The position numbers and the translations under genes are program-made. The notes beneath the pieces are model-generated. The model did no database searches. It was not told the origin of the DNA and was given only the letters and a program-made list of their open reading frames with translations. Below are positions 1-64,000 of a DNA stretch of 64,000 bases, one piece after another. The stretch is from Natronorubrum halophilum. GTDB taxonomy: Archaea > Halobacteriota > Halobacteria > Halobacteriales > Natrialbaceae. How positions within the stretch are numbered: the first letter of the stretch is position 1; each line of letters starts with the position of its first letter. Location: assembly GCF_003670115.1 (NCBI RefSeq), contig NZ_QQTY01000004.1, positions 558,001-622,000 on the forward strand, in the 5' to 3' direction.

Positions 1-308
1 TCTTCGTCCTCTTTTTCTTCCAGCTCTGGACGCAACTGCCGCGGGCCGTGCTCTACGTTCGCCACGGCTTTTCGTTCCCTGAGACGAGCCCGGAGTGGGT
101 CGAGTTCGTCGCAGCCGTGAACCCGGTCGCCGCCTACGCGCACCTGATGGGCAGTTTCTTTCCGGATCTCAACAACGGCACGTTCATCCAGCCGCCGTCC
201 GATCCGGCGTTTTACGAACGACCAGCGTTCGCACTCGTCATGCTCGTCGGCTGGATCGTCGCCTCGGTCGGCGTCGGCTACTGGCGGTTCAGGTCGACTG
301 ACATCTGA
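1..308 (+). CDS. ABC-2 type transporter permease, C-terminal fragment (5' end outside window)
   Basis: The reading frame is open from the first bases of the window and ends at a TGA at 306-308, so only about the last 100 residues are present. A hydrophobic stretch (FVLFFFQLW) opens the fragment. A loop with many Pro and aromatic residues follows, then a last membrane segment (FALVMLVGWIVASVGVGYW) and a short basic tail ending RFRSTDI. This arrangement resembles the end of haloarchaeal NosY/ABC-2 permeases; the intact permease at 55781-56755 ends similarly (WRFDRVDL). The ATP-binding partner would lie upstream of the window. The family call is an inference from the tail only. Confidence 0.6.
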   Translation, partial: FVLFFFQLWTQLPRAVLYVRHGFSFPETSPEWVEFVAAVNPVAAYAHLMGSFFPDLNNGTFIQPPSDPAFYERPAFALVMLVGWIVASVGVGYWRFRSTDI

Positions 309-334
309 CCGGCCGCCGGCCGCGTACCAACCGC

Positions 335-928
335 TCAGACCGGCCCGAACTCGAGAACCAACCAGGCCAAAACCCCCGCGTAGATGGGGATCGTCAGGTT
401 GTCGTCGACGATGTAGTCGCCGACTTTGAGTTTGATTCCGTCGGCGAGGGTCGCACCCAGCGCCGCCGCGACGACGGCGAGCGGGTGCTCGTAGAGGAAC
501 GCCGCGGCGATGATCGCGCTCACGACGAACATCGTGACGAGCACCTTCGGCCCCTTGACGAACTTGAGGCTGTCGTCGGAGACCGCGCCGCTGATCGGAT
601 CGCCGATGGCGAGCATCAACATCGACGGGAGGGCGATTTCGGGCTCGAAGAGGAGGACGACGATCGTCATGCTAACCATGTAGTAGCCGTAGCCCGCGAA
701 CTTGTGCTGTTCGTACTCGCGCGTCAGTTTGTCGTACAGCTGCCAGTCGAGTCCGACCTGCAGCCGGAGGAACTCGAGGACGATCGTTCCGAGCGCGAGA
801 ACGACCATCAGGACCCGAAACCGGGGCCACGTCAGTCCGAAGTCAAAGGCGTCGGAGAGGAGGTAAAGTGCGACCAGCCCCGCCCCGCTCGAGTGGACGA
901 GTCGTCGCTTCAGTTCGTCAGCCATCAC
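335..928 (-). CDS. Dolichol kinase-like / CTP-dependent lipid kinase membrane protein
   Basis: This is a 197-residue polytopic membrane protein with about six hydrophobic segments. The N-terminus carries a KRRLVHSSG segment, and the conserved middle and C-terminal part holds GDPISGAVSDD and LADGIKLKVGDYIVDDNLTIP. In the dolichol kinase/SEC59 and phosphatidate cytidylyltransferase superfamily, a GD(P/A) motif followed by an (E)xxxDN motif near the C-terminus is typical of CTP-dependent lipid phosphorylation. The likely role is phosphorylation of a polyprenol or related lipid for glycan carriers. Two adjacent Met codons (928 and 925) are possible starts. It converges with the upstream permease. 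Substrate is unknown. Confidence 0.75.
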   Translation of the reverse strand: MMADELKRRLVHSSGAGLVALYLLSDAFDFGLTWPRFRVLMVVLALGTIVLEFLRLQVGLDWQLYDKLTREYEQHKFAGYGYYMVSMTIVVLLFEPEIALPSMLMLAIGDPISGAVSDDSLKFVKGPKVLVTMFVVSAIIAAAFLYEHPLAVVAAALGATLADGIKLKVGDYIVDDNLTIPIYAGVLAWLVLEFGPV

Positions 929-1099
929 GTTCCCCCTCGGACAACGGGGCCTTCAGTCCGTCGGTTGTGTGTGCGCCGGCGGGTCGTCGGTTGCGGTCAT
1001 CGGTGAGCCCTCGAGCGATCGCCCGAAGCCGGTTCCGGCGGAGCTGTTGCGGAACCGATAGCTATTCCGTCCGGCTGCGATAATCGGGACTCGAGAGGG

Positions 1100-1498
1100 A
1101 TGCTACGCTGGTACGGGTTCTTTCCGAATCGGCCGCCGACGAAGGGCGACCTCGTGAGCGCCGTTTGTGGTATCCTCCTCGTGGCGCTCAATGCGTCCAC
1201 TGTCCACGACTGGCGCTGGGTCGCCGTCGGCGTCGTCGTCGGTGCGATCGTGCTGGGACCGCTCGCGCAGTCGCCGGTCGGTCGACGGGTCGAAGTGTCG
1301 TTCCGCGATCTCGGAATCGACGGGCGCATTCTCGTCCTCGTAGTCGGAATTGTCGCCGTGCTGGCGCTCCTGTTTCTGTCGCCAATTCCGATCGAAATCG
1401 CCGTCGACGTTCTGGTCGGTGTCATGATCCTGGTTCCGTTCTACGTTCTCGCTCACTTGCTCGTCGCTCGCGATATCGGCGACTGGAGCCCGGACTGA
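1100..1498 (+). CDS. Small haloarchaeal membrane protein of unknown function
   Basis: A 132-residue protein with about four membrane segments: ones around residues 20-32 and 40-58, and a strongly hydrophobic pair at about 77-97 and 100-122. The N-terminus MLRWYGFFPNRPPTKGD and the acidic end DIGDWSPD flank them. Codon use is haloarchaeal (third positions mostly G or C), which supports it over the overlapping frames. I recognise no catalytic motif. It converges with glyS, 127 bases downstream on the other strand. Confidence 0.6.
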   Translation: MLRWYGFFPNRPPTKGDLVSAVCGILLVALNASTVHDWRWVAVGVVVGAIVLGPLAQSPVGRRVEVSFRDLGIDGRILVLVVGIVAVLALLFLSPIPIEIAVDVLVGVMILVPFYVLAHLLVARDIGDWSPD

Positions 1499-1625
1499 GA
1501 CGGACGTCCGTGCGTCGTTCTCGATGCGACAGCGATCCGTCTGCGATTGTGCCGGTACGTCTGGACGGCAATCTGTACGAAGCCGTCTCGGAACCCGAAC
1601 GAACGCAGAAACTGATCCCGAACCG

Positions 1626-3464
1626 CTACAGTTCGTCGAACTCGAGGTCTCCCTCCCGAATTTCGGCCAGCGTCTCCGCCAGGCCGTCGACCGGCAGTCG
1701 CTTCTGGTCGGTCGTGTCTCGCTCGCGGACCGTGACGGTCGTCTCCTCGTCTTCTATCGTCTCGTAATCGACCGTCAGGCAGAACGGCGTGCCGACCTCG
1801 TCCTGGCGGCGGTACCGACGACCGATGTTGCCCGAGTCGTCGTACGTGACAGACAGGCCGGCCTCGCGCAGGGCCGTGGCGATCTCCTCGGCCTCTGCCT
1901 CGAGTTCGTCGTCGCTTTGTAGCGGGAAGACGCCCACGAAGGTCGGGGCGACTTCGGGATCGAGACCGAGGTAGGTCCGCTCCTCGCCGTCGACCTCGTC
2001 CTCGCGGTAGGCGTGGTGGAGGACGGTGTAGACCAGCCGATCCACGCCGAAGGAGGGTTCGACGACGTGGGGAACGATGTGCTCGCCGGCTTCGGTCTGC
2101 TCCTCGACCGCGAAGCCTGTCTTCTCGAGGGGGAGTTCGTGGGTCTCGCCCTCGAGTTCGATCTCTACGGTGTCGCCCTCGAAAGCCTCTCGATCGCGGC
2201 CCGCGAGGGTCTCGAGTTTCTCGACCACGTCCTGTGCCGCACCGCCGAACTCCGGACCGAGGTAGCTCATGTCGGGATCGACCGTGGCGCGTTCGACGGT
2301 TTTGGGCTCGTCGTACTGCTTGAAGACCGTAAAGCGGTCGCCGGAGTGCTCGGCGTGTTTCGAGAGGTCGTAGTCGCTGCGGTAGGCGAATCCGGCGAGT
2401 TCGATCCAGTTGCCGTCGATTTCGCCCTCCGCGTCCCAGCAGTCCGCGGCGTAGTGGGCCCGTTCGCCCGAGAGGTGCTGGCGGAACCGGAACCGGTCCA
2501 TGTCGACGCCGACGGCGTCGTACCACGGTTTGGCGACGCCGAGGAAGTAGGCGACCCACGGGCTGGTGATGATCCCTTCCTCGACGGCCTCGCCGATGGT
2601 CGTCTCGATCTCGCTGCCTTCTCGCGGCTTCGCATCGTCGCCGCTCGCTTCCTCCGCGGCGCGTTGCGCCGCGCTCTCTTTGTTCTGCTCGCTGGCCGGG
2701 TAGAGCGTCACCTCGACGTCTTCGATCTTTGTCAGGTCCGGCTCGTCCGTCTCGGGATCGATGAAGTACTCGAGTTCGGCTTGCGTGAACTCGCGGGTCC
2801 GGATGATCGAACGCCGCGGGCTGATCTCGTTGCGGTAGGCGCGGCCGATCTGGGTGACACCGAACGGAAGCTGATTTCTGGCGTACTCCTTCAGCCGGGG
2901 GAATTCCACGAAGATGCCCTGTGCGGTCTCGGGACGCAGGTAGCCGGGCTGGGAGTCGCCGGGGCCGATGCTCGTCGCGAACATGAGGTTGAACGCCTCG
3001 ACGGCCTGACCCGCGAGGCCGGCGCCACAGGAGGGACAGACGAGTTGGTGCTCGGCGATGACCTCCTCGATTGCCGGGATGGCGAGGCTCTCGGCGTCCT
3101 CGTACTCCGTGTTGTCCTCGACGACGTGGTCGGCGCGGTGGCTCTCGCCACACTCCGGACACTCGACGAGCATGTCGTCGAAGCCGTCGAGGTGGCCCGA
3201 CGCCTCGAAGACCGGTTCTGGCATGATCGTCGGCGCGTCGATCTCCATGTTGCCCTCGGCGACCGCGAACCGGTCGCGCCAGGCGTCCTCGACGTTGCCC
3301 TTCAGGGCCGCACCCTGCGGGCCGAACGTGTAGAAACCGCCGACGCCGCCGTACGCGCCGGAAGACTGGAAGAAGTAGCCCCGCCGCTTGGCCAGTTCGA
3401 CCAGTTTCTCGCTCGTCGGTTCGTCCGCGGTGTTGGTCGCCTCCGCGCGTTCGTGCTCACTCAT
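1626..3464 (-). CDS. glyS: Glycyl-tRNA synthetase
   Basis: A 612-residue class II synthetase of the archaeal/eukaryotic alpha2 type, charging tRNA-Gly. Visible are the N-terminal GGVGGFYTFGPQG region, two CxxC pairs (C102/C105 and C143/C146) likely to bind zinc, motif 2 (RNEISPR, 211-217), the REFTQAELEYF segment, motif 3 around EPSFGVDR, and the C-terminal anticodon-binding domain with DDSGNIGRRYRRQDEVGTP. Residues about 259-285, between the REFTQ motif and the rest of the catalytic core, form an Ala/Glu/Lys-rich insertion whose DNA is a palindromic repeat (see 2655-2673). The start at 3464 overlaps the end of the upstream CBS gene by 8 bases, indicating co-transcription and probably translational coupling. 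Confidence 0.95.
   Translation of the reverse strand: MSEHERAEATNTADEPTSEKLVELAKRRGYFFQSSGAYGGVGGFYTFGPQGAALKGNVEDAWRDRFAVAEGNMEIDAPTIMPEPVFEASGHLDGFDDMLVECPECGESHRADHVVEDNTEYEDAESLAIPAIEEVIAEHQLVCPSCGAGLAGQAVEAFNLMFATSIGPGDSQPGYLRPETAQGIFVEFPRLKEYARNQLPFGVTQIGRAYRNEISPRRSIIRTREFTQAELEYFIDPETDEPDLTKIEDVEVTLYPASEQNKESAAQRAAEEASGDDAKPREGSEIETTIGEAVEEGIITSPWVAYFLGVAKPWYDAVGVDMDRFRFRQHLSGERAHYAADCWDAEGEIDGNWIELAGFAYRSDYDLSKHAEHSGDRFTVFKQYDEPKTVERATVDPDMSYLGPEFGGAAQDVVEKLETLAGRDREAFEGDTVEIELEGETHELPLEKTGFAVEEQTEAGEHIVPHVVEPSFGVDRLVYTVLHHAYREDEVDGEERTYLGLDPEVAPTFVGVFPLQSDDELEAEAEEIATALREAGLSVTYDDSGNIGRRYRRQDEVGTPFCLTVDYETIEDEETTVTVRERDTTDQKRLPVDGLAETLAEIREGDLEFDEL
2655..2673. repeat. Palindromic element inside glyS
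   Basis: Two 8-base arms (2655-2662 and 2666-2673) are perfect inverted repeats with a GTT loop. Read on the coding strand, this stem and the following 35 bases (GAGG, GCGA, a second GCGGC...GCCGC stem) align with the intergenic element at 40949-40995. The stem falls in the non-conserved insertion of GlyRS, so the element is tolerated as an in-frame peptide. It has the same architecture as the element at 35046-35064 in leuS. Confidence 0.65.
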
Positions 3465-4308
3465 ACAGCGCCTCCAGAATGTCGACGTCGCAGACGATAC
3501 CCACCAACTGCTCGCCGGTGACCATCGGAATCTGTTCGATATCGTTGCTGATCATCTGCTGTGCGGCCTCCTGTACGGACGTCTGTACCGAGACTGTCAC
3601 CACGTCGTCGCTCATGAACTCGCTGACGGGCCCGTTGGGAATCTCGATGTCCCGGGTCGGGAGGTAGCGACTGCCAACGCCCTTGATGCCCTCCCAGGAC
3701 CACTCCGAGTCCTGATCCGGGAAGTTGTTCCCCGTCTCCTCTTCGCCCTCGACGATGCGGGCGACGTCGATGATGTCGACCTCCGTCAGAACGCCGCACA
3801 TCCGGCCGTCATCGTCCAGTACGACCGCGTAGGGAACGTTCGCGTAGTACAGTTCGCGCTCGGCGACCGGCAGCGGCGCGCCCTCGTAGCTCGTGTTCAC
3901 GTCGGTGCTCGCGTAGCCCTCGACGGTGCCCTCGGTCTCCTGATCTCCCGTCGCGATCGCGTGGATCACGTCCGTCACCGTGACGATTCCCTCGAACTCG
4001 CCGTCGACTACCGGGACGCGGCGCGCACCCTCCTCGACCATCGTTCTCGCGACGTCCTCGAGCGACGTCTCGGCCGTCGTCGTCGGTACGTCGTCCATCA
4101 ACATCACGAGCTGGTCCTCGTCGGGCTGTTCGATCAGGACGTCCCGCGAGACCAGTCCGCGGTATTCGAGGCCGTCGTCGGTCGATTTGACGACCGGAAC
4201 GGACGAGAAGGATTGTTCTTGCAGGTACTCGAGGACGTCCGAGCGAGTGCCTGGGAGTTCGGCGGTGACCACGTCCTCGCGGGGCGTCATCGCGTCGGCT
4301 ACGTTCAT
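3457..4308 (-). CDS. Four-CBS-domain protein
   Basis: 283 residues comprising two CBS pairs and no other domain. Repeats begin near residues 4, 78, 131 and 220, each with the usual pattern of a variable helix, a VPVV/IPMV strand and a GIVTxxDV motif (GIVTVTDVIHAI, GVLTEVDIIDVA, GIVCDVDILEAL). CBS pairs bind adenine nucleotides and sense energy state; here the effector and partner are unknown. It is the first gene of a two-gene unit with glyS and overlaps it by 8 bases. A TATA element at 4333-4339 on this strand is about 28 bases from the ATG, so the transcript is probably leaderless. Confidence 0.88.
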   Translation of the reverse strand: MNVADAMTPREDVVTAELPGTRSDVLEYLQEQSFSSVPVVKSTDDGLEYRGLVSRDVLIEQPDEDQLVMLMDDVPTTTAETSLEDVARTMVEEGARRVPVVDGEFEGIVTVTDVIHAIATGDQETEGTVEGYASTDVNTSYEGAPLPVAERELYYANVPYAVVLDDDGRMCGVLTEVDIIDVARIVEGEEETGNNFPDQDSEWSWEGIKGVGSRYLPTRDIEIPNGPVSEFMSDDVVTVSVQTSVQEAAQQMISNDIEQIPMVTGEQLVGIVCDVDILEALYE

Positions 4309-4332
4309 GTCCCCATCGTACGGCTAAAATAA

Positions 4333-4339
4333 GTATAAA
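4333..4339 (-). promoter_or_regulatory. TATA box for the CBS-glyS unit
   Basis: GTATAAA on the plus strand reads TTTATAC on the minus strand. Its centre is about 28 bases upstream of the CBS start at 4308, the spacing expected for a leaderless haloarchaeal transcript. It is back to back with the divergent promoter at 4411. Confidence 0.6.
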
Positions 4340-4410
4340 CCCAATGTTTCGCGCGCCCACGATGCCGGTTCGCTGATCAGTCAACGCGACAGACAGTCCG
4401 ATTCGACGAG

Positions 4411-4418
4411 TTTATATA
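4411..4418 (+). promoter_or_regulatory. TATA box for the small protein at 4441
   Basis: TTTATATA, the best TATA match in this intergenic space, lies 23-30 bases upstream of the ATG at 4441. That predicts transcription starting at or within a base or two of the start codon. Confidence 0.65.
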
Positions 4419-4440
4419 TGGGTGGGTGCCACTCTCACAC

Positions 4441-4602
4441 ATGGTGACGAACTCCCACACCATGACCTCCGACGACACCGTCATCGGCTCGATCGACTCG
4501 ACGAACTCGAGCGAGGAATACGTTATCGCCGATATTTCGGCCGACGGTGCCTGGCTTTCGATGCAGGCGGACGACGCGCCGACGCTTCCGGCATGGCGAT
4601 AA
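4441..4602 (+). CDS. Small haloarchaeal protein, 53 residues
   Basis: This short gene starts MVTNSHTMTSDDTVIGSIDS and ends with TLPAWR then TAA. It is acidic and Ser/Thr-rich with no membrane segment or metal motif. Three things support it: a strong TATA box at the exact leaderless distance, GC-ending codons, and the typical haloarchaeal small-protein pattern EEYVIADISADGAWLSM. An internal Met (position 8) could be an alternative start. I recall similar short uncharacterised haloarchaeal proteins but assign no function. Confidence 0.7.
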   Translation: MVTNSHTMTSDDTVIGSIDSTNSSEEYVIADISADGAWLSMQADDAPTLPAWR

Positions 4603-4782
4603 GTGGGATGGGTCGGGGACGCTGTCGACGGGGTGGCATCGGCTGTGGATCGATTTACGGGGACTGTCCGACTTTTGTCGCGTGATCGTTCGAACGCCGC
4701 TTTTGACTGCGCTGTAACTCGACTTCGAGCAGGCGTGCAGTGGGACCACGTTTTACTACGGTAGCCGTTGAGCCGTCAGTCG

Positions 4783-5301
4783 ATGGTCGGCCCACAGCCC
4801 CAACACGACACCGGGACCGACGCGAGCGACGAGTTCGGGTTCGAGACCGACGATTCGCGGTACTCCGTCGCGACGCTCCTCGCTGCGCTCGTGCCGACGC
4901 CGCTCGCCCGGCGTGCGGTCTCCGTTTCGATCGAGACCGACCGGACCGTCTACGACCGCGACGATCCCGTCGAGATCGACATCGATTTCAAAAACCGACT
5001 CCCACTTCCCGTCTCCGTCCCGACGCCGCGACAGCGCCGCTGGGGGTGGACGGTCGACGGCGAACTCGAGGCCAGCGACGAACGGCGGTACACCCGCAGT
5101 CGGCCCGCGGCGTTTCGCTTCAGCGGCGGTGAGCGCAAACAGGTCTCGTTCACCTGGAACGGCCGCCTCGAGCGCACGGACAACGACACGATGGACCGAT
5201 CGATCGTTCCCGACCCCGGCGAGTACGAATTCGAGGCGTTCGTCACGACGGACGAGGGATGCTATCGGCCAAGCGACTCGGCGACGATCCGCCTTGAGTA
5301 G
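4783..5301 (+). CDS. Haloarchaeal protein of unknown function with a beta-rich domain
   Basis: 172 residues from the ATG at 4783; a TTG at 4768 is also in frame but less likely. After an acidic, disordered N-terminus, the body (VSVSIETDRTVYDRDDPVEIDIDF...) looks like an immunoglobulin-like beta sandwich as seen in haloarchaeal proteins of unknown function. A C-terminal GEYEFEAFVTTDEGCYRPSDSATIRL strand pattern supports this. There are no signal peptide or membrane segments, so it is cytoplasmic. A TTTTACTA element near 4751-4758 is a plausible TATA box. Function unknown. Confidence 0.7.
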   Translation: MVGPQPQHDTGTDASDEFGFETDDSRYSVATLLAALVPTPLARRAVSVSIETDRTVYDRDDPVEIDIDFKNRLPLPVSVPTPRQRRWGWTVDGELEASDERRYTRSRPAAFRFSGGERKQVSFTWNGRLERTDNDTMDRSIVPDPGEYEFEAFVTTDEGCYRPSDSATIRLE

Positions 5302-5392
5302 CCGTCCGACGGCCGCCGTTGCTGGGCCGTTCGCCGACCGGTTCGCCCGACCCACCGGTAACCGTTTAGCCGTCCGCGCCGTGGTATCTCTC

Positions 5393-5899
5393 ATGTCGCT
5401 CGAGCAGGTGTTCGCCCGGCTACCGGATCCCCGCTCGCACTCGTTTCCCGACCACTCGCTGCCCCGCGGCGACCCCGTCTTCCCGATCGCGGTGGCCCGC
5501 GAGGAACTGACGACGGTGCTCGAGTTGTACGAGACCTTCGAAGCCGTCGATCCGACCGGACTGGACGCGAATCCGTTTCTCGAGGCGACGACGCGGTACA
5601 TGCAACGGGCGTTCGGCGTCCCGGAGTACCGGCCGGACGAGCAGTTGCACGACGATATCGCCGCGCTGCTCAACGACTTCTCGGACGACCTCGGCGGGCG
5701 AGCGCTGGGCGTGGTCGACGCGACTCTCCACCACTATCGGACGCTGTACTTCTTCCTGGTCAGTTGCCGGGGCTATCACACCGCACCTCACATCCGGTTC
5801 GATCCCGACGAGGTGGCCGTGGAGACGCTGTACGAGATCTACCAGCGGGTGACCGAACAGGACGCGTATCTCAAGCATCCGTTATCGGTTCTCGAGTGA
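5393..5899 (+). CDS. Haloarchaeal conserved hypothetical protein
   Basis: 168 residues, largely alpha-helical and acidic. The start MSLEQVFARLPDPRSHSFPDHSLP is chosen at the ATG 5393 because the frame upstream lies inside the preceding gene in another frame. A helix with a central Arg/Cys (LHHYRTLYFFLVSCRGYHTAPHI) and a C-terminal helix (VETLYEIYQRVTEQDAYL) are the clearest segments. No catalytic signature recognised. It follows the gene at 4783 by 91 bases on the same strand and may be co-transcribed. Confidence 0.7.
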   Translation: MSLEQVFARLPDPRSHSFPDHSLPRGDPVFPIAVAREELTTVLELYETFEAVDPTGLDANPFLEATTRYMQRAFGVPEYRPDEQLHDDIAALLNDFSDDLGGRALGVVDATLHHYRTLYFFLVSCRGYHTAPHIRFDPDEVAVETLYEIYQRVTEQDAYLKHPLSVLE

Positions 5900-6146
5900 C
5901 GCCCGAGGCGTGAACGGTGTGGATCCGTACGGAAGGATCTCGCACGCTTGCAGTTCGTGATCAGCGTTCGTCGCGTGCGTGACGGTTGGGTGCTGATCGC
6001 GTATCACTAGGTGCCTACATATTTTCCCTGTCCGTAGTGCTACTCGCCGAAACCGAGTTGTAATCCAATGCTTCGACCTACGTTTCCGAACCGGGCGCGA
6101 GTCGCCGATAGACCCCCGCTGGCAGCGATCGCAGAGGGGTGGTCGC

Positions 6147-6950
6147 ATGGGTGAAGAACTCAGCCGATCGGCCAAGCGACGTGGCGAACTCTGGAGCGCC
6201 GCGGGCGACGACTGGGCCGAACTCCTCGCCCCGACCGTCTCCTCGATCTGGGGTCCTGTTCTCGACCTCGCTCGAGTGACGAGGGGAAGCCGGGTGCTCG
6301 ACGTCGGCTGCGGATCCGGCGACGTTCTCGCTCAGGCTCAGCTCCGGGGTGCGACGGTGTCCGGCGTCGACCTCGCCGACTCCCTCCTCGAGATCGCGAG
6401 CGACCGACTCCCTGAGGCGGACCTCCGACTCGGGGACATGATGACGCTCCCGTTCGAGGACGACGCGTTCGACGCCGTCGTCTCCCTCAACAGCCTCATG
6501 TTCGCCGGCGACCCGGTCGAGGCGCTACGCGAAGCGAGGCGGGTACTGACTCCCGACGGCCGACTCGCGGTCGCCCTTTGGGCGGAGGAAGAGATCAACG
6601 AGTTCCGCCACGTCGTGCGGGCCCTTGTGAGCGTCCTGCCCGAGCCACCGGCGGGCGACGGCCCGTTCGCGCTCTCCGAGCCCGGGGTCTTAGAGGAGGT
6701 GATATCGGAGGCCGGGTTCGAGCCGTTCGAGACGCGATGCGTCCCGACGCCGTTCACCTTCGTCGACCGAGAACACTACCTCGGAGCCGTCCTCGGAATG
6801 GCTCCCGGGCAGAGCGTCCTCAGGCAGGTGGACGAGGAGGCGGTGATCGAAGCCCTGTTGGAGGCGGGCGAGGAGTTCCGTCGGGACGACGGGTCGTACC
6901 GCCTCGAGAATACGTTCCAGGCCGTTGGTGCGATCCCGCGAGTCGAGTGA
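6147..6950 (+). CDS. Class I SAM-dependent methyltransferase
   Basis: 267 residues. The SAM-binding motif I is clear (VLDVGCGSG, residues 50-58), followed by the acidic end of strand beta-2 (GVDLADSLLEIA), motif II (FEDDAFDAVVSLNSLMF) and the post-II helix EALREARRVLTPDGRLAVALW, as in UbiE/Methyltransf_11 proteins. The C-terminal third (about residues 150-267) is a substrate-capping region typical of small-molecule methyltransferases. Substrate cannot be read from the sequence. It is preceded by a 247-base gap and is probably monocistronic. Confidence 0.85.
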   Translation: MGEELSRSAKRRGELWSAAGDDWAELLAPTVSSIWGPVLDLARVTRGSRVLDVGCGSGDVLAQAQLRGATVSGVDLADSLLEIASDRLPEADLRLGDMMTLPFEDDAFDAVVSLNSLMFAGDPVEALREARRVLTPDGRLAVALWAEEEINEFRHVVRALVSVLPEPPAGDGPFALSEPGVLEEVISEAGFEPFETRCVPTPFTFVDREHYLGAVLGMAPGQSVLRQVDEEAVIEALLEAGEEFRRDDGSYRLENTFQAVGAIPRVE

Positions 6951-7459
6951 GGGAGCGGGCGAGCGGCCGGCGTCCGGCACTTCGATCGGATCGCACCACG
7001 CGGAGCTATCGGAGGGAACGCGACGATCGGCGGCGACGAGCTGGAAGAAGAAAATCCGCGTCCGCGGGTTCGGTCGGCGACACGTTCCTCACCCGGTGAG
7101 GAAGCCACCCGGCGGAATGCGCGTCGCGGGACTGCCGTCTTCGCTCGTCGTTCGGTCCACACCGAGCTTGGGGGAGTGTCGGATCGTTCGTCGCGCCTTT
7201 GTCATTCGTCCGGTGCCAGTCGTGATCGCTGCGAATATCTTACTCATACATGAGTAAAAAAGCACCCTGCGTACATAAGTATTTTCGAGATGAAAGATCG
7301 TGTCGTTCATCGGGAGGTCTCAGCGAATCGAGGCACGGGGTGAAGGTGACTTTCGAGCCTTCTCACTCATGAATCTGGGTGATTATTCGACAGCGATTAT
7401 CGAGAATCGAGCGCAATTTCAAACACTCTGAAATTAGATATGAGGTCGTCGCGCCGCCG
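6951..7459. other. 509-base gap without a convincing gene
   Basis: All six frames here lack haloarchaeal codon bias or recognisable products. The region is the 3' side of two convergent units (methyltransferase and the dpp operon). It becomes AT-richer from about 7235 and contains a perfect palindrome at 7241-7256, with a partial copy (ACTCATGA) near 7365. Confidence 0.6.
7241..7256. promoter_or_regulatory. Perfect palindrome, possible protein-binding site or terminator stem
   Basis: TACTCAT-AC-ATGAGTA: seven-base arms with a two-base centre, followed on the plus strand by a run of A. The very short loop argues against a stable RNA hairpin and for a DNA-binding site. No gene starts close by on either strand, so its target is unclear. 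Confidence 0.3.
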
Positions 7460-8806
7460 TCACCGGTGTCGGTGACACGCCGCGAAGTGTTCGCCAGACC
7501 CGTACTCCGGTTCGAGGTCGTAGGCGGGTCGCTCCCGCGCACAGATGCTCCGCTCGGCGAAGGACTCGAGCAACAGGTCGGTCGCTTCCTCCCAGCCCGC
7601 TCGATCGCCGGTTTCGTCGTCCTCGGTTCGGTAGTCGCTATCGGCCGCGACGAACTCGATCGCGTTCTCGACGATCTCACCCGCCTCGCCGCTGGGAACG
7701 GTGCCGCCGAAGAACTCCTGACGGATTTCGGCGGCTGCCATCGCCTCGAACGCGCGCCGCTTGACCGCGCGCATGAACGCTCGAGTGTGCTCCCACTCTG
7801 CTTCGCTCAACGTGTATTCGTCGGGCGCGATCAACTGCGGACATCTGGTCCGGAACCGACAGCCCGAGGGCGGCTCCTGCGGGCTCGGTACCTCCCCCTC
7901 GAGCACGCCACGAACCCCCGACTCGCGCGGGTCCGGAACGGGGATCGACTCGAGCAACGCCTTCGTGTAGGGGTGTTGGGGGTTCTCGAACAGTTCTTCC
8001 TTCTCGGCGAGTTCGACGATGTGGCCGAGGTACATCACCGCGACGCGGTCGGAGATGTGGCGAATCACGGAGAGGTCGTGGGCGATGAAGAGGTAGGTGA
8101 GTCCGAACTCCTCCTGTAGCTCCTCCATCGTGTTCATCACCTGCGCCTGAATGGAGACATCCAGCGCGGAGACGGGTTCGTCACAGACGACGAAGTCGGG
8201 GTCGACCGACAGCGCCCGCGCGAGGTTAATTCGCTGGCGCTGCCCGCCGGAGAACGCGTGAGGATATCGGTTGTAGTGGCGCGGATCGAGGCCGACCTTC
8301 TCGAGGAGTTCCTTCGCTCGCACCTCGCGACCCTCGCCGTCGAACATGTCGTGGGCCCGCATCGGCTCCTCGATGATCTGGCCCACCTTCATCCGGGGAT
8401 CGAGCGACGACTGGGGATCCTGAAAGATCATCTGGATCTCCGCGCGCTTCCGGCGCAGTTCCTCGCCGCTCAGCTCGGCCAGATCGTCACCCTTGAAGCT
8501 GATCGTCCCGTCGGTCGGATCGAGCAGTCGAAGGATCGTCCGCCCGAGCGTGCTCTTTCCACAGCCCGATTCCCCCACGAGCCCCAGCGTCTCGCCCATC
8601 TCGATCTCGAAGGAGACGTCGTCGACGGCCTCCACCCGATCGACCCCGAAACTCACCGGCGGGAACCGATCGGTCTCGAGGTTGATCCCCGCGAACAGCC
8701 CCGATTCGGACGCGAAGTGCTTCGTCAGGCCGTCGACCTCGAGCAACGTCTCGCCGCGGGGAATCTCGTTCGCTCCGAAGCCGATCGGATCGTCCGGCGT
8801 GCTCAT
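7460..8806 (-). CDS. dppF: Dipeptide/oligopeptide ABC transporter ATP-binding protein (second ATPase)
   Basis: 448 residues, last gene of the five-gene operon. Walker A is GESGCGKST (78-86), Q-loop QDPQSSLDP, signature FSGGQRQR (185-192), Walker B VVCDEP (206-211) and the switch His in FIAHDLS. Like other Opp/Dpp ATPases it continues past the ATPase domain into a Cys-containing tail: C316 and C322 (CRFRTRC), C422 and C444. The usual spacing between the second and third Cys is about 7 residues, but here about 100 acidic, helical residues separate them. The start overlaps the dppD stop by four bases (ATGA), so translation is coupled. The peptide substrate class is inferred from family membership; nickel or sugar import cannot be excluded. 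Confidence 0.9.
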
Positions 8807-10035
8807 CGCTGGGACTCACCTCTTTCGGACTTCCGGTCCGATGTGGATCGGCTCACGTCGTTCGCCTCACCCCCATCCGTCGACGCCTGTCCTTCCTCCG
8901 CGGGCGACTCCGCGTTCACGTCGCTTTCGGTCCCCGTTTCCCCCACCCTCGTCTCCGCCCCGTTCCCTTCCTCGAGCGGCGCGCTTTCCTCGTATCCGAC
9001 GTCGAAGACGTCGTGTTTCACGCAGGCCGCTCGATGGGGGTGGCCGTCGGCGCGATCGACCTCGAGCGGTTCGGGGTTGACGCGCGTACAGACCTCTCTG
9101 GCGTCGGGGCAACGGGGATGGAACCGACAGCCCGAGGGCGGGTTGATCGCCTCGGGCATCACGCCCTCGATGGGGTCGAGTTCGTCGACGGTTCGATCGG
9201 GCCGGGGCATCGAATCGAGCAAGGCCTTCGTGTAGGGATGGTTGGTGTCGTAGAACAGTTCGTCCACCGGCGCTTGCTCGACGATTTCGCCGAGGTACAT
9301 CACGTTCACCCGATCGCAGATCTCGGCGACGACGCCCATGTCGTGGGTGACCCAGATAAAGCTCGTGTCGTAGCGATCCTGCAACTCGTCGACGAGGTCC
9401 AGGATCTGGCTCTCGACGGTGACGTCCAGCGCGGTGGTCGGCTCGTCGGCGATGATGAGACTCGGCTCGCAGGCCAGCGCCATCGCGATGAGCACGCGCT
9501 GGCGCATCCCCCCGGAGAACTGGTGGGGGTACTCCTCGTAGCGTTCGTTGGGGTCGGGAATGCCGACCTCCCGAAGCATCGCGATCGCCTCGTCTTTCGC
9601 CTCGTCTGTCGGGAGGTCGCGGTTGATCTCGATGAACTCCCGGAGCTGGCCGCCCACGGTGAACACCGGGTTGAGCGACTCCATCGGATCCTGGAAGATC
9701 ACCGCGATCTCGTTGCCCCGGATCCGATCGCGGATCTCGGATTCCGAGAGCATCTCATCGCGCTCGCGGAGTTCCCCGTCGGGTCCCTCCTCGAGCCCGA
9801 AGATCGTCTCTCCCTTGTAGGTGACTTCCCCGCCGACGATTTCGCCGGGGGTTTCGACGAGGCGCATCAAACTCATCGACGCGACCGACTTGCCGGCCCC
9901 CGACTCGCCGACGAGGCCGACGATCTCGCCCTCGTAGACCTCGAAGGAGATGCCGTCGACGGCGCGAACGGTCCCGGTCTCTGTGAAGAACTGTGTCTTG
10001 AGATTCTCGACGCGAAGGAGTGGTTCTGTGCTCAT
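8803..10035 (-). CDS. dppD: Dipeptide/oligopeptide ABC transporter ATP-binding protein (first ATPase)
   Basis: 410 residues. Walker A GESGAGKS (43-50), signature FSGGMRQR (173-180), Walker B LIIADEP (193-199), H-loop WVTHDMG. The C-terminal oligopeptide-transporter motif has four Cys at 303, 309, 316 and 338; in homologues this cluster has been proposed to bind metal or an Fe-S cluster. After residue 345 there is a 65-residue acidic, Ser/Glu-rich disordered tail ending KSERGESQR, which is a haloarchaeal-style extension. It lies 4 bases downstream of dppC and overlaps dppF by four bases. Confidence 0.92.
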
Positions 10036-10039
10036 TGTG

Positions 10040-11065
10040 TTAGTTTTCGATCCGCGGATCCAGCGCGTCCTGCAGCCCGTCGCCGAACAGGTTAAAGCCC
10101 ATAATGGTCACGAGGATCGCAAGCCCCGGCCAGATCGACAGCCAGATGTTCGAGTGCATGTACCGACCGTGCGCGATCCTGAGCATCTCGCCCCAGTCGG
10201 GCGTCGGCGGCTGGGCACCGTAGCCGAGAAAGGAGAGGCCGGCGACGATCAGGATCGTCACGCCGATCTGTAACGTTGCGTACACCATCACGGGCGCGAA
10301 GCTGTTCGGGATGACGTGTCTGCGAATGATGTTCCGGTCTTTTACCCCCGCAGCGCGGGCGGCTTCGATGTAATCCATCTCCCGGACGGAGAGCACGCGA
10401 CTGCGGATGATCCTGGCGAACACCGGAATGAAGGCGATCCCGACGCCGATCACCGCGTACTGGATATCCGGGCTCCCACCGCTGATAAAGACCGTGAAGA
10501 CGATGATCAACACGAGCGGCGGGATCGCGTACACCGTTTCGACCGATCGCATCAGGAGATCGTCCACCCTGCCGCCGTAGTAGCCCGCGATCGAACCGAT
10601 AATCGTCCCGCCGATCAGTCCGATCGCCGTCGACGCGAGTCCGACGCTGACGGACACCTGCGAGCCGTAGACGATCCGCGTGAAGTAATCTCGGCCCTGC
10701 GGGTCGGTTCCGAGCGGCTGCGAGAGGGTCCCGCCCTCGAGGAACATCGGCGGCTGGTTCGGGTTCCCTTCGCCCGGCGGCGGGATCCGCGTCGGGTGGT
10801 CGAAGATCGGCAGCGCCTGTGCGATAGTGTAGTCCGAGACCGCGTCGAACGTGAGCCGCGAGAGGTTGCTGTCGATCGCCGCGAACGCGGCGACGAAGAG
10901 GACGAGCCCGACGATGTACAGCCCGATTCTGGCGGTCGCGTCCCGTTTGACTTTCGCAAGCGTGTATCGCCACCCGACGCGGGCTTCGACCTCTTCGCCG
11001 GCTGTTCCACCCTCGGCTCCGGTACCTGGCTTCTGATCCTCGAGTTGCGATTCGGTCGTTGCCAT
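10040..11065 (-). CDS. dppC: Dipeptide/oligopeptide ABC transporter permease
   Basis: 341 residues. The N-terminal cytoplasmic segment of about 35 residues is acidic, followed by a first membrane helix (IGLYIVGLVLFVAAFAA), a long extracytoplasmic loop (GTDPQGRDYFTRIVYGSQVS, the conserved DppC motif) and five further helices. The EAA coupling motif is EAARAAGVKDRNIIRRHVIPN. The C-terminus WPGLAILVTIMGFNLFGDGLQDALDPR is diagnostic of DppC. It pairs with DppB, 20 bases upstream. Confidence 0.93.
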   Translation of the reverse strand: MATTESQLEDQKPGTGAEGGTAGEEVEARVGWRYTLAKVKRDATARIGLYIVGLVLFVAAFAAIDSNLSRLTFDAVSDYTIAQALPIFDHPTRIPPPGEGNPNQPPMFLEGGTLSQPLGTDPQGRDYFTRIVYGSQVSVSVGLASTAIGLIGGTIIGSIAGYYGGRVDDLLMRSVETVYAIPPLVLIIVFTVFISGGSPDIQYAVIGVGIAFIPVFARIIRSRVLSVREMDYIEAARAAGVKDRNIIRRHVIPNSFAPVMVYATLQIGVTILIVAGLSFLGYGAQPPTPDWGEMLRIAHGRYMHSNIWLSIWPGLAILVTIMGFNLFGDGLQDALDPRIEN

Positions 11066-11085
11066 GTTTTATGCACCTCTCATCG

Positions 11086-12084
11086 TTACTCGCGCTCCCC
11101 GTAGGTTACCCGCGGATCGATGTACGCGTAGGAGATGTCCGTGATGACGACGCCGATGACGAACATGAATCCGAGGACCATCGTGATCCCCATGATCAAC
11201 TGGTAGTCGAGTTGCTGGATCGCCTCGACGAACAGCCGTCCGATCCCGTTGATGGCGAAGACGGTTTCGACCAGAACGGCACCGCCGAGCGCCGTCGACA
11301 GGTTGAGTCCAACGATAGTGATGATCGGTAGCTGGGCCGACCGGAACGCGTGCTTCCGGAGGATCGTCCGCTCGGGCACGCCGTAGGCGCGGGCGAGTTT
11401 GACGTACTCCTCCTGTAACGACTCGATCATCTGCGTTCGCTCGACCCGCATCAACGTCGCCATCTGGAGCGTTCCCAGCGCGATCATCGGTAACAGCAGG
11501 TGTCTGATCGACGCGACCCAGTGCTCGAGGTGGCCGCCGTGGCCGGCCGCTTCGGGCGGTTGCCACGGGTAGACCAGCCCCGCCGATGGGAGGACGCCGA
11601 GCCTGACCGCGAAGACGATGATCAGCATGATTCCGATCCAGAACGAGGGCGTGCTGACGCCGATCAGCGCGACGATCCGCGAGATGTGGTCGGTCGGTTC
11701 GTTTCGCCGCTTGGCCGCGATGACGCCCAGCGGGATCGCTGTCGCGAGCGCGAAGAGGTACGCCGACAGCACCAACAGCAGCGTCGGTCCGACCCGTTCG
11801 AGCATCAGTTCGGAGACGGGCCGCCTGCGGTGGATGCTGTAGCCCAGATCGCCCTGGACGAGCCCGGTCATGTAGTTCCAGTAGCGGACGTGCAGCGGCT
11901 GGTCGAGCCCGTAGCGCTGTTCGATCGTCCTGATGAGTTGCTCGTCGACTTGCTGGCCCTGTAACATGAGCCGGACGGGATCGCCGGGAGCGAGGTTCGC
12001 CAGCACGAACGTGATGACGGAGATCCCGATCAGGACGGGGATCGCCTGTAACAGCCGGTAGATCGTGTATCGGAGCAGCCCCAT
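11086..12084 (-). CDS. dppB: Dipeptide/oligopeptide ABC transporter permease
   Basis: 332 residues with six membrane helices. The family N-terminus (YTIYRLLQAIPVLIGISVITFVL) is followed by APGDPV and the conserved LGLDQP-like segment (QRYGLDQPLHVRYWNYM). The EAA loop is EYVKLARAYGVPERTILRKHAFR, and the end reads DISYAYIDPRVTYGERE. It forms the heterodimeric channel with DppC. A 78-base gap separates it from the binding-protein gene; I see no strong terminator there, so the operon is probably continuous with higher expression of dppA. Confidence 0.93.
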   Translation of the reverse strand: MGLLRYTIYRLLQAIPVLIGISVITFVLANLAPGDPVRLMLQGQQVDEQLIRTIEQRYGLDQPLHVRYWNYMTGLVQGDLGYSIHRRRPVSELMLERVGPTLLLVLSAYLFALATAIPLGVIAAKRRNEPTDHISRIVALIGVSTPSFWIGIMLIIVFAVRLGVLPSAGLVYPWQPPEAAGHGGHLEHWVASIRHLLLPMIALGTLQMATLMRVERTQMIESLQEEYVKLARAYGVPERTILRKHAFRSAQLPIITIVGLNLSTALGGAVLVETVFAINGIGRLFVEAIQQLDYQLIMGITMVLGFMFVIGVVITDISYAYIDPRVTYGERE

Positions 12085-12162
12085 TCGTATCAGATGTGTG
12101 TTGTCGATCGTCGGTCGTCAGCCTCGCCTCGAGTCGGTCGTCGTGGCGTCCACACCACGGGA

Positions 12163-13764
12163 TCACTCCTCGAGGGTAACGTTGTTCTCGCCGGAGACGA
12201 GTTGCGGGTTGTACGCGACGTTCGGATGCGGCTGCATGTCGGTGACGTAGTCCTGAGTCGCGATCGTGTTGTGTTCGGAGTAGGCGGCCATAACGGGGAG
12301 TTCCTCGACGATTTCGTCGATGGCGCTGACGTAGAGTTCGCGCCGCTCGTCCTGGTCGGCCGTCTGCCGAGCCTCGGCGATGTTGTCGTGGAAATCGCCG
12401 CTCCCCTCGTAGAAGTGGCCCTGCGTGACGCCGGCGTTGTCCTCGTGAAAGAGGTTGTAGAGGTAGACGTCCGGGTCGGGCCCCCCCGTCCAGCCGAGGA
12501 TGTACATCTCGTAGTCGTCCGCGCTGCCCGAGATGTAAGTGTCCGTAAGTGTCGCGAAATCGAGGCTCTGGACCTCGGCGTCGTAGCCCAGTTCGTCCAG
12601 CCGCGAGGCGATCAGTTCGCCGAGGGCGATTCGGACGTCGTCCGGCGGGACGATGATGGTCGGATTCCAGGAGTCCGGATCGTCCAGTCCCGATTCGAGG
12701 AGCGATTCGGCCTCGTCCGGATCGTACTCCGGCGTGGCCTCCGCCCACTCGTCCGTCGGGAAATCCCAGCCGAGTTCGTCGACGATCGGCGGAACCGGCG
12801 AGTTCATCGGGGTTGCGCTGTCGCCGAGGTTCGATGAAACGAACTCGCTCATCGAGAACGAGTGCGCGATTCCCCGTCGAACCTCGGGACTGGTCGTCTC
12901 CCCCTCGTTGCAGTTGAACGCGACGTACTGGTAGGACGGACTCCTGGTGCGGTGGACCTCGATCCCCTCCTCGCCGTCGATCTGGTCCCAGTCCGCCGGC
13001 GGAACGGTCGCGATCGCGTCCGTATCGCCCGCGAGGATCTGTGAGACCCGCCCCGCGTCGTCTTCGGCCGCTTCGAACCGGATCGACTCGAGTTCCGGCT
13101 GTGGCTCACCCCAGTAGTCGTCCCAGGCCTCGAGTTCGACGTACTCGTCGGAGGTCCAGTCCTGGAAGGTGAACGGACCGGAGCCGACGGGATCCCGGTT
13201 GTAGCTCTCGCGGTCGTCGGTTCGAACCGACTGGTTGACGACGTATCCCGCCACCGTGAGCGTTTCGAACGGCCCGTAGGGATGATCGAGGTCGAACTGT
13301 ACCGTCCGTTCGTCGACGGCTTCGGTCCCGTCGACGTCGATGAAGTCGTACTCCGGACGGTTGTCGGTGTCCTCCTCGATCGGCGCGGTAAACGAGTGGA
13401 CGACGTCCTCGGCGGTGACGGGATCGCCGTTGTGAAACTCCGCGCCCTCGACGATTTCGACGATGTAGCGCTCGCCGTCGCGCTCTTCTTCGGGTTCGCC
13501 GGCGGCGATCTTCGGCTGGAGTTCGAGCTCGTAGTCGTACTCGTAGAGGCCGTCGTAAACCTGGTGGATGACCTGACTACTGTAGGCGTCGTTCGAGACG
13601 ACCGGATCGAAGTCCCCCTCCGGATTCACTTCCTGCGTGTACAGGAGGCCACCATCCCCCGGGCCGCCGTCCCCACCGATACAGCCGGCCACCATCGCTG
13701 CACTGACTGCTGCACCTGATGCGAGTACCCGCCGCCGCGTGGCGGTGAACTGATCGTGTACCAT
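12163..13764 (-). CDS. dppA: Tat-exported lipoprotein, peptide-binding protein of the dpp system (SBP family 5)
   Basis: 533 residues from MVHDQFTATRRRVLASG. The signal has R10-R12, a hydrophobic stretch and a lipobox ending in C28 (VAGCIGGDG), which fits the haloarchaeal use of Tat for lipid-anchored binding proteins. Earlier in-frame starts (to 14022) are rejected because the signal peptide must be N-terminal. Family 5 motifs: PVTAEDVVHSF, VQFDLDHPYGPF, NRDPVGSGPFTFQDW, VAFNCNEGETTSPEVRRGIAHSF. It captures peptides outside the cell and delivers them to DppBC. First gene of the operon, with a palindrome just upstream (13783-13796). Confidence 0.92.
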   Translation of the reverse strand: MVHDQFTATRRRVLASGAAVSAAMVAGCIGGDGGPGDGGLLYTQEVNPEGDFDPVVSNDAYSSQVIHQVYDGLYEYDYELELQPKIAAGEPEEERDGERYIVEIVEGAEFHNGDPVTAEDVVHSFTAPIEEDTDNRPEYDFIDVDGTEAVDERTVQFDLDHPYGPFETLTVAGYVVNQSVRTDDRESYNRDPVGSGPFTFQDWTSDEYVELEAWDDYWGEPQPELESIRFEAAEDDAGRVSQILAGDTDAIATVPPADWDQIDGEEGIEVHRTRSPSYQYVAFNCNEGETTSPEVRRGIAHSFSMSEFVSSNLGDSATPMNSPVPPIVDELGWDFPTDEWAEATPEYDPDEAESLLESGLDDPDSWNPTIIVPPDDVRIALGELIASRLDELGYDAEVQSLDFATLTDTYISGSADDYEMYILGWTGGPDPDVYLYNLFHEDNAGVTQGHFYEGSGDFHDNIAEARQTADQDERRELYVSAIDEIVEELPVMAAYSEHNTIATQDYVTDMQPHPNVAYNPQLVSGENNVTLEE

Positions 13765-13782
13765 CTTGATACCGAATGTCAC

Positions 13783-13796
13783 CCAATGAGTATTGG
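13783..13796. promoter_or_regulatory. Inverted repeat upstream of dppA, candidate operator
   Basis: CCAAT-GAGT-ATTGG: five-base arms around a four-base centre, 19 bases upstream of the dppA start. A weak TATA-like GTATTAC (minus strand, about 13803-13813) would place the transcription start within this repeat. That is where a repressor site would act. The arms are short, so chance is possible. Confidence 0.35.
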
Positions 13797-14240
13797 TAAC
13801 AGGGTAATACAGGGTTGGCAAGCGAACTTTACTGTAAACATACACGTACACACTGTTCCAGTATTGTACACGGGTGTCCATCTTATCGGACGACGCGAGT
13901 CGGTTTCTGCTCGCTTGATATCGGTCCCACCAGCGTCGGCCGCAGGACGATCCAGTCTCACGAGACCGGACCGAGCCCGCGGACCACGGACTCGAGTTCG
14001 CGAGCGGGGCTTTTCGTCCCAACCGAAACGCGTGAGACGCCGATCGAATCCCGTATCGACTGACCTACCGGTCCACCCATCGTACGGCCGTCATGCGATC
14101 AGATGCGCGGTGACTCGCAGTGGCTACTGTCGCGTGACGGTCAGCAGCGACGACCATCGGGACGTGGTTTCGGATCGAGACCGTGTCGTGACGGACTGAA
14201 TACCGATGGCATTTTTGTTCTGGTCGTACTGATACTGCGT
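13797..14240. other. Intergenic region between dppA and the PPC-domain gene
   Basis: A divergent intergenic stretch of about 440 bases with no supported gene; plus-strand frames here have poor codon bias. The stretch 13797-13865 next to dppA is AT-richer and should hold the dpp promoter. A GATACTG element near 14230 is close to the next start, but no clear TATA box precedes it. Confidence 0.5.
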
Positions 14241-14660
14241 ATGAACTACAGGGCGGTCGAGACGGAATCGGAGTATATCGCCCGCCTCGAGACCGGTGCC
14301 GACTGGCGGGCCGAGATCGAGTCGCTCGCGGACGAGGTTGAAGCCGACGCGGCCTGGTTTAGCGCCCTCGGGGCGGTCCAGAACGCCGAACTCTGGTTCT
14401 ACGATCAGGACGAGTGTGAGTATTATCCGATCGAGTTCGACGAACCGCTCGAGGTCGCGAGTTGCGTCGGCAACGTCTCGTGGCTGGACGGAGAGCGCTT
14501 CGCTCACACGCACGCGGTCCTTTCCGATCCCGACGGCGACGCCGTCGCGGGTCACCTGAACGAGGCGACCGTCTGGGCCGGCGAGGTCCACATGCGCGTC
14601 TTCGAGGAGGGCTTAGAGCGCGAGTACGACGACACCACCGAACTCGACCTCTGGCTCTGA
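14241..14660 (+). CDS. PPC domain (DUF296) protein, possible DNA-binding factor
   Basis: 139 residues, starting MNYRAVETESEYIARL. The fold-defining PPC/DUF296 features are present: EIESLADEVEADAAWFSALGAVQNAELWFYD, the SCVGNVSWLDGERFAHTHAVLSDPDG strand with paired His, and GHLNEATVWAGEVHMRVFEE. PPC domains occur in plant AT-hook proteins and as stand-alone prokaryotic trimers; the His pair suggests metal binding. One base separates its stop from the polC start, so the two are almost certainly co-transcribed. Its molecular role in archaea is not established. Confidence 0.85.
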   Translation: MNYRAVETESEYIARLETGADWRAEIESLADEVEADAAWFSALGAVQNAELWFYDQDECEYYPIEFDEPLEVASCVGNVSWLDGERFAHTHAVLSDPDGDAVAGHLNEATVWAGEVHMRVFEEGLEREYDDTTELDLWL

Positions 14661-14661
14661 C

Positions 14662-17600
14662 ATGCGCGAGGAAGACACGCGGTACTTCGAGCGACTCGAG
14701 TCCCAGTTGGACGAGGCGTTCGACGTCGCCGAGCGCGCCAAGGAACGCGGCAGGGATCCCGAACCCGAGGTCGAGATTCCGGTCGCAAAGGACATGGCCG
14801 ACCGCGTCGAGAACATCCTCGGCATCAACGGCGTCGCCGAACGGGTTCGCGAACTCGAGGGCGAGATGTCCCGCGAGGAGGCCGCCCTCGAACTCGCGAA
14901 GGATTTCGCGGAGGGTCGCGTCGGCGACTACGAGACGAAAGCGGGCAAGATCGAAGGAGCCGTTCGCACTGCGGTCGCCTTGCTCACCGAGGGCGTCGTC
15001 GCCGCGCCGATCGAGGGGATCGACAGGGTCGAAATACTGGCGAACGACGACGGCACCGAGTTCGTCAACGTCTACTACGCCGGACCGATCCGCTCGGCCG
15101 GCGGGACGGCCCAGGCGCTGTCGGTTCTGGTAGGCGACTACACGCGCGCGCTCGTCGGGATCGAACAGTTCAACGCGCGACAGGAGGAGATCGAGCGCTA
15201 CGCCGAGGAAATCGCCCTCTACGACAAGGAGACCGGACTCCAGTACACGCCGAAAGCGAAGGAGGCCAAGTTCATCGCCAAACACCTCCCGATCATGCTC
15301 GACGGGGAGGCCACCGGCGACGAGGAGGTCTCCGGATTTCGCGACTTAGAGCGCGTCGACACCAACAGCGCCCGCGGCGGGATGTGTCTCGTTCTCGCGG
15401 AAGGGATCGCGCTCAAGGCCCCGAAGATCCAGCGCTACACCCGCAATCTCGACGAGATCGACTGGCCGTGGCTGCAGGACCTGATCGACGGTACCTACTA
15501 CGACGAAGTTGACGGGGGCAGCGACGACGAAGCCGAGTCCGACGGTGAGGGCGAAACGGACGACGCCGACGACGATGACGACGACCCCGACGACGCTGCC
15601 GAACCGGACGGCTCCAGCGGCCCGCCCCGCGTCGACACCTCACAGAAGTTCCTCCGCGATCTGATCGCCGGCCGTCCGGTCTTCTCTCATCCCTGTGCTA
15701 AGGGCGGGTTTCGACTGCGATACGGCCGCGCGCGAAATCACGGCTTCGCGACCGCCGGCGTCCACCCCGCCGCGATGCACCTGGTCGACGACTTCCTCGC
15801 GACGGGAACCCAGATCAAAACCGAACGGCCGGGGAAGGCCGCCGGCGTCGTCCCCGTCGACTCGCTCGAAGGCCCGACCGTCAAACTGGCCAACGGCGAC
15901 GTTCGGCGGATCGACGACCCCGAGGACGCCCTCGAGATCAGAAACGGCGTCGAGAAGATCCTCGATCTCGGGGAGTACCTCGTCAACTACGGCGAGTTCG
16001 TAGAGAACAACCACCCGCTTGCTCCCGCCTCCTACACCTACGAGTGGTGGATTCAGGACATCGCGGCCGCCGGGGCCGACGCGCAGGCGATCGAAGACGA
16101 CCCGCGGATCGACCAGGAGTTCCCGCCCGCGACGACGGCCCTCGAGTGGGCGTCGGAGTACGACGCCCCACTCCACCCCGAATACACCTACCTCTGGCAC
16201 GACATCTCGGTCGACGCCTTCTGCGAACTCGCCGAGGCGGTCGCCGACGGCCGGATCGAGCACGATACCGACGCCACCGGCGACGGTACCACGCTCGTCC
16301 TCGAGTACAGCGACGCCGTCCGGGAGGCCCTCGAGACCATCGTCATCGAACACCGCCAGCGTCCGGACGACGGCCGAATCGAGATCGACGACTGGCGACC
16401 GTTCGTCCGAACGACCGGCTGTACCATCCGTGAAACGGCGACCGACGGAGCCACGCTGAATCCCGACGCCCAGCAGCCGAGCATCGAACTCGAGCGCGCG
16501 TGGTCAGAAGACGACCTCTCCGAACGTGCCGAGACCTGGGGTCACGAGGAGGCCGGCGACAACGCCATCGAGACGGTCAACGAGGTGGCCCCCTTCGCGG
16601 TCCGCGAACGCGCGCCGACGCGGGTCGGTAACCGAATGGGCCGCCCGGAGAAGTCGGAGAGCCGCGACCTGAGCCCCGCCGTCCACACCCTGTTCCCGAT
16701 CGGCGAGGCCGGCGGCACGCAGCGCAACGTCGCCGACGCGGCCAAACACGCCGAAACGATGTCGGACACCCCCGGCGTCGTCGAGGTCCAGATCGGCCGT
16801 CACCGCTGTCCCGACTGCGAGACGGAGACGTTCAAGAACCGCTGTCCGGACTGTGACACCCGAACGACGCCCGACTACCGCTGTCCCGACTGCGACACCC
16901 GTATCGAACCCGACGAAGCCGGCCGCGTCGAGTGCGGTCACTGCGAACGCGAGGCCACCTGCGTCGAGAACCGCGAGGTCGACATCCACGAGGAGTACCG
17001 GGACGCGCTCGAGTCGGTCGGCGAGCGCGAGAACGCCTTCGAGATCCTGAAAGGCGTCAAGGGGCTCACCTCGACGACCAAGGTGCCAGAACCCATCGAG
17101 AAGGGCGTCCTGCGGGCCAAACACGACGTCTCAACGTTCAAAGACGGCACCGTCCGTTACGACATGACCGACCTCCCGGTCACGGCCGTCCGCGCGAGCG
17201 AGCTCGACGTCGACGTCGGCCAACTTCAGGCGCTGGGCTACGAGGAGGACATGCACGGCGAACCGCTGACTCACGAGGATCAACTCGTCGAACTCAACGT
17301 GCAGGACATCGTCCTCTCGAACGGCGCGGCCGAGCACATGCTGCAGACCGCGGACTTCATCGACGACCTGCTCGAGCAATACTACGGCCTCGAGCCGTTC
17401 TACGAGATCGAAGATCGACAGGAGTTGGTCGGCGAACTCGTCTTCGGGATGGCGCCGCACACGAGCGCGGCGACTGTCGGGAGAGTGATCGGTTTCACGA
17501 GCGCGGCGGTCGGATACGCGCATCCGTACTTTCACGCCGCCAAGAGGCGCAATTGTGACGGGGACGAAGATTGCGTGATGCTGCTAATGGACGGTCTTTT

Positions 17601-18300
17601 GAACTTTAGTACCAGTTTCTTGCCAGACCAACGGGGAGGGAAGATGGACGCCCCGCTCGTCATGTCCTCGAGAATCGATCCCTCCGAGATTGACGACGAG
17701 GCCCACAACATGGACATCGTCTCGCAGTACCCCCGCGAGTTCTACCTTGCCTCCCTCGAGCAGGCCGATCCCGAATCGGTCGAGATCCAGATCGCCGAGG
17801 AAACGCTCGGCACCGACCTCGAGTACACCGGCTTCGAGCACACTCACGACACCACCGATATCGCGATGGGGCCGGACCTTTCGGCGTACAAGACGCTCGG
17901 CTCGATGATGGACAAGATGGACGCCCAGCTCGAGCTCTCGCGGAAACTTGAGGCCGTCGACGAGACCGACGTCGCCGAGCGGGTCATCGAGTACCACTTC
18001 CTGCCGGACCTGATCGGGAACCTGCGGGCCTTCTCCCGCCAGGAAACCCGCTGTCTCGACTGCGGCGAGAAGTTCCGGCGGATGCCCCTGACCGGGGACT
18101 GTCGGGAGTGTGGCGGCCGCGTCAACCTCACCGTCCACAAGGGGTCCGTGAACAAGTACATGCAGACGGCGATTCAGGTCGCCGACGAGTACGACTGTCG
18201 AGCGTACACGAAACAGCGCTTAGAGGTCCTCGAGCGTTCCCTCGAGAGCGTCTTCGAAAACGACAAGAACAAGCAATCGGGGATCGAGGACTTCATGTGA
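14662..18300 (+). CDS. polC: DNA polymerase II (family D) large subunit DP2, catalytic
   Basis: 1212 residues, the catalytic and dimerising subunit of replicative PolD. Visible are the N-terminal DP2 domain, YYAGPIRSAGGTAQALSVLVGDY near 135-157, a haloarchaeal acidic insertion at about 281-322, zinc ribbons with repeated CPDC pairs (716-761), the catalytic-core segment with KRRNCDGDEDC around 961-972, a second Cys cluster from 1131 (CLDCGEKF...CRECGG) and a C-terminal PIP-like box (QSGIEDF) for PCNA binding. No intein is present although N964/C965 is the usual PolII intein site. Codons from about 17466 to 17640 are unlike the rest of the gene (see finding). Confidence 0.96.
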   Translation: MREEDTRYFERLESQLDEAFDVAERAKERGRDPEPEVEIPVAKDMADRVENILGINGVAERVRELEGEMSREEAALELAKDFAEGRVGDYETKAGKIEGAVRTAVALLTEGVVAAPIEGIDRVEILANDDGTEFVNVYYAGPIRSAGGTAQALSVLVGDYTRALVGIEQFNARQEEIERYAEEIALYDKETGLQYTPKAKEAKFIAKHLPIMLDGEATGDEEVSGFRDLERVDTNSARGGMCLVLAEGIALKAPKIQRYTRNLDEIDWPWLQDLIDGTYYDEVDGGSDDEAESDGEGETDDADDDDDDPDDAAEPDGSSGPPRVDTSQKFLRDLIAGRPVFSHPCAKGGFRLRYGRARNHGFATAGVHPAAMHLVDDFLATGTQIKTERPGKAAGVVPVDSLEGPTVKLANGDVRRIDDPEDALEIRNGVEKILDLGEYLVNYGEFVENNHPLAPASYTYEWWIQDIAAAGADAQAIEDDPRIDQEFPPATTALEWASEYDAPLHPEYTYLWHDISVDAFCELAEAVADGRIEHDTDATGDGTTLVLEYSDAVREALETIVIEHRQRPDDGRIEIDDWRPFVRTTGCTIRETATDGATLNPDAQQPSIELERAWSEDDLSERAETWGHEEAGDNAIETVNEVAPFAVRERAPTRVGNRMGRPEKSESRDLSPAVHTLFPIGEAGGTQRNVADAAKHAETMSDTPGVVEVQIGRHRCPDCETETFKNRCPDCDTRTTPDYRCPDCDTRIEPDEAGRVECGHCEREATCVENREVDIHEEYRDALESVGERENAFEILKGVKGLTSTTKVPEPIEKGVLRAKHDVSTFKDGTVRYDMTDLPVTAVRASELDVDVGQLQALGYEEDMHGEPLTHEDQLVELNVQDIVLSNGAAEHMLQTADFIDDLLEQYYGLEPFYEIEDRQELVGELVFGMAPHTSAATVGRVIGFTSAAVGYAHPYFHAAKRRNCDGDEDCVMLLMDGLLNFSTSFLPDQRGGKMDAPLVMSSRIDPSEIDDEAHNMDIVSQYPREFYLASLEQADPESVEIQIAEETLGTDLEYTGFEHTHDTTDIAMGPDLSAYKTLGSMMDKMDAQLELSRKLEAVDETDVAERVIEYHFLPDLIGNLRAFSRQETRCLDCGEKFRRMPLTGDCRECGGRVNLTVHKGSVNKYMQTAIQVADEYDCRAYTKQRLEVLERSLESVFENDKNKQSGIEDFM
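17466..17640 (+). other. Tract of atypical synonymous codons around the PolII intein site of polC
   Basis: Within an otherwise GC-ending gene, this tract uses AGA, AGG, AAT, TGT, GAA, GAT, CTA, GGT, CTT, TTG (twice), TTT, AGT (twice), CCA and CAA. The protein sequence stays canonical and conserved. The atypical codons are densest from 17542 to 17635 and bracket the codons for N964-C965. Codon use returns to normal at 17641. Confidence 0.8.
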
Positions 18301-18422
18301 GCCGGCGTTTGCACTGCGGTCTATCGCGCTGACGGCAGCGCAGTTGCCCCAGAGCGTGATGTCTCTCGGCAAACTTCGATCAAAACACTGGAAGACGTTC
18401 ATCCTCCCGTTCGCTCGCTTTT

Positions 18423-18439
18423 GTGGCGCTCTGCGCCAC
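18423..18439. repeat. Hairpin A
   Basis: GTGGCGC-TCT-GCGCCAC: perfect seven-base arms with a three-base loop. The GGCGC/GCGCC core with a three-base loop matches the stems inside glyS and leuS. Confidence 0.6.
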
Positions 18440-18453
18440 GCACTCGCTCATAT

Positions 18454-18503
18454 CAGTCGCCGCCTCGCTTGAGAGCGCCGTTGGCGCTCTCTCGCGGCGA
18501 CTG
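18454..18503. repeat. Nested double hairpin B
   Basis: Outer arms CAGTCGCCGC (18454-18463) and GCGGCGACTG (18494-18503) enclose a second perfect stem, GAGAGCGCC (18471-18479) with GGCGCTCTC (18483-18491) around a GTT loop. The nested arrangement in 50 bases is very unlikely by chance. Confidence 0.7.
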
Positions 18504-18534
18504 TCGGTGAAGCGCCTGCCCTTCCCCGGGTCGC

Positions 18535-18563
18535 GAGGGTCGTCGCGAACGGCGACGACCCTC
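18535..18563. terminator. Hairpin C, candidate bidirectional terminator or palindromic element
   Basis: Twelve-base perfect arms (18535-18546 and 18552-18563) around GAACG, 40 bases from the hydrolase stop. There is no adjacent T run, so transcription termination is only one possibility. Confidence 0.4.
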
Positions 18564-18602
18564 AGCTCCCGGCCACACTACTAGTGGTCCAGAGACGGCC
18601 GA

Positions 18603-19511
18603 TCAGTAGCTGGCTCGAGTGAGCCCCGGAATCCGGGCCTTCGGATACTGGGGTTGCCGAACGCGCTGATAGTCCGGCAGCCACTCGAGAAGGCTCTCGT
18701 TGAACCGTTCCGGCCGCTCTCGAGGCGTCCAGTGGCCACAGTTTTTGACGAGGTCCAGTTCGGCGTCCGGAATCAGGTCCGCCGCGCGGATCGACCACTC
18801 GACGGGGACCAGGGGGTCCCGTTTCCCGTGGACGAGCAGCGTCGGGACCAACAGCGACTCGAGTTCGTCGACGAAGTTCGTCGCGACCCGGCCGTTCATG
18901 GAGAGTTCGTTTCGCTGGAACGCTTTGAACGCCTTGATCGAGCCCGGTTCCATGAGTTTCTGCCTGACGTCCTCGACGAACGGTTCGGGTAGCGCGGCGG
19001 AATCGGCGACGAGACTATCGAGGACCATGCGGACGGTCTCGTTGCTGACGCTCGCTGCGATCTTCCCGAACTCGGTCAGGCCGGGAACCTGCGCGAAGAG
19101 CTTCCACGAGAGGGCGCTGGGAAGCCGGCCGCCAAGTCCGTAGCTGTCCACGAGCGCCAACTGCTCGACCCGGTCGGGGTTCCTGAGCGCGTAGCCCAGC
19201 GCAGCGCCGCCGCCCATCGAGATGCCGGCGAGCGAGACGCGCTCGTCGGGAAGCGTCTCGAGGAACCCCTCGAGAACGTCGACGTACGTGTCGATGGTGT
19301 GGGTGACGTTCCCCGTACTGTTTCCGTACTCCGGCCAGTCGATCCCGTAGACGCGGTAGTCGTCGGCGAGCGCGTCGATGGTGTGTCGCCACGAGACCGT
19401 CGCGTCGTCGATCCCGGCACCGTGACAGAGCACGACGGGCGGACCGCTCGTCCCCGCCCGTCGGTAGGCGATCCGACAGTCGCCGATGGTGGCAACGCCG
19501 GTTCCGGTCAT
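18603..19511 (-). CDS. Alpha/beta-fold hydrolase
   Basis: 302 residues. The oxyanion region HGAGID, the nucleophile elbow GISMGG (Ser in GxSxG), the acid-bearing VHGKRDPLVPVEW and the catalytic His in NCGHWTPRERPERFNESLLEWL are all present and in the right order. The protein resembles haloalkane dehalogenase/esterase-type hydrolases, but the substrate cannot be predicted. No signal peptide, so intracellular. Stands alone on the minus strand, with a 450-base gap upstream. Confidence 0.88.
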   Translation of the reverse strand: MTGTGVATIGDCRIAYRRAGTSGPPVVLCHGAGIDDATVSWRHTIDALADDYRVYGIDWPEYGNSTGNVTHTIDTYVDVLEGFLETLPDERVSLAGISMGGGAALGYALRNPDRVEQLALVDSYGLGGRLPSALSWKLFAQVPGLTEFGKIAASVSNETVRMVLDSLVADSAALPEPFVEDVRQKLMEPGSIKAFKAFQRNELSMNGRVATNFVDELESLLVPTLLVHGKRDPLVPVEWSIRAADLIPDAELDLVKNCGHWTPRERPERFNESLLEWLPDYQRVRQPQYPKARIPGLTRASY

Positions 19512-19961
19512 GCGTGAGACACGCCATCACCGTGATGGCCTCCGCTCGTCTCGGCGGCCGACCGATAGCCGAATCGACCGTTCGTGGTGGCTGTTGGAGG
19601 GCGCACGTGCGCCGATTGAGCCTGCCTGTTGTGGGCCTTTCTATCGGCAATGACCGGTCGGCCCCGCGCTCGAACCGACTCGAGACGACGCGATTCGACC
19701 GGAAGCACACCGTCAGGAACCCCAGCAGCGCGATCAAGCGTCATGACCGTGTCTCTATACGGGGGATGTATATTGTTTTCTATTACCATGGCTGGAACTG
19801 TCATGTGCACGTCGACTCGTCCGACGCCGCTCACATTCTGTATCGCGGATAATAGTTTATGAAACCAATTTCAACACGAATCGACTTTCACAGCGTGGCG
19901 TTATTCAGGGCTGTCGGCGGTCGTACTGCCTTTATTGCCCGTCGGAGCGTGAGTTCGTACG
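19512..19961. other. Divergent intergenic region, no gene
   Basis: About 450 bases between divergent genes. The middle part (19745-19880) is AT-rich. No frame shows coding bias. A TTTATT element at 19931-19936 is about 26-31 bases upstream of the next ATG and is the likely TATA box for the gene at 19962. Confidence 0.55.
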
Positions 19962-20261
19962 ATGGCCACAGAACAAGACCAGCCACGTCTCGGATTCGGA
20001 ACGACGGTCTACACGGAGGACGGGGAGCGAATCGGTCGCATCCGTGGTTTCGACGAGGAGGGGTTCTACGTGACGCTTCGCGACGGTCTCGAGGGGATGA
20101 GCGTCGAACACGTCCGCTCCGGCCACGAGTTCGGCGAGGCCCACCTGATGTGGCGCTGTTTCGAGTGTGGTGAGATGGGGTCACTCGAGGACGACTTGCC
20201 CGAAACCTGCCCGTCGTGTGGGACCGAACGGGAGAACCTCTACTACTGGACCGAAGACTAG
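19962..20261 (+). CDS. Haloarchaeal zinc-ribbon protein (rubredoxin-like)
   Basis: 99 residues. The N-terminal half (GFGTTVYTEDGERIGRIRGFDEEGFYV) resembles a PRC-barrel-like beta domain with a GxxIGxI strand. The C-terminal half holds two CxxC pairs, C66/C69 and C83/C86, in WRCFECGEMG and CPSCGTERENLYYWTED, which is a rubredoxin-like or zinc-ribbon knuckle pair. This combination is known as an uncharacterised haloarchaeal family. It likely binds Zn or Fe; partner unknown. Followed by panE after 45 bases on the same strand. Confidence 0.82.
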   Translation: MATEQDQPRLGFGTTVYTEDGERIGRIRGFDEEGFYVTLRDGLEGMSVEHVRSGHEFGEAHLMWRCFECGEMGSLEDDLPETCPSCGTERENLYYWTED

Positions 20262-20306
20262 GACGAAAACCGCTTTGATCGCGTCACTCTCAGTACGTGT
20301 AGGGCC

Positions 20307-21212
20307 ATGGATATCGTCGTCTTCGGAGCCGGCAGCCTCGGGAGTCTCGTCGGGGGGATGCTCGCACGCGATCCCGCCCACGACGTCACGCTCGTCGCGC
20401 GCGACCCCCACGCGACGGCCGTTCGAGAGCGCGGCCTCGAGATCGTCGACGAACTCGAGGCCAGAGTCTATCCGGCGACGACGACCGACGGTCGGGATCT
20501 CGCGGCCGAACTCGCCATCGTCACGGTCAAATCGTTCGATACGGCGGCGGCCGCCGAAACGCTCGCCACGGGCTCGTACGAGACGATCCTCTCGCTTCAG
20601 AACGGTCTGGGAAACGAGGAAGCGCTTGCAGCCCGACTCGAGTGCCCGATTCTCGCCGGAACCGCCTCCTACGGAGCACTGCTACGGGAACCGGGAGTCG
20701 TCGCGTGCACCGGCATCGGCGATATCGTTCTCGGCGCGCGGGGCGGTGGCCCCTCGGAGCGCGCCGATCGAGTCGGCGATCTGTTCGCGTCGGCCGGCCT
20801 CGAGACGACCGTCGCCGACGATATGCCCCGCCGTCTGTGGGAGAAACTCGTGGTTAACGCCGGGATCAATGCCGTGACGGCGTTGACCGCGACCGAGAAC
20901 GGTGCCGTCCTCCAACGGCCGGCGAACGAACTCGCACGCGAAGCGACCGGCGAGGCGGCGCGGGTCGCTCGAGCTCGCGGTATCCGACTCTCGAACCGCG
21001 ACGCGCTGGCGGCTCTGGAGTCCGTCGCCGCCGATACGGCCGCGAATACGTCCTCGATGCGCCAGGACGTTCGCGCCGAGCGGCGCACCGAGATCGATGC
21101 GATCAACGGCTACGTGGTCGATCGGGCGGCGGAACTGGGGATCGAGGTACCGACGAACGGCGTTCTCACGGCGCTCGTTCGAACGTGGGAGCGAGGACGG
21201 GACTTGCGCTGA
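20307..21212 (+). CDS. panE: 2-dehydropantoate 2-reductase (ketopantoate reductase)
   Basis: 301 residues. The NADPH-binding Rossmann motif is GAGSLGSLVGGML at the N-terminus, followed by VTVKSFDT, LSLQNGLGNEE and TASYGALLREPGVVACTG. The catalytic-site segment RLWEKLVVNAGINAVTAL contains the conserved Lys and Asn, and the end SSMRQDVRAERRTEIDAINGYVV matches the family signature. It reduces ketopantoate to pantoate for coenzyme A synthesis, as in archaea that make pantoate by the bacterial-type reductase and pantoate kinase. Confidence 0.93.
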   Translation: MDIVVFGAGSLGSLVGGMLARDPAHDVTLVARDPHATAVRERGLEIVDELEARVYPATTTDGRDLAAELAIVTVKSFDTAAAAETLATGSYETILSLQNGLGNEEALAARLECPILAGTASYGALLREPGVVACTGIGDIVLGARGGGPSERADRVGDLFASAGLETTVADDMPRRLWEKLVVNAGINAVTALTATENGAVLQRPANELAREATGEAARVARARGIRLSNRDALAALESVAADTAANTSSMRQDVRAERRTEIDAINGYVVDRAAELGIEVPTNGVLTALVRTWERGRDLR

Positions 21213-21296
21213 TCGGAAGCGGAACAGATCTGTGCGCTGTCGGACGCACCAGTCGGTACGGGCGATTATCGCTACGAAAAAGACTCGCTCGAGGAC

Positions 21297-21665
21297 TCAG
21301 AACGGGGCTTCGGGGCCTTCGTCCGCTTCGGTACCGTCGTCATCGACGGTTTCTCCGGGGAAGGAGGGGCTCATGCCGCCGCTGCCATCCATGTCGCCAC
21401 CCTCCATACCGGTGTGGGCGTTGACTTTCTCGATCTCGGGAATCTCTTTGACCATGCGGCTCTTGATCGCCTGGATCGTCATCGGCGAGATACCGCAGCC
21501 ACTGCAGGCGCCGCCGAGTGCGATGGAGACTTCACCGGTCTCGCGGTCGAGGTCCTGAATCGCTGCGCTGCCGCCGTGCATCTGAATCTGCGGAAAGTTC
21601 CGTCGCAGGAAGTTCGCGACGCGGTCTTCGAGGTCGTCCCCGTCGTTCTGGGTCTCGGTACTCAT
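21297..21665 (-). CDS. NifU C-terminal-domain Fe-S cluster scaffold
   Basis: 122 residues from the ATG at 21665; a longer start at 21710 would add a poorly conserved leader. The NifU domain carries the FPQIQMHGGSAAI segment and the cluster-binding CxxC (C54, C57 in GGACSGCGISPMT). The C-terminal 35 residues are Gly/Met/Asp-rich and disordered. It probably carries a transient [4Fe-4S] or [2Fe-2S] cluster to apo-enzymes. Not in an operon with suf genes here. Confidence 0.9.
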   Translation of the reverse strand: MSTETQNDGDDLEDRVANFLRRNFPQIQMHGGSAAIQDLDRETGEVSIALGGACSGCGISPMTIQAIKSRMVKEIPEIEKVNAHTGMEGGDMDGSGGMSPSFPGETVDDDGTEADEGPEAPF

Positions 21666-21750
21666 AGGAAACCCTTCGGTATCAGAGCCCCTAAACCTTC
21701 CGTCATCCATGTTCGGCTGCCGACACCAACGGCCGCTACGGGTCAGTTAG

Positions 21751-22068
21751 TTAGGCGAACCCGAAGACGCGCTCGAGTTCGGTCTCGATCTCTTCGACGT
21801 GTTGCTCGAGGACCTTCTCGAATCGTTCTTCTTCGACGACGACGCCCGACAGTCGCTCGTAGGGCTCTTCCGGCAGTTCGATTCTGAACTCGCCGTTTCC
21901 CTCGTAGAAGGGTTCGCTCTCGTTTAGCACCTGCTGGTCGATCGCGTGGACGAGTTCGGAATCGTAGGTGTCGTTCATCCGGTTGAACGCGTTCTTGTAC
22001 GCCTGCTGGAGTTCGGGAAAGTAGTTGGCGTACTTGTCTTCGAATTTGTCGGGATCGAAATCGGCCAT
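21751..22068 (-). CDS. Haloarchaeal conserved protein (DUF5783-like)
   Basis: 105 residues from MADFDPDKFEDKYANYFPELQQAYKNAF. It is acidic and helical, with a central beta-like segment (EGNGEFRIELPEEPYERLSGVVVEEERF) and a C-terminal helix (EQHVEEIETELERVFGFA). The start at 22068 is chosen because the extra residues upstream are not acidic. Function unknown; same strand as the nifU-like gene, 85 bases upstream of it. Confidence 0.75.
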   Translation of the reverse strand: MADFDPDKFEDKYANYFPELQQAYKNAFNRMNDTYDSELVHAIDQQVLNESEPFYEGNGEFRIELPEEPYERLSGVVVEEERFEKVLEQHVEEIETELERVFGFA

Positions 22069-22191
22069 ATACGGGGAAACGGCGAGCGGAGACAAAAGTC
22101 GGGCGATCGGTCGTTCGCGTCCCTCGATTGCGACGGCTGCCTTCTTATTCCGCGTCGGATTTTACCAATGATGACAAGTAATTGATACGGT

Positions 22192-22647
22192 ATGGGTGTC
22201 CTACATACGGAGGATGCGTATGCAAGCGGAACCGACACTCCGACAACCCCATTCAAGTGCTACATGTCCCCCGATTACCCTCCCATTCCGCGCGAAGCGT
22301 TGCCTCCCGGATGGGGTCTCGCTGACTGCTGTAACGAGACGTTTTCGTACCGTCATACACAGCCTCCGGTCGAACTCCTCGCAGACCGGACGTCCGCTGA
22401 CCGGTCTCATCCCGGACTCGGACTCAGCCGCTGTTGGGAACTTCGGTATCGATACTCGCTTACAGACCGAACGATCACCGAATCGATCGGCCGCGTCTCG
22501 ACCCGTCAGGCCGCTGCCGACGGATTACTCGAGTGTATGCACCTCATTCACGAGTCCGTCGAGGAACCGACGGATCCCGTCGAGGTACGGGACGTTCTCG
22601 AGCGGGTACGGTTTTCCGACGTCGTTCCGGACAACCCATCCCCGTGA
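22192..22647 (+). CDS. Small haloarchaeal protein of unknown function
   Basis: 151 residues from 22192, or 127 from the ATG at 22264, which is the better-looking start (MSPDYPPIPREALPPGWGL). The body has YRYSLTDRTITESIG and a C-terminal helix with a Cys (AADGLLECMHLIHESV). Codon use is less GC-ending than its neighbours, suggesting low expression or recent transfer. No family function recognised. Confidence 0.5.
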   Translation: MGVLHTEDAYASGTDTPTTPFKCYMSPDYPPIPREALPPGWGLADCCNETFSYRHTQPPVELLADRTSADRSHPGLGLSRCWELRYRYSLTDRTITESIGRVSTRQAAADGLLECMHLIHESVEEPTDPVEVRDVLERVRFSDVVPDNPSP

Positions 22648-22952
22648 AGTGAGTAAACCCGGGTTACGAACCGTCGATGCGATCGCGCGTTAACTGACTC
22701 CACGCCGATCGTACAGCCGATATTCGATCGAGTGGAGCCGTCTATCGTTCTTTCCGAAACCTCGGTACCGGGTCGTAACACTCGGTGTCTGTATTCACAA
22801 CCTACTCCGATCTCGGATGGCTGTCGTGAGTGTCGCTCCGATAAACTTCATACTGCGATATCGAATCCTCCGCTGCTCTCGAGCGGCGCGCTGGCGGAGC
22901 GCTTATACTCTCGTCGGCGAATGGGGTATCACGGAAGCCACCCGATGGTCCT
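22648..22952. other. 305-base gap, no supported gene
   Basis: Frames here are short and lack bias. The sequence is less GC-rich than the flanking genes. A GATATC-rich and TATACT-containing stretch around 22905-22955 probably contains the promoter of the PHP gene. Confidence 0.45.
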
Positions 22953-23708
22953 ATGATATCTCAGATTCCCTTCGCTATCGACTTCCACGTCCACTCGGAC
23001 GACTCCTACGACGGTCGTGAACCGATCGAGCTCATCTTGGAACACGCAGCCGACATCGACCTCGATGGGGTCGTCATCACCGATCACGACGAGATCAGCG
23101 AGTCGATCCGCGCCGCCGAACTCGCCCCGAAGTACGGTCTGATCGGCATTCCCGGCGTCGAAGTATCGACGCGTCACGGTCACCTGCTGGCGATCGGTGT
23201 CGAGGAGCGACCCGACCCCGGCCAACCGTTCATGGAAACGGTCGACGCCGTCCGCGAACTCGGGGGCATCGCGATCGTTCCCCACCCCTTCCAGCGAAGC
23301 CGCCACGGCGTCCGCAAACGCCACATCAAAGACGCCGACGCGATCGAGACCTACAACTCCATGGTCTTTACCGGCTACCGAAATCGTCGTGCCCGCACGT
23401 TCGCCCGCCGTCGCGACTACCCCGAGATCGGTGCGAGCGACGCCCATTACCTCCCGAACGTCGGGAAGGCCTACACCGAGATTCTCGTCACCCCCGACGC
23501 CGAGAACCCGACGAAGGCCGATATCGACGGCGACGAACTCGTCGAGGCGATTCTCGAGGGACGGACGCAGATTCGGGGCAAGCGCACGCCGATTCACAAG
23601 AGCACGGTCCAGTACGCCAAGGGCGCGGTTCGCAAGTCGACGTATCTGCTCACGTCGCGCGCGCCGCTCGTGCCGACGGTGCCGGCGTCGATGGACCGAT
23701 CAGGATAG
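22953..23708 (+). CDS. PHP-domain phosphoesterase
   Basis: 251 residues. Metal-binding motifs of the PHP family are visible: DFHVHSDDSYDG near residue 10, VVITDHDEI, GIPGVEVSTRHGHLLAIG, IVPHPFQRSRHG and the late GASDAHYLPNVG. The protein contains only the PHP domain. Related proteins hydrolyse 3',5'-nucleoside bisphosphates or short RNA, but the substrate here is inferred from family only. The last 9 bases overlap the end of the convergent recJ-like gene. Confidence 0.88.
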   Translation: MISQIPFAIDFHVHSDDSYDGREPIELILEHAADIDLDGVVITDHDEISESIRAAELAPKYGLIGIPGVEVSTRHGHLLAIGVEERPDPGQPFMETVDAVRELGGIAIVPHPFQRSRHGVRKRHIKDADAIETYNSMVFTGYRNRRARTFARRRDYPEIGASDAHYLPNVGKAYTEILVTPDAENPTKADIDGDELVEAILEGRTQIRGKRTPIHKSTVQYAKGAVRKSTYLLTSRAPLVPTVPASMDRSG

Positions 23709-25214
23709 CTGCTCGCCGACGATTTCGTCCGCGCGTTCGATAAACGCCTCCTCGTTGCCTTTCGGCACCGTCGCACCGGCGGCGACGTCGTGACCGCCCC
23801 CGTCGCCGCCGACGGCTCGCGACGCCTCCCCTACCACGGTAGAGAGGTCGAGCCCCTGCCGAACGAGCGTATGCGTGCCGCGGGCCGAGATCTTGACCGC
23901 GTCGTCGCCCTCGTCAGCGGATCGCGAATCCGCGCTCTTCTCGGCGAAGGCGATGATCGGCTTCGATCGACTGATTCCCTTGTTCCCCATCGCCATCCCC
24001 GCGACGATGCCGACGATGGTCTCGCGGATGCGATCGCCCGCGTGAAACCACTGCAGATGGTCCTCGTGGGTGACTCCCTCCCGCGTCACGAAGTCGATTC
24101 CTTCCGAGAGATTGCGCCGGTGGGTTCGGAGGAGCTTCCTGGCGCGCTCGAGCGCACCCTCTCGATCCCCGAGGCAGACGCCGAGGCCGACGTCGGCGCG
24201 TTCGTAACGGGCGGTCGCGTTGAGCAGCGTCGAAAACTCGCTGGCGTCTCGGAGTTCGGTGCCGACGGGTTCTTCGGGAAGCACGTAGGCGGTGCTGACG
24301 AGTTGGTCGATCTTCTTCGCGGGAACGCCACTCGAGACGGCCCGCTTGACGAGCGCGCTGGCGACGGTCTGTTTCTCGTCGTTCGTGAGGCCGGACCACC
24401 GACGCCACTCGCCGTCCGCTTTCAACTCGAGATCGAGTCCGTCGAGGAATCGTAGCGCCCCCTGCTGATCGTTCGAGATGCCGGGAATGTGGACGTCCGT
24501 AGCGTACTCGAGCAGTTTCGGCAGCGGACGGGTCTGTTTGCCGTAGAGTGCGAGGTCTTTGCCGGTCTCGAGGACGCCCGCCTCGACCCCTTCGGCGACG
24601 ATCTTCGCGTTCGCGCCGCGGAGTTCGCCGCCGGAGGCTTGCATGTCGCCGACGGCACCGACGACGGCGAGCGCGGCGAGGTCGCGATTGTCGGGGCGAG
24701 CGCTGGTCGCAGCAGTTGCGCCGGCGCCGCCGTCGGTTGCGACTGCCTGGTCCGCATCCGCGTGGCGGTCCGAAACGTCCGCAAGCGCCCGCGCGAGGAC
24801 GTAACTCGCGCCGGCACCCGACAGTTCGGAGGCGCCGTTGATCCCGAACAGGAGGGGGTTGAGGTGGAACTCGGTCTCGCGGTCGGCGGGCTGGTGGTGG
24901 TCCGCGATGACGGGCGTGAACTCGCCCGCGTCCTCGTGATCACCGATCACGTCGAGTTGGCCGCTCCCGAAGTCGGTAAAGAGGACGGTGTCGTAGTCGG
25001 TCGCGGCGATATCGGCGACCGCCGTCTCGTCGAGTTGCTTCTCGAAGACCGCCTCGAAGGGAATCTTCGCGCGCTCGAGCGCCTGGGCGGCGATCGCGGC
25101 GCTGGTGAGACCGTCGGCGTCGATATGGGAGGCCAGCAGTACGCGGTCGGCCGCACACAGCCGCTGTGCACAGCGAGTTGCACGGTCTTCGAGATCGGGG
25201 ATCGGACCAGCCAT
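23700..25214 (-). CDS. DHH-family phosphoesterase, archaeal RecJ-like nuclease
   Basis: 504 residues. DHH motifs: ASHIDADGLTSAAIAAQ (motif I), LFTDFGSGQ (II) and VIADHHQPAD (III, the DHH triad). The C-terminal DHHA1 domain has HTLVRQGLDLSTVVGEASRAVGGDGGGHDVAAGAT, with the GGHxxAAG nucleic-acid-binding motif. Two Mn ions are expected in the active site. Archaeal RecJ-like proteins (including GAN, which binds GINS) are 5'-3' or 3'-5' exonucleases; which activity this one has cannot be read. Ends convergently with the PHP gene. Confidence 0.9.
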   Translation of the reverse strand: MAGPIPDLEDRATRCAQRLCAADRVLLASHIDADGLTSAAIAAQALERAKIPFEAVFEKQLDETAVADIAATDYDTVLFTDFGSGQLDVIGDHEDAGEFTPVIADHHQPADRETEFHLNPLLFGINGASELSGAGASYVLARALADVSDRHADADQAVATDGGAGATAATSARPDNRDLAALAVVGAVGDMQASGGELRGANAKIVAEGVEAGVLETGKDLALYGKQTRPLPKLLEYATDVHIPGISNDQQGALRFLDGLDLELKADGEWRRWSGLTNDEKQTVASALVKRAVSSGVPAKKIDQLVSTAYVLPEEPVGTELRDASEFSTLLNATARYERADVGLGVCLGDREGALERARKLLRTHRRNLSEGIDFVTREGVTHEDHLQWFHAGDRIRETIVGIVAGMAMGNKGISRSKPIIAFAEKSADSRSADEGDDAVKISARGTHTLVRQGLDLSTVVGEASRAVGGDGGGHDVAAGATVPKGNEEAFIERADEIVGEQLS

Positions 25215-25291
25215 CGAGGTGTCGTTGGGCCGCCTTCAGTCATAAAGGTGCGGTCTAGCTCACGGCGATCGGTTCGGTCGCTCGCGTCGGC

Positions 25292-25657
25292 TCACCCCCA
25301 GATTCCCAGGAGTTCCGGCAGCGGTTGGCGGTAGAGGAGCAGGAGAAGGTTGTTCGCGACGAATCCGACGTACAGTATCACGACGATACTGACGAACCGA
25401 ACGTCCATCGGATCGGAGAGAACGTGACCGATCACGACCACGATCGCGGCGTAACAGATCGCGGCGAAAGCGACGCCCGGCAGCCCGATCAGTTCGTAGA
25501 AGAAGACGGTAACCGGATTGAGCTCCGTCGCATACGGAACCAGAAAGAACAGCGTGGCGGCAACCGCGTCGATACCCCAGAGTACGAGAAACGTGAGCCG
25601 TAATCCGGCGGATTCCGGCGGGTCCAGTTTGCGCAACGGAGACGCTTCTACTGTCAT
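25292..25657 (-). CDS. Haloarchaeal small membrane protein of unknown function
   Basis: 121 residues with four hydrophobic helices (about 22-41, 48-67, 62-80 and 87-108), basic ends and a positive-inside N-terminus. The closing segment LLLLYRQPLPELLGIWG is distinctive. No catalytic residues recognised. It lies 77 bases downstream of the recJ-like start and on the same strand, so it may be transcribed upstream of it. Confidence 0.7.
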   Translation of the reverse strand: MTVEASPLRKLDPPESAGLRLTFLVLWGIDAVAATLFFLVPYATELNPVTVFFYELIGLPGVAFAAICYAAIVVVIGHVLSDPMDVRFVSIVVILYVGFVANNLLLLLYRQPLPELLGIWG

Positions 25658-25767
25658 GGCTAGTACAGACTTGGCCGCGAGTCAGAGTAGATGTTAAGCT
25701 TGCGAAATCCGGTTATGACAGGCGTACACACGCCTCTAGTCCGGTTTCACTCTCCTCGAAAACCACC

Positions 25768-26511
25768 CTACTTCGGGGTCGTCCGAACCGCCTCGAGCGT
25801 CGCCCGCGCGAGCGCGTCGAACGTGGCTTCGTCGGGGACCACGTCGACGTCGATCTCCATCGATTCGGCGGTCTCGGCCGTCGGGGAACCGATCACGCCG
25901 ACGGTAGCCTCGGCGAGCCCCTCGAGCGCCGCCTCGCGCAGCCCTCGCTCGGCTGCGGCCTCGAGGAAATGTTCGACGGTCAGCGAGGAGGTGAAACAGA
26001 CGGCCTCGAGTTCGCCGGCGGCGGCGAACTCGGCCGACTCGCCGGTGCCCTCGGGTCGAACCAGCCGATAGAGGATCGTCTCGTGTACGTACGCGCCCGC
26101 GGCCTCGAGCCCATCGAGCAACACCTCGCTCCCGTGGTCGCTGCGGGCGACTTCCACGCGTGCGCCGTCTACTTCCCCCTCGAGTCTGGCGACGAGCCCA
26201 CTCGAGGTGAACTGTTCGGGGACGATATCGACCGCGTACCCCTCGTCGCGAAGCGCGTCGGCCGTCGCGGAACCGATCGCACAGACGGTCGTTTCGCCGG
26301 GGTCCCAGCCCGCGTCCGAGACGAGTTCCGCGCCGGTCTTGCTCGTCAAAATAACGTACTCGGCGTCGGTTCGCGGCGTCGCGTCGGTCGCTTCGACGGC
26401 CAGCATCGGATCTGGAACGGGGTCGGCCCCGAGTTCCTCGAGCAACGCGACGGAGTCGGCGGATCGATCGTCGTCGGGCCGGAACACGGCGACGGTGGGT
26501 GTGTCACTCAT
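25768..26511 (-). CDS. hemD: Uroporphyrinogen-III synthase
   Basis: 247 residues. The two-domain hemD fold is suggested by YVILTSKTGAELV, a CAIGSATADALRDEGY segment, the second-domain hinge, then VCFTSSLTVEHFLEAA and VGVIGSPTAETAESM. HemD is poorly conserved, and the assignment rests on these segments plus its place behind hemC and cobA. It cyclises hydroxymethylbilane to uroporphyrinogen III. 12 bases separate it from cobA. Confidence 0.9.
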   Translation of the reverse strand: MSDTPTVAVFRPDDDRSADSVALLEELGADPVPDPMLAVEATDATPRTDAEYVILTSKTGAELVSDAGWDPGETTVCAIGSATADALRDEGYAVDIVPEQFTSSGLVARLEGEVDGARVEVARSDHGSEVLLDGLEAAGAYVHETILYRLVRPEGTGESAEFAAAGELEAVCFTSSLTVEHFLEAAAERGLREAALEGLAEATVGVIGSPTAETAESMEIDVDVVPDEATFDALARATLEAVRTTPK

Positions 26512-26523
26512 CGTCTCCTCCCG

Positions 26524-27336
26524 TTAGGCACCCTCGGCCGCCGGGCCGTAATCGTTCCGGAGGAAGTCGACGACCAGCTCGCGGCTGCCGGCGACGTCAC
26601 CGATCACCGTCACTGCTGGCGGCGAGATGTCCCGTTCGTCCCGAGCGTCGACGATGGTCTCTAAGGTGCCCGTCGCAACCCGCTGGCCGGGCCACGTACC
26701 GCGTTCGACGAGTGCGACCGGCGTCTCGGGATCCATACCGGCCTCCCGCAGCGCTTTCGTGTAGTCGGGGAGCCGACCGACGCCCATCAGCACGACGATG
26801 GTGCCGCCCGTTTTCGCCAGTGCGGCCCAGTCGATCGCGGACTCCGCCTTGGTCGGGTCCTCGTGACCCGTGACGAAGGAGACGGAGGAGGCGTGATCGC
26901 GGTGCGTGACCGGAACGCCGGCCACGGCGGGGGCCGCGATGGCCGAGGTGACGCCGGGGACGACCTCGAACGGCACCTCGTGGGCTGCGAGGTACTCGGC
27001 TTCCTCGCCGCCGCGGCCGAAGACGAACGAGTCGCCGCCCTTGAGCCGAACGACCGATTTGCCCTCGCGGGCGAGTTCGACCAGTCGCTCGTTGATCTCC
27101 GACTGGGGCGTGCGCTCTCCGCCGGCGCGCTTGCCGACGTCCTCGCGTCGGTCTTCGGGGAGCATCTCGATTATTTTCGGTCCCGGAAGCTTGTCGTGGA
27201 GGACGACGTCGCTCTCCTCGAGCAGTCGGCGTGCCCTGACGGTCAGCAGGTCCGGGTCGCCGGGACCGCTACCGACGAGGTAGACGGTGCCGGGATCGAC
27301 GTCGGTGGCATCTGCCGACACGTCCCCCGCCGTCAT
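26524..27336 (-). CDS. cobA: Uroporphyrinogen-III C-methyltransferase
   Basis: 270 residues. Motifs of [87 protein letters not shown] and [11 protein letters not shown]. It adds two SAM-derived methyls to make precorrin-2, feeding sirohaem, cobalamin or the archaeal alternative haem route. The start codon directly abuts the hemC stop. A monofunctional enzyme, not fused to the CysG oxidase. Confidence 0.95.
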
Positions 27337-28476
27337 CTACTTCCCCTCCGGCTTCTCCTCTTCGGAGATGTCGTCCTCGCCGGTCGCGTTTCGGGCCCGT
27401 TTGATTAGTTCCGCCGCGCCGCGGTCCGCCAGATCCCGGGCGAACTCGCGGGCTGCCTCGGCGTGCGTCTCGACCGGCAGGTTTTGGCTGCCGGCCACCG
27501 ACTCCTCGCCGTCGCGGTCGAAGACGCTGACGGTGGCGTGGACGTACTCCCCCTGAAGGATCGCGTAGATTCCGACCGGCGCGATACAGCCGCCGCCGAG
27601 TTCCGCGAGGATGGTCCGTTCGACCGTCGTCTCGACGCGACTGCGCGGATGGTCGACCACCGACTGAATCTCGCGGGCCGTCTCGCCGTCGGTCGCGGTC
27701 ACCGCGAGCGCTCCCTGGCCCGGTGCCGGGACGAACGTCGACGTCGACAGCTTCCGGTAGTCGACGTAGTGTGCGAGGCCGCTGCGCTCGAGGCCGGCCT
27801 CGGCCAGCACGATCGCGTCGTACTCGGTCTCGAGTTCCCGGCCGAGGGCCTGTCGCTCGAGTTCCGAGAGCCCGTCGAACCACTCGTCCGTGGTCTGACC
27901 GAACTCGGGCTCGAAATCGTCGTTTCCGACATTTCCTTTCCGCTCCTTGTCCGCCTCCGTCCGTTCCTGGTGTTCCGCCTGCAACGCGGGCGCGAGCAAC
28001 TTCTCGAGTCGCGTATCCACGTTCCCGCGCAGCGGCTCGACCGTGAGGTCCGGTCGCTCCGAAAGCAGTTGTGCGCGTCGGCGAAGGCTCGAGGTCCCGA
28101 CGGTCGCTCCGTCGGGGAGCTCCCCGAGCGTCGAGCCGTCGGGCGTGACGAGGGCGTCGCCCGGCGCGCCCCGTTCGGGCACCGCGGCGGTCACCAGTTC
28201 CGCGGGCTGTTCCGTCGGCATGTCCTTCATCGAGTGGACCGCCCCGTCGAGGTCGCCCTCGAGGACGCGCTCGTCGAGTTCGCGGACGAACGCGCCGGTC
28301 TTTCCCAGCCGGTGGATCAACTCGTCTCTGATCTGGTCGCCCGTCGTGTCGACGGTGACGAGCTCGACCTCGTACCGTCGATTCTCCAGGGCCTCCTGTA
28401 CCAGCGAGGCCTGCCGCCGAGCGAGTGTGGACCCCCGTGTCGCCAATCGAAGCGTCCCGCGCGTTCTCATAGCCAT
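27337..28476 (-). CDS. hemC: Porphobilinogen deaminase (hydroxymethylbilane synthase)
   Basis: 379 residues, longer than the usual 300-320. The N-terminus LRLATRGSTLARRQASLVQEAL, GAFVRELDERVLEGDLDGAVHSMKDMPTEQP, the ISLRRRAQL-like RRRAQLL segment and FVPAPGQGALAV are family signatures. The cofactor-binding Cys lies in ELGGGCIAPVGIYA. A haloarchaeal acidic insertion at about 170-210 (EADKERKGNVGNDDFEPE) accounts for most of the extra length. First gene of hemC-cobA-hemD; Met1 and Met3 are alternative starts. Confidence 0.95.
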   Translation of the reverse strand: MAMRTRGTLRLATRGSTLARRQASLVQEALENRRYEVELVTVDTTGDQIRDELIHRLGKTGAFVRELDERVLEGDLDGAVHSMKDMPTEQPAELVTAAVPERGAPGDALVTPDGSTLGELPDGATVGTSSLRRRAQLLSERPDLTVEPLRGNVDTRLEKLLAPALQAEHQERTEADKERKGNVGNDDFEPEFGQTTDEWFDGLSELERQALGRELETEYDAIVLAEAGLERSGLAHYVDYRKLSTSTFVPAPGQGALAVTATDGETAREIQSVVDHPRSRVETTVERTILAELGGGCIAPVGIYAILQGEYVHATVSVFDRDGEESVAGSQNLPVETHAEAAREFARDLADRGAAELIKRARNATGEDDISEEEKPEGK

Positions 28477-28592
28477 GAGTCAGCGCCTGGGGTATGAAAA
28501 GCGCACGCTTGTCGGACGCCGATCGAGACGCGTCCGCACGCTCGACGTGCAACGCGTGCCGCGGGCTGTGCTGAGAACATATTCGTGCCGGA

Positions 28593-28600
28593 TTTTATAT
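28593..28600 (+). promoter_or_regulatory. TATA box for the truncated haemoglobin gene
   Basis: TTTTATAT lies about 26-33 bases upstream of the ATG at 28626, predicting a transcript with an untranslated leader of at most a few bases. Confidence 0.55.
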
Positions 28601-28625
28601 CTATCCCGTCGATACATTCGACTGA

Positions 28626-28991
28626 ATGAGCGAGACGCTCTACGATCGACTCGGCGGCGAGGACGCCATCGCGGCAGTCGTGGACCGGTTCTACGAACGC
28701 GTGATGGCAGACGAACAGGTTGTCCACTACTTCGACGACGTCGACATGCAAAAACAGCGCGCCCACCAGACGCAGTTCATCAGTGCGGTCGCGGGTGGTC
28801 CCGTCGACTACACGGGTGCGGACATGGAGGCCGCACACGACGACCTCGGTATCTCGAAACCCGATTTCGACGCGATCGTCGCGCACCTCGAGGCGACCCT
28901 CGAGGAGTTTGACGTCGACGAAGCCGACCGAGACGCGGTCCTCTCGGCGGTCGGGGAGTACGAGGACGCGATCGTTACCGTACCCGCATAG
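28626..28991 (+). CDS. Group 1 truncated haemoglobin
   Basis: 121 residues. The TrHb1 pattern is YDRLGGEDAIAAVVDRFYERVMADEQVVHYF, followed by QKQRAHQTQFISAVAGGP and the proximal F8 His (H71) in MEAAHDDLGI. The C-terminal helix FDAIVAHLEATLEEFDV completes the 2-on-2 fold. It probably binds haem and handles NO or O2; it sits next to the tetrapyrrole genes, divergent to hemC, which may be a functional link or chance. Confidence 0.92.
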   Translation: MSETLYDRLGGEDAIAAVVDRFYERVMADEQVVHYFDDVDMQKQRAHQTQFISAVAGGPVDYTGADMEAAHDDLGISKPDFDAIVAHLEATLEEFDVDEADRDAVLSAVGEYEDAIVTVPA

Positions 28992-29140
28992 AAGGGGTCC
29001 GATCGACGGCTCCGGTCCACGAAGTGCCGGCTCGGGTTGCGACCCGTCGGCCTCTGGATCGCGACACGTCGACTCGAACCGTGCGCGTGTTCGACACGGA
29101 CCCGACGGTCTTTTGATCCCCTCCCCGGTATGACAACGCA

Positions 29141-29953
29141 ATGGAAACAGTTACCCTCGGTCCCGAAGGGACCTACTCGCACCGAGCCGCGACGGCGGTC
29201 GCCGACGGTGACGAGATCGAATTCCGCCAGTCGGTCACGTCGATCGTCAACGCCGTCGCCGGCGGCGAGTACGACCGCGGCGTCATTCCGATCGAGAACA
29301 GCATCGAGGGCAGCGTCACCGAAAGTCTCGACGCCCTCGCGGAGTACGACGTCGCCGTCGTCCGAGAAATCGTCACCCCGATCAGACACGCCTTGCTCGC
29401 TCAGGGACCGGAGTTCGACACGATCGCCAGCCACTCACAGGCGCTCGCACAGTGTCGGTCCTACCTCGAGCGCGAGTTTCCAAACGCCACCCTGGAAGCC
29501 GTCGCGAGCACCGCACAGGGTGTCGAGTTCGCCCGCGACGACGCCTCGATGGCGGGCATCGGCCACCCCGACAACGGCGGCGACGGGCTCGAGGTGCTCG
29601 CCGAGGACATCCAGGATCAGGACTCGAACGCGACGCGATTCTTCGCGCTCGCGCCCGCCGAGGAGCGCTCGAAGGGCGGCGGCAAGTCCACGCTCGTCGT
29701 CTACCCGAACGCGAACTATCCCGGCTTGCTGCTCGAACTCCTCGAGCCCTTCGCCGAGCGGGAGATCAACCTGACCCGCGTCGAATCCCGCCCCAGCGGG
29801 CAGCGCCTCGGCGACTACGTCTTCCACATCGATATCGAGGCCGGACTCTACGAAGCGCGGACGAACGAGGCGATCGCGGACCTCGAGGAGTTAGCCGAGA
29901 AGGGGTGGGTCCGTCGGCTGGGGTCGTACGATACCGAACACGTCGTCGGGTAA
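29141..29953 (+). CDS. pheA: Prephenate dehydratase
   Basis: 270 residues without a chorismate mutase domain. N-terminal GPEGTYSHRAA and VIPIENSIEGSVTESLD are the PDT signatures; SNATRFFALAP is the catalytic Thr-Arg-Phe loop. From about residue 180 an ACT domain has KSTLVVYPNANYPGLLLELLEPFAEREINLTRVESRPSGQRLGDYVFHID, in which ESRP binds phenylalanine for feedback inhibition. It makes phenylpyruvate from prephenate. Confidence 0.95.
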   Translation: METVTLGPEGTYSHRAATAVADGDEIEFRQSVTSIVNAVAGGEYDRGVIPIENSIEGSVTESLDALAEYDVAVVREIVTPIRHALLAQGPEFDTIASHSQALAQCRSYLEREFPNATLEAVASTAQGVEFARDDASMAGIGHPDNGGDGLEVLAEDIQDQDSNATRFFALAPAEERSKGGGKSTLVVYPNANYPGLLLELLEPFAEREINLTRVESRPSGQRLGDYVFHIDIEAGLYEARTNEAIADLEELAEKGWVRRLGSYDTEHVVG

Positions 29954-30074
29954 AGACCGGCGAAAACGATCAGCTGAGGCGTAGAGGGGTCGACGTTTGG
30001 GCGCTCATATTACAAGTGCGTACTCCGCCACGTAGAGAACCGACGTTCTCAACTATGGCGTCGACTGCGGCTCC

Positions 30075-31745
30075 TTACACCTCGAATCCCCAGTTGAAGT
30101 CTCCCTTCCAGTTCTCTCGTGCCCCGTGGAAAACCGTGTCACCTTCGTGGTGATTCCCGAGCCACAACACGTCCGTGAGCGATGCGTCGGCGTCGCTCAT
30201 CACGAGCGCCTCGAAAATCGAGTTTTGGACGTGGTGTTTTTCTCCGCTATCGGCGAACCGTAAGCTCGCGCCATCCGCGTCGACGCTGCAGTTGGCGATA
30301 CCGAGAGTATCGACGTTCTCGCCCCGGCCGTTGACGAATATTCCGTGACGGTCGTTGCCCGACCGCGATTCGAAATCGAAATCGCAATCGCGGAATTGAA
30401 CGTTCGACGACTGCACGTATACCCCGTAATCGGACGTCGTTGGACTCGATCTGTCCGTGATGGTACACGAACTGAAGGTGGTCTGGCTATCGTCGTTGTC
30501 GTTCACTCGGATAGTCCGACCGTTGCCCCCATCGTCGTTGATGTGGACGTTTTTGAGCTGTGCCTGTCCGCTCTGCGTACAGCGAATAATCTCGGTCGGT
30601 TTTTGAATGAGGTTGCGGATGTAGAGCTTCTCGACCACTTGTCCGCCGCCGTTTTCGAGCCACAGTCCGCTCCACGAATGTGCGGGCTCTTCCCGCATGA
30701 TGATCTTGCAGTTGCGGACCATGTCGTTGTCACCGATTCGAATGCCCGCGCCGGCACAGTTGACGGCCGTACAGCCGCTAATGAGGTTTCGACCGTTGCT
30801 GGTCGACATATAGAATCCGTTGTCCGTGTAGCCGGTCACCTGACAGCCCTCCCACACGTTCAACCCGACGTGGCTGGGTTCCGAGCTGTATGCGACCGCA
30901 TGACCGACCTGCGGAGCGTCGTGCCGTACGTCCCAGTTGTTGAGGTCGCATCCTCTGATGAGGTTCGTCGACGTCGACTTGATTCCGTCCACCATGATCG
31001 TGTGCCGGTCGCCGCCGTACTCCGGGTGGAGTCTGTTCCGCGTGCCGAGCATCGTGATCCGCTCGATGAGGCCGAATCTGTAGGTGTACCACCGACCGAT
31101 GCCGGCGTCGTAGTCGCCGCGGATGTCGACCGCGAGGTCCTGCATCACGGTCCGTTGTGCATTCGGGGGCGTATCGTCGGTCGTCCCCACGGTCATCAGG
31201 CGGTCGACGTCCTGGTCGTTGACTCGTAACGTGGCGGACGGGTTCCCGGAGATGCCGAAGAATTCGTGAGCCTCGAGGTGAATGTTGTTCGTTTCGACGA
31301 GCCACGTCCCCGGCGGAACCACGTACATGTGGTTTCGATTGCTGGGGCTGAACGACTGGTAGTGGTCGTAGATCGCTACCCAGAGATCGTCTTCATTGGA
31401 TTCCACTCCCAGATCAGTTCGAACGTTGACGATGTTCGGGTTCGGGCTCTCGACATCGAGGTCGACCCGAAAACTATTGTCGCCCTCGAGTTCGGTTGCA
31501 GCGAGCGACTGGCCGAGATCGAGGTGGGAAAGATCGTTGGTGACGTTCGTTCCCGAATCGGACAGGTCGATCCCCTGCCACGGACCCTGGGTACTCGCCG
31601 CTTCGTTCGACCCCTTCAGGCCGCGTGAAGACCGCCCGACAATACCGCCGCTCACACCCGAGACGGCTAGTGCGCCGACGAACGATCGCCGCGACGTTCC
31701 GTGTTCATTCGTGCGAGGTCCATCTTTCTCTTGATCGGATACCAT
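30075..31745 (-). CDS. Tat-exported parallel beta-helix protein
   Basis: 556 residues. The N-terminus has a Tat motif with R19/R20 (TSRRSFVGALAVSG) but no lipobox Cys. From about residue 240 to 530 the sequence has short turns of right-handed beta-helix type, e.g. GCQVTGYTDNGFYMSTSNGRNLISG, NCAGAGIRIGDNDMVRNCKI and NVHINDDGGNGRTIRVNDNDDSQTTFSSC, each ending in Asn/Gly/Cys turns. Similar folds are found in pectate-lyase-like polysaccharide enzymes and surface proteins; no catalytic residues are evident. Codons are noticeably less GC-biased than the neighbours and the upstream DNA is AT-rich, suggesting an accessory, laterally acquired gene. Confidence 0.8.
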   Translation of the reverse strand: MVSDQEKDGPRTNEHGTSRRSFVGALAVSGVSGGIVGRSSRGLKGSNEAASTQGPWQGIDLSDSGTNVTNDLSHLDLGQSLAATELEGDNSFRVDLDVESPNPNIVNVRTDLGVESNEDDLWVAIYDHYQSFSPSNRNHMYVVPPGTWLVETNNIHLEAHEFFGISGNPSATLRVNDQDVDRLMTVGTTDDTPPNAQRTVMQDLAVDIRGDYDAGIGRWYTYRFGLIERITMLGTRNRLHPEYGGDRHTIMVDGIKSTSTNLIRGCDLNNWDVRHDAPQVGHAVAYSSEPSHVGLNVWEGCQVTGYTDNGFYMSTSNGRNLISGCTAVNCAGAGIRIGDNDMVRNCKIIMREEPAHSWSGLWLENGGGQVVEKLYIRNLIQKPTEIIRCTQSGQAQLKNVHINDDGGNGRTIRVNDNDDSQTTFSSCTITDRSSPTTSDYGVYVQSSNVQFRDCDFDFESRSGNDRHGIFVNGRGENVDTLGIANCSVDADGASLRFADSGEKHHVQNSIFEALVMSDADASLTDVLWLGNHHEGDTVFHGARENWKGDFNWGFEV

Positions 31746-32100
31746 TGCATTCTCCTGAGATAGTCACTAATGTTTTTATTATCTCAGAAGTAATATTCAT
31801 GTCAGCGGCTCTACCCTCCGAAACCGGGATAAACGGTACCTATATTTTAAGACGTTTTTTCACTATCTGTTCCTTTTGTATTCTACTAGAACAGTCTCTA
31901 TTTTCTCACTATCCTGCGTGAATCATTCTTGAAGGCCAATTATTGAAATAAAATATAAATGATACAATAGATGGGTTTTAAGATAGATACTAATTCATTT
32001 TTACACTTCTCCTTCGAAACACGAACTTCCCACGGGCTCTCCTATCGTAACGACTGAAACGGTCTACACACCGATCGCACAGTCATCGTGCGATCGGGTG
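31746..32100. other. AT-rich upstream region of the beta-helix gene
   Basis: About 350 bases that are visibly much richer in A and T than the rest of the window, with no supported gene. Next to the gene are an AGGAG ribosome-binding-like element, a TATA-like AATAAAAAC and a pair of inverted repeats (31755-31787). Confidence 0.7.
31755..31787. promoter_or_regulatory. Inverted repeat flanking the TATA element of the beta-helix gene
   Basis: CTGAGATA (31755-31762) and TATCTCAG (31780-31787) are perfect eight-base inverted repeats separated by 17 bases. The minus-strand TATA-like AATAAAAAC lies between the arms about 30 bases upstream of the start at 31745. A dimeric regulator bound here would cover the TATA box. 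Confidence 0.45.
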
Positions 32101-32263
32101 TGCCTTGACTTTCAGCGGCTGCCGTATTCAGTACGCTTTCGCGACCGTGTCCGGATCACCCACGAACCAGCGTGTTACTTCGCTTCTCCCGACCGAACGA
32201 CGTGTGCTTGTCGACCACCTCGTACCGCAAACGATTTTCCGCGTCCCCGCGGTAGCCTCGCGT

Positions 32264-32722
32264 ATGACGCTCGAGGAAGGCGACGACGCTCCGACCGTGA
32301 CCGCAGCCAATCAGGACGGCGAGGACGTGACGCTCGAGTTCGACGACCCGACCGTCGTCTACTTCTATCCGAAAGACGATACGCCCGGTTGTACGATCGA
32401 GGCCTCCCAGTTCCAGCGCGAGCGCGAGAGCTATCGGGATGCCGGCGTCGAAGTTTACGGCGTCTCGAGGGACGACGTCGACTCCCACGACTCGTTCTGC
32501 GAGTCGGAAGGCCTCGAGTTCGACCTGCTCGCGGATCCCGACGGCGAACTCGCCGAGGCGTTCGACGTCGAACTACGAGACAGCGGCGTGACCACGCGGA
32601 CGACCTTTCTTCTCGCCGACGGCGACGTGAAGGCCGTCTACGAGAACGTCGACCCCGACGGCCACGCGCGCGGCGTGTTGCTCGACGCGCTCGACGATGG
32701 ACTGGTAACGCTGCCCGAGTAG
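32264..32722 (+). CDS. bcp: Peroxiredoxin of the Bcp/PrxQ type
   Basis: 152 residues from MTLEEGDDAPTVTAAN. The peroxidatic Cys is C43 in PKDDTPGCTIEAS. In many PrxQ proteins a resolving Cys follows five residues later, but here that position is Ser48; C79 (DSFCESEG) is the other Cys and may resolve the disulfide. It reduces peroxides using thioredoxin-like donors. Located 62 bases upstream of an Hsp20 gene on the same strand. Confidence 0.92.
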   Translation: MTLEEGDDAPTVTAANQDGEDVTLEFDDPTVVYFYPKDDTPGCTIEASQFQRERESYRDAGVEVYGVSRDDVDSHDSFCESEGLEFDLLADPDGELAEAFDVELRDSGVTTRTTFLLADGDVKAVYENVDPDGHARGVLLDALDDGLVTLPE

Positions 32723-32783
32723 TCGATCTTCTGACCTCGAGTCGCGGGCAGAATTTATCCCGGTCGACGCCGTACCCTCGAGC

Positions 32784-33203
32784 ATGCGACGAAACCCGTT
32801 CGAAGACATCGAAGCGATGCTCGACCGCCTCAACCAGCAGATCGAGGAGGGGATGACCAGCGGCGGCCTTCAGGTTCCGGGCTCGGTTCCAGTGGACGTC
32901 GTCGATACGGGTGACGAGTATCACGTGACGGCGGACCTGCCCGGCTACGAGATCGACGACATCGAACTCACTCTCTCCGAGGGAACGCTGCGCCTCGAGG
33001 CCAGCCGCGAGGACGAGGAGAAGACCGCGGAGGGGCGCTACCTTCGCCGCGAGCGAACCCGAACATCGGCGAACCGCCGAATCCGACTGCCCGAACCGGT
33101 CGAGGAGGACGAGGTGTCGGCCGGCTACCAGGACGGCATCCTGACGGTTCGGCTGCCGAAGGTGTCAAACGAGGAGGAGTCGCGCCGGATCGACATCGAG
33201 TAG
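32784..33203 (+). CDS. Hsp20/alpha-crystallin family small heat-shock protein
   Basis: 139 residues. N-terminal RNPFEDIEAMLDRLNQQIEEGM is the disordered/helical arm; the alpha-crystallin domain (about 35-130) includes VDVVDTGDEYHVTADLPGYEIDDIELTL, REDEEKTAEGRYLRRERTRTSANRRIRLPEPV and GILTVRLPK. The end RRIDIE carries an IxI motif for oligomer contacts. It holds unfolded proteins ATP-independently. Same strand as bcp, suggesting a stress-related pair. Confidence 0.93.
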   Translation: MRRNPFEDIEAMLDRLNQQIEEGMTSGGLQVPGSVPVDVVDTGDEYHVTADLPGYEIDDIELTLSEGTLRLEASREDEEKTAEGRYLRRERTRTSANRRIRLPEPVEEDEVSAGYQDGILTVRLPKVSNEEESRRIDIE

Positions 33204-33398
33204 TCGACGCTGACGCTCTTCGAGGCCCCCGGGTTTCGGTTCCGGCGGCGGCCGGTAGATCGGCCGAACGAGGTGGGGTATCCGTGCGAAGGCGGTGTCG
33301 CGAAAGCGCCGGCAGCGTCCACTCGATCACCGATCGGACCGTCACCGCGACTGGATATTTTCGGATAATTATTGTACCTCGATGACAACTTGCCGCTT

Positions 33399-34199
33399 AT
33401 GGTCCACGTGATGGCACTCGTCTTCGCCGGGGCCTTTCTCCTGTTCGGTGGTATCGTTCTGTCTCGAGCCAACGAACTCGACGGTCGACACGAGACGATC
33501 GGCGAACTCGCGTCGGCGGGCGACGAGCCGGTCGAGCCGGGCGGCGAGGCGACGATCAGCGGCCCGGTCTCCGTCCTCGAGCCGGCGTCGCCGACGCGGA
33601 CCGGCCCGGATTCGAGCGGGGGCGACTCGGCTGCCCTCTGGACGTGGCGGGTGCGCCAGAAGGAGACCGCAGGGAACGGCACCCGGTGGCGGACCGACGA
33701 GGCCGAACTCGCGGTCGGCGAGTTCGCCGTCGATCACAGCTGGGACCGCGTCCGCGTGGACGCGACGACGCTGACAGTTCAGGAGGGCGACGACCCCTTC
33801 GATTCGTCGGGGCTGTTTCTCGGCGACCCCGCGACCGAATCCTACCTCGGCGACCTCGGCCCGGTCAATCGCTTTCTCGAGCGGACGGGGTTGGCGGACG
33901 AGGACGGCATCGTCAGCGACCTGGAGTTTACCGTAAACGTCGGCGGAGAGACCACCATGCCGGACAAGTATCAGGCCACCGTCGTCCGGGACGGCGACGA
34001 ACTGGTCGTTCGGGGCGAACTGACCGAGGCGTCCGACGGATACGTCCTGCGAGGGACCGACGAGACGCCGCTCGTGATCGCGGCCGGATCCCTCGAGGAG
34101 CAACGAGAACGGGTTCGCTCGGAGGTCCGCCTCCGAAGGGTTGCCGGCGGGATACTCGTCGGTCTCGGCCTGATCGTCGCGATCCTCGGTGTCCTCTGA
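33399..34199 (+). CDS. Membrane protein resembling the GIDE domain of MUL1
   Basis: 266 residues from MVHVMALVFAGAFLLFGGIVL. One membrane helix at each end encloses a beta-rich soluble domain (about 40-225) with AALWTWRVRQKE, VTVQEGDDPFDSS-type strands and a DEFELVVRGELTEASDGYVLRG-like segment. This layout recalls haloarchaeal proteins matched to the GIDE (E3 ligase MUL1-like) domain; no RING finger is present. A TTG start at 33372 is also possible. Function unknown. Confidence 0.55.
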   Translation: MVHVMALVFAGAFLLFGGIVLSRANELDGRHETIGELASAGDEPVEPGGEATISGPVSVLEPASPTRTGPDSSGGDSAALWTWRVRQKETAGNGTRWRTDEAELAVGEFAVDHSWDRVRVDATTLTVQEGDDPFDSSGLFLGDPATESYLGDLGPVNRFLERTGLADEDGIVSDLEFTVNVGGETTMPDKYQATVVRDGDELVVRGELTEASDGYVLRGTDETPLVIAAGSLEEQRERVRSEVRLRRVAGGILVGLGLIVAILGVL

Positions 34200-34329
34200 G
34201 TTCGCGTCTCGAGTCGGCGCGGGTCCGCCGTAAGCGTTGGTTTGGCCGTCGCTGGGGCCTTCGACGACCCGGTGGGCTACGGTATGGAAAGGTATAGGAC
34301 GGCGTCCCATCCTAGAAGTATATAAGCAA

Positions 34330-37035
34330 ATGAGCGACGCGGGATACGACCACGCGACGGTCGAACGGCGCTGGCAAGAGGCGTGGGACGACGAGGACGC
34401 CTATCGGACGTCCGACGACGTCGAGGATCCGACGTACGTCCTCGGGATGTACCCCTATCCGTCGGGTAAACTCCACATGGGCCACGTCCGGAACTACACG
34501 ATTACGGACGCGTACGCTCGCTACCGGCGGATGATGGGCGACGAGGTGCTTCACCCGATGGGCTGGGACGCCTTCGGCCTCCCCGCCGAAAACGCGGCGA
34601 AGGAGCGCGACACCAACCCGCGGGACTGGACGCTCGACTGCATCGACACGATGCGCGACCAGATGACCGCGATGGGCTTTGGCTACGACTGGGATCGCGA
34701 GATCGCCACCTGCACGCCCGAGTACTACCAGTGGAATCAGTGGCTCTTCTCGCGGTTCCACGAGGAAGGACTGGTCGAGCGCCGCGACGCCGAGGTCAAC
34801 TGGTGTCCCGAGTGCGAGACCGTCCTCGCCGACGAACAGGTCGAGGGCGAGGCCGAACTCTGCTGGCGCTGTGGCACACCCGTCGAGCAGCGCGAACTCG
34901 AGCAGTGGTTCCTCCGGATCACCGAGTACGCGGACGAGCTGTTGGACGCGATCGACGGCCTCGAGGGCTGGCCGAACTCGGTGCGTCAGATGCAGCGCAA
35001 CTGGATCGGCCGGCAGTTCGGGACGGAACTCGAGTTCGAGATCAGCGAGGCGCGTAGCGCCTCGGACGGACGCGGCGAGCAGAGCGAGCCGCGTGAGCAC
35101 GGCGCTGTCGAGGCCTTCACCACCCGCGTCGACACCATCCACGGCGCGACCTTCTTCGCGCTCGCGCCGGACCACCCGATCAGCGAGGAGCTGGCCGCGG
35201 AGAACGACGAGGTTCACCAGTTCGTCGAACACGAGGCCGATCCCGAGGGCGACGAACCCAACGGCGTCGCGACGGGCCTGACCGCGACGAACCCCGTCAC
35301 GGGCGAGGAGATCCCGGTCTACGTCGCCGACTTCGTCCTCTCGGACGTGGGGACGGGTGCGCTGATGGCCGTGCCGGGCCACGACGAGCGCGACCACGCC
35401 TTCGCTGAGAAGATGGGCGAGGAGATCAAACCGGTCATCACGCCGAAGCCGGACGAGTGGGACGGCGAGACGGTTCCCGACGCGCCGGACGTCAGCGAGG
35501 AGGCCTTTACCGACGACGGAATCCTCGTCAACTCCGGCGAGTATTCGGGCCTCGAGAGCGAGACGGCTCGCGAACGACTCACGGCGGACATCGACAGCGC
35601 CGAGGAGGCGACCCAGTACCAGCTTCGCGACTGGGGGATCTCGCGCCAGCGCTACTGGGGCACGCCGATTCCGGTCATCCACTGCGAGGACTGCGGCCCC
35701 GTGATGGTCCCGGACGAGGACCTGCCCGTCGAACTGCCGGCGTTCATCAACACCACCGGCAACCCGCTGGACGCCGCCGAGGAGTGGAAGCGGACCGATT
35801 GTCCGGAGTGTGGCGGCGACGCCACCCGCGAGACGGACACGATGGACACCTTCGTCGATTCCTCGTGGTACTTCCTGCGTTACGTTTCGCCGGATCTCGA
35901 GGAGGCTCCGTTCGACCTGGAACGGGCCAACGACTGGATGCCCGTCGATCAGTACGTCGGCGGCATCGAACACGCCGTGATGCACCTGCTCTACTCGCGC
36001 TTCTTCACGAAGGTGCTGGCGGACACCGAGGGGCTCGCACACCGCGAACCCTTCACCAACCTGCTGGCTCAGGGGATGGTCCAACTCGAGGGCGAGAAGA
36101 TGTCCAAGTCGAAGGGGAACACGGTTTCGCCCCAGCGGATCGTCGAGGAGTACGGTGCTGACACCGCGCGGCTGTTCATGATGCAAGCCGCCCAGCCCGA
36201 ACGGGACTTCGACTGGAGCGAGGAAGGCGTCAGATCGACGAACGCGTTCCTGGCGCGGCTGAAAACGCTGGTCGACGAGTTCGTCGAGAGCGAACCCGAC
36301 GGCGACGACGATGCCGTCGCGAGCTACGTCGACGCCGAGATCGACGCGACGATCGCCATCGCCACCGGCGAGTACGACGACCTGACGTTCAACCGAGCGC
36401 TCCGGGAAACGCAGGATCTGGTCCGGACGCTCCGTCAGTACGCCGACTACACCGAGCCACACGCCGACACGTGCGAGCGCGGGCTATCGGCCGTCGTTCG
36501 CCTGCTCGCGCCGGTCGCACCACACCTCGCCGAGGAACTATACAGTGCGCTGGGCGGCGACGGGTTCGTCGTCGACGCCGACTGGCCGACCGCGCAGGTC
36601 GACCGCGATTACGTCGCCAAACGCCGACGGCTGGTCGAGAACACGCGCGAGGACATCCGCCAGATCGTCGACGTGGCCGGCATCGAGGACCCGACGGCGA
36701 TCGACGTCGTCATCGCCCCCGAGTGGAAGTACGACGCCCTCGAGATCGCGATCGAGAGCGACGCCGACAACCTGATCGGCGAACTCATGCAACAGCCCGA
36801 AATCCGCGAGCGAGGCGACGCCGCGGCCAGCTACGGGCAGGACCTCCAGGCCGAACGCGAGGCGCTGTCGATGACGCTCTCACCGGACGACGAGCACGCG
36901 GCGCTCGAGTCCGCCGCGTGGCTCATCGAGCGCGAGTTCGACGCGCCGGTCGACGTCGTTCGCGCCACCGACGTCGACGAGAGCGTCCTCAAAAACGCCC
37001 AACCCGGCCGACCGGCGATCGAGATCGACGACTGA
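34330..37035 (+). CDS. leuS: Leucyl-tRNA synthetase, bacterial type
   Basis: 901 residues. The HIGH motif is in YPYPSGKLHMGHVRNY (41-56), followed by LHPMGWDAFGLPAENAA; the zinc-binding insert has C159/C162 and C178/C181. CP1 editing domain: TTRVDTIHGATFFALAPDHP. KMSKS at 590-594. The gene has bacterial-type architecture, as in other haloarchaea. Residues about 240-259 are an extra Ser/Arg/Glu-rich stretch encoded by a palindromic repeat (35046-35064). The TATA-like sequence at 34318-34326 is too close to the ATG to serve it. Confidence 0.95.
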   Translation: MSDAGYDHATVERRWQEAWDDEDAYRTSDDVEDPTYVLGMYPYPSGKLHMGHVRNYTITDAYARYRRMMGDEVLHPMGWDAFGLPAENAAKERDTNPRDWTLDCIDTMRDQMTAMGFGYDWDREIATCTPEYYQWNQWLFSRFHEEGLVERRDAEVNWCPECETVLADEQVEGEAELCWRCGTPVEQRELEQWFLRITEYADELLDAIDGLEGWPNSVRQMQRNWIGRQFGTELEFEISEARSASDGRGEQSEPREHGAVEAFTTRVDTIHGATFFALAPDHPISEELAAENDEVHQFVEHEADPEGDEPNGVATGLTATNPVTGEEIPVYVADFVLSDVGTGALMAVPGHDERDHAFAEKMGEEIKPVITPKPDEWDGETVPDAPDVSEEAFTDDGILVNSGEYSGLESETARERLTADIDSAEEATQYQLRDWGISRQRYWGTPIPVIHCEDCGPVMVPDEDLPVELPAFINTTGNPLDAAEEWKRTDCPECGGDATRETDTMDTFVDSSWYFLRYVSPDLEEAPFDLERANDWMPVDQYVGGIEHAVMHLLYSRFFTKVLADTEGLAHREPFTNLLAQGMVQLEGEKMSKSKGNTVSPQRIVEEYGADTARLFMMQAAQPERDFDWSEEGVRSTNAFLARLKTLVDEFVESEPDGDDDAVASYVDAEIDATIAIATGEYDDLTFNRALRETQDLVRTLRQYADYTEPHADTCERGLSAVVRLLAPVAPHLAEELYSALGGDGFVVDADWPTAQVDRDYVAKRRRLVENTREDIRQIVDVAGIEDPTAIDVVIAPEWKYDALEIAIESDADNLIGELMQQPEIRERGDAAASYGQDLQAEREALSMTLSPDDEHAALESAAWLIEREFDAPVDVVRATDVDESVLKNAQPGRPAIEIDD
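35046..35064. repeat. Palindromic element inside leuS
   Basis: CGAGGCGC-GTA-GCGCCTCG: perfect eight-base arms with a GTA loop. It is followed at 35074-35091 by a second stem (CGGC...GCCG), as in the intergenic copy at 40949-40995. It encodes the non-conserved stretch EARSASDGRGEQSEPREHG just before the CP1 domain TTRVDTIHG. Confidence 0.65.
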
Positions 37036-37171
37036 TCACCGCCGGTGAGGCTGTGACGACTCGAGGCGGCCGCTCGGCATCAAGAACGTCCACCGAACCT
37101 GATAGGTAGCTATCTTCTTTATACGCCTCCCCGACGTATCGCCGACACAGCCCGCGGGCTGATCCTCGAGG

Positions 37172-38023
37172 ATGAACGAACAGTACTCCCGACGGTCGCG
37201 GAATCGGACACGAACGCGAACGGACCCGTCTCGATGGACGTTCGCCGGTGAGTCGTCACCGACGGCCCCGCACGTCGCGTCGATGACGTGGCGCGATGGA
37301 TTGTTCGTCAACTGGCCCGTCGACCCCGACGCCATTCGCTCGCACGTCCCGGAGCAACTGACGCTCGAGACGCGAGACGGCGAGGCCTGGCTCAGCGTGC
37401 TCCCGTTCGTGCTCACGAACGCCGGACTCCGCGGAACGCCGTCGATCGCTAGAACGGCGGTTGCCGAACTCAACGTCCGAACGTACGTCCGGTACCGCGG
37501 CGACCCCGGCCTGTTCTTTTTCAGTATCGACGTCGGGAACCCGCTGATCGCCGCGGCCGTCGGTCGGACGACCCGGCTTCCGGTGTACCACGCCCACATG
37601 CGAGTCGGTGCCGACGACGACGAGGTCGCGTTCTCGAGCACGCGAGGCCAGACCGCCGTTGGTGCCCGTCCGCAGTTCCAGTTCGAGGACACTCCCGCGC
37701 GCTTTTCGGCGACGTATCGCCCCGTTGGCGACGTCTTCACGCCGGAACCGGAGACGCTCGCGCACTGGCTGGTCGAACGCCGCCGGTTCTACGCGTCCGA
37801 AGCACGCGGTGTTCTGGCCGGCGAAATCGCCCACGAGCCGTGGCCCCTGCAGCCCGCGGACGTGACGGTTCGGGAGAACACGATGTTCGAAGCGAACGAC
37901 CTGCCGAAACCGACGGGTGACCCCGTCGCGTACTACTGCGACGAACTCTCGATGACGGGGTCGATTCCGCGACGGATTCGAGACAACCCACGCCGGCGGC
38001 CGTTACTCCGTCGACGGTCGTAA
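37172..38023 (+). CDS. DUF2071 (YqjF-like) family protein
   Basis: 283 residues. The family hallmark is near residues 38-60: MTWRDGLFVNWPVDPDAIRSHVP, followed by the VLPFVLTNAGLRGTPS and AVAELNVRTYVRYRGDPGLFFFSIDVGN segments and the late AHWLVERRRFYA-EIAHEPWPLQPA region. These proteins form an AcetoacetateDC-like barrel and are often called YqjF; their reaction is unknown. A TCTTTATAC element near 37117-37125 would give a leader of about 25 bases. Confidence 0.82.
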   Translation: MNEQYSRRSRNRTRTRTDPSRWTFAGESSPTAPHVASMTWRDGLFVNWPVDPDAIRSHVPEQLTLETRDGEAWLSVLPFVLTNAGLRGTPSIARTAVAELNVRTYVRYRGDPGLFFFSIDVGNPLIAAAVGRTTRLPVYHAHMRVGADDDEVAFSSTRGQTAVGARPQFQFEDTPARFSATYRPVGDVFTPEPETLAHWLVERRRFYASEARGVLAGEIAHEPWPLQPADVTVRENTMFEANDLPKPTGDPVAYYCDELSMTGSIPRRIRDNPRRRPLLRRRS

Positions 38024-38171
38024 CTGGCGGGTCGACCGATATTCGCTCGAGTACTGACTGAAGCGGACGATTCGATATTCGATGCAGGAGACGGTCGCGG
38101 GTCGCGGACGGAAACATAACTAGTTTGTGCACTGACACCCCGCGATCGACACCGTTGGTTTTGTTACCGAC

Positions 38172-38203
38172 GATGTGGGCGGATTCTAACGAAGGTCCAC
38201 ATC
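38172..38203. promoter_or_regulatory. Inverted repeat immediately upstream of the sugar porter gene
   Basis: GATGTGG (38172-38178) and CCACATC (38197-38203), 18 bases apart, end one base before the ATG at 38205. The position fits a site that would interfere with transcription initiation or act in the mRNA leader. Seven-base arms could arise by chance. Confidence 0.3.
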
Positions 38204-38204
38204 T

Positions 38205-39641
38205 ATGACAGTCTCACAGAACGGAGAGTCAGCCGACGAACGCAACTCCTTCATCTACGTCGTCGCGTCGTTGGCCGCGCTCAACGGGTTACTGTTCGGA
38301 TTCGATACCGGCGTCATCTCCGGTGCGATGCTCTACATCCGGGAGACGTTCGAACTGGCGACGATACTCGGCTACTCGATGAACCCCTCCTACGTCGAAG
38401 GGATCATCGTCAGCGGCGCGATGATCGGCGCGATCGTCGGTGCAGCCCTCGGCGGTCGTCTCGCGGACCGACTCGGTCGGCGACGCCTCATCCTGGTCGG
38501 TGCCGTCGTCTTCTTCGGTGGCTCGCTGATCATGGCGATCGCCCCGACCGTCGAAGTACTGATCCTCGGTCGAATCATCGACGGGATCGGGGTCGGCTTC
38601 GCGTCGGTCGTCGGCCCGCTGTACATCTCCGAGATCTCGCCGCCGAAGATCCGAGGGTCGCTGGTGTCGCTGAATCAGTTGACGATCACCAGCGGGATTC
38701 TGATCGCCTATCTGGTGAACTACGCGTTCTCGAGCGGCGGCGAGTGGCGCTGGATGCTCGGCCTCGGGATGGTACCGGCGGCCGTGTTGTTCGCCGGAAT
38801 GCTCTTCATGCCCGAAAGTCCCCGGTGGCTCTACGAACGGGGCCGCGAATCGGACGCCCGCGAGGTGCTCTCTCGAACCCGCAGCGAGGGGCAGGTCGGC
38901 GACGAACTGCGCGAGATCAAAGCGACCATTCGGACCGAGTCCGGGACGCTTCGCGACCTGCTCCAGCCGTGGGTTCGACCGATGTTGATCGTCGGCGTCG
39001 GTCTGGCGGTGTTCCAGCAGGTCACCGGCATCAACACGGTCATGTACTACGCGCCGACAATCCTCGAGTCGACCGGATTCGCGGATACCGCCTCGATCCT
39101 CGCGACCGTCGGGATCGGTGCCGTCAACGTCGCGATGACCGTCGTCGCGGTCCTGCTGATCGATCGAACTGGTCGTCGACCGCTGTTGCTTACGGGCCTC
39201 GCCGGGATGACCGGGATGCTCGCCGTGCTCGGAGCCGCGTTCTACATGCCCGGCCTCTCGGGGATCATCGGCTGGGTTGCGACCGGGAGCCTGATGCTGT
39301 ACGTCGGATTCTTCGCAATCGGTCTCGGGCCGGTATTCTGGCTGATGATTTCCGAAATCTATCCGATGGAAGTCCGCGGACGGGCGATGGGCGTCGTCAC
39401 GGTCCTCAACTGGGCCGGGAACCTGGTCGTGTCGCTTACCTTCCTCCGCCTCGTCGACGTCTTCGGCCAGTCCGGAACCTTCTGGCTCTACGGCGCGCTC
39501 TCCTTGCTCGCGCTCGTCTTCTGTTATCGGCTCGTCCCCGAGACGAAAGGTCGGTCGCTCGAGGAGATCGAGTCAGATCTGCGCGAGACGGCTTTCGGAA
39601 GCGAGGCCGAACGGACGGGTGCCACAGGGACGGACGACTGA
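38205..39641 (+). CDS. MFS sugar porter family transporter
   Basis: 478 residues with twelve predicted membrane helices. Signature motifs: NGLLFGFDTGVISGAMLYI in helix 1, GGRLADRLGRRR in loop 2-3, PESPRWLYERGRESDA at the end of the first half, FQQVTGINTVMYYAPTI in helix 7, DRTGRRPLL in loop 8-9 and PETKGRSLEEIE at the C-terminal end. It is a proton or sodium symporter for sugars; substrate unknown. Probably monocistronic; the next gene downstream is convergent. Confidence 0.92.
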   Translation: MTVSQNGESADERNSFIYVVASLAALNGLLFGFDTGVISGAMLYIRETFELATILGYSMNPSYVEGIIVSGAMIGAIVGAALGGRLADRLGRRRLILVGAVVFFGGSLIMAIAPTVEVLILGRIIDGIGVGFASVVGPLYISEISPPKIRGSLVSLNQLTITSGILIAYLVNYAFSSGGEWRWMLGLGMVPAAVLFAGMLFMPESPRWLYERGRESDAREVLSRTRSEGQVGDELREIKATIRTESGTLRDLLQPWVRPMLIVGVGLAVFQQVTGINTVMYYAPTILESTGFADTASILATVGIGAVNVAMTVVAVLLIDRTGRRPLLLTGLAGMTGMLAVLGAAFYMPGLSGIIGWVATGSLMLYVGFFAIGLGPVFWLMISEIYPMEVRGRAMGVVTVLNWAGNLVVSLTFLRLVDVFGQSGTFWLYGALSLLALVFCYRLVPETKGRSLEEIESDLRETAFGSEAERTGATGTDD

Positions 39642-39718
39642 CGCGACTACCGGTGCCGTTTTCGTCGCATACGGATCCGAACCAGAACGAATGGCGACGC
39701 TCGATCGCGAAGACGCGG

Positions 39719-40711
39719 CTACCGGTCGGTATCGATCAGGCCGAACGGGAGCCCCTCGTCTGCTTCGCTCGCGTGCTCGTAGACGACGTGCGCTGCGGCG
39801 ACGTCCTGAATGGCCAACCCGGTGGAGTCGAAGACGCTGATTCCGGTTTCGTCCGTTCGACCCGCTGTCGATCCCACGACGATCTCGCCGATCTCGGCGT
39901 GAATGTCCGCGTCCGTCAACACCTTCGCTCCGTAGGGGACGTTAATCTCGCCCGAGTGGGTACACTGCTCGTGGTCGTCGATGACGATCGTCGCGGATTG
40001 CAACAGCTCGTCGCTCAGTTCGTGTTTCCCGGCCGCGTCGGCCCCGATCGCGTTGACGTGGGTGTGATCGCCGACGTCCTCGAGTCCGACGATCGGGTCC
40101 TCGACGGGCGTCACCGTCGAGAGAACGTCGCAGTGACCGGCCTCCGCGATCGAACCGGCGCGGACCTCGAATCGGTCGCCGAAGGCGTCGACGAACCGCC
40201 GGACGCGTTCCTCGTCGGGATCCGAGACGACGACCTCCTCGATCGGTCGGACCTCGGTGATCGCCTCGAGCTGGGTGTACGACTGGACGCCGGCCCCGAC
40301 GATGCCGAGCGTCGTCGCGTCCTCGACGGCGAGGTGGTCCGTCGCGACCGCCGCCGCTGCGCCGGTGCGTTTCATCGTGAGCATCGTTCCGTCCATGATC
40401 GCCAGCGGGAAGGCGGTCTCGGGGTCGGAGTAGATCATGGTTCCCAGAACGGTCGGCAGGTCGTGGTCCGCGGGGTTGTCGGGGTGGACGTTGACCCACT
40501 TCAGCCCGGCGGCGTCCCAGTCGCCGGTGTTCAGGTAGGCCGGCATCGACCGAAAGTCCCCGTTGTACTGGGGGAGGTCGATGTACGATTTCGCGGGCAT
40601 CTGGGTGGTCCCCCGTTCGAAGGCCGCGAAAGCTTGTTCGACGGCGTCGATGACGTCGCCGAATCGTGCGTGTTCGTCGACGTCGCCGCTGTCCAGAAGA
40701 AGCGTGTTCAT
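39719..40711 (-). CDS. Ornithine cyclodeaminase / alanine dehydrogenase family protein
   Basis: 330 residues. N-terminal [20 protein letters not shown], the [41 protein letters not shown] Rossmann motif (here [10 protein letters not shown] and GIVGAGVQ), and [37 protein letters not shown] are the family segments. Some archaeal members are NAD-dependent alanine dehydrogenases rather than ornithine cyclodeaminases, which is the likelier role here. A GAATAAGTA element on the minus strand near 40738 fits a leaderless start. Confidence 0.9.
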   Translation of the reverse strand: [330 protein letters not shown]

Positions 40712-40948
40712 GGTGGCGAATATTGCGGGCGACTACTTATTCGTAGTGAATCGGCGGAACGAGCGTAACTGGCCGTTTCAAAGCCGATACGCACCGCTCT
40801 CGAGGAGTTCGAGTCGTGAACAGGATCGCGAATTCGACGCGACGACGAAACGGCAACTGAAATACGAGTCGACTCGAGGCGGAACGGGTCGGCGGCTCGA
40901 GCGGTAGCGTACAAGCGTCCTCACCGCGAGGGCCGACGACCGACCCGG

Positions 40949-40995
40949 AGAGCGCGGCGCGTAGCGCCGCGAGGAGGCGAACGGCGAAGCCGTAA
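40949..40995. repeat. Intergenic palindromic element
   Basis: CGCGGCGC (40953-40960), GTA, GCGCCGCG (40964-40971), followed by GAGGAGGCGAACGGCGAAGCCG. The same order of elements (GAGAG, stem I, GAGG, GCGA, stem II) is found on the coding strand of glyS at 2655-2673, and stems I and II recur in leuS at 35046-35091. Confidence 0.65.
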
Positions 40996-41060
40996 GCCAG
41001 GGGAGTGTGCGTGTAATCGAAGTCTTAGCTCGCGGGTCACTTCGTTCCCCGCTCGCGTTC

Positions 41061-41199
41061 GGAGGTTCTCGGCCTACGGCCTCCGAACCTCCCCGCTCGC
41101 ATTTCAGCGGTTCTCTCTCACTGCGTTCGTTCCGAACCTTGCTTTGCTCGCGGCTTACGCCGCTCGCATTTCCGAGGTCTTCGCTGTGCTCAGACCTCG
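41061..41199. repeat. Cluster of four stem-loops downstream of the thermosome gene
   Basis: Stem 1: GGAGGTTC (41061-41068) with GAACCTCC (41085-41092). Stem 2: GGTTC (41109) with GAACC (41134). Stem 3: GCGGC-TTAC-GCCGC (41150-41163). Stem 4: CGAGGTCT (41173-41180) with AGACCTCG (41192-41199), one base beyond the thermosome stop. The motif CGCTCGCATTTC appears twice, at 41094 and 41161. Candidate 3' untranslated structure of the thermosome mRNA. Confidence 0.6.
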
Positions 41200-41200
41200 C

Positions 41201-42877
41201 TTACATCATGCCGCCCATGCCGCCGCCCATACCGCCCATGCCGCCGCCCATGCCACCGCCGCCCGGCGGCATCTCGTCTTCGCCGTCGTCGTGGGAGACC
41301 GCGAGGTCGCCCGCGGCGATGACGTCGTCGATGCGAAGGAGCATGACGGCCGCCTCGGTGGCGGACTCGATGGCCTGGGTCTTCACGCGGAGGGGCTCGT
41401 AGACGCCCTCCTCGGCCATGTCGATGGTGTCGCCGGTGTAGGCGTCCAGCCCGGAGGTGGTCTCACCGGCGTCGTGGTCGGAACGGAGTTCGACCAGCGA
41501 GTCGATGGGATCGAGTCCGGCGTTCTCGGCGAGCGTTCGCGGGATGATCTCGAGGGCGTCCGCGAAGGATTCGACGGCGAGCTGTTCGCGGCCGCCGACG
41601 GAGTCGGCGTAGTCGCGCAGCGCGAGGGAGAGTTCGACTTCGGGTGCGCCGCCGCCGGCGAGGACTTTGCCGTCCTCGATGGTCGTTCGTACGACGCCCA
41701 GCGAGTCCTCGATGGCGCGGTCGACCTCGTCGATGACGTGTTCGGTGCCGCCGCGGAGGATGAGGGTGACGGCCTTGGCGTCGTCGACGTCCTCGACGAA
41801 GATGCGCTGGTCGCCGGCGATCTCTTTCTGGGCGACGCTGCCCGCGAAGCCGAGGTTGTCCTCGGACAGGTCGTCGACGGACGAGACGGGCGTCGCGCCG
41901 GTTGCGCGGGCGAGTTGGCCCTGGTCGCTGGATTTGACGCGCCGGACGGCGATGATGCCCTCCTGTGCCAGGTAGTGCTGGGCCATGTCGTCGATGCCGC
42001 CGTCGACGAAGACGACGTCAGCGCCGGCGTCGGCGACCGCTTCGGCCATCTCGCGCAGCTGGGTCTCCTCCTGTTCGAGGAACTGCTCTAGCTGGTCGGG
42101 GTCGGTGACGTTGACCTCGGCGTCGATCTCGGTCTCCTTGATCTCGAGGTCGCCGTCGATGATCGCGACGCTGGCGTCCTCGGCGAAGTACGGCATGTTG
42201 TCGGAGACGCGCTCCTTGTCGACGATGACGCCTTCGACGAGTTCGGAGTTCTCGATGGAACCGCCGACGACCTTCTCGACTTTGATGTTGTCCGTGTCGA
42301 CGTCGTCGTCGTCGGCGACGGATTGGACGGCCTCGACGACGAGTCGGGCGAGCAGGTCGCGGGCGTTCTCCGCGCCCTTGCCGGTCATCGCCGTGGCGGC
42401 GATCTGCTCGAGAACCTCGTTATCGTCCGCTTCGACGTCGATGGCGATCTCTTCGAGAGCCTCGGTGGCTTTCTCGGCGGCCTGACGGTACCCCTGAGCG
42501 AGGGTCGTCGCGTGGATGTCCTGCTCGAGGAGGTCCTCGGCCTGGCTGAGGAGTTCTCCCGAGATGACGACGGCGCTGGTGGTTCCGTCACCGACCTCGT
42601 CTTCCTGGGTCTGGGCGACTTCGACGATCATGTCGGCCGCCGGGTGATCGATCTCCATCTCCGAGAGCAGGGTGACGCCGTCGTTCGTGACGATTACGTT
42701 GCCCGTCGAGTCGACGAGCATCTTGTCCATCCCCTTCGGACCGAGCGTGGTCCGTACGGATTCGGCGACGGCCTTCCCGGCCTGAACGTTCATCGATTGC
42801 GCGTCTTTGCCGGATGTCCGCTGGCTGTCCTCCGAGAGAACGATAAGGGGCTGGTTGCCCATCTGCTGTTGTGCCAT
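41201..42877 (-). CDS. Thermosome (group II chaperonin) subunit
   Basis: 558 residues from [30 protein letters not shown]-binding and catalytic segments [34 protein letters not shown] and the C-terminal [19 protein letters not shown] with [13 protein letters not shown] are canonical. The tail has Gly-Met repeats ([19 protein letters not shown]) that line the folding chamber. It assembles into double rings to fold proteins. A strong TATA at 42905 with an adjacent CGAAGAA (minus strand) resembles haloarchaeal heat-shock cct promoters. Met codons at 42883 and 42877 are both possible. Confidence 0.95.
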
Positions 42878-42904
42878 AGTCAACTGAAGGATTGATTGTG
42901 ATTC

Positions 42905-42912
42905 TATATAAA
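42905..42912 (-). promoter_or_regulatory. TATA box of the thermosome gene, heat-shock-type promoter
   Basis: TATATAAA on the plus strand, preceded on the minus strand by CGAAGAA immediately upstream of TTTATATA. The spacing to the start at 42877 is about 28-35 bases. A CGAA-type element beside TATA is known from heat-responsive haloarchaeal cct promoters. Confidence 0.6.
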
Positions 42913-43159
42913 TTCTTCGAGATCAATCGATCCAAACCCCCTTACGAGGGTGTAGTACGGCAGTTCACCATCGGCCGTGCTACTGGTATTTATATTCTTC
43001 TGGCGGTGTTCGGCCGTGAGAACGGGCGGGAAGACGCACGGAACGGGACCCGAAACGGCGTCTCGACGACCGACGACCGTTCGCGCGAAGACGACGATCC
43101 AGCCGTCGTAGGGTCGATCCACCGATTCTGACCGCGAAAAACGAACGTGGCGGGTGCAA

Positions 43160-44590
43160 TCAGTACGGAACGAGGTAGAGGGTGATCGCGAGGAACGGAA
43201 TCAACAGCAACAGCATGGCGATGGCGTAGCCGAACATCTCGCGGGCTTTTATCCGGGTGATCGCCAGCAGCGGGAGCGCCCAGAACGGGTTCAACAGGTT
43301 GGTGTGGGCGTCGCCGACGGCGTAGGCTATCGTCGCGTGGCCGGCCGGAATGCCGTGGGCCTGGGCGGCCTCGATCACCGACGGCCCGAGGACGATCCAC
43401 TCGCCGCCGCCGGAGGGGACGAACATGTTGGTGACCGCCGCAGTGAGCCAGGCGAAAGCCGGGAACGTCGCCGGCGAGGAGATCGCGAGCAGTCCGTCCG
43501 CAATCAGCTCCGCGAGTCCGGACGAAGCCATGATGCCCTGGATGCCGGCGAAAAAGGGAAAGAGGAGAATAACGCCCGCAGCCGCGCTCGAGGCGTCGCC
43601 GAAGCGGTCGCGGTACACCTGCGGTTGCGTGTAGATCGCCAGTCCGGCCATCAGGAACGCGAAGTTGACGACGTTCAAGTCGAGGGCGTCCAGTCCGAGC
43701 GTTACGAACGTGTAGCCGACCATCACGAGCCCGGTCAACGCGATGAGTCCGCCCATGAGTCGGCTGTTGTTGAGCCGCTCCGCGGGCACCCTCTCGTCCG
43801 GATCGTTTTCGACTGAGTTCTCGGCCTTCGCTTTCACCTCACCGCCGTCGGGAGTCGTCTCGAACAGTTCGTCTTCGGGGATGTACTCCGTGATGGGGCG
43901 CGACCGTTCGGGCGACGGACTCAGCAGGTAGAGCACGATCGAGGCGAAGACGATCGAGAGCGCCGTGAGCGTCAGCGCGTAGGGGTGCAGGATCGTCGCG
44001 GACGTGGGAACGGTCTCCTCGAGAACGCCCATCTCGATGAACTCGTTCCCCTCGGTCGCGAGCAACAGCGGCGCGGACCCGGAGAGCCCCCAGTGCCAGG
44101 TCAGTCCGAGACCCATGTAGCCCGCCACGCACAGCAACGGATAGTGGACGGCGATGCCGTTCCGGCGGGCGGCCTTCCCCATTTCCCGGGCGAATATCGC
44201 CCCGATGATCAGCCCGAGACCCCAGTGAATCCAGGCGAGCATCATGGACACGACGCCGACGAGGACGACCGCCTGCTTCCCGTTCGACGGCAGACGGCTC
44301 AACCGCTGAAGGCCGGCGTTCACCCGCGGATGGTAGGCGACAACGAACCCGGTCATCAGGACGAGTACCATCTGCATCGCGAACGTCAGGAACGCCCAGA
44401 ACCCGTCGTACCAGAACTCGACGGCCTCGAATACGCCCGCGTCCGTCCCGAGGACCGCGGCGACGTACACGATGTACGTGAGGATGATGGCGAACAGGAA
44501 CGGACTGGGCATCCACCGTTCGACGCGGTTCGCGAGTTCCGCTCCGAGTCGCTCGACAATCGACTGCTTTCCGGTGGTTGATTCGGGCAT
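43160..44590 (-). CDS. AtoE/TIGR00366-family transporter (short-chain fatty acid type)
   Basis: 476 residues from MPESTTGKQSIVERLG, with about twelve hydrophobic segments. Characteristic segments are the N-terminal RVERWMPSPFLFAIILTYIVY, GLGLIIGAIFAREMGKAARR, TLTALSIVFASI, and the late AFAWLTAAVTNMFVPSGGGEWIVLGPSVIEAA, which is diagnostic of the AtoE family. AtoE imports acetoacetate or butyrate; the haloarchaeal substrate is not known. A minus-strand AATTATATTC at 44613-44620 is about 26 bases from the start (leaderless). Confidence 0.88.
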   Translation of the reverse strand: MPESTTGKQSIVERLGAELANRVERWMPSPFLFAIILTYIVYVAAVLGTDAGVFEAVEFWYDGFWAFLTFAMQMVLVLMTGFVVAYHPRVNAGLQRLSRLPSNGKQAVVLVGVVSMMLAWIHWGLGLIIGAIFAREMGKAARRNGIAVHYPLLCVAGYMGLGLTWHWGLSGSAPLLLATEGNEFIEMGVLEETVPTSATILHPYALTLTALSIVFASIVLYLLSPSPERSRPITEYIPEDELFETTPDGGEVKAKAENSVENDPDERVPAERLNNSRLMGGLIALTGLVMVGYTFVTLGLDALDLNVVNFAFLMAGLAIYTQPQVYRDRFGDASSAAAGVILLFPFFAGIQGIMASSGLAELIADGLLAISSPATFPAFAWLTAAVTNMFVPSGGGEWIVLGPSVIEAAQAHGIPAGHATIAYAVGDAHTNLLNPFWALPLLAITRIKAREMFGYAIAMLLLLIPFLAITLYLVPY

Positions 44591-44731
44591 GTTGTTTGCT
44601 ACCACACAATGAATATAATTGCCATAATAGTGTCGGTGGGTTTCGTCGGGACTCGAGACTGACGACCGTCGTACTCGCGGGAGGAATAAGGAAAACGGTC
44701 GGCAAGGGAGGGGAATCGATCGAGTCGAAAG

Positions 44732-45289
44732 TCAGGACTGTTCGCCGGAGAACTGGTGATACTCCATGCCCTGATGTTTCATCTCGTTGTGCTTCTCCTC
44801 GAGGAATGAGTAGACGGAGCCGTGTGGCGCGCCGTCGAGCAGCATTTCGGCGGCGCTGCGGACGACCTCGACCTCCCGTGGTGCCCCGATGATTCCGAGC
44901 GTCGACCCGTAGATGACGACGTCGGCACCCGTCAGTTCCTCCATGAGTTCGCGGGTGCGGCCGCCCTCGCCGATGAGTCGCCCCTTCTTGCGTTTCATGT
45001 CGGTTTTGTTGCGCGCGGCGGCGTCGATGTCGACGAGATCGAACAGCATAATCTCGTCCTCGAGCAGGCGGAGCGCTGCCTCGGGCGGGAAGCCACGGCC
45101 GATCGCACGGACGATATCGGGACCTTTGAGGCCGAGAACGGGGTCGCCGATGGTCTCAACGGCGACGGAGCCGTTCTCCGAATCGATGTCGAGTCGTACC
45201 TCGGCTTTCGACTCGATTTCGCGCATCGTCTCGCCTCCTTCGCCGATAAGAACGCCGATGCGGTCCTGCGGAATCTTCACGTGCTGCAT
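44732..45289 (-). CDS. KH-domain RNA-binding protein (archaeal Pno1/Dim2-like)
   Basis: 185 residues from MQHVKIPQDRIGVLIGEGGETMREIESK. Two KH domains are visible with GxxG loops: IGEGGE (first) and IGEGGR in GRLIGEGGRTRELMEELTG (second), and the linker KTDMKRKKGRL typical of Pno1/Dim2. The eukaryotic homologue binds 18S rRNA during small-subunit assembly, and archaeal forms contact the 16S 3' end. In many archaea it is encoded with rio1 and aIF1A; here rio1 is about 3 kb away on the same strand. Confidence 0.93.
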   Translation of the reverse strand: MQHVKIPQDRIGVLIGEGGETMREIESKAEVRLDIDSENGSVAVETIGDPVLGLKGPDIVRAIGRGFPPEAALRLLEDEIMLFDLVDIDAAARNKTDMKRKKGRLIGEGGRTRELMEELTGADVVIYGSTLGIIGAPREVEVVRSAAEMLLDGAPHGSVYSFLEEKHNEMKHQGMEYHQFSGEQS

Positions 45290-45398
45290 ACACGCCGATA
45301 CTGGCTGGGTGAGGTTAAGACCTTGGTCCGACACCTGCGACGTCTGGGGCTGCAGCGTGCTCCCACACGAATATACGTGTCGCCGTAGTGAAAGTCCC

Positions 45399-46178
45399 AT
45401 GGCTCCCGACGTCTGGTACGAGAGTACCGTCTCGGCTCCCGACCGCCTCACTGGAACGCTCTTCGTCGCGCTCTCGAACCTCGGCTTGGCGGGCGTTACG
45501 GCTCTCGACCACCTCACGACGGCCCGCAGCGACGATCAGATCGGTCGACTGCGATCCCGCGGCATGCCGGGGATCACGCCGGTCGAAGACGGCGAACCCA
45601 GCCATCCGATGCGGGTGTACGCCTCACCGGAGACCGACGCCGAAAACGACTACTGCGCCGTGATCAGCGAACTGGCAATTCCCGTCTGGGCCGCCGAACC
45701 GTTCGCCGACGCGATACAGGACCTGCTCGGCCGGTCCGAAGCCGACGTCGACGAGGTCGTCGTATTCCACGGGATTCCCATCCCCCACAACCCTGACGAA
45801 CACGAGGTGTACGCCGTGAGTACTCCCGAGTACCGGACGCGACGGCTCGAGGAATCAGACACCGATCCGCTCCGGGGCGGCGTCCTCGACGGCGTGCCGA
45901 GCGAACTGACGGTCCGCGGTCTGGACGACGAGATACCGCCGGTCGGGACGCTCGTCACGCCGGTCCATCCGCCGGGGCCCGATCTCGACGCGGCGCTTCG
46001 GTTTCTCGCGTTCGTTCGCGACGTCTACGGGCTCGACGTCGACGATGAGCCACTGCGCGAACGCTCCGCGGCGATGACTCAGTACTACAGCGAACTCGCC
46101 GAGCGACTCGGCGCGCTCGAGGCCGCCGACGCGCCGATCGGTACCCAGTCGTGGCCCGAAGACCGGATGTACATGTAG
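45399..46178 (+). CDS. PAC2 (proteasome assembly chaperone-like) family protein
   Basis: 259 residues from MAPDVWYESTVSAPDRLTGTLFVALSNLGLAG. The family pattern is visible in YCAVISELAIPVWAAEPFADAIQDLL, VDEVVVFHGIPIPHNPDEHEVYAVST, GVLDGVPSELTVRG and TPVHPPGPDLDAALRFLAFV. The protein ends in ERSAAMTQYYSELAERLGAL, a helical tail. PAC2 proteins relate to eukaryotic proteasome assembly chaperones; the archaeal role is presumed but not shown. Divergent to the KH gene. Confidence 0.85.
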   Translation: MAPDVWYESTVSAPDRLTGTLFVALSNLGLAGVTALDHLTTARSDDQIGRLRSRGMPGITPVEDGEPSHPMRVYASPETDAENDYCAVISELAIPVWAAEPFADAIQDLLGRSEADVDEVVVFHGIPIPHNPDEHEVYAVSTPEYRTRRLEESDTDPLRGGVLDGVPSELTVRGLDDEIPPVGTLVTPVHPPGPDLDAALRFLAFVRDVYGLDVDDEPLRERSAAMTQYYSELAERLGALEAADAPIGTQSWPEDRMYM

Positions 46179-46238
46179 CGCGGTCGGCGGGGACGCGACG
46201 CGGCCGTTCGTGATCTGCTCGTTCGACCCGCCGACGGC

Positions 46239-46739
46239 TCATTCGACCGTCGATCGAAACCGCACCGATCCCGAGAGCGTATCCACGACCGCGACCGTCC
46301 GATCCTCCTCGTTCGCCAGGAAGTGTGCGCCGGGGTTGAGAACCGTCGTCCGCCCCTCCTCGGTTCGTTCGCGCTCGTGGTGGTGGCCGTAACAGACGAA
46401 GTCGTACGTCTCGCCGGCGGCGATCGCGCGGACTTCCTCGAGTTGCTCGCCGTGTAAGACAGCAACGGAAAGTCCGTCGAACTCGAGGCCGGCGAACCGA
46501 CCGTGGAGTTGGCTCTCGCCGCCCAGCGCGTCGAACGCGGCCTGCAGGTTCGCGACGTCGCCGTCGTTGTTCCCGAGGACGCCGTGGAGTTCGAACTCGT
46601 CGAAGTACGGTACCATCAGCGGCGCGACGAAATCGCCGCAGTGGATGACGACCTCGACGCCCTCCTCGGCGAAGATTTCGGTCGCTCGCTCGGCCGCTTC
46701 GGCGTTGTCGTGCGTATCGGCGATGATTCCGATGTTCAT
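46239..46739 (-). CDS. MJ0936/YfcE-type metallophosphodiesterase
   Basis: 166 residues. Metal-binding motifs in order: GIIADTHDN (residues 4-12), VIHCGDF, GNNDG, VLHGEQ and YGHHHERERTEEGRTTVLNPGAH. MJ0936-like enzymes hydrolyse phosphodiesters with Mn or Ni. Small single domain; substrate unknown. Lies upstream of trpS on the opposite side of a 65-base gap, same strand. Confidence 0.9.
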   Translation of the reverse strand: MNIGIIADTHDNAEAAERATEIFAEEGVEVVIHCGDFVAPLMVPYFDEFELHGVLGNNDGDVANLQAAFDALGGESQLHGRFAGLEFDGLSVAVLHGEQLEEVRAIAAGETYDFVCYGHHHERERTEEGRTTVLNPGAHFLANEEDRTVAVVDTLSGSVRFRSTVE

Positions 46740-46804
46740 GTCCCATCGCGCGCTGGCGAGCCACTAAGGCGTTCGGGGGAAGGCGAGTCGAGAGAGCCGT
46801 GTAT

Positions 46805-48094
46805 CTACGATTCGAGTACGGACGGCACTCCGGCCCGCTCGACCGCGACCCGTCGCTCTCCGGAGGTCAACCGATAGGGCTCGAGTTCGGCCTCGAGCCC
46901 TCCGAGAGCCGCCCGCCGGCGCTGGTGGCCCTCCAGAAAGTCCGTAATCCGATCGATCGCGAGCTCCTTCAACTCGCCGCTCGTCAGGTCGCCGGCACGG
47001 TAGTCGGCGGCGATGCGCTCGAGTTTCTCGTCGTCCTCCTCGAAGAAGAATCGCAGGTACTGGAAGGGGACGTCGACGGTCGGATCGCCGCCGTGCTCGC
47101 GGTGGGCCTCGAGCGTCGCCCGGCCGCCCGTATACGCGTGCGTTCGAATCGTCTCCGCGACGGTTTCGGGGTCGTCGGTGAGTTCGATCGACGGCGCGTC
47201 GCCGGAACTACTCATCTTCCCCGGCCCATCGAGACCGGGGAGGAAGCGCCCGAGCAGCGCGCCCGGCTTCTCGACGGGCAGCGCCTCCTTCGCGGCGACG
47301 TCGCGACAGACGCGAACGTGCGGGTCCTGATCGACGGCGATGGGGACGAGCGTCGGCTGGCGGCCGTCCACGAGTTGCGGGAGCAGGAGGTGGGCCGCCT
47401 GCACGGCGGGGTAGAACTGTAGCCCTACCGTGTCCTGTTCGCCGTAGACGGCCTCGACCGTCGCGGGCGTGAGGTGTTTCGCGAGGCGAACGGCGATCGG
47501 ATAGATCGCGTCCGCGTCGGCCGTGTCGACGACGATCCGCGTCCGTTCGGGATCGAACCCGACGGCCAAGATATCCCGCAGGTTGTCTCGAGTGTGGCCG
47601 CCGATCGCCTCGAAGGACTGGTCCTTCGCGAGGAACTTCTCGTCGTCCGAGAGCGGGACGTAGACGGTCGCGCCCGTCTCCCGCTGGAATCGCTTCGCGA
47701 GATAGAGCGGCAGGACGTGCCCGAGGTGCATCGGTCCCGAGGGTCCCCTGCCGGTGACGATGGCGTGTGGCTCGTCCGCGTCGGCGGCCTCGAGGTACCG
47801 ATCGACGTCTCGGCCGGCGTAGAACGTTCGCCGCCGGAGCATCGGCTGATCGGGAAAGCGAGCGACCTGGTCGTCGGTGAGCGGGTCGGCGCCGAAGCGC
47901 TCGAGCAGTTTGTCGTAGTCCACCTCGCCCTCGACGGCGTAGGGGGTGACGGTGAACTCGTCGTCGGACGGAGTGACGGTGAACTCGTCGTCGGACGGAG
48001 TGACGGTGAACTCGTCGGTGGACGGAGTCGATTCGCTCGAGTCGGCTGTGCGAGTGCTGTCGGTGCTGTCTGGGAGTTCGTCTGGGTGCGTCAT
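46805..48094 (-). CDS. trpS: Tryptophanyl-tRNA synthetase with a triplicated N-terminal motif
   Basis: 429 residues from MTHPDELPDSTDSTRTA. HIGH region: GPMHLGHVLP; KMSKS loop: KMSSS; both in a class I Rossmann domain, with FQYLRFFFEEDDEKLERI near the end. This is the archaeal/eukaryotic type, whose catalytic domain begins with the TPYAVEGEVDYDKLLERFG segment. Directly before that segment the motif DEFTVTPS-D occurs twice more, giving three units of nine residues (27-53). A longer start at 48163 is rejected because the added sequence is non-acidic. Charges tRNA-Trp. Confidence 0.95.
   Translation of the reverse strand: MTHPDELPDSTDSTRTADSSESTPSTDEFTVTPSDDEFTVTPSDDEFTVTPYAVEGEVDYDKLLERFGADPLTDDQVARFPDQPMLRRRTFYAGRDVDRYLEAADADEPHAIVTGRGPSGPMHLGHVLPLYLAKRFQRETGATVYVPLSDDEKFLAKDQSFEAIGGHTRDNLRDILAVGFDPERTRIVVDTADADAIYPIAVRLAKHLTPATVEAVYGEQDTVGLQFYPAVQAAHLLLPQLVDGRQPTLVPIAVDQDPHVRVCRDVAAKEALPVEKPGALLGRFLPGLDGPGKMSSSGDAPSIELTDDPETVAETIRTHAYTGGRATLEAHREHGGDPTVDVPFQYLRFFFEEDDEKLERIAADYRAGDLTSGELKELAIDRITDFLEGHQRRRAALGGLEAELEPYRLTSGERRVAVERAGVPSVLES
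47936..48016 (-). repeat. 27-base tandem repeat, three copies, in trpS
   Basis: Three consecutive 27-base units encode DEFTVTPSD, DEFTVTPSD and DEFTVTPYA. The first two units are nearly identical in DNA; the third differs where it joins the conserved catalytic domain. The period is a whole number of codons, so copy number can vary without frameshift. Confidence 0.85.
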
Positions 48095-48307
48095 TCGTTT
48101 CGGAGTCGACTGCAGCGGCTGGAACGCGATTCGACGGTGAAAACGAACGGAGGGAGCAGCCACCGCAACGGTCGACGGGTTAGGCCGCGTCGGCCGTCGC
48201 GGGGGGACTATCCGCTCTCGAGGTGGCTTGCAGGCGCCATCGCCACTCGAGAGCGGCCGTCATCGTGCTACCGTATCGGCGCGGTGATAATGAGCGTTTC
48301 GGGGCCG

Positions 48308-49177
48308 TCAGTCCCGCGACGGGTCCGGTTCCGGGCTCGTGACGAACTCGAGCAGGTCGTCTTCGGTTACTTCGAGGCCCTGCCGGGAGAAGAAACTCGC
48401 CACGTTCCGGCAGTCGCGCTCGAGAAAGGTGCGGCTGTTCGGGTGGTGAACCGTCACGGCCTGTCCGAGGTCGATGACGACGAGTTGCCCCTCGTCGTAG
48501 ATGACGTTGTACTCGCTCAGGTCGCCGTGGACGAGGCCGGCCGAGTAGAGCCGGCGCATGTACTCGCGCATGACCTCGTAGGCCGTCTGCGGGTTCTCGA
48601 TGTGGACCTCGCCGAGGCGTTTCGCGCGTCCGTCCTCGTTGCCGATGTACTCCATGACTAACACGTTTCGCTCGGTGGCGAACGGCTCCGGTACCCGCAC
48701 GCCGGCCGCGCTCGCTCGCTTGAGGTTCGCGAACTCCTTTTTCGTCCAGGCGAGTACGACGTCCTTTTTTTTGCCGCCCAGGCCCTCGAATCGGGGGTCG
48801 CCCTCGAGATAGTCGCGCATCTGTCGGAAGTTCGAGGCGTTGATCCGATAGATCTTGACCGCGACCTCGCGGCCGTCGCCCTGGGCGTGGTAGACGTTGG
48901 CCTCCTTGCCCGTCGAGAGCGGACCGCCGAAGGCCTCGACGTAGCCGTCTTGGACGAGTTTGTACAGTGCTGCGAGGGTCGCGTCGTCGAACACCGACTG
49001 TTCGACCTTGAACTGGTCGGCGTCCTTGATCCGCTCTTCGAACTGCTCGAACTTCCGATCGCGCTTGCGGGCGATCCGGTCGGCCTCGGTCTCCGAGACG
49101 TCGATTTCCTCCCACTCGTCGCCCGGCGTGTCCACTTCCTCGAGGTCGACCAGGCCGTACTCCGTTCCCTGTCCCAT
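48308..49177 (-). CDS. rio1: RIO1-type serine/threonine protein kinase
   Basis: 289 residues. RIO1 signature: GGPLSTGKEANVYHAQGD (glycine-poor P-loop), the lysine in AVKIYRINASNF, LVMEYIGNEDGRAKRLGE, catalytic LVHGDLSEYNVIYD and metal-binding VIDLGQAV. The N-terminal helical region (about 20-70) precedes the kinase core, and the C-terminal tail ends in TSPEPDPSRD. RIO kinases act in small-subunit ribosome maturation, and the KH-protein gene of the same pathway is 3 kb away. Confidence 0.94.
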   Translation of the reverse strand: MGQGTEYGLVDLEEVDTPGDEWEEIDVSETEADRIARKRDRKFEQFEERIKDADQFKVEQSVFDDATLAALYKLVQDGYVEAFGGPLSTGKEANVYHAQGDGREVAVKIYRINASNFRQMRDYLEGDPRFEGLGGKKKDVVLAWTKKEFANLKRASAAGVRVPEPFATERNVLVMEYIGNEDGRAKRLGEVHIENPQTAYEVMREYMRRLYSAGLVHGDLSEYNVIYDEGQLVVIDLGQAVTVHHPNSRTFLERDCRNVASFFSRQGLEVTEDDLLEFVTSPEPDPSRD

Positions 49178-49351
49178 CTACCACGACGTACGGACTCGGG
49201 CGGGTAAAGTACTGGGTATCGTTCAGCCCGGATCGACTGTCGGGCTTTCGCGTGCCGTCGGGGCGAAGTCAGCGCTACGGTCGAAACGCCGGGTTCGAAC
49301 TCGCCGTCGCCCCCGGCTAGACTTATTTGCGAGCCCGTGGTCGCCCATTCT

Positions 49352-50752
49352 ATGAGTGATGCTAACACAGGAGGCTCCGAGGCTGGATCGGATCACGATC
49401 ACGACCACCACACTGGTCCCGGCTACGCCTCACCCCAGGCCGCCATCGAGGAGGGCGAACGGGAACAACTCGCCTATGTGATGAGTCTCTACACCGGCTC
49501 CGACGTCGATGCACCGGATTTCGTTTCCGTCGTCGACCTCGATCCGGACTCGGAGACGTACTGCGAAATCGTCGATCGGATCGAGATGCCAAACCGCGGT
49601 GACGAACTCCATCACTTCGGGTGGAACGCCTGTTCCTCGTCGTGTCACATGGATGGTCTCGAGCGCAGACACCTGATCGTTCCCGGACAGCGCTCGTCGC
49701 GGATCCACGTGATCGATACGAAAGACCGGCGAAATCCCGAACTGGTCGAGGTGATCGAACCCGAGGAGGTCTTCGAGTACGACCTCTCGGCACCGCATAC
49801 GGTCCACTGCGTGCCGGACGGCCAGATTCTGATCAGTATGCTCGGCGACGCCGACGGCGACCTGCCGGGAGGCTTCCTCGAACTCAACGACGACTTCGAG
49901 ATCGAGGGTCGGTGGGAGCCGCCGGGCGAGATCGAAATGAACTACGACTACTGGTACCAGCCGCGCCAGAACGTGATGGTCTCGACCGAGTGGGCCGCCC
50001 CGAAGACGTACTACCCGGGGTTCGACCTCGACGACGTCGAGGAAGGCAAGTACGGACGACGACTCCATTTCTGGGACTGGGAGAACGGCACCGTCGAGCA
50101 GACGATCGACCTCGGCGAGGAGGGACTGATTCCGCTCGAGGTTCGGTTTCTCCACACCCCCGAATCGACTCACGGGTTCGTGGGAGCCGCACTCTCCTCG
50201 AATATGTTCCACTTCTGGTATGACGAGGGCGCGGGCGAGTATCGTGCGGAGAAGGCGATCGATTTCGAGGCCCGCGATCACCCCGACTGGGAAATGCCCG
50301 TCCCCGGCCTGACGACTGACATCCTGATCTCGATGGACGACCGCTACCTGTTCGGTTCCAACTGGCTCCACGGCGAGCTCTGGATGTACGACATCTCGGA
50401 TCCCGCGAACCCACGCCGGGCCGACTCGCTCTCGGTCGGCGGCACCTTCGGCGAGGTTCAGGGGGTGCAAGGCCGTGAACTGGCGGCCGGCCCGCAAATG
50501 CTGCAGCTGTCACTCGACGGCGAGCGCCTCTACTGGACCACCTCGCTGTTCTCCACGTGGGACGAGCAGTTCTATCCCGAGGAAGGTGAGCGCGGCTCGG
50601 TGATGCTCAAAGCCGACGTCGATCCACGGAACGGCACGCTCGAGTTGGACGAAGACTTCCTCGTCGACTGGGGCGACTGCCCGGCGGGACCGGCTCGCGC
50701 CCACGAGATTCGCTGGCCCGACGGCGACTGCACGAGCGACGTCTGGCAGTAG
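49352..50752 (+). CDS. Selenium-binding protein 56 / methanethiol oxidase family
   Basis: 466 residues from MSDANTGGSEAGSD. The N-terminus is His/Asp-rich (HDHDHHTGPGYASP). Conserved SBP56 segments: FVSVVDLDPDSETYCEIVDRIEMP, DELHHFGWNACSSSCHMDG (the CSSxC region equivalent to the selenium-binding site), RRLHFWDWENG, EVRFLHTPESTHGFVGAALSSNMFHF, LTTDILISMDDRYLFGSNWLHGELWMYDIS and GGTFGEVQGVQGRELAAGPQM. Some members oxidise methanethiol to formaldehyde, sulfide and H2O2 with a metal; activity here is inferred. ACTTATTTGC at 49321 is a plausible TATA. Two ferredoxin genes follow. Confidence 0.92.
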   Translation: MSDANTGGSEAGSDHDHDHHTGPGYASPQAAIEEGEREQLAYVMSLYTGSDVDAPDFVSVVDLDPDSETYCEIVDRIEMPNRGDELHHFGWNACSSSCHMDGLERRHLIVPGQRSSRIHVIDTKDRRNPELVEVIEPEEVFEYDLSAPHTVHCVPDGQILISMLGDADGDLPGGFLELNDDFEIEGRWEPPGEIEMNYDYWYQPRQNVMVSTEWAAPKTYYPGFDLDDVEEGKYGRRLHFWDWENGTVEQTIDLGEEGLIPLEVRFLHTPESTHGFVGAALSSNMFHFWYDEGAGEYRAEKAIDFEARDHPDWEMPVPGLTTDILISMDDRYLFGSNWLHGELWMYDISDPANPRRADSLSVGGTFGEVQGVQGRELAAGPQMLQLSLDGERLYWTTSLFSTWDEQFYPEEGERGSVMLKADVDPRNGTLELDEDFLVDWGDCPAGPARAHEIRWPDGDCTSDVWQ

Positions 50753-50758
50753 CCTCGA

Positions 50759-51136
50759 ATGTCGAGCTACGATGTCACGCTCGAGCGGGTCGGCGGTCCG
50801 ACGCGGACGATCGGTATCGATGAGCGCGAAACGGTGCTCGAGGCGGCCCAGCGGGCCGGCACGCCGTTGCCGTACGGCTGTCGAACCGGCGCGTGTGGAA
50901 CCTGCGTCGGGCGGCTGCTCGCGGTCGACGGGACGGCGAGCGTCGACGCGGACGCGGCCGAGGATGGAATCGACGTCGCGGACGCGTTCGCATACCGACG
51001 CGAGCCGCGGGCGTTGAAACCCCGCCACCGCGACGACGGATACGTGCTTCTGTGTATCGCGACGCCCGAGACGGCCTGTCGGGTGGCCGTCGGCTCGCAG
51101 GTGCAGTCCGAACTCGTCGACAACCCCTGGAAGTAA
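50759..51136 (+). CDS. [2Fe-2S] plant-type ferredoxin, first copy
   Basis: 125 residues. The cluster ligands are C41, C46, C49 and C99 in YGCRTGACGTCVGRL and YVLLCIATPE. Both the N-terminal strand (YDVTLERVGGPTRTIGI) and the C-terminal part follow the beta-grasp fold. It starts six bases after the SBP56-family gene stop, so co-transcription is very likely. It may supply or accept electrons for that protein, which is inference. Confidence 0.93.
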   Translation: MSSYDVTLERVGGPTRTIGIDERETVLEAAQRAGTPLPYGCRTGACGTCVGRLLAVDGTASVDADAAEDGIDVADAFAYRREPRALKPRHRDDGYVLLCIATPETACRVAVGSQVQSELVDNPWK

Positions 51137-51222
51137 CGGCGGCGCGCACAGCCTTTTCTCGCGGCCCGTCCTAGAGCTGGTGTGATGCTCCTGTACGAAC
51201 GACTGCGAACGAGGACCGGGCG

Positions 51223-51603
51223 ATGACGGGCCACGACGTGACACTCGAGTGGACCGGCGGCCCGACCGAAACGATCAGCGTCGACGAGGGGCAAACCGTT
51301 CTCGAGGCGGCCCAGCGGGCCGGCGTTAGACTCCCCTACGACTGCCGAAGCGGGACCTGCATCACCTGCGTGGGCCGACTGCTCGAGGTCGAGGGCGGTG
51401 AAACCAAACCGGAAGAGCGCGAATCGAATCGGCCGCCCGACGCCGCCGACGCCTTCGCGTACCGACGGTCGCCGGAAGCGCTGACCGACGGCGAGCGAGC
51501 GGACGGCTACGTCCTGCTGTGTATCGCCACCCCGCGAACCGACTGCCGCGTCGAGGTCGGGCCGCGCGTTCGAGCGGCGGTCGGCGACAGTCCGTGGGCG
51601 TAG
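51223..51603 (+). CDS. [2Fe-2S] plant-type ferredoxin, second copy
   Basis: 126 residues, ligands C41, C46, C49 and C100 (YDCRSGTCITCVGRL and YVLLCIATPR). It is clearly a paralogue of the preceding gene: the same DVTLEWTGGPTETISVDEG pattern, the AFAYRR and DGYVLLC segments, and the C-terminal DSPWA/DNPWK end. The 86-base gap to the first ferredoxin leaves room for an internal promoter. A tandem duplication beside one SBP56-type gene is unusual. Confidence 0.92.
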   Translation: MTGHDVTLEWTGGPTETISVDEGQTVLEAAQRAGVRLPYDCRSGTCITCVGRLLEVEGGETKPEERESNRPPDAADAFAYRRSPEALTDGERADGYVLLCIATPRTDCRVEVGPRVRAAVGDSPWA

Positions 51604-51647
51604 GCTCCGCCGAGAAGCGGAACGACTGCAGTAACGTTAACGGGTGA

Positions 51648-53756
<2,109 letters not shown>

Positions 53757-53796
53757 TCGGTGATTGGATATTCGGACCGATTCGAACGAAGGTACG

Positions 53797-54048
53797 CTAC
53801 GAGTTGCGATCGATCCACGCACAAAATTCGTCGAAGTCCCGTGCGCCGGCGCTATCGGCGATCGTTCTGAGTGTTCCCGTTCGAAGGTCGTCGTGTAACG
53901 GGACCGTTACTCGTCGTTGGTCATCCTCGTTCGTCGGGTGTTCGTAGTACAGTTGCGCGTGATCGCCGGTCGTTCGACGCCACTCGAATCCGCCGGCGTT
54001 GACCAGCGCTTTCACGACCTCTCTCCCGGAGAACGTTCGCCGCCCCAT
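53797..54048 (-). CDS. hicA: HicA-family toxin (mRNA interferase)
   Basis: 83 residues from MGRRTFSGREVVKALVNAGGFEWRRTTGDH. The family's dsRNA-binding-like fold and catalytic His (H30 in GDHAQLYYEHP) are visible, with the conserved VTVPLHDDLRTGTLRTIADSAG end. HicA cleaves mRNA and is blocked by HicB. It begins two bases after the hicB stop, so the pair is an antitoxin-first operon. The 40 bases to the ligA stop contain no terminator I recognise. Confidence 0.9.
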   Translation of the reverse strand: MGRRTFSGREVVKALVNAGGFEWRRTTGDHAQLYYEHPTNEDDQRRVTVPLHDDLRTGTLRTIADSAGARDFDEFCAWIDRNS

Positions 54049-54050
54049 TC

Positions 54051-54320
54051 CTACTCGAGAACGTCCGGCGGACGCTGGTCTCCAGTCGTATTCTCCCCAG
54101 GGTCGATTCCCAGTTCGCGAAGCTCCGCATCGGTCGGATCGCTCCCGCTGTCTCCCTCGTGGAGTGCAACTGCGTCGTCGAGGTTTTCCAGTGCAGTCTC
54201 TCGAGTCGGGCCTTGGCTGGTGACTCCCGTCTCGACATCTGTGGCAACCCACCAGTCCTCCTCACGCCAGAGGCGGATCTCATCGTCGTGGGTGTCACCG
54301 CCGCTCACTGAACTGGCCAT
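54051..54320 (-). CDS. hicB: HicB-family antitoxin
   Basis: 89 residues from MASSVSGGDTHDDEIRLW. It has the partial RNase H-like fold of HicB (EDWWVATDVETGVTSQGPTRETALENLDDAVALHE) and a disordered acidic C-terminus (GDSGSDPTDAELRELGIDPGEN), instead of a separate DNA-binding domain. A minus-strand CTTATGCG near 54350 is a possible TATA box. Antitoxin gene precedes toxin. Confidence 0.9.
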   Translation of the reverse strand: MASSVSGGDTHDDEIRLWREEDWWVATDVETGVTSQGPTRETALENLDDAVALHEGDSGSDPTDAELRELGIDPGENTTGDQRPPDVLE

Positions 54321-54379
54321 TATGTCTCTGAATTGGGGAACGATTCGCATAAGCGTTCGGCTCTGGCTCGGCTGCGGCC

Positions 54380-54550
54380 GTCGAGACCAACGCCACCAAT
54401 GCGACGGGCAGCGTCTCGGTCAACACGGACTACCTCGTTGTCGACGAGAGTCCGAGGCAGACGAAATGCGACGACGCCGGGGACAACGACGTGCTGATCG
54501 TCGACGAGGACGAGTTCCGGGAGCTGCTGGCGGAGAGGGGGGATGAGTGA
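54380..54550 (+). pseudogene. Degraded duplicate of the ligA 3' end
   Basis: The stretch 54381-54530 aligns without gaps to 53581-53730 of ligA at a constant offset of exactly 800 bases, and about 128 of 150 positions match by my hand count. It encodes the BRCT tail with substitutions (ending LLAERGDE then TGA) and has no start or upstream ligase body. Together with ligA it brackets hicBA. Confidence 0.85.
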
Positions 54551-54652
54551 GCACCCGCTGGGTGCGAACGGATCGGCTGGGGAGGGCGTGGAGTTCATCG
54601 TTGCCAGTATCAGCGTCACGCTCGCCGCTCTCGCCTCCGTCGCGCTGTCTCA

Positions 54653-55660
54653 TCAGGTTTCGATTGCGAGGCGTTCCGCAACCTCCCGCACCGCCTCGAG
54701 TCCCTGTACCTCTCCCTCCTGTTCAGGCAAGGTCACCACTTCGAGGCCGGGAAACGCCTCCCGAACCTCCGACACTCGCCTCGAGTGGCGCTCGTACCGC
54801 GACTGACAGCGCGCACAGCCCTCCTCGGGGTCCTCGAAGACGCGGTTTACGACGAGCCGATCGATCCGAATCTCGGCCTCTCGCAGCGTCTCGACCAGCC
54901 GTTCGGACTCGGCGATGGCCATCCCCTCCGGGATGAGCACGACGCGAAATTCCGTGCGCTCCGAATCCCTGAGCACGTCCTGCGCGCGCTCGAGACGCGC
55001 TTGAAACGCCTCGAGGCTCTCTTCGTCGCCACCCCTGCTGCCGGTCATCACCGACATCGGACCGAACACCGCCGACTTGGCCGCGTCGCCGATTCGCCGC
55101 GCCTGCCCGCGAAGCGAGCGGAGCGTCTCGAGGGCCGGCCCAATCACTGCGGGCGTGTCGAACAGCCGGAGGGTGTGGCCCGTCGGCGCGGTGTCGAAGA
55201 CCACAACGTCCCACTCGCCGGAGTCGGCGTACTCGACGAGCAGGTCCAGCGCCGCGATTTCGTCGCTGCCCGCGGGTGCGCCCGACGCGAAGATCCGTTC
55301 GACCTCCTCGTCCGAGAGCCGGATGCCGGCGCTGCGGAGATCCGCGGCGAGCGCCGTCGCTAGCTTCTCGTAGCGTTCCTGCTGGGTTTCGGCGTCGATT
55401 TCGACGGCCCAGAGGCTGCCGCCCTCGTCGAGGTCGATGCTCCCGTCGTCGCTCCTCTCGAGCCCGGGACCGCCCCCCAGATCGACTTCGCTCGGTTCGG
55501 ACCCGAGGTGGGTCTCGAGCGAGTCCGACAGCGAGTGGGCCGGATCGGTCGAGACGAGCAGCGTCTTCCGGCCCGCGTCGGCGAGGCGAAGGCCGGTAGC
55601 CGCCGCACAGGTCGTCTTCCCGACGCCGCCTTTCCCGCCGTAGAAGATGCAGTCGGTCAC
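54653..55660 (-). CDS. ArsA/Get3-family anion- or tail-anchor-related ATPase
   Basis: 335 residues, single ATPase domain. Deviant P-loop YGGKGGVGKTTCAAATGLRLA (7-27), switch I/II segments VSTDPAHSLSDSLETHLG and VVFDTAPTGHTLRLFDTP, and a CxxC at 282-285 (CARC) like the zinc site of Get3. The single-domain form, CxxC and haloarchaeal source favour a Get3-like (TRC40) role over arsenite efflux; no arsB is nearby. Membrane-protein targeting is inference. Confidence 0.88.
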   Translation of the reverse strand: MTDCIFYGGKGGVGKTTCAAATGLRLADAGRKTLLVSTDPAHSLSDSLETHLGSEPSEVDLGGGPGLERSDDGSIDLDEGGSLWAVEIDAETQQERYEKLATALAADLRSAGIRLSDEEVERIFASGAPAGSDEIAALDLLVEYADSGEWDVVVFDTAPTGHTLRLFDTPAVIGPALETLRSLRGQARRIGDAAKSAVFGPMSVMTGSRGGDEESLEAFQARLERAQDVLRDSERTEFRVVLIPEGMAIAESERLVETLREAEIRIDRLVVNRVFEDPEEGCARCQSRYERHSRRVSEVREAFPGLEVVTLPEQEGEVQGLEAVREVAERLAIET

Positions 55661-55780
55661 GGTCGCGGGTACGGCCGGCAGATACCTAAATACGTTGTCA
55701 GGACTCGAGGAACGTCTTCGCTACGGACTCGTGAGTCGGCTCGAGAACGAACCGTCCGCGTAAAAATCGACGGCCGCCGA

Positions 55781-56755
55781 TCAGAGGTCGACGCGGTCGA
55801 ACCGCCAGAGGGCGATCCCGATCGGGACGACGATCCAGAGCAGCAGGATGATGAAGGAGAACCAGTTTTGCAGGTAGAACGGAACGTCGCCCGTGAAATA
55901 AAACTCCGGATAGGAGGTTCCGAGTTCGCTTCCGCCGGTCGAACTAAGGACAGTGATCGCGTTCCCGAAGGCGTTACCCGGGTCGATCATGTCGATGAAT
56001 AGCGCCCAATCGGGAACTCGCTCCCCTGTCATCTGTTGTACGGCTCCGTCGGGTCCAGTGAATTCCCTCGTGTAGCTGACACCCTCGATGGTGCCGCGAC
56101 TGATCAAGAGCTGGAACGCGGTCTGGATCGCGTTCCAGACGATGTAGAACATGAGGAACACGCCGAACATCGCAGCCCCCGCGATGGTCGTCGATCGGGT
56201 TATCGACGAGAGCGTGACGGCGATGCTCGTATAGGCGACGCCGTAGATGATCGCCATCAGGAGCAAGCTGCCGTAGTTGACGATGTCGAACCCGCCGAGC
56301 AACACTGCAACGACGGCTGCGGCAAGCACGAACCCGACGAGTAACGAGACGGACAGGACCGCCGACCGTCCGACGAGTTTGCCGAGGAGGACGTCCTTTC
56401 GGGAGTGGGGCAGCGAGAGCAGGATCTTGATACTCCCCGTTTCGCGCTCGCCGGCGATGGCTTTCCAGCCCAGTACCAGCGCGATCAGCGGGATAACGAG
56501 CCGCGTGATCTGACTGACGAAGAGGATGAGTGCTTCCGTCGTCGCCCCCTCCGCTGCGATGTCCTCGCCGAAGTACGAGATCACTCCCGTCACGGCGACC
56601 AACAGGAGGAAGAAGAAAACGCTCAGTCCCCAGAACGTCCAGGACCGGACCGCGTCCTGGAAGTCCTTCTTCGCGATGGCGCGAACGCTCGCGAGGTTGA
56701 TCGAACTCGAGCCCGATCCCGAACTCGCCGTACCGGTGCCGGTTTCGGTGCTCAT
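55781..56755 (-). CDS. ABC-2 type transporter permease
   Basis: 324 residues. The cytoplasmic N-terminus ends RAIAKKDFQDAVRSWTFWGLSVFFFLLLV, followed by about six membrane helices; a large loop between the fifth and sixth (VSYTREFTGPDGAVQQMTGERVPDWALFIDMI) is extracytoplasmic. The end is IILLLWIVVPIGIALWRFDRVDL. NosY/ABC-2 exporters act in heme, copper or drug efflux; substrate unknown. It overlaps its ATPase stop by four bases. Confidence 0.9.
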   Translation of the reverse strand: MSTETGTGTASSGSGSSSINLASVRAIAKKDFQDAVRSWTFWGLSVFFFLLLVAVTGVISYFGEDIAAEGATTEALILFVSQITRLVIPLIALVLGWKAIAGERETGSIKILLSLPHSRKDVLLGKLVGRSAVLSVSLLVGFVLAAAVVAVLLGGFDIVNYGSLLLMAIIYGVAYTSIAVTLSSITRSTTIAGAAMFGVFLMFYIVWNAIQTAFQLLISRGTIEGVSYTREFTGPDGAVQQMTGERVPDWALFIDMIDPGNAFGNAITVLSSTGGSELGTSYPEFYFTGDVPFYLQNWFSFIILLLWIVVPIGIALWRFDRVDL

Positions 56756-57678
56756 CGCGCGTGCACCTCCGTGCCCGTGGTGTAGGACTGGAAGACGTCT
56801 TCGAGGCTCGCCTCCCGCGTCGAGAAGTCTTTGACCTCGATGCCGCGGTCCTCGAGCGCGGAGAGGACGGCGGTCTTCGAGCCGGTCACCTGCACGACGA
56901 CCGTCGGCGGGCTCTGGCTCTCGACGGCGGCGTCGCCGACGTCCGGCAGCGAGCGAATCGCCTGTAGCGTCTCGTCGTCGAATCGATCGACGGTGACGCG
57001 GAGGGTCGTTCCGCCGCCGACGGAGTCGCGAAGCCCCTCGACGGTATCGACGGCGACCATCTCGCCGTCACGAAGGATGCCGACGCGGTCACAGACCGCC
57101 TCGACTTGCTCCATGATGTGACTCGAGAAGAAGACCGTCGCGCCGCGGGCGTTCTCCTCGCGGACGATCTCTCGCATCTCGCGCGCGCCGTTGGGGTCCA
57201 GTCCCGTCGACGGCTCGTCGAGGATCAGCAAGTCGGGTTCGCCGACCAGCGCCATCGCGAGCATGAGCCGCTGGGACATCCCCTTTGAGTAGCCGCCGGC
57301 CTTTTTGTCGATGGCGTCGCGGAGGCCGACGCGCTCGAGGAGCGCCTCGGGTTCGTCGTCGGTGCCTTTCGAGTCGATCGCGAACTCGAGGTGCTGGCGC
57401 GCGGTCAGCCGATCGTAGGTTTCGACGCCTTCGGGGAGGACGCCCGTCCGGGACCGAATTTCGCGGCTGTGGTCCCGTGCGTCGAGGCCCAGCACCGTCA
57501 CCTCGCCGTTGGTCGGCCGGATGAAGTCGAGAACGACGTTGATCGTCGTCGATTTGCCGGCACCGTTCGGACCTAAAAAGCCGAATACCTCGCCCTCTTC
57601 GACCCGAAACGAGAGGTCATCGAGTGCGAGTTCCTGACCGTAGGCTTTGGTCAAGTTGTCGACTGTGATTGCTGGCAT
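56752..57678 (-). CDS. ABC transporter ATP-binding protein (CcmA/NatA type)
   Basis: 308 residues from MPAITVDNLTKAYGQELALDDLSF. Walker A GPNGAGKST, Q-loop, signature YSKGMSQRLMLAMAL, Walker B LLILDEPSTGLDP and H-loop SSHIMEQVEAVCD. The C-terminal 85 residues, after the ATPase domain, form a regulatory domain of the DrrA/NatA type ending QSYTTGTEVHAR. Upstream in-frame sequence is not used, since residues there lack acidity. Coupled by ATGA overlap to the permease. Confidence 0.92.
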   Translation of the reverse strand: MPAITVDNLTKAYGQELALDDLSFRVEEGEVFGFLGPNGAGKSTTINVVLDFIRPTNGEVTVLGLDARDHSREIRSRTGVLPEGVETYDRLTARQHLEFAIDSKGTDDEPEALLERVGLRDAIDKKAGGYSKGMSQRLMLAMALVGEPDLLILDEPSTGLDPNGAREMREIVREENARGATVFFSSHIMEQVEAVCDRVGILRDGEMVAVDTVEGLRDSVGGGTTLRVTVDRFDDETLQAIRSLPDVGDAAVESQSPPTVVVQVTGSKTAVLSALEDRGIEVKDFSTREASLEDVFQSYTTGTEVHAR

Positions 57679-57761
57679 GCCTGTGTTGACTCGGTGTTCA
57701 CCGATAAGAGTTGTCACTTCCTCGTGAAAGTATTCCAACCGAAACCGCGGAACAAACGCAC

Positions 57762-58031
57762 CTATATGGGATCGTCGGGATCGTACCGCTCGGCGGTCCG
57801 GTCGACCTCCGATGCGTAGCGCTCTCTGGTTTCCTCGTCGGTGACCGGCTCGAGTTCGGCTTCCGGAACCGCCGTCGCCGCGGTAACCGGCGAACCGGTT
57901 TGCAGCGACGTCGAGGACCGCTCTCGCTGGTGGTAGCGCGAGCCGTCGGGCGTCGCGTAGATGATCGTGACGAGATTGCGGTCGTCGAACGTTCGTTCGA
58001 CCAGCCAGCATCGGACCGTCGACTCACTCAT
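57762..58031 (-). CDS. Small haloarchaeal protein of unknown function
   Basis: 89 residues: STVRCWLVERTFDDRNLVTIIYATPDGSRYHQRERS forms a two-strand beta segment, followed by a helical, acidic tail (EETRERYASEVDRTAERYDPDDPI). It occurs upstream of transporter genes in haloarchaea. Function unknown. 83 bases upstream of the ABC ATPase on the same strand. Confidence 0.7.
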   Translation of the reverse strand: MSESTVRCWLVERTFDDRNLVTIIYATPDGSRYHQRERSSTSLQTGSPVTAATAVPEAELEPVTDEETRERYASEVDRTAERYDPDDPI

Positions 58032-58144
58032 GCTGAGCCCTTGCAGGTCGATACCCGAGAATGTACCGCCGTCGGTTTCGCACGTCGTGGAAGACGCCGC
58101 GAACTACTTGCGGACCGACGGTGAAGGGACCACGAACGAAACCA

Positions 58145-58780
58145 ATGCTCGGATCCTGGGACGAGCACGTCGACGAACTGCTGTACGACGGCGAGCGCGA
58201 ACAGCGACGCGTCGACCTCGAGGCCGCGACGGTCGTCGTCACGAACGATCGGATACTCGTGTTGACGCCCGACGGAGACGGCTCGAACTACCGCCACGTC
58301 GAGCGGCCGAACGTCGCGCGGGTCTCCGTCGAGACCGACAGCGCGCTTCGACAGCTCTTCTGGGCGACCGTCGCGTTATTCCTCGGTCTCGGGGTGCTCA
58401 TCGCGGCGGTGACGTACGATCTCGCCTCGCTCGTTGACGGCGGGTCCCCCGCCGATAGCGATACCTTCGGCGTCGCCGAGAGCGCCCGCGAAATCGTCCA
58501 AACCCTGCTCACCGCGTTGGATCTGACCGTCCTCGCGGGCGGCGTCCTGCTGGTGGCTATCGCCGCCGCGTTCTTCGTCCGGTACGTTCGATCGCGCTCG
58601 CGTCGCCTCGTCGTCCGGGTGAGCGGCGACGACGATATCGTACTCCCGGTTACCGACGCGGACCTCGAGGCCGACCGGACGGTCGATCTGGCGGAGGCGA
58701 TCGGACCGGGATCGACGGCGAGGAGCGAGGGGGTCGGCGGCGACCCCGATCCGATACCCGGGTCCGAGGAGTCAGGCTGA
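58145..58780 (+). CDS. Haloarchaeal membrane protein with two transmembrane helices
   Basis: 211 residues from [26 protein letters not shown]. The N-terminal soluble part (20-75) has a [31 protein letters not shown] beta pattern like bacterial PH-like domains. Two helices follow (about 73-95 and 130-152), then a charged, acidic tail. No enzyme motif. Divergent from the small protein gene; upstream of uvrC by 26 bases. Confidence 0.72.
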
Positions 58781-58806
58781 AAGCCGTTGACGTCCTAGGC
58801 CCGTCG

Positions 58807-60573
58807 ATGAACGCCGACGCGGTTCGCGAGCGAGCGGGGTCGTTACCGCGCGAGCCTGGCGTCTACCAGTTCCAGGCCGAGAGAACGACGCTCTACGTCG
58901 GGAAGGCGGTCGATCTCAGGAGCCGGGTCCGCTCCTACGCCGACCCGCGTAGCGCGCGGATCCGCCGAATGGTCGATCGCGCCGACGGCCTCGAGATCGC
59001 CGTCACCGACACCGAGACGCAGGCCCTCCTGCTCGAGGCGAACCTGATCAAGCGCCACCAGCCGCGGTACAACGTCCGGCTCAAAGACGACAAGTCGTAC
59101 CCGATGGTTCAACTGACGAGTCACGAGGCTCCGAAGATCGAAATCACGCGCGACCCGGACGAATCCGCGACCGTCTTCGGTCCGTATACGAACAAGGGAC
59201 AGGTCGAGACCGTCGTGAAGGCCCTGCGCGAAACGTATGGCGTCCGGGGCTGCTCGGACCACAAGTACGCGGGCCGCGACCGTCCCTGCCTGGACTACGA
59301 AATGGGGCTCTGTACGGCTCCCTGTACCCGCGAGATCGATCTCGAGGGCTACGCGGAAGACGTGACCGCAGTCGAACGCTTCCTCGAGGGCGAGGCGGGA
59401 ATCCTCGCCGACCCGTTGCGCAGAGCGATGGAGGCCGCAGCCCAGGACCGAAACTTCGAGCGCGCGGCGAACATGCGAGACCGACTCGAGACCGTCGAGG
59501 CCTTCCACGGCGGGGGCGGCGAGGCGGTCCAGTCGGTCGGCGACGAACGGCGCGTCGATGTCCTCGGGGTCGCGATCGAGGGCGAGGACGCGACCGTCGC
59601 CCGTCTGCGTGCGGAAACCGGGAAACTGGTCGATCGGGACCGACACACGCTCGAGGCCCCGGGTGCGGGCGCGGCGGTTGGGAGCGAACCCGACGCGGAC
59701 GAGGGCGGCGTCCCCGCCGTTCTCGCCGCCTTCATCGTCCAGTACTACGCCGAGCGCGAACTCCCCGACGCCGTGCTCCTGCCCGAGCGCCACGGCGATA
59801 GCGAGGTTGCGGCGTGGCTCGAGGCCGAAGGCGTCTCGGTTCGCGTCCCCGGCGCGGGACGCGAGGCGAAACTCGTCGAACTCGCGCTCAAGAACGCCCG
59901 GCGAAACGTCGGCGGTCGCGACGAGTGCGGGATGCTCGCGGACGCCCTCGAGATCGAGTCGGCCCGGCGGATCGAGGGCTTCGACGTGAGCCACGCGCAG
60001 GGAACGGCGGCGGTCGGCAGCAACGTCACCTTCGTCGACGGCAGCGCCGAGAAGGCGGACTACCGGCGAAAGAAGCTGACCGACCAGAACGACGACTACG
60101 ACAACATGCGCGCCTTGCTCGAGTGGCGCGCCAGCCGCGCCGTCGAGGGCCGCGACGATCGCCCGGATCCCGATTTGCTGGTGATCGACGGCGGCGAGGG
60201 TCAACTCGAGGCCGCGCGCGACGCCCTGTCGGCGGTGGGCTGGGACGTGCCGGCGATCGCGTTGGCGAAGGCCGAGGAGCGCGTGGTTACGCCCCATCGC
60301 CAGTTCTCGTGGCCGTCGGACGCGCCGCACCTGCACCTCCTCCAGCGGGTGCGCGACGAGTCACACCGATTCGCCGTCCAGTACCACCAGACCGTCCGGG
60401 ACGAGGTGAAGACGGTTCTCGACGACGTCCCCGGAATCGGCCCCGAAACCAGAAAGCGGCTGCTCGGGCGTTTCGGCAGCGTCGAAAACGTCCGAGAGGC
60501 GAGCCTCGAGGATCTCGAGAGCGTCTCCGGCATCGGGACGAAGACGGCAGAGACGCTCAAATCGCGTCTGTAG
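58807..60573 (+). CDS. uvrC: UvrABC system protein C
   Basis: 588 residues. GIY-YIG nuclease domain: [27 protein letters not shown]; a UVR domain around [19 protein letters not shown]; the RNase H-like second nuclease region with [22 protein letters not shown]; and two C-terminal HhH motifs ([44 protein letters not shown]). It makes both incisions in nucleotide excision repair. Haloarchaea acquired Uvr from bacteria. The end of uvrB is 3 kb downstream, on the opposite strand. Confidence 0.95.
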
Positions 60574-60699
60574 CGTCCCGCCGTCGAACCGACACACCCT
60601 CGCCATTTCGTCGCCGACCAACGTGGTGGTTCTCGAGTCGATCACGATCGTTGCGAAAGCAGGGACAGGGCTATCCACGCTGCGATACTATGAGTACCG

Positions 60700-60996
60700 A
60701 TGGCAAACGACGACGAACTCGACGACTTGCTCGACGAACTCGACAGCGGGGGCGACCTCGAGACCTCGCAGCAGGTCCTGTCGATCCGGACTGAAAGTCG
60801 CCGGTACGACAAGCCGGTGACGATCGTCGAGGGGTTCGATCTCGAGCCGTCCGAGATCAAATCGATCGCCTCGGACCTCAAGAGTTCGATGGGAACGGGT
60901 GGAACGGTCGACGACGGACGTATCGAACTGCAGGGCGACCACCGGGATCGCGTTCCCGACCTGCTTCGCGAGCGCGGGTTCGACGTTCGGGAGTGA
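60700..60996 (+). CDS. sui1: Translation initiation factor aSUI1 (eIF1-like)
   Basis: 98 residues. N-terminal acidic arm DELDDLLDELDSGGDLETSQQVLSI, then the SUI1 fold: RTESRRYDKPVTIVEGFDLEPSEIKSIASDLKSSMGTGGTVDDGRIELQGDH. The family's basic loop GTGGT and the GDHRDRVPDLLRERGF end are present. It monitors start-codon selection on the small subunit. Unusually acidic for the family, as expected in a halophile. Confidence 0.93.
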   Translation: MANDDELDDLLDELDSGGDLETSQQVLSIRTESRRYDKPVTIVEGFDLEPSEIKSIASDLKSSMGTGGTVDDGRIELQGDHRDRVPDLLRERGFDVRE

Positions 60997-61075
60997 GTGC
61001 GCTCTGTCGCCGGCCGACTGTGGCAGCCGATGCTACGGCCGAAGTCACTTTATGCCACCCATCTCAAAGAGCGGT

Positions 61076-61642
61076 ATGAACATTCGGCCGGCGGAATCCG
61101 GCGATTTCGAGGCGATCAAGGCCGTCGCCCGCGAGGCGTGGCACGACGCCTACGACGAACTCGAGGCTGACCTGATCGACCGGACGGTGGACGACTGGTA
61201 CACCGACGACTCGATGCCCCTCGGGGCACCCGGTACGGTCGTCCTCGTCGTCGAAAGCGCGGAGCGACATCGGGGGAACGCGGATCGTTCTCGACCGGTG
61301 GAAGACGAAGAAGAGTCCGCGAACGAAAGCCGGTCGGAGTCCGGTGACGGCGGCGACATCGTCGGCTTCACTCACGCCGTCGCGCAGGGAGAGACGGCCG
61401 ACATCCTCCGGATGTACGTCCAACCCGACGCACAGGGCGAGGGGATCGGGACCGACCTGCACGAATACCTGCTCGAGCAACTCGAGATTTACGACGTCGA
61501 GCGCGTTCGGTCGTTCGACTTCGCGTTCAACGACACCAGCCGTCGCTTCTACGAGAGGCTGGGCTTCGAACGGACCGACACCGGTGAGGTCACGATCGAG
61601 GGCGAGCAGTACGACGAGGCGGTCTACACGCTCGACCTCTGA
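61076..61642 (+). CDS. GNAT-family N-acetyltransferase
   Basis: 188 residues from MNIRPAESGDFEAIKAVAREAWHDAYDELEA. Motif A with the acetyl-CoA-binding loop is DILRMYVQPDAQGEGIGTDLHEYLLEQLE, followed by DFAFNDTSRRFYERLGFERTDTGEV. An acidic insertion at about 63-95 (RPVEDEEESANESRSESGDG) is non-conserved. Substrate unknown. An upstream ATG at 61052 is possible. Confidence 0.88.
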   Translation: MNIRPAESGDFEAIKAVAREAWHDAYDELEADLIDRTVDDWYTDDSMPLGAPGTVVLVVESAERHRGNADRSRPVEDEEESANESRSESGDGGDIVGFTHAVAQGETADILRMYVQPDAQGEGIGTDLHEYLLEQLEIYDVERVRSFDFAFNDTSRRFYERLGFERTDTGEVTIEGEQYDEAVYTLDL

Positions 61643-61800
61643 GCGCTGCGAAAACGGCGTTCGAGTCGACCGGCCGGGAGGTGCCACTCTAACGCGGTGA
61701 GAACCCAGTTGTCCGTTCCGACGACGACGCCGTCGGCTATCGCCGGGCCGGTCGCGTACTCGCCCTTGAGCGAGTCACGGTTGAGGCTATCTATCCGATT
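61630..61800 (-). pseudogene. Possible remnant of a PQQ-type beta-propeller gene
   Basis: One reading frame on this strand contains a segment like a PQQ propeller blade (GPAIADGVVVGTDNWVLTALE) in an otherwise unrelated 65-codon frame. There is no signal peptide and no second blade, and it overlaps the 3' end of the GNAT gene. It may be a decayed end of a lost gene; evidence is thin. Confidence 0.35.
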
Positions 61801-61848
61801 CCTATTCTGTACCCGTGACATGAAAGTCGGTTTGCAGCTACCAGCAAC

Positions 61849-61858
61849 TATTTATCTA
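61849..61858 (+). promoter_or_regulatory. TATA box of the leader-manganese exporter unit
   Basis: TATTTATCTA is the best TATA-like element in the gap. Its centre is about 30 bases before the ATG at 61883. That predicts transcription starting near 61880, within a few bases of the leader start. Confidence 0.5.
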
Positions 61859-61864
61859 ATGGTG

Positions 61865-61880
61865 CTAAACTCATGTTTAG
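61865..61880. promoter_or_regulatory. Palindrome at the predicted transcription start of the manganese exporter unit
   Basis: CTAAAC-TCAT-GTTTAG: perfect six-base arms around a four-base centre. It ends three bases before the leader ATG and directly covers the expected transcription start. Metal-dependent DtxR/SirR-type regulators bind palindromes of similar type, but the operator sequence cannot be matched here. Confidence 0.5.
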
Positions 61881-61882
61881 GT

Positions 61883-61933
61883 ATGTCTAATCTTTGGCCC
61901 GCGGATCCACAATCCGTGGATGAGGTCCTATGA
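61883..61933 (+). CDS. Candidate 16-codon leader ORF overlapping the manganese exporter start
   Basis: It reads MSNLWPADPQSVDEVL then TGA. The stop codon is shared with the next gene's start (ATGA at 61930-61933), so a ribosome finishing the leader is positioned to reinitiate at the exporter. The predicted transcript would be leaderless at 61883, leaving the exporter dependent on this ORF. Alternatives: it is simply the true N-terminus in a different frame (unlikely, since the exporter begins in another frame) or chance. Confidence 0.45.
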   Translation: MSNLWPADPQSVDEVL

Positions 61934-63153
61934 ACGATCTCGTAACGGTCCTTCTCGAGTCGCTTCGAGACGGTTACGTACAGGTGAGTGTGTTCGTCGC
62001 GGTGACGGTGCTGGCGTTCGGACTGCTTCAATACTGGACTGACGGGGCCGTAATTAACGCGATCGAGGAGAACGAGCGGCTACAGGTACTGTTCGGCGGC
62101 CTGCTCGGGCTGACGCCCGGCTGTGGCGGCGCGATCGTCGTGATGCCGCTGTACGTCCGCGGGACGGTCAGCTTCGGAACCGTGGTCGCGACCCTCGGGG
62201 CAACGGCGGGCGACTCGGCGTTCGTCATCCTCGCTCTCGCACCCGAGGCCGCGCTGTACGCGTACGCCATCGCCTTTGTGGCCTCCGTCGCCACCGGCTA
62301 CCTCGTCGACTCGTTCGGAATGGGCGTCTCCCGCGTCGACGCTGCCGTTGCGCGGCTCTCGCCCGCGACGGCCGACGGCGGGACCGTGGTCAACGGCGGC
62401 GTCGGACCGAATCCCGCCCACGATTATGGCGGCCCGTCGCCCACCCACGCCCACGATACGGGGCCGGATCGCCGTTCTCGAGTGCTCACGCCGCTTTCTC
62501 ATCTCCTCCACGTCGCGTGGTGGCTTGCCTCCGTCGCGGGACTCGTCCTCGGGACTCTCTACTTGCTTCGGGGCGGTCCGGAAGTCGCGCTGGCGCTCGA
62601 TCTGGGCTTCGACGGCCTGTTCACCATGATCGGCGTCACCGGTGCGGTGTTGTCGCTGTACCTCTACGCGGTCGGTCGCCACTACGTCGGCGAAGGGGAG
62701 ATCGCTCGCGCTCGAGACTCCTTCGGGTCGGTGTATGACACCCTCACCCACGCGGCGATGGAGACCAGTTTCGTCACCGTCTGGGTGCTCGTGGCCTTCC
62801 TCGTCTACGAGTACGCCGTCCTCCTGACGGGGGTGAACGTCACCACCGTCGCCGCGGCGGCGGGCGTACTCGCGCCCATCGGCGGCGCAGTGGTCGGTCT
62901 GATACCCGGCTGTGGTCCCCAGATCCTGCTGGCGAGCGTTTACGCCGAGGGCGGACTGCCCTTTTCTGCGCTGTCCGCCAACGCGATCGCCCAGGACGGC
63001 GACGCCCTGTTCCCGCTGCTGGCCGTCGACGCGAAGGCCGCTATCGTCGCGACGATCTACAACTTCCTGCCCGCGGTCGTCGTCGGCGTCGCGCTCCACT
63101 TCCTGTGGAGCCCGGTCTTCGGGATGGCGGAGTTCGGGTTCGGCGTGTTGTGA
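61930..63153 (+). CDS. Putative manganese exporter (10-TM heavy-metal exporter family)
   Basis: 407 residues. Two halves, each with about five membrane helices and a PGCG motif: PGCGG at 63-67 and PGCGP at 326-330, as in the ArsP_2/putative manganese transporter family. They are joined by a cytoplasmic loop with His-rich HDYGGPSPTHAHD (about 168-180). A glycine-rich core (FGGLLGLTPGCGGAIVVMPLY) probably binds the metal. Export of Mn or another metal is inferred from the family; bacterial members are often controlled by Mn riboswitches. Start at 61930 overlaps the leader stop. Confidence 0.8.
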   Translation: MNDLVTVLLESLRDGYVQVSVFVAVTVLAFGLLQYWTDGAVINAIEENERLQVLFGGLLGLTPGCGGAIVVMPLYVRGTVSFGTVVATLGATAGDSAFVILALAPEAALYAYAIAFVASVATGYLVDSFGMGVSRVDAAVARLSPATADGGTVVNGGVGPNPAHDYGGPSPTHAHDTGPDRRSRVLTPLSHLLHVAWWLASVAGLVLGTLYLLRGGPEVALALDLGFDGLFTMIGVTGAVLSLYLYAVGRHYVGEGEIARARDSFGSVYDTLTHAAMETSFVTVWVLVAFLVYEYAVLLTGVNVTTVAAAAGVLAPIGGAVVGLIPGCGPQILLASVYAEGGLPFSALSANAIAQDGDALFPLLAVDAKAAIVATIYNFLPAVVVGVALHFLWSPVFGMAEFGFGVL

Positions 63154-63430
63154 CCGGCTCTGGGTAGCGCCCAGTCGCTGACATGCTCTGTATTACTCCG
63201 TAAGGCCGAGCTGTCGGTCTTTTTCATCGAAGTGTTTGCGCCTCGGGTTCGTCGGAGACGAACCCGAGGCGCAAAAGTTCGTTCTCTATACTTATCGCGG
63301 GCTTCACGAGTTCTTCTGAATAACGAAACCGTGATACTATCTACTGCTAACGCGAGGACTCGAGGCCGGGGATAACGCCGTCGGACTCGATTTCCACACG
63401 TAAGCACGACGATCGTACGCTGACCGATGT
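63154..63430. other. Convergent gap with a strong hairpin, no gene
   Basis: The only structure seen is the 19-base-arm hairpin at 63235-63275. No frame shows coding bias. The gap lies between the manganese exporter and uvrB stops. Confidence 0.6.
63235..63275. terminator. Perfect 19-base hairpin between convergent genes
   Basis: Arms 63235-63253 and 63257-63275 are perfect inverted repeats with a GGA loop; the outer ends are TTT and AAA, so the hairpin reads similarly on both strands. It is a candidate bidirectional terminator, or an intergenic palindromic element, since no long T run follows. Confidence 0.55.
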
Positions 63431-64000
63431 TCAGAACTCCTCGGTCGGCGGCGCGATTCCCTCGTCGCCGCCCTCGAGTTCGAACTCCTCGCGAACTTCC
63501 CGAATCCGGTCGCGGATATCGGCCGCCAACTCGAACTCGAGGTTGCCCGCCGCCTCTTCCATGCGGTCCTCGAGTTCCTCGACGTAGCGGGCGGCCTCGT
63601 CGTCGTCCGCGAGTTCCTTTCCGGAAACGCTCGAGGTGTCGGTTTTGCTTCCCGGAAGGTTGGCCTCGCTGACGTCCTTCTCGATCGTCGTCGGCTCGAG
63701 GCCGCGTTCCTCGTTGTACGTCCGCTGAATCTCGCGGCGGCGCTGCGTCTCCTCGATCGCGGACTCCATGGCGTTCGAGGGCTCGTCGGCGTAGAGGACG
63801 ACCTCGCCGTTGACGTTCCGGGCGGCCCGCCCCATCGTCTGGACGAGCGTGGTTTCGCTCCGGAGGAATCCCTCTTGGTCGGCGTCCAGGATGGCGACCA
63901 GACTCACCTCGGGGATGTCCAGTCCCTCCCGCAGGAGGTTGATCCCGACGAGGACGTCGATCTCGCCGAGCCGAAGCGAGCGGATGATCTCGTGGCGCTC
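63431..64000 (-). CDS. uvrB: UvrABC system protein B, C-terminal part (5' end outside window)
   Basis: The frame is open to the window edge, so 189 residues remain. Helicase motif V/VI is visible at the start ([51 protein letters not shown]), followed by [16 protein letters not shown] and the UVR domain ([39 protein letters not shown]) that contacts UvrC. The protein ends in GIAPPTEEF. It verifies damage after UvrA loading. Confidence 0.95.

Follow-up and report, generated by a model that had tools for sequence, protein, structure and literature searches.

Among the closest described systems are the mobile self-splicing introns of yeast mitochondria, where diversity climbs toward the insertion site of the endonuclease-encoding element (Repar and Warnecke 2017, PMC5378118). 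The rise is confined to elements that are mobile and comes with no relaxation of constraint on the protein, and for the SNP density the authors propose either mutagenic repair or co-conversion with sources outside the population (PMC5378118). In plant mitochondria, the group I intron of cox1 is accompanied by a foreign, mostly synonymous exon flank that can outlast putative intron loss; this co-conversion tract lies 3′ of the intron and marks its carriers (Sanchez-Puerta et al. 2011, PMC3192709). Three papers (PMC4071816, PMC10643990, PMC3024317) cover the haloarchaeal inteins of pol-IIa, pol-IIb, MCM, polB and rfc, which occur patchily at the same sites as those considered here and home actively by gene conversion, a process that requires homology in the flanks (PMC3024317). 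Whether an intein is present or absent is the usual basis for reconstructing its life cycle, and it has been held that conserved motifs give hosts scant room for immunity to homing endonucleases (PMC2814812). In the passages and literature searched, mostly outside subscription journals, we found no report of synonymous divergence or codon islands at empty archaeal intein sites.

We analyzed a 64-kb stretch of the Natronorubrum halophilum genome (G000), hereafter the window. Its polC gene (14662..18300, forward strand) is an ORF for the large subunit DP2 of DNA polymerase II (PolD), 1212 amino acids long and without an intein, with the Pfam domains PolC_DP2_N, PolC_DP2_central and PolC_DP2_cat. 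A sequence-only reading had proposed that foreign-looking synonymous codons cluster at about 17466-17640, around a vacant intein site in an otherwise uniformly GC-ending gene, as a scar of intein dynamics. The cluster itself was recovered: all of the named codons are present in frame (AGA941, AGG962, AAT964, TGT965, CTA975, CTT979, TTG980, AGT983, AGT985, TTG987, CCA988, and CAA990), within a tract of A/T-ending and rare codons that spans codons 937-993 of the catalytic domain (17470..17640, forward strand). In this tract, 19 of the 57 codons end in A or T compared to 13% in the remaining gene (binomial p = 6e-5), and 17 are rare compared to 4.5% elsewhere (p = 3e-10, with a rare set partly picked post hoc); a permutation scan for the worst 57-codon window of polC gave p = 0.02. 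The GC3 and codon-usage profile across the gene dips at the tract, as anticipated, and ranked within N. halophilum only, it comes third in strength among the 48 genes of the window. The rest of the gene was slightly overstated as uniformly GC-ending, since the N. halophilum allele has a minor private dip at residues 335-356; family-wide, however, polC has no second dip like that of the tract.

Elsewhere in the window, the ORF of an ABC-type ATPase (56755-58011, reverse strand) has a single-genome GC3 dip stronger than that of polC (0.44 over 57 codons versus 0.76), and the low GC3 of the first codons of the ORF at 12166-13881 (reverse strand) suggests that its true start codon lies downstream. 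Within polC, codons 279-321 (15496-15624) encode an acidic, Asp/Glu/Gly-rich linker that joins the N-terminal and central DP2 domains and is highly variable, close relatives included.

Two intein insertion sites, both vacant in N. halophilum, lie in or at the edge of the tract: the PolII-a site between N964 and C965 (KRRN/CDGDED; 17553..17554, forward strand) and the PolII-b site between G993 and K994 (17640..17641, forward strand), which forms the right edge. We compared polC from 121 genomes of the family, 73 of them empty, and from 60 other haloarchaea. At least 46 family members (about 40% of the family) carry an insert of 178-508 amino acids directly after N964, confirming that KRRN/CDGDED is a PolII intein site, and 11 family members have an insert after G993 as well, where the inteins are 517 residues long. 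The PolII-a intein is present in five of the ten members of the genus. Among four inteins scanned, those of 494, 508, and 517 residues contain LAGLIDADG_3 and that of 180 residues consists of the splicing domain alone. No intein remnant is left in the polC of N. halophilum. At codon 994 (17641-17643), the +1 position, PolII-b carriers encode Ser and empty alleles K, R, or Q; the intein must therefore co-convert the +1 codon to splice, which resembles the proline/serine case reported for MCM-d.

The codon dip occurs in almost every one of the 121 family alleles, occupied or empty, and in many, but not all, of the 60 polC alleles from other haloarchaeal families. Family-wide, the Kullback–Leibler (KL) score of codon usage peaks at 1.26 at codons 936-955, while no window off the tract exceeds 0.47, and the mean deviation is about -0.25 over codons 937-993, compared to -0.05 in the 15 codons upstream and +0.01 in the 17 codons downstream. 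Synonymous divergence along polC also reaches its family-wide peak in the tract. The left arm (codons 937-959; 17470..17538, forward strand) contains the family-conserved non-preferred codons ACT938, AGA941, GGT944, GGA951, CAT954, and TTT957; of 72 empty alleles, 67 keep ACT938 and 64 keep CAT954. The non-preferred codons of this arm are partly conserved in both intein states. The right arm (codons 965-993; 17554..17640, forward strand) has the top synonymous divergence and, in empty alleles, a near-uniform base composition at four-fold sites (A.26, C.23, G.29, T.22). Tract GC3 is lower in empty than in occupied alleles in 13 of the 16 genera with both states (within-genus Wilcoxon p = 0.0017), and codons 951-964 in particular are more A/T-shifted when the site is empty (p = 5.6e-5, uncorrected). 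Most intein-bearing alleles retain the dip in weaker form, indicating that acquisition alone does not produce it.

The tract also has a history separate from that of the gene. Scanning synonymous positions only, we found a significant divergent segment in 73 of 162 close polC pairs, and in 66 of these 73 it lay on the tract, with median ends at codons 939.5 and 993. For example, between an empty allele (G085) and an intein-bearing one (G074), 48% of the synonymous codons within 931-993 differ but 8% of those beyond, with identities of 0.91 and 0.92 in the flanks and 0.53 in the tract. Divergent segments were found in 42 of 73 pairs of unlike intein state and in 24 of 89 same-state pairs (Fisher p = 1e-4, the pairs being non-independent and the pairwise tests in general only partly phylogeny-corrected). 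Between the tract and the rest of polC, synonymous similarity is correlated at 0.32, compared to 0.53-0.71 when eight control windows take the place of the tract, and the standard deviation of identity among close pairs is 0.119 in the tract and 0.06-0.08 in the flanks. Eighteen tract replacements were polarised by outgroup. Tracts gained together with an intein best matched an intein-bearing allele in six of nine cases, at moderate similarities (0.64-0.78), while all nine tracts gained by empty alleles matched empty alleles.

We then considered MCM, PolB, RFC, and RNR, which were picked as known intein hosts and not by codon profile, with the best-scoring 15-31 empty alleles per gene. The windows of lowest GC3 lie close to the intein sites: at codons 947 and 979 for sites 964 and 993 in PolC, 336 and 396 for 333 and 399 in MCM, 661 and 632 for 671 and 623 in PolB, 64 for 63 in RFC, and 423 for 433 in RNR. 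A further PolB minimum, at codon 28, is probably an artefact of the upstream start of the reference ORF. In all five genes, the windows of top synonymous diversity coincide with the GC3 minima near the commonest intein sites, and rotation tests over 14 sites gave p = 0.0016 for GC3 and 0.0002 for diversity (0.016 and 0.0006 without PolC). The commoner the intein at a site, the deeper the dip (rho = -0.78, p = 0.001 over the 14 sites, with approximate prevalences counted by hand from match tables), and rarely used sites mostly show neither dip nor divergence. The tract measures 171 bp in PolC and about 60-75 bp in RFC, RNR, and MCM. In N. halophilum itself, the 31-codon window with the lowest GC3 has its midpoint exactly at the vacant site in RFC and lies five codons from the site in RNR; the PolB of this genome has no dip.

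Two of these genes contain notable blocks among empty alleles. Compared with congeneric alleles, the PolB of one genome (G033, L232) has 58-80% of synonymous positions different in segments that start at codon 628 and end at 670-694, thus running from just beyond site 623 to about site 671, and the compared alleles are all empty. In RNR, an AT-rich haplotype of rare codons (AGA, ATA, TTA) at 418-440 is common to alleles of three genera (L301, L293, L337), none of these alleles with an intein at 433; this block looks to have been imported and then passed on without the intein. Class II RNR genes of tailed haloviruses (KC292027, KC117377, KC292026, and others) align over the RNR intein-site region with only 70-79% identity and are at most possible donors of RNR tracts.

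Taken together, the codon island looks like a general footprint of repeated intein attack rather than a scar specific to N. halophilum. We think it probable that the sites of homing endonucleases undergo repeated gene conversion over short tracts and that the codon tract is the result, a reading based on the coincidence with sites in five genes, the dose-dependence on prevalence, the block replacement in close pairs, and the association with intein state; the role of cleavage and repair as its driver we infer from these patterns. Intein-encoded LAGLIDADG endonucleases would cut the region of the insertion site again and again, and the break would be repaired from other alleles. The arrival of an intein would co-convert about 20-60 codons of donor flank, whereas repair of an empty allele from another empty allele, or replacement of an occupied by an empty allele, would swap the flank without an insert. 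With strong purifying selection on the protein, only synonymous differences build up, and recurrent replacement of the flanks makes the tract turn over faster than the gene. Recurrent cutting with short-tract repair accounts for the position, the sharp edges, the block turnover, the dose-dependence, and the link to intein state. The proposal of a scar of intein dynamics is supported in its link to inteins but not as an event particular to this genome. Several observations sit less well with the homing footprint. Co-conversion among equally GC-rich hosts leaves the A/T shift unexplained, and the non-preferred codons of the left arm, conserved in both states, are not accounted for by random turnover. 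Furthermore, the N. halophilum allele has no demonstrable donor or breakpoint and its PolB no dip, significant divergent segments are few in RFC, with one of three at the site, and PolB site 671 is seldom occupied yet lies at the edge of a dip. The A/T drift of empty alleles may mean that variants which are cleaved or recombine poorly survive, that repair is mutagenic, or that selection on codons is relaxed.

The shift is best accounted for by evasion or survivorship, which however predicts narrower changes. Here, synonymous changes would stop recognition by the endonuclease, or make the flanking sequence too dissimilar for an intein-bearing allele to serve as repair donor, and escape haplotypes would be handed among empty alleles; in a GC-rich host, where a difference means a non-preferred A/T-ending codon, such escape resembles codon de-optimisation. 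The stronger A/T shift of empty alleles near the sites, the exchange of tracts among empty alleles, and the AT-rich RNR haplotype (419-440) in alleles of three genera lacking the intein at 433 are all in keeping with this, as is the drop in homing efficiency with a shorter homologous flank described for Haloferax (PMC3024317). The sequence-only reading had likewise suggested recoding that blocks the endonuclease, and the intein-state difference is compatible with it, but a tract of 57 codons (60-170 bp across genes) far exceeds the recognition site of a LAGLIDADG enzyme, many of its non-preferred codons, notably in the left arm, are common to occupied alleles, and these enzymes reportedly cope with single synonymous changes and cleave the homologous sites in related species (PMC3024317 and PMC10643990). 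As an account of the tract, evasion is a reasonable possibility that we would not call probable. More tentatively still, the empty alleles of essential haloarchaeal replication genes might form a shared, often exchanged pool of recoded flanks that resist or survive homing. If so, this would be a codon-level arms race, or passive immunity, at homing sites that spreads between genera without an insert, and genome sequence alone would reveal how intense it is. Mutagenic repair, in which cuts expose single-stranded flanks to A/T-biased mutations of which only the synonymous ones survive, would explain why divergence and A/T content are both higher near the sites and is one of the two models for the yeast gradient (PMC5378118). 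MCM shows the asymmetry that it predicts from single-strand deamination, T to the left and A to the right; in PolC, PolB, and RFC the asymmetry is faint or missing, and RNR has it the other way round. Moreover, close pairs show block replacement, not evenly faster change; we regard it as unlikely.

A constraint unrelated to homing, which would maintain slow or structured codons in catalytic motifs for the sake of folding, an RNA structure, or some other element, with inteins lying there by chance, would fit the location of intein sites within catalytic motifs (PMC2814812) and the strong conservation of some left-arm codons. Equally conserved windows off the intein sites of PolC, MCM, and PolB nevertheless have no dip, nor do the Walker A motifs of other window genes (three motifs only), so that an effect of conserved-motif or Walker A codons was rejected on these controls, and no dip is seen at rare sites that lie in conserved motifs (PolB 533, RNR 201 and 628, RFC 125). 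An overlapping RNA element was rejected, as no Rfam family matches the tract, and low synonymous diversity through purifying selection is contradicted by a tract whose diversity is the maximum of the gene, not the minimum, though some left-arm codons are conserved. Such a constraint is quite improbable. Least credible, and very improbable, is a one-time event in N. halophilum, the earlier proposal of past homing or loss with conversion from a single distant, low-GC donor. Rare codons typical of lower-GC genomes are indeed grouped at the site, and among the tracts of the class sample the nearest match is that of a different genus (G059; 90% DNA identity). With codon frequencies taken into account, however, this match contains no significant shared segment, nor do the six best-matching alleles share a significant tract segment with that of N. 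halophilum; phage records had no match to the tract and plasmid records none to the gene. Breakpoints, which had been expected near the tract ends, are not demonstrable with nearest relatives of only about 75% identity at synonymous sites. A single private scar is ruled out by the family-wide dip, which refutes such an event as a sufficient account.

Compared to the yeast case, which concerns mitochondrial introns within a species with the element in the reference (PMC5378118), the haloarchaeal footprint involves chromosomal inteins, extends across genera, was measured mainly in empty alleles, and has sharp edges and a shift to non-preferred codons. Unlike the cox1 tract, it flanks the site on both sides, is present in almost every allele, and is most pronounced where the site is empty. 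If empty sites bear a quantitative footprint, homing pressure, past and present, becomes measurable in intein-free genomes. Synonymous sites would then offer hosts room for immunity, which bears on the claim of scant room in conserved motifs (PMC2814812), and the same logic extends to resistance against engineered gene drives at conserved targets. A GC3 dip in a conserved gene, moreover, need not mean translation control or transfer of a whole gene. With regard to the MCM host, the N. halophilum genome also encodes, in addition to the chromosomal mcm, a second, divergent MCM homologue on another contig (G000:C5:89222-89863).
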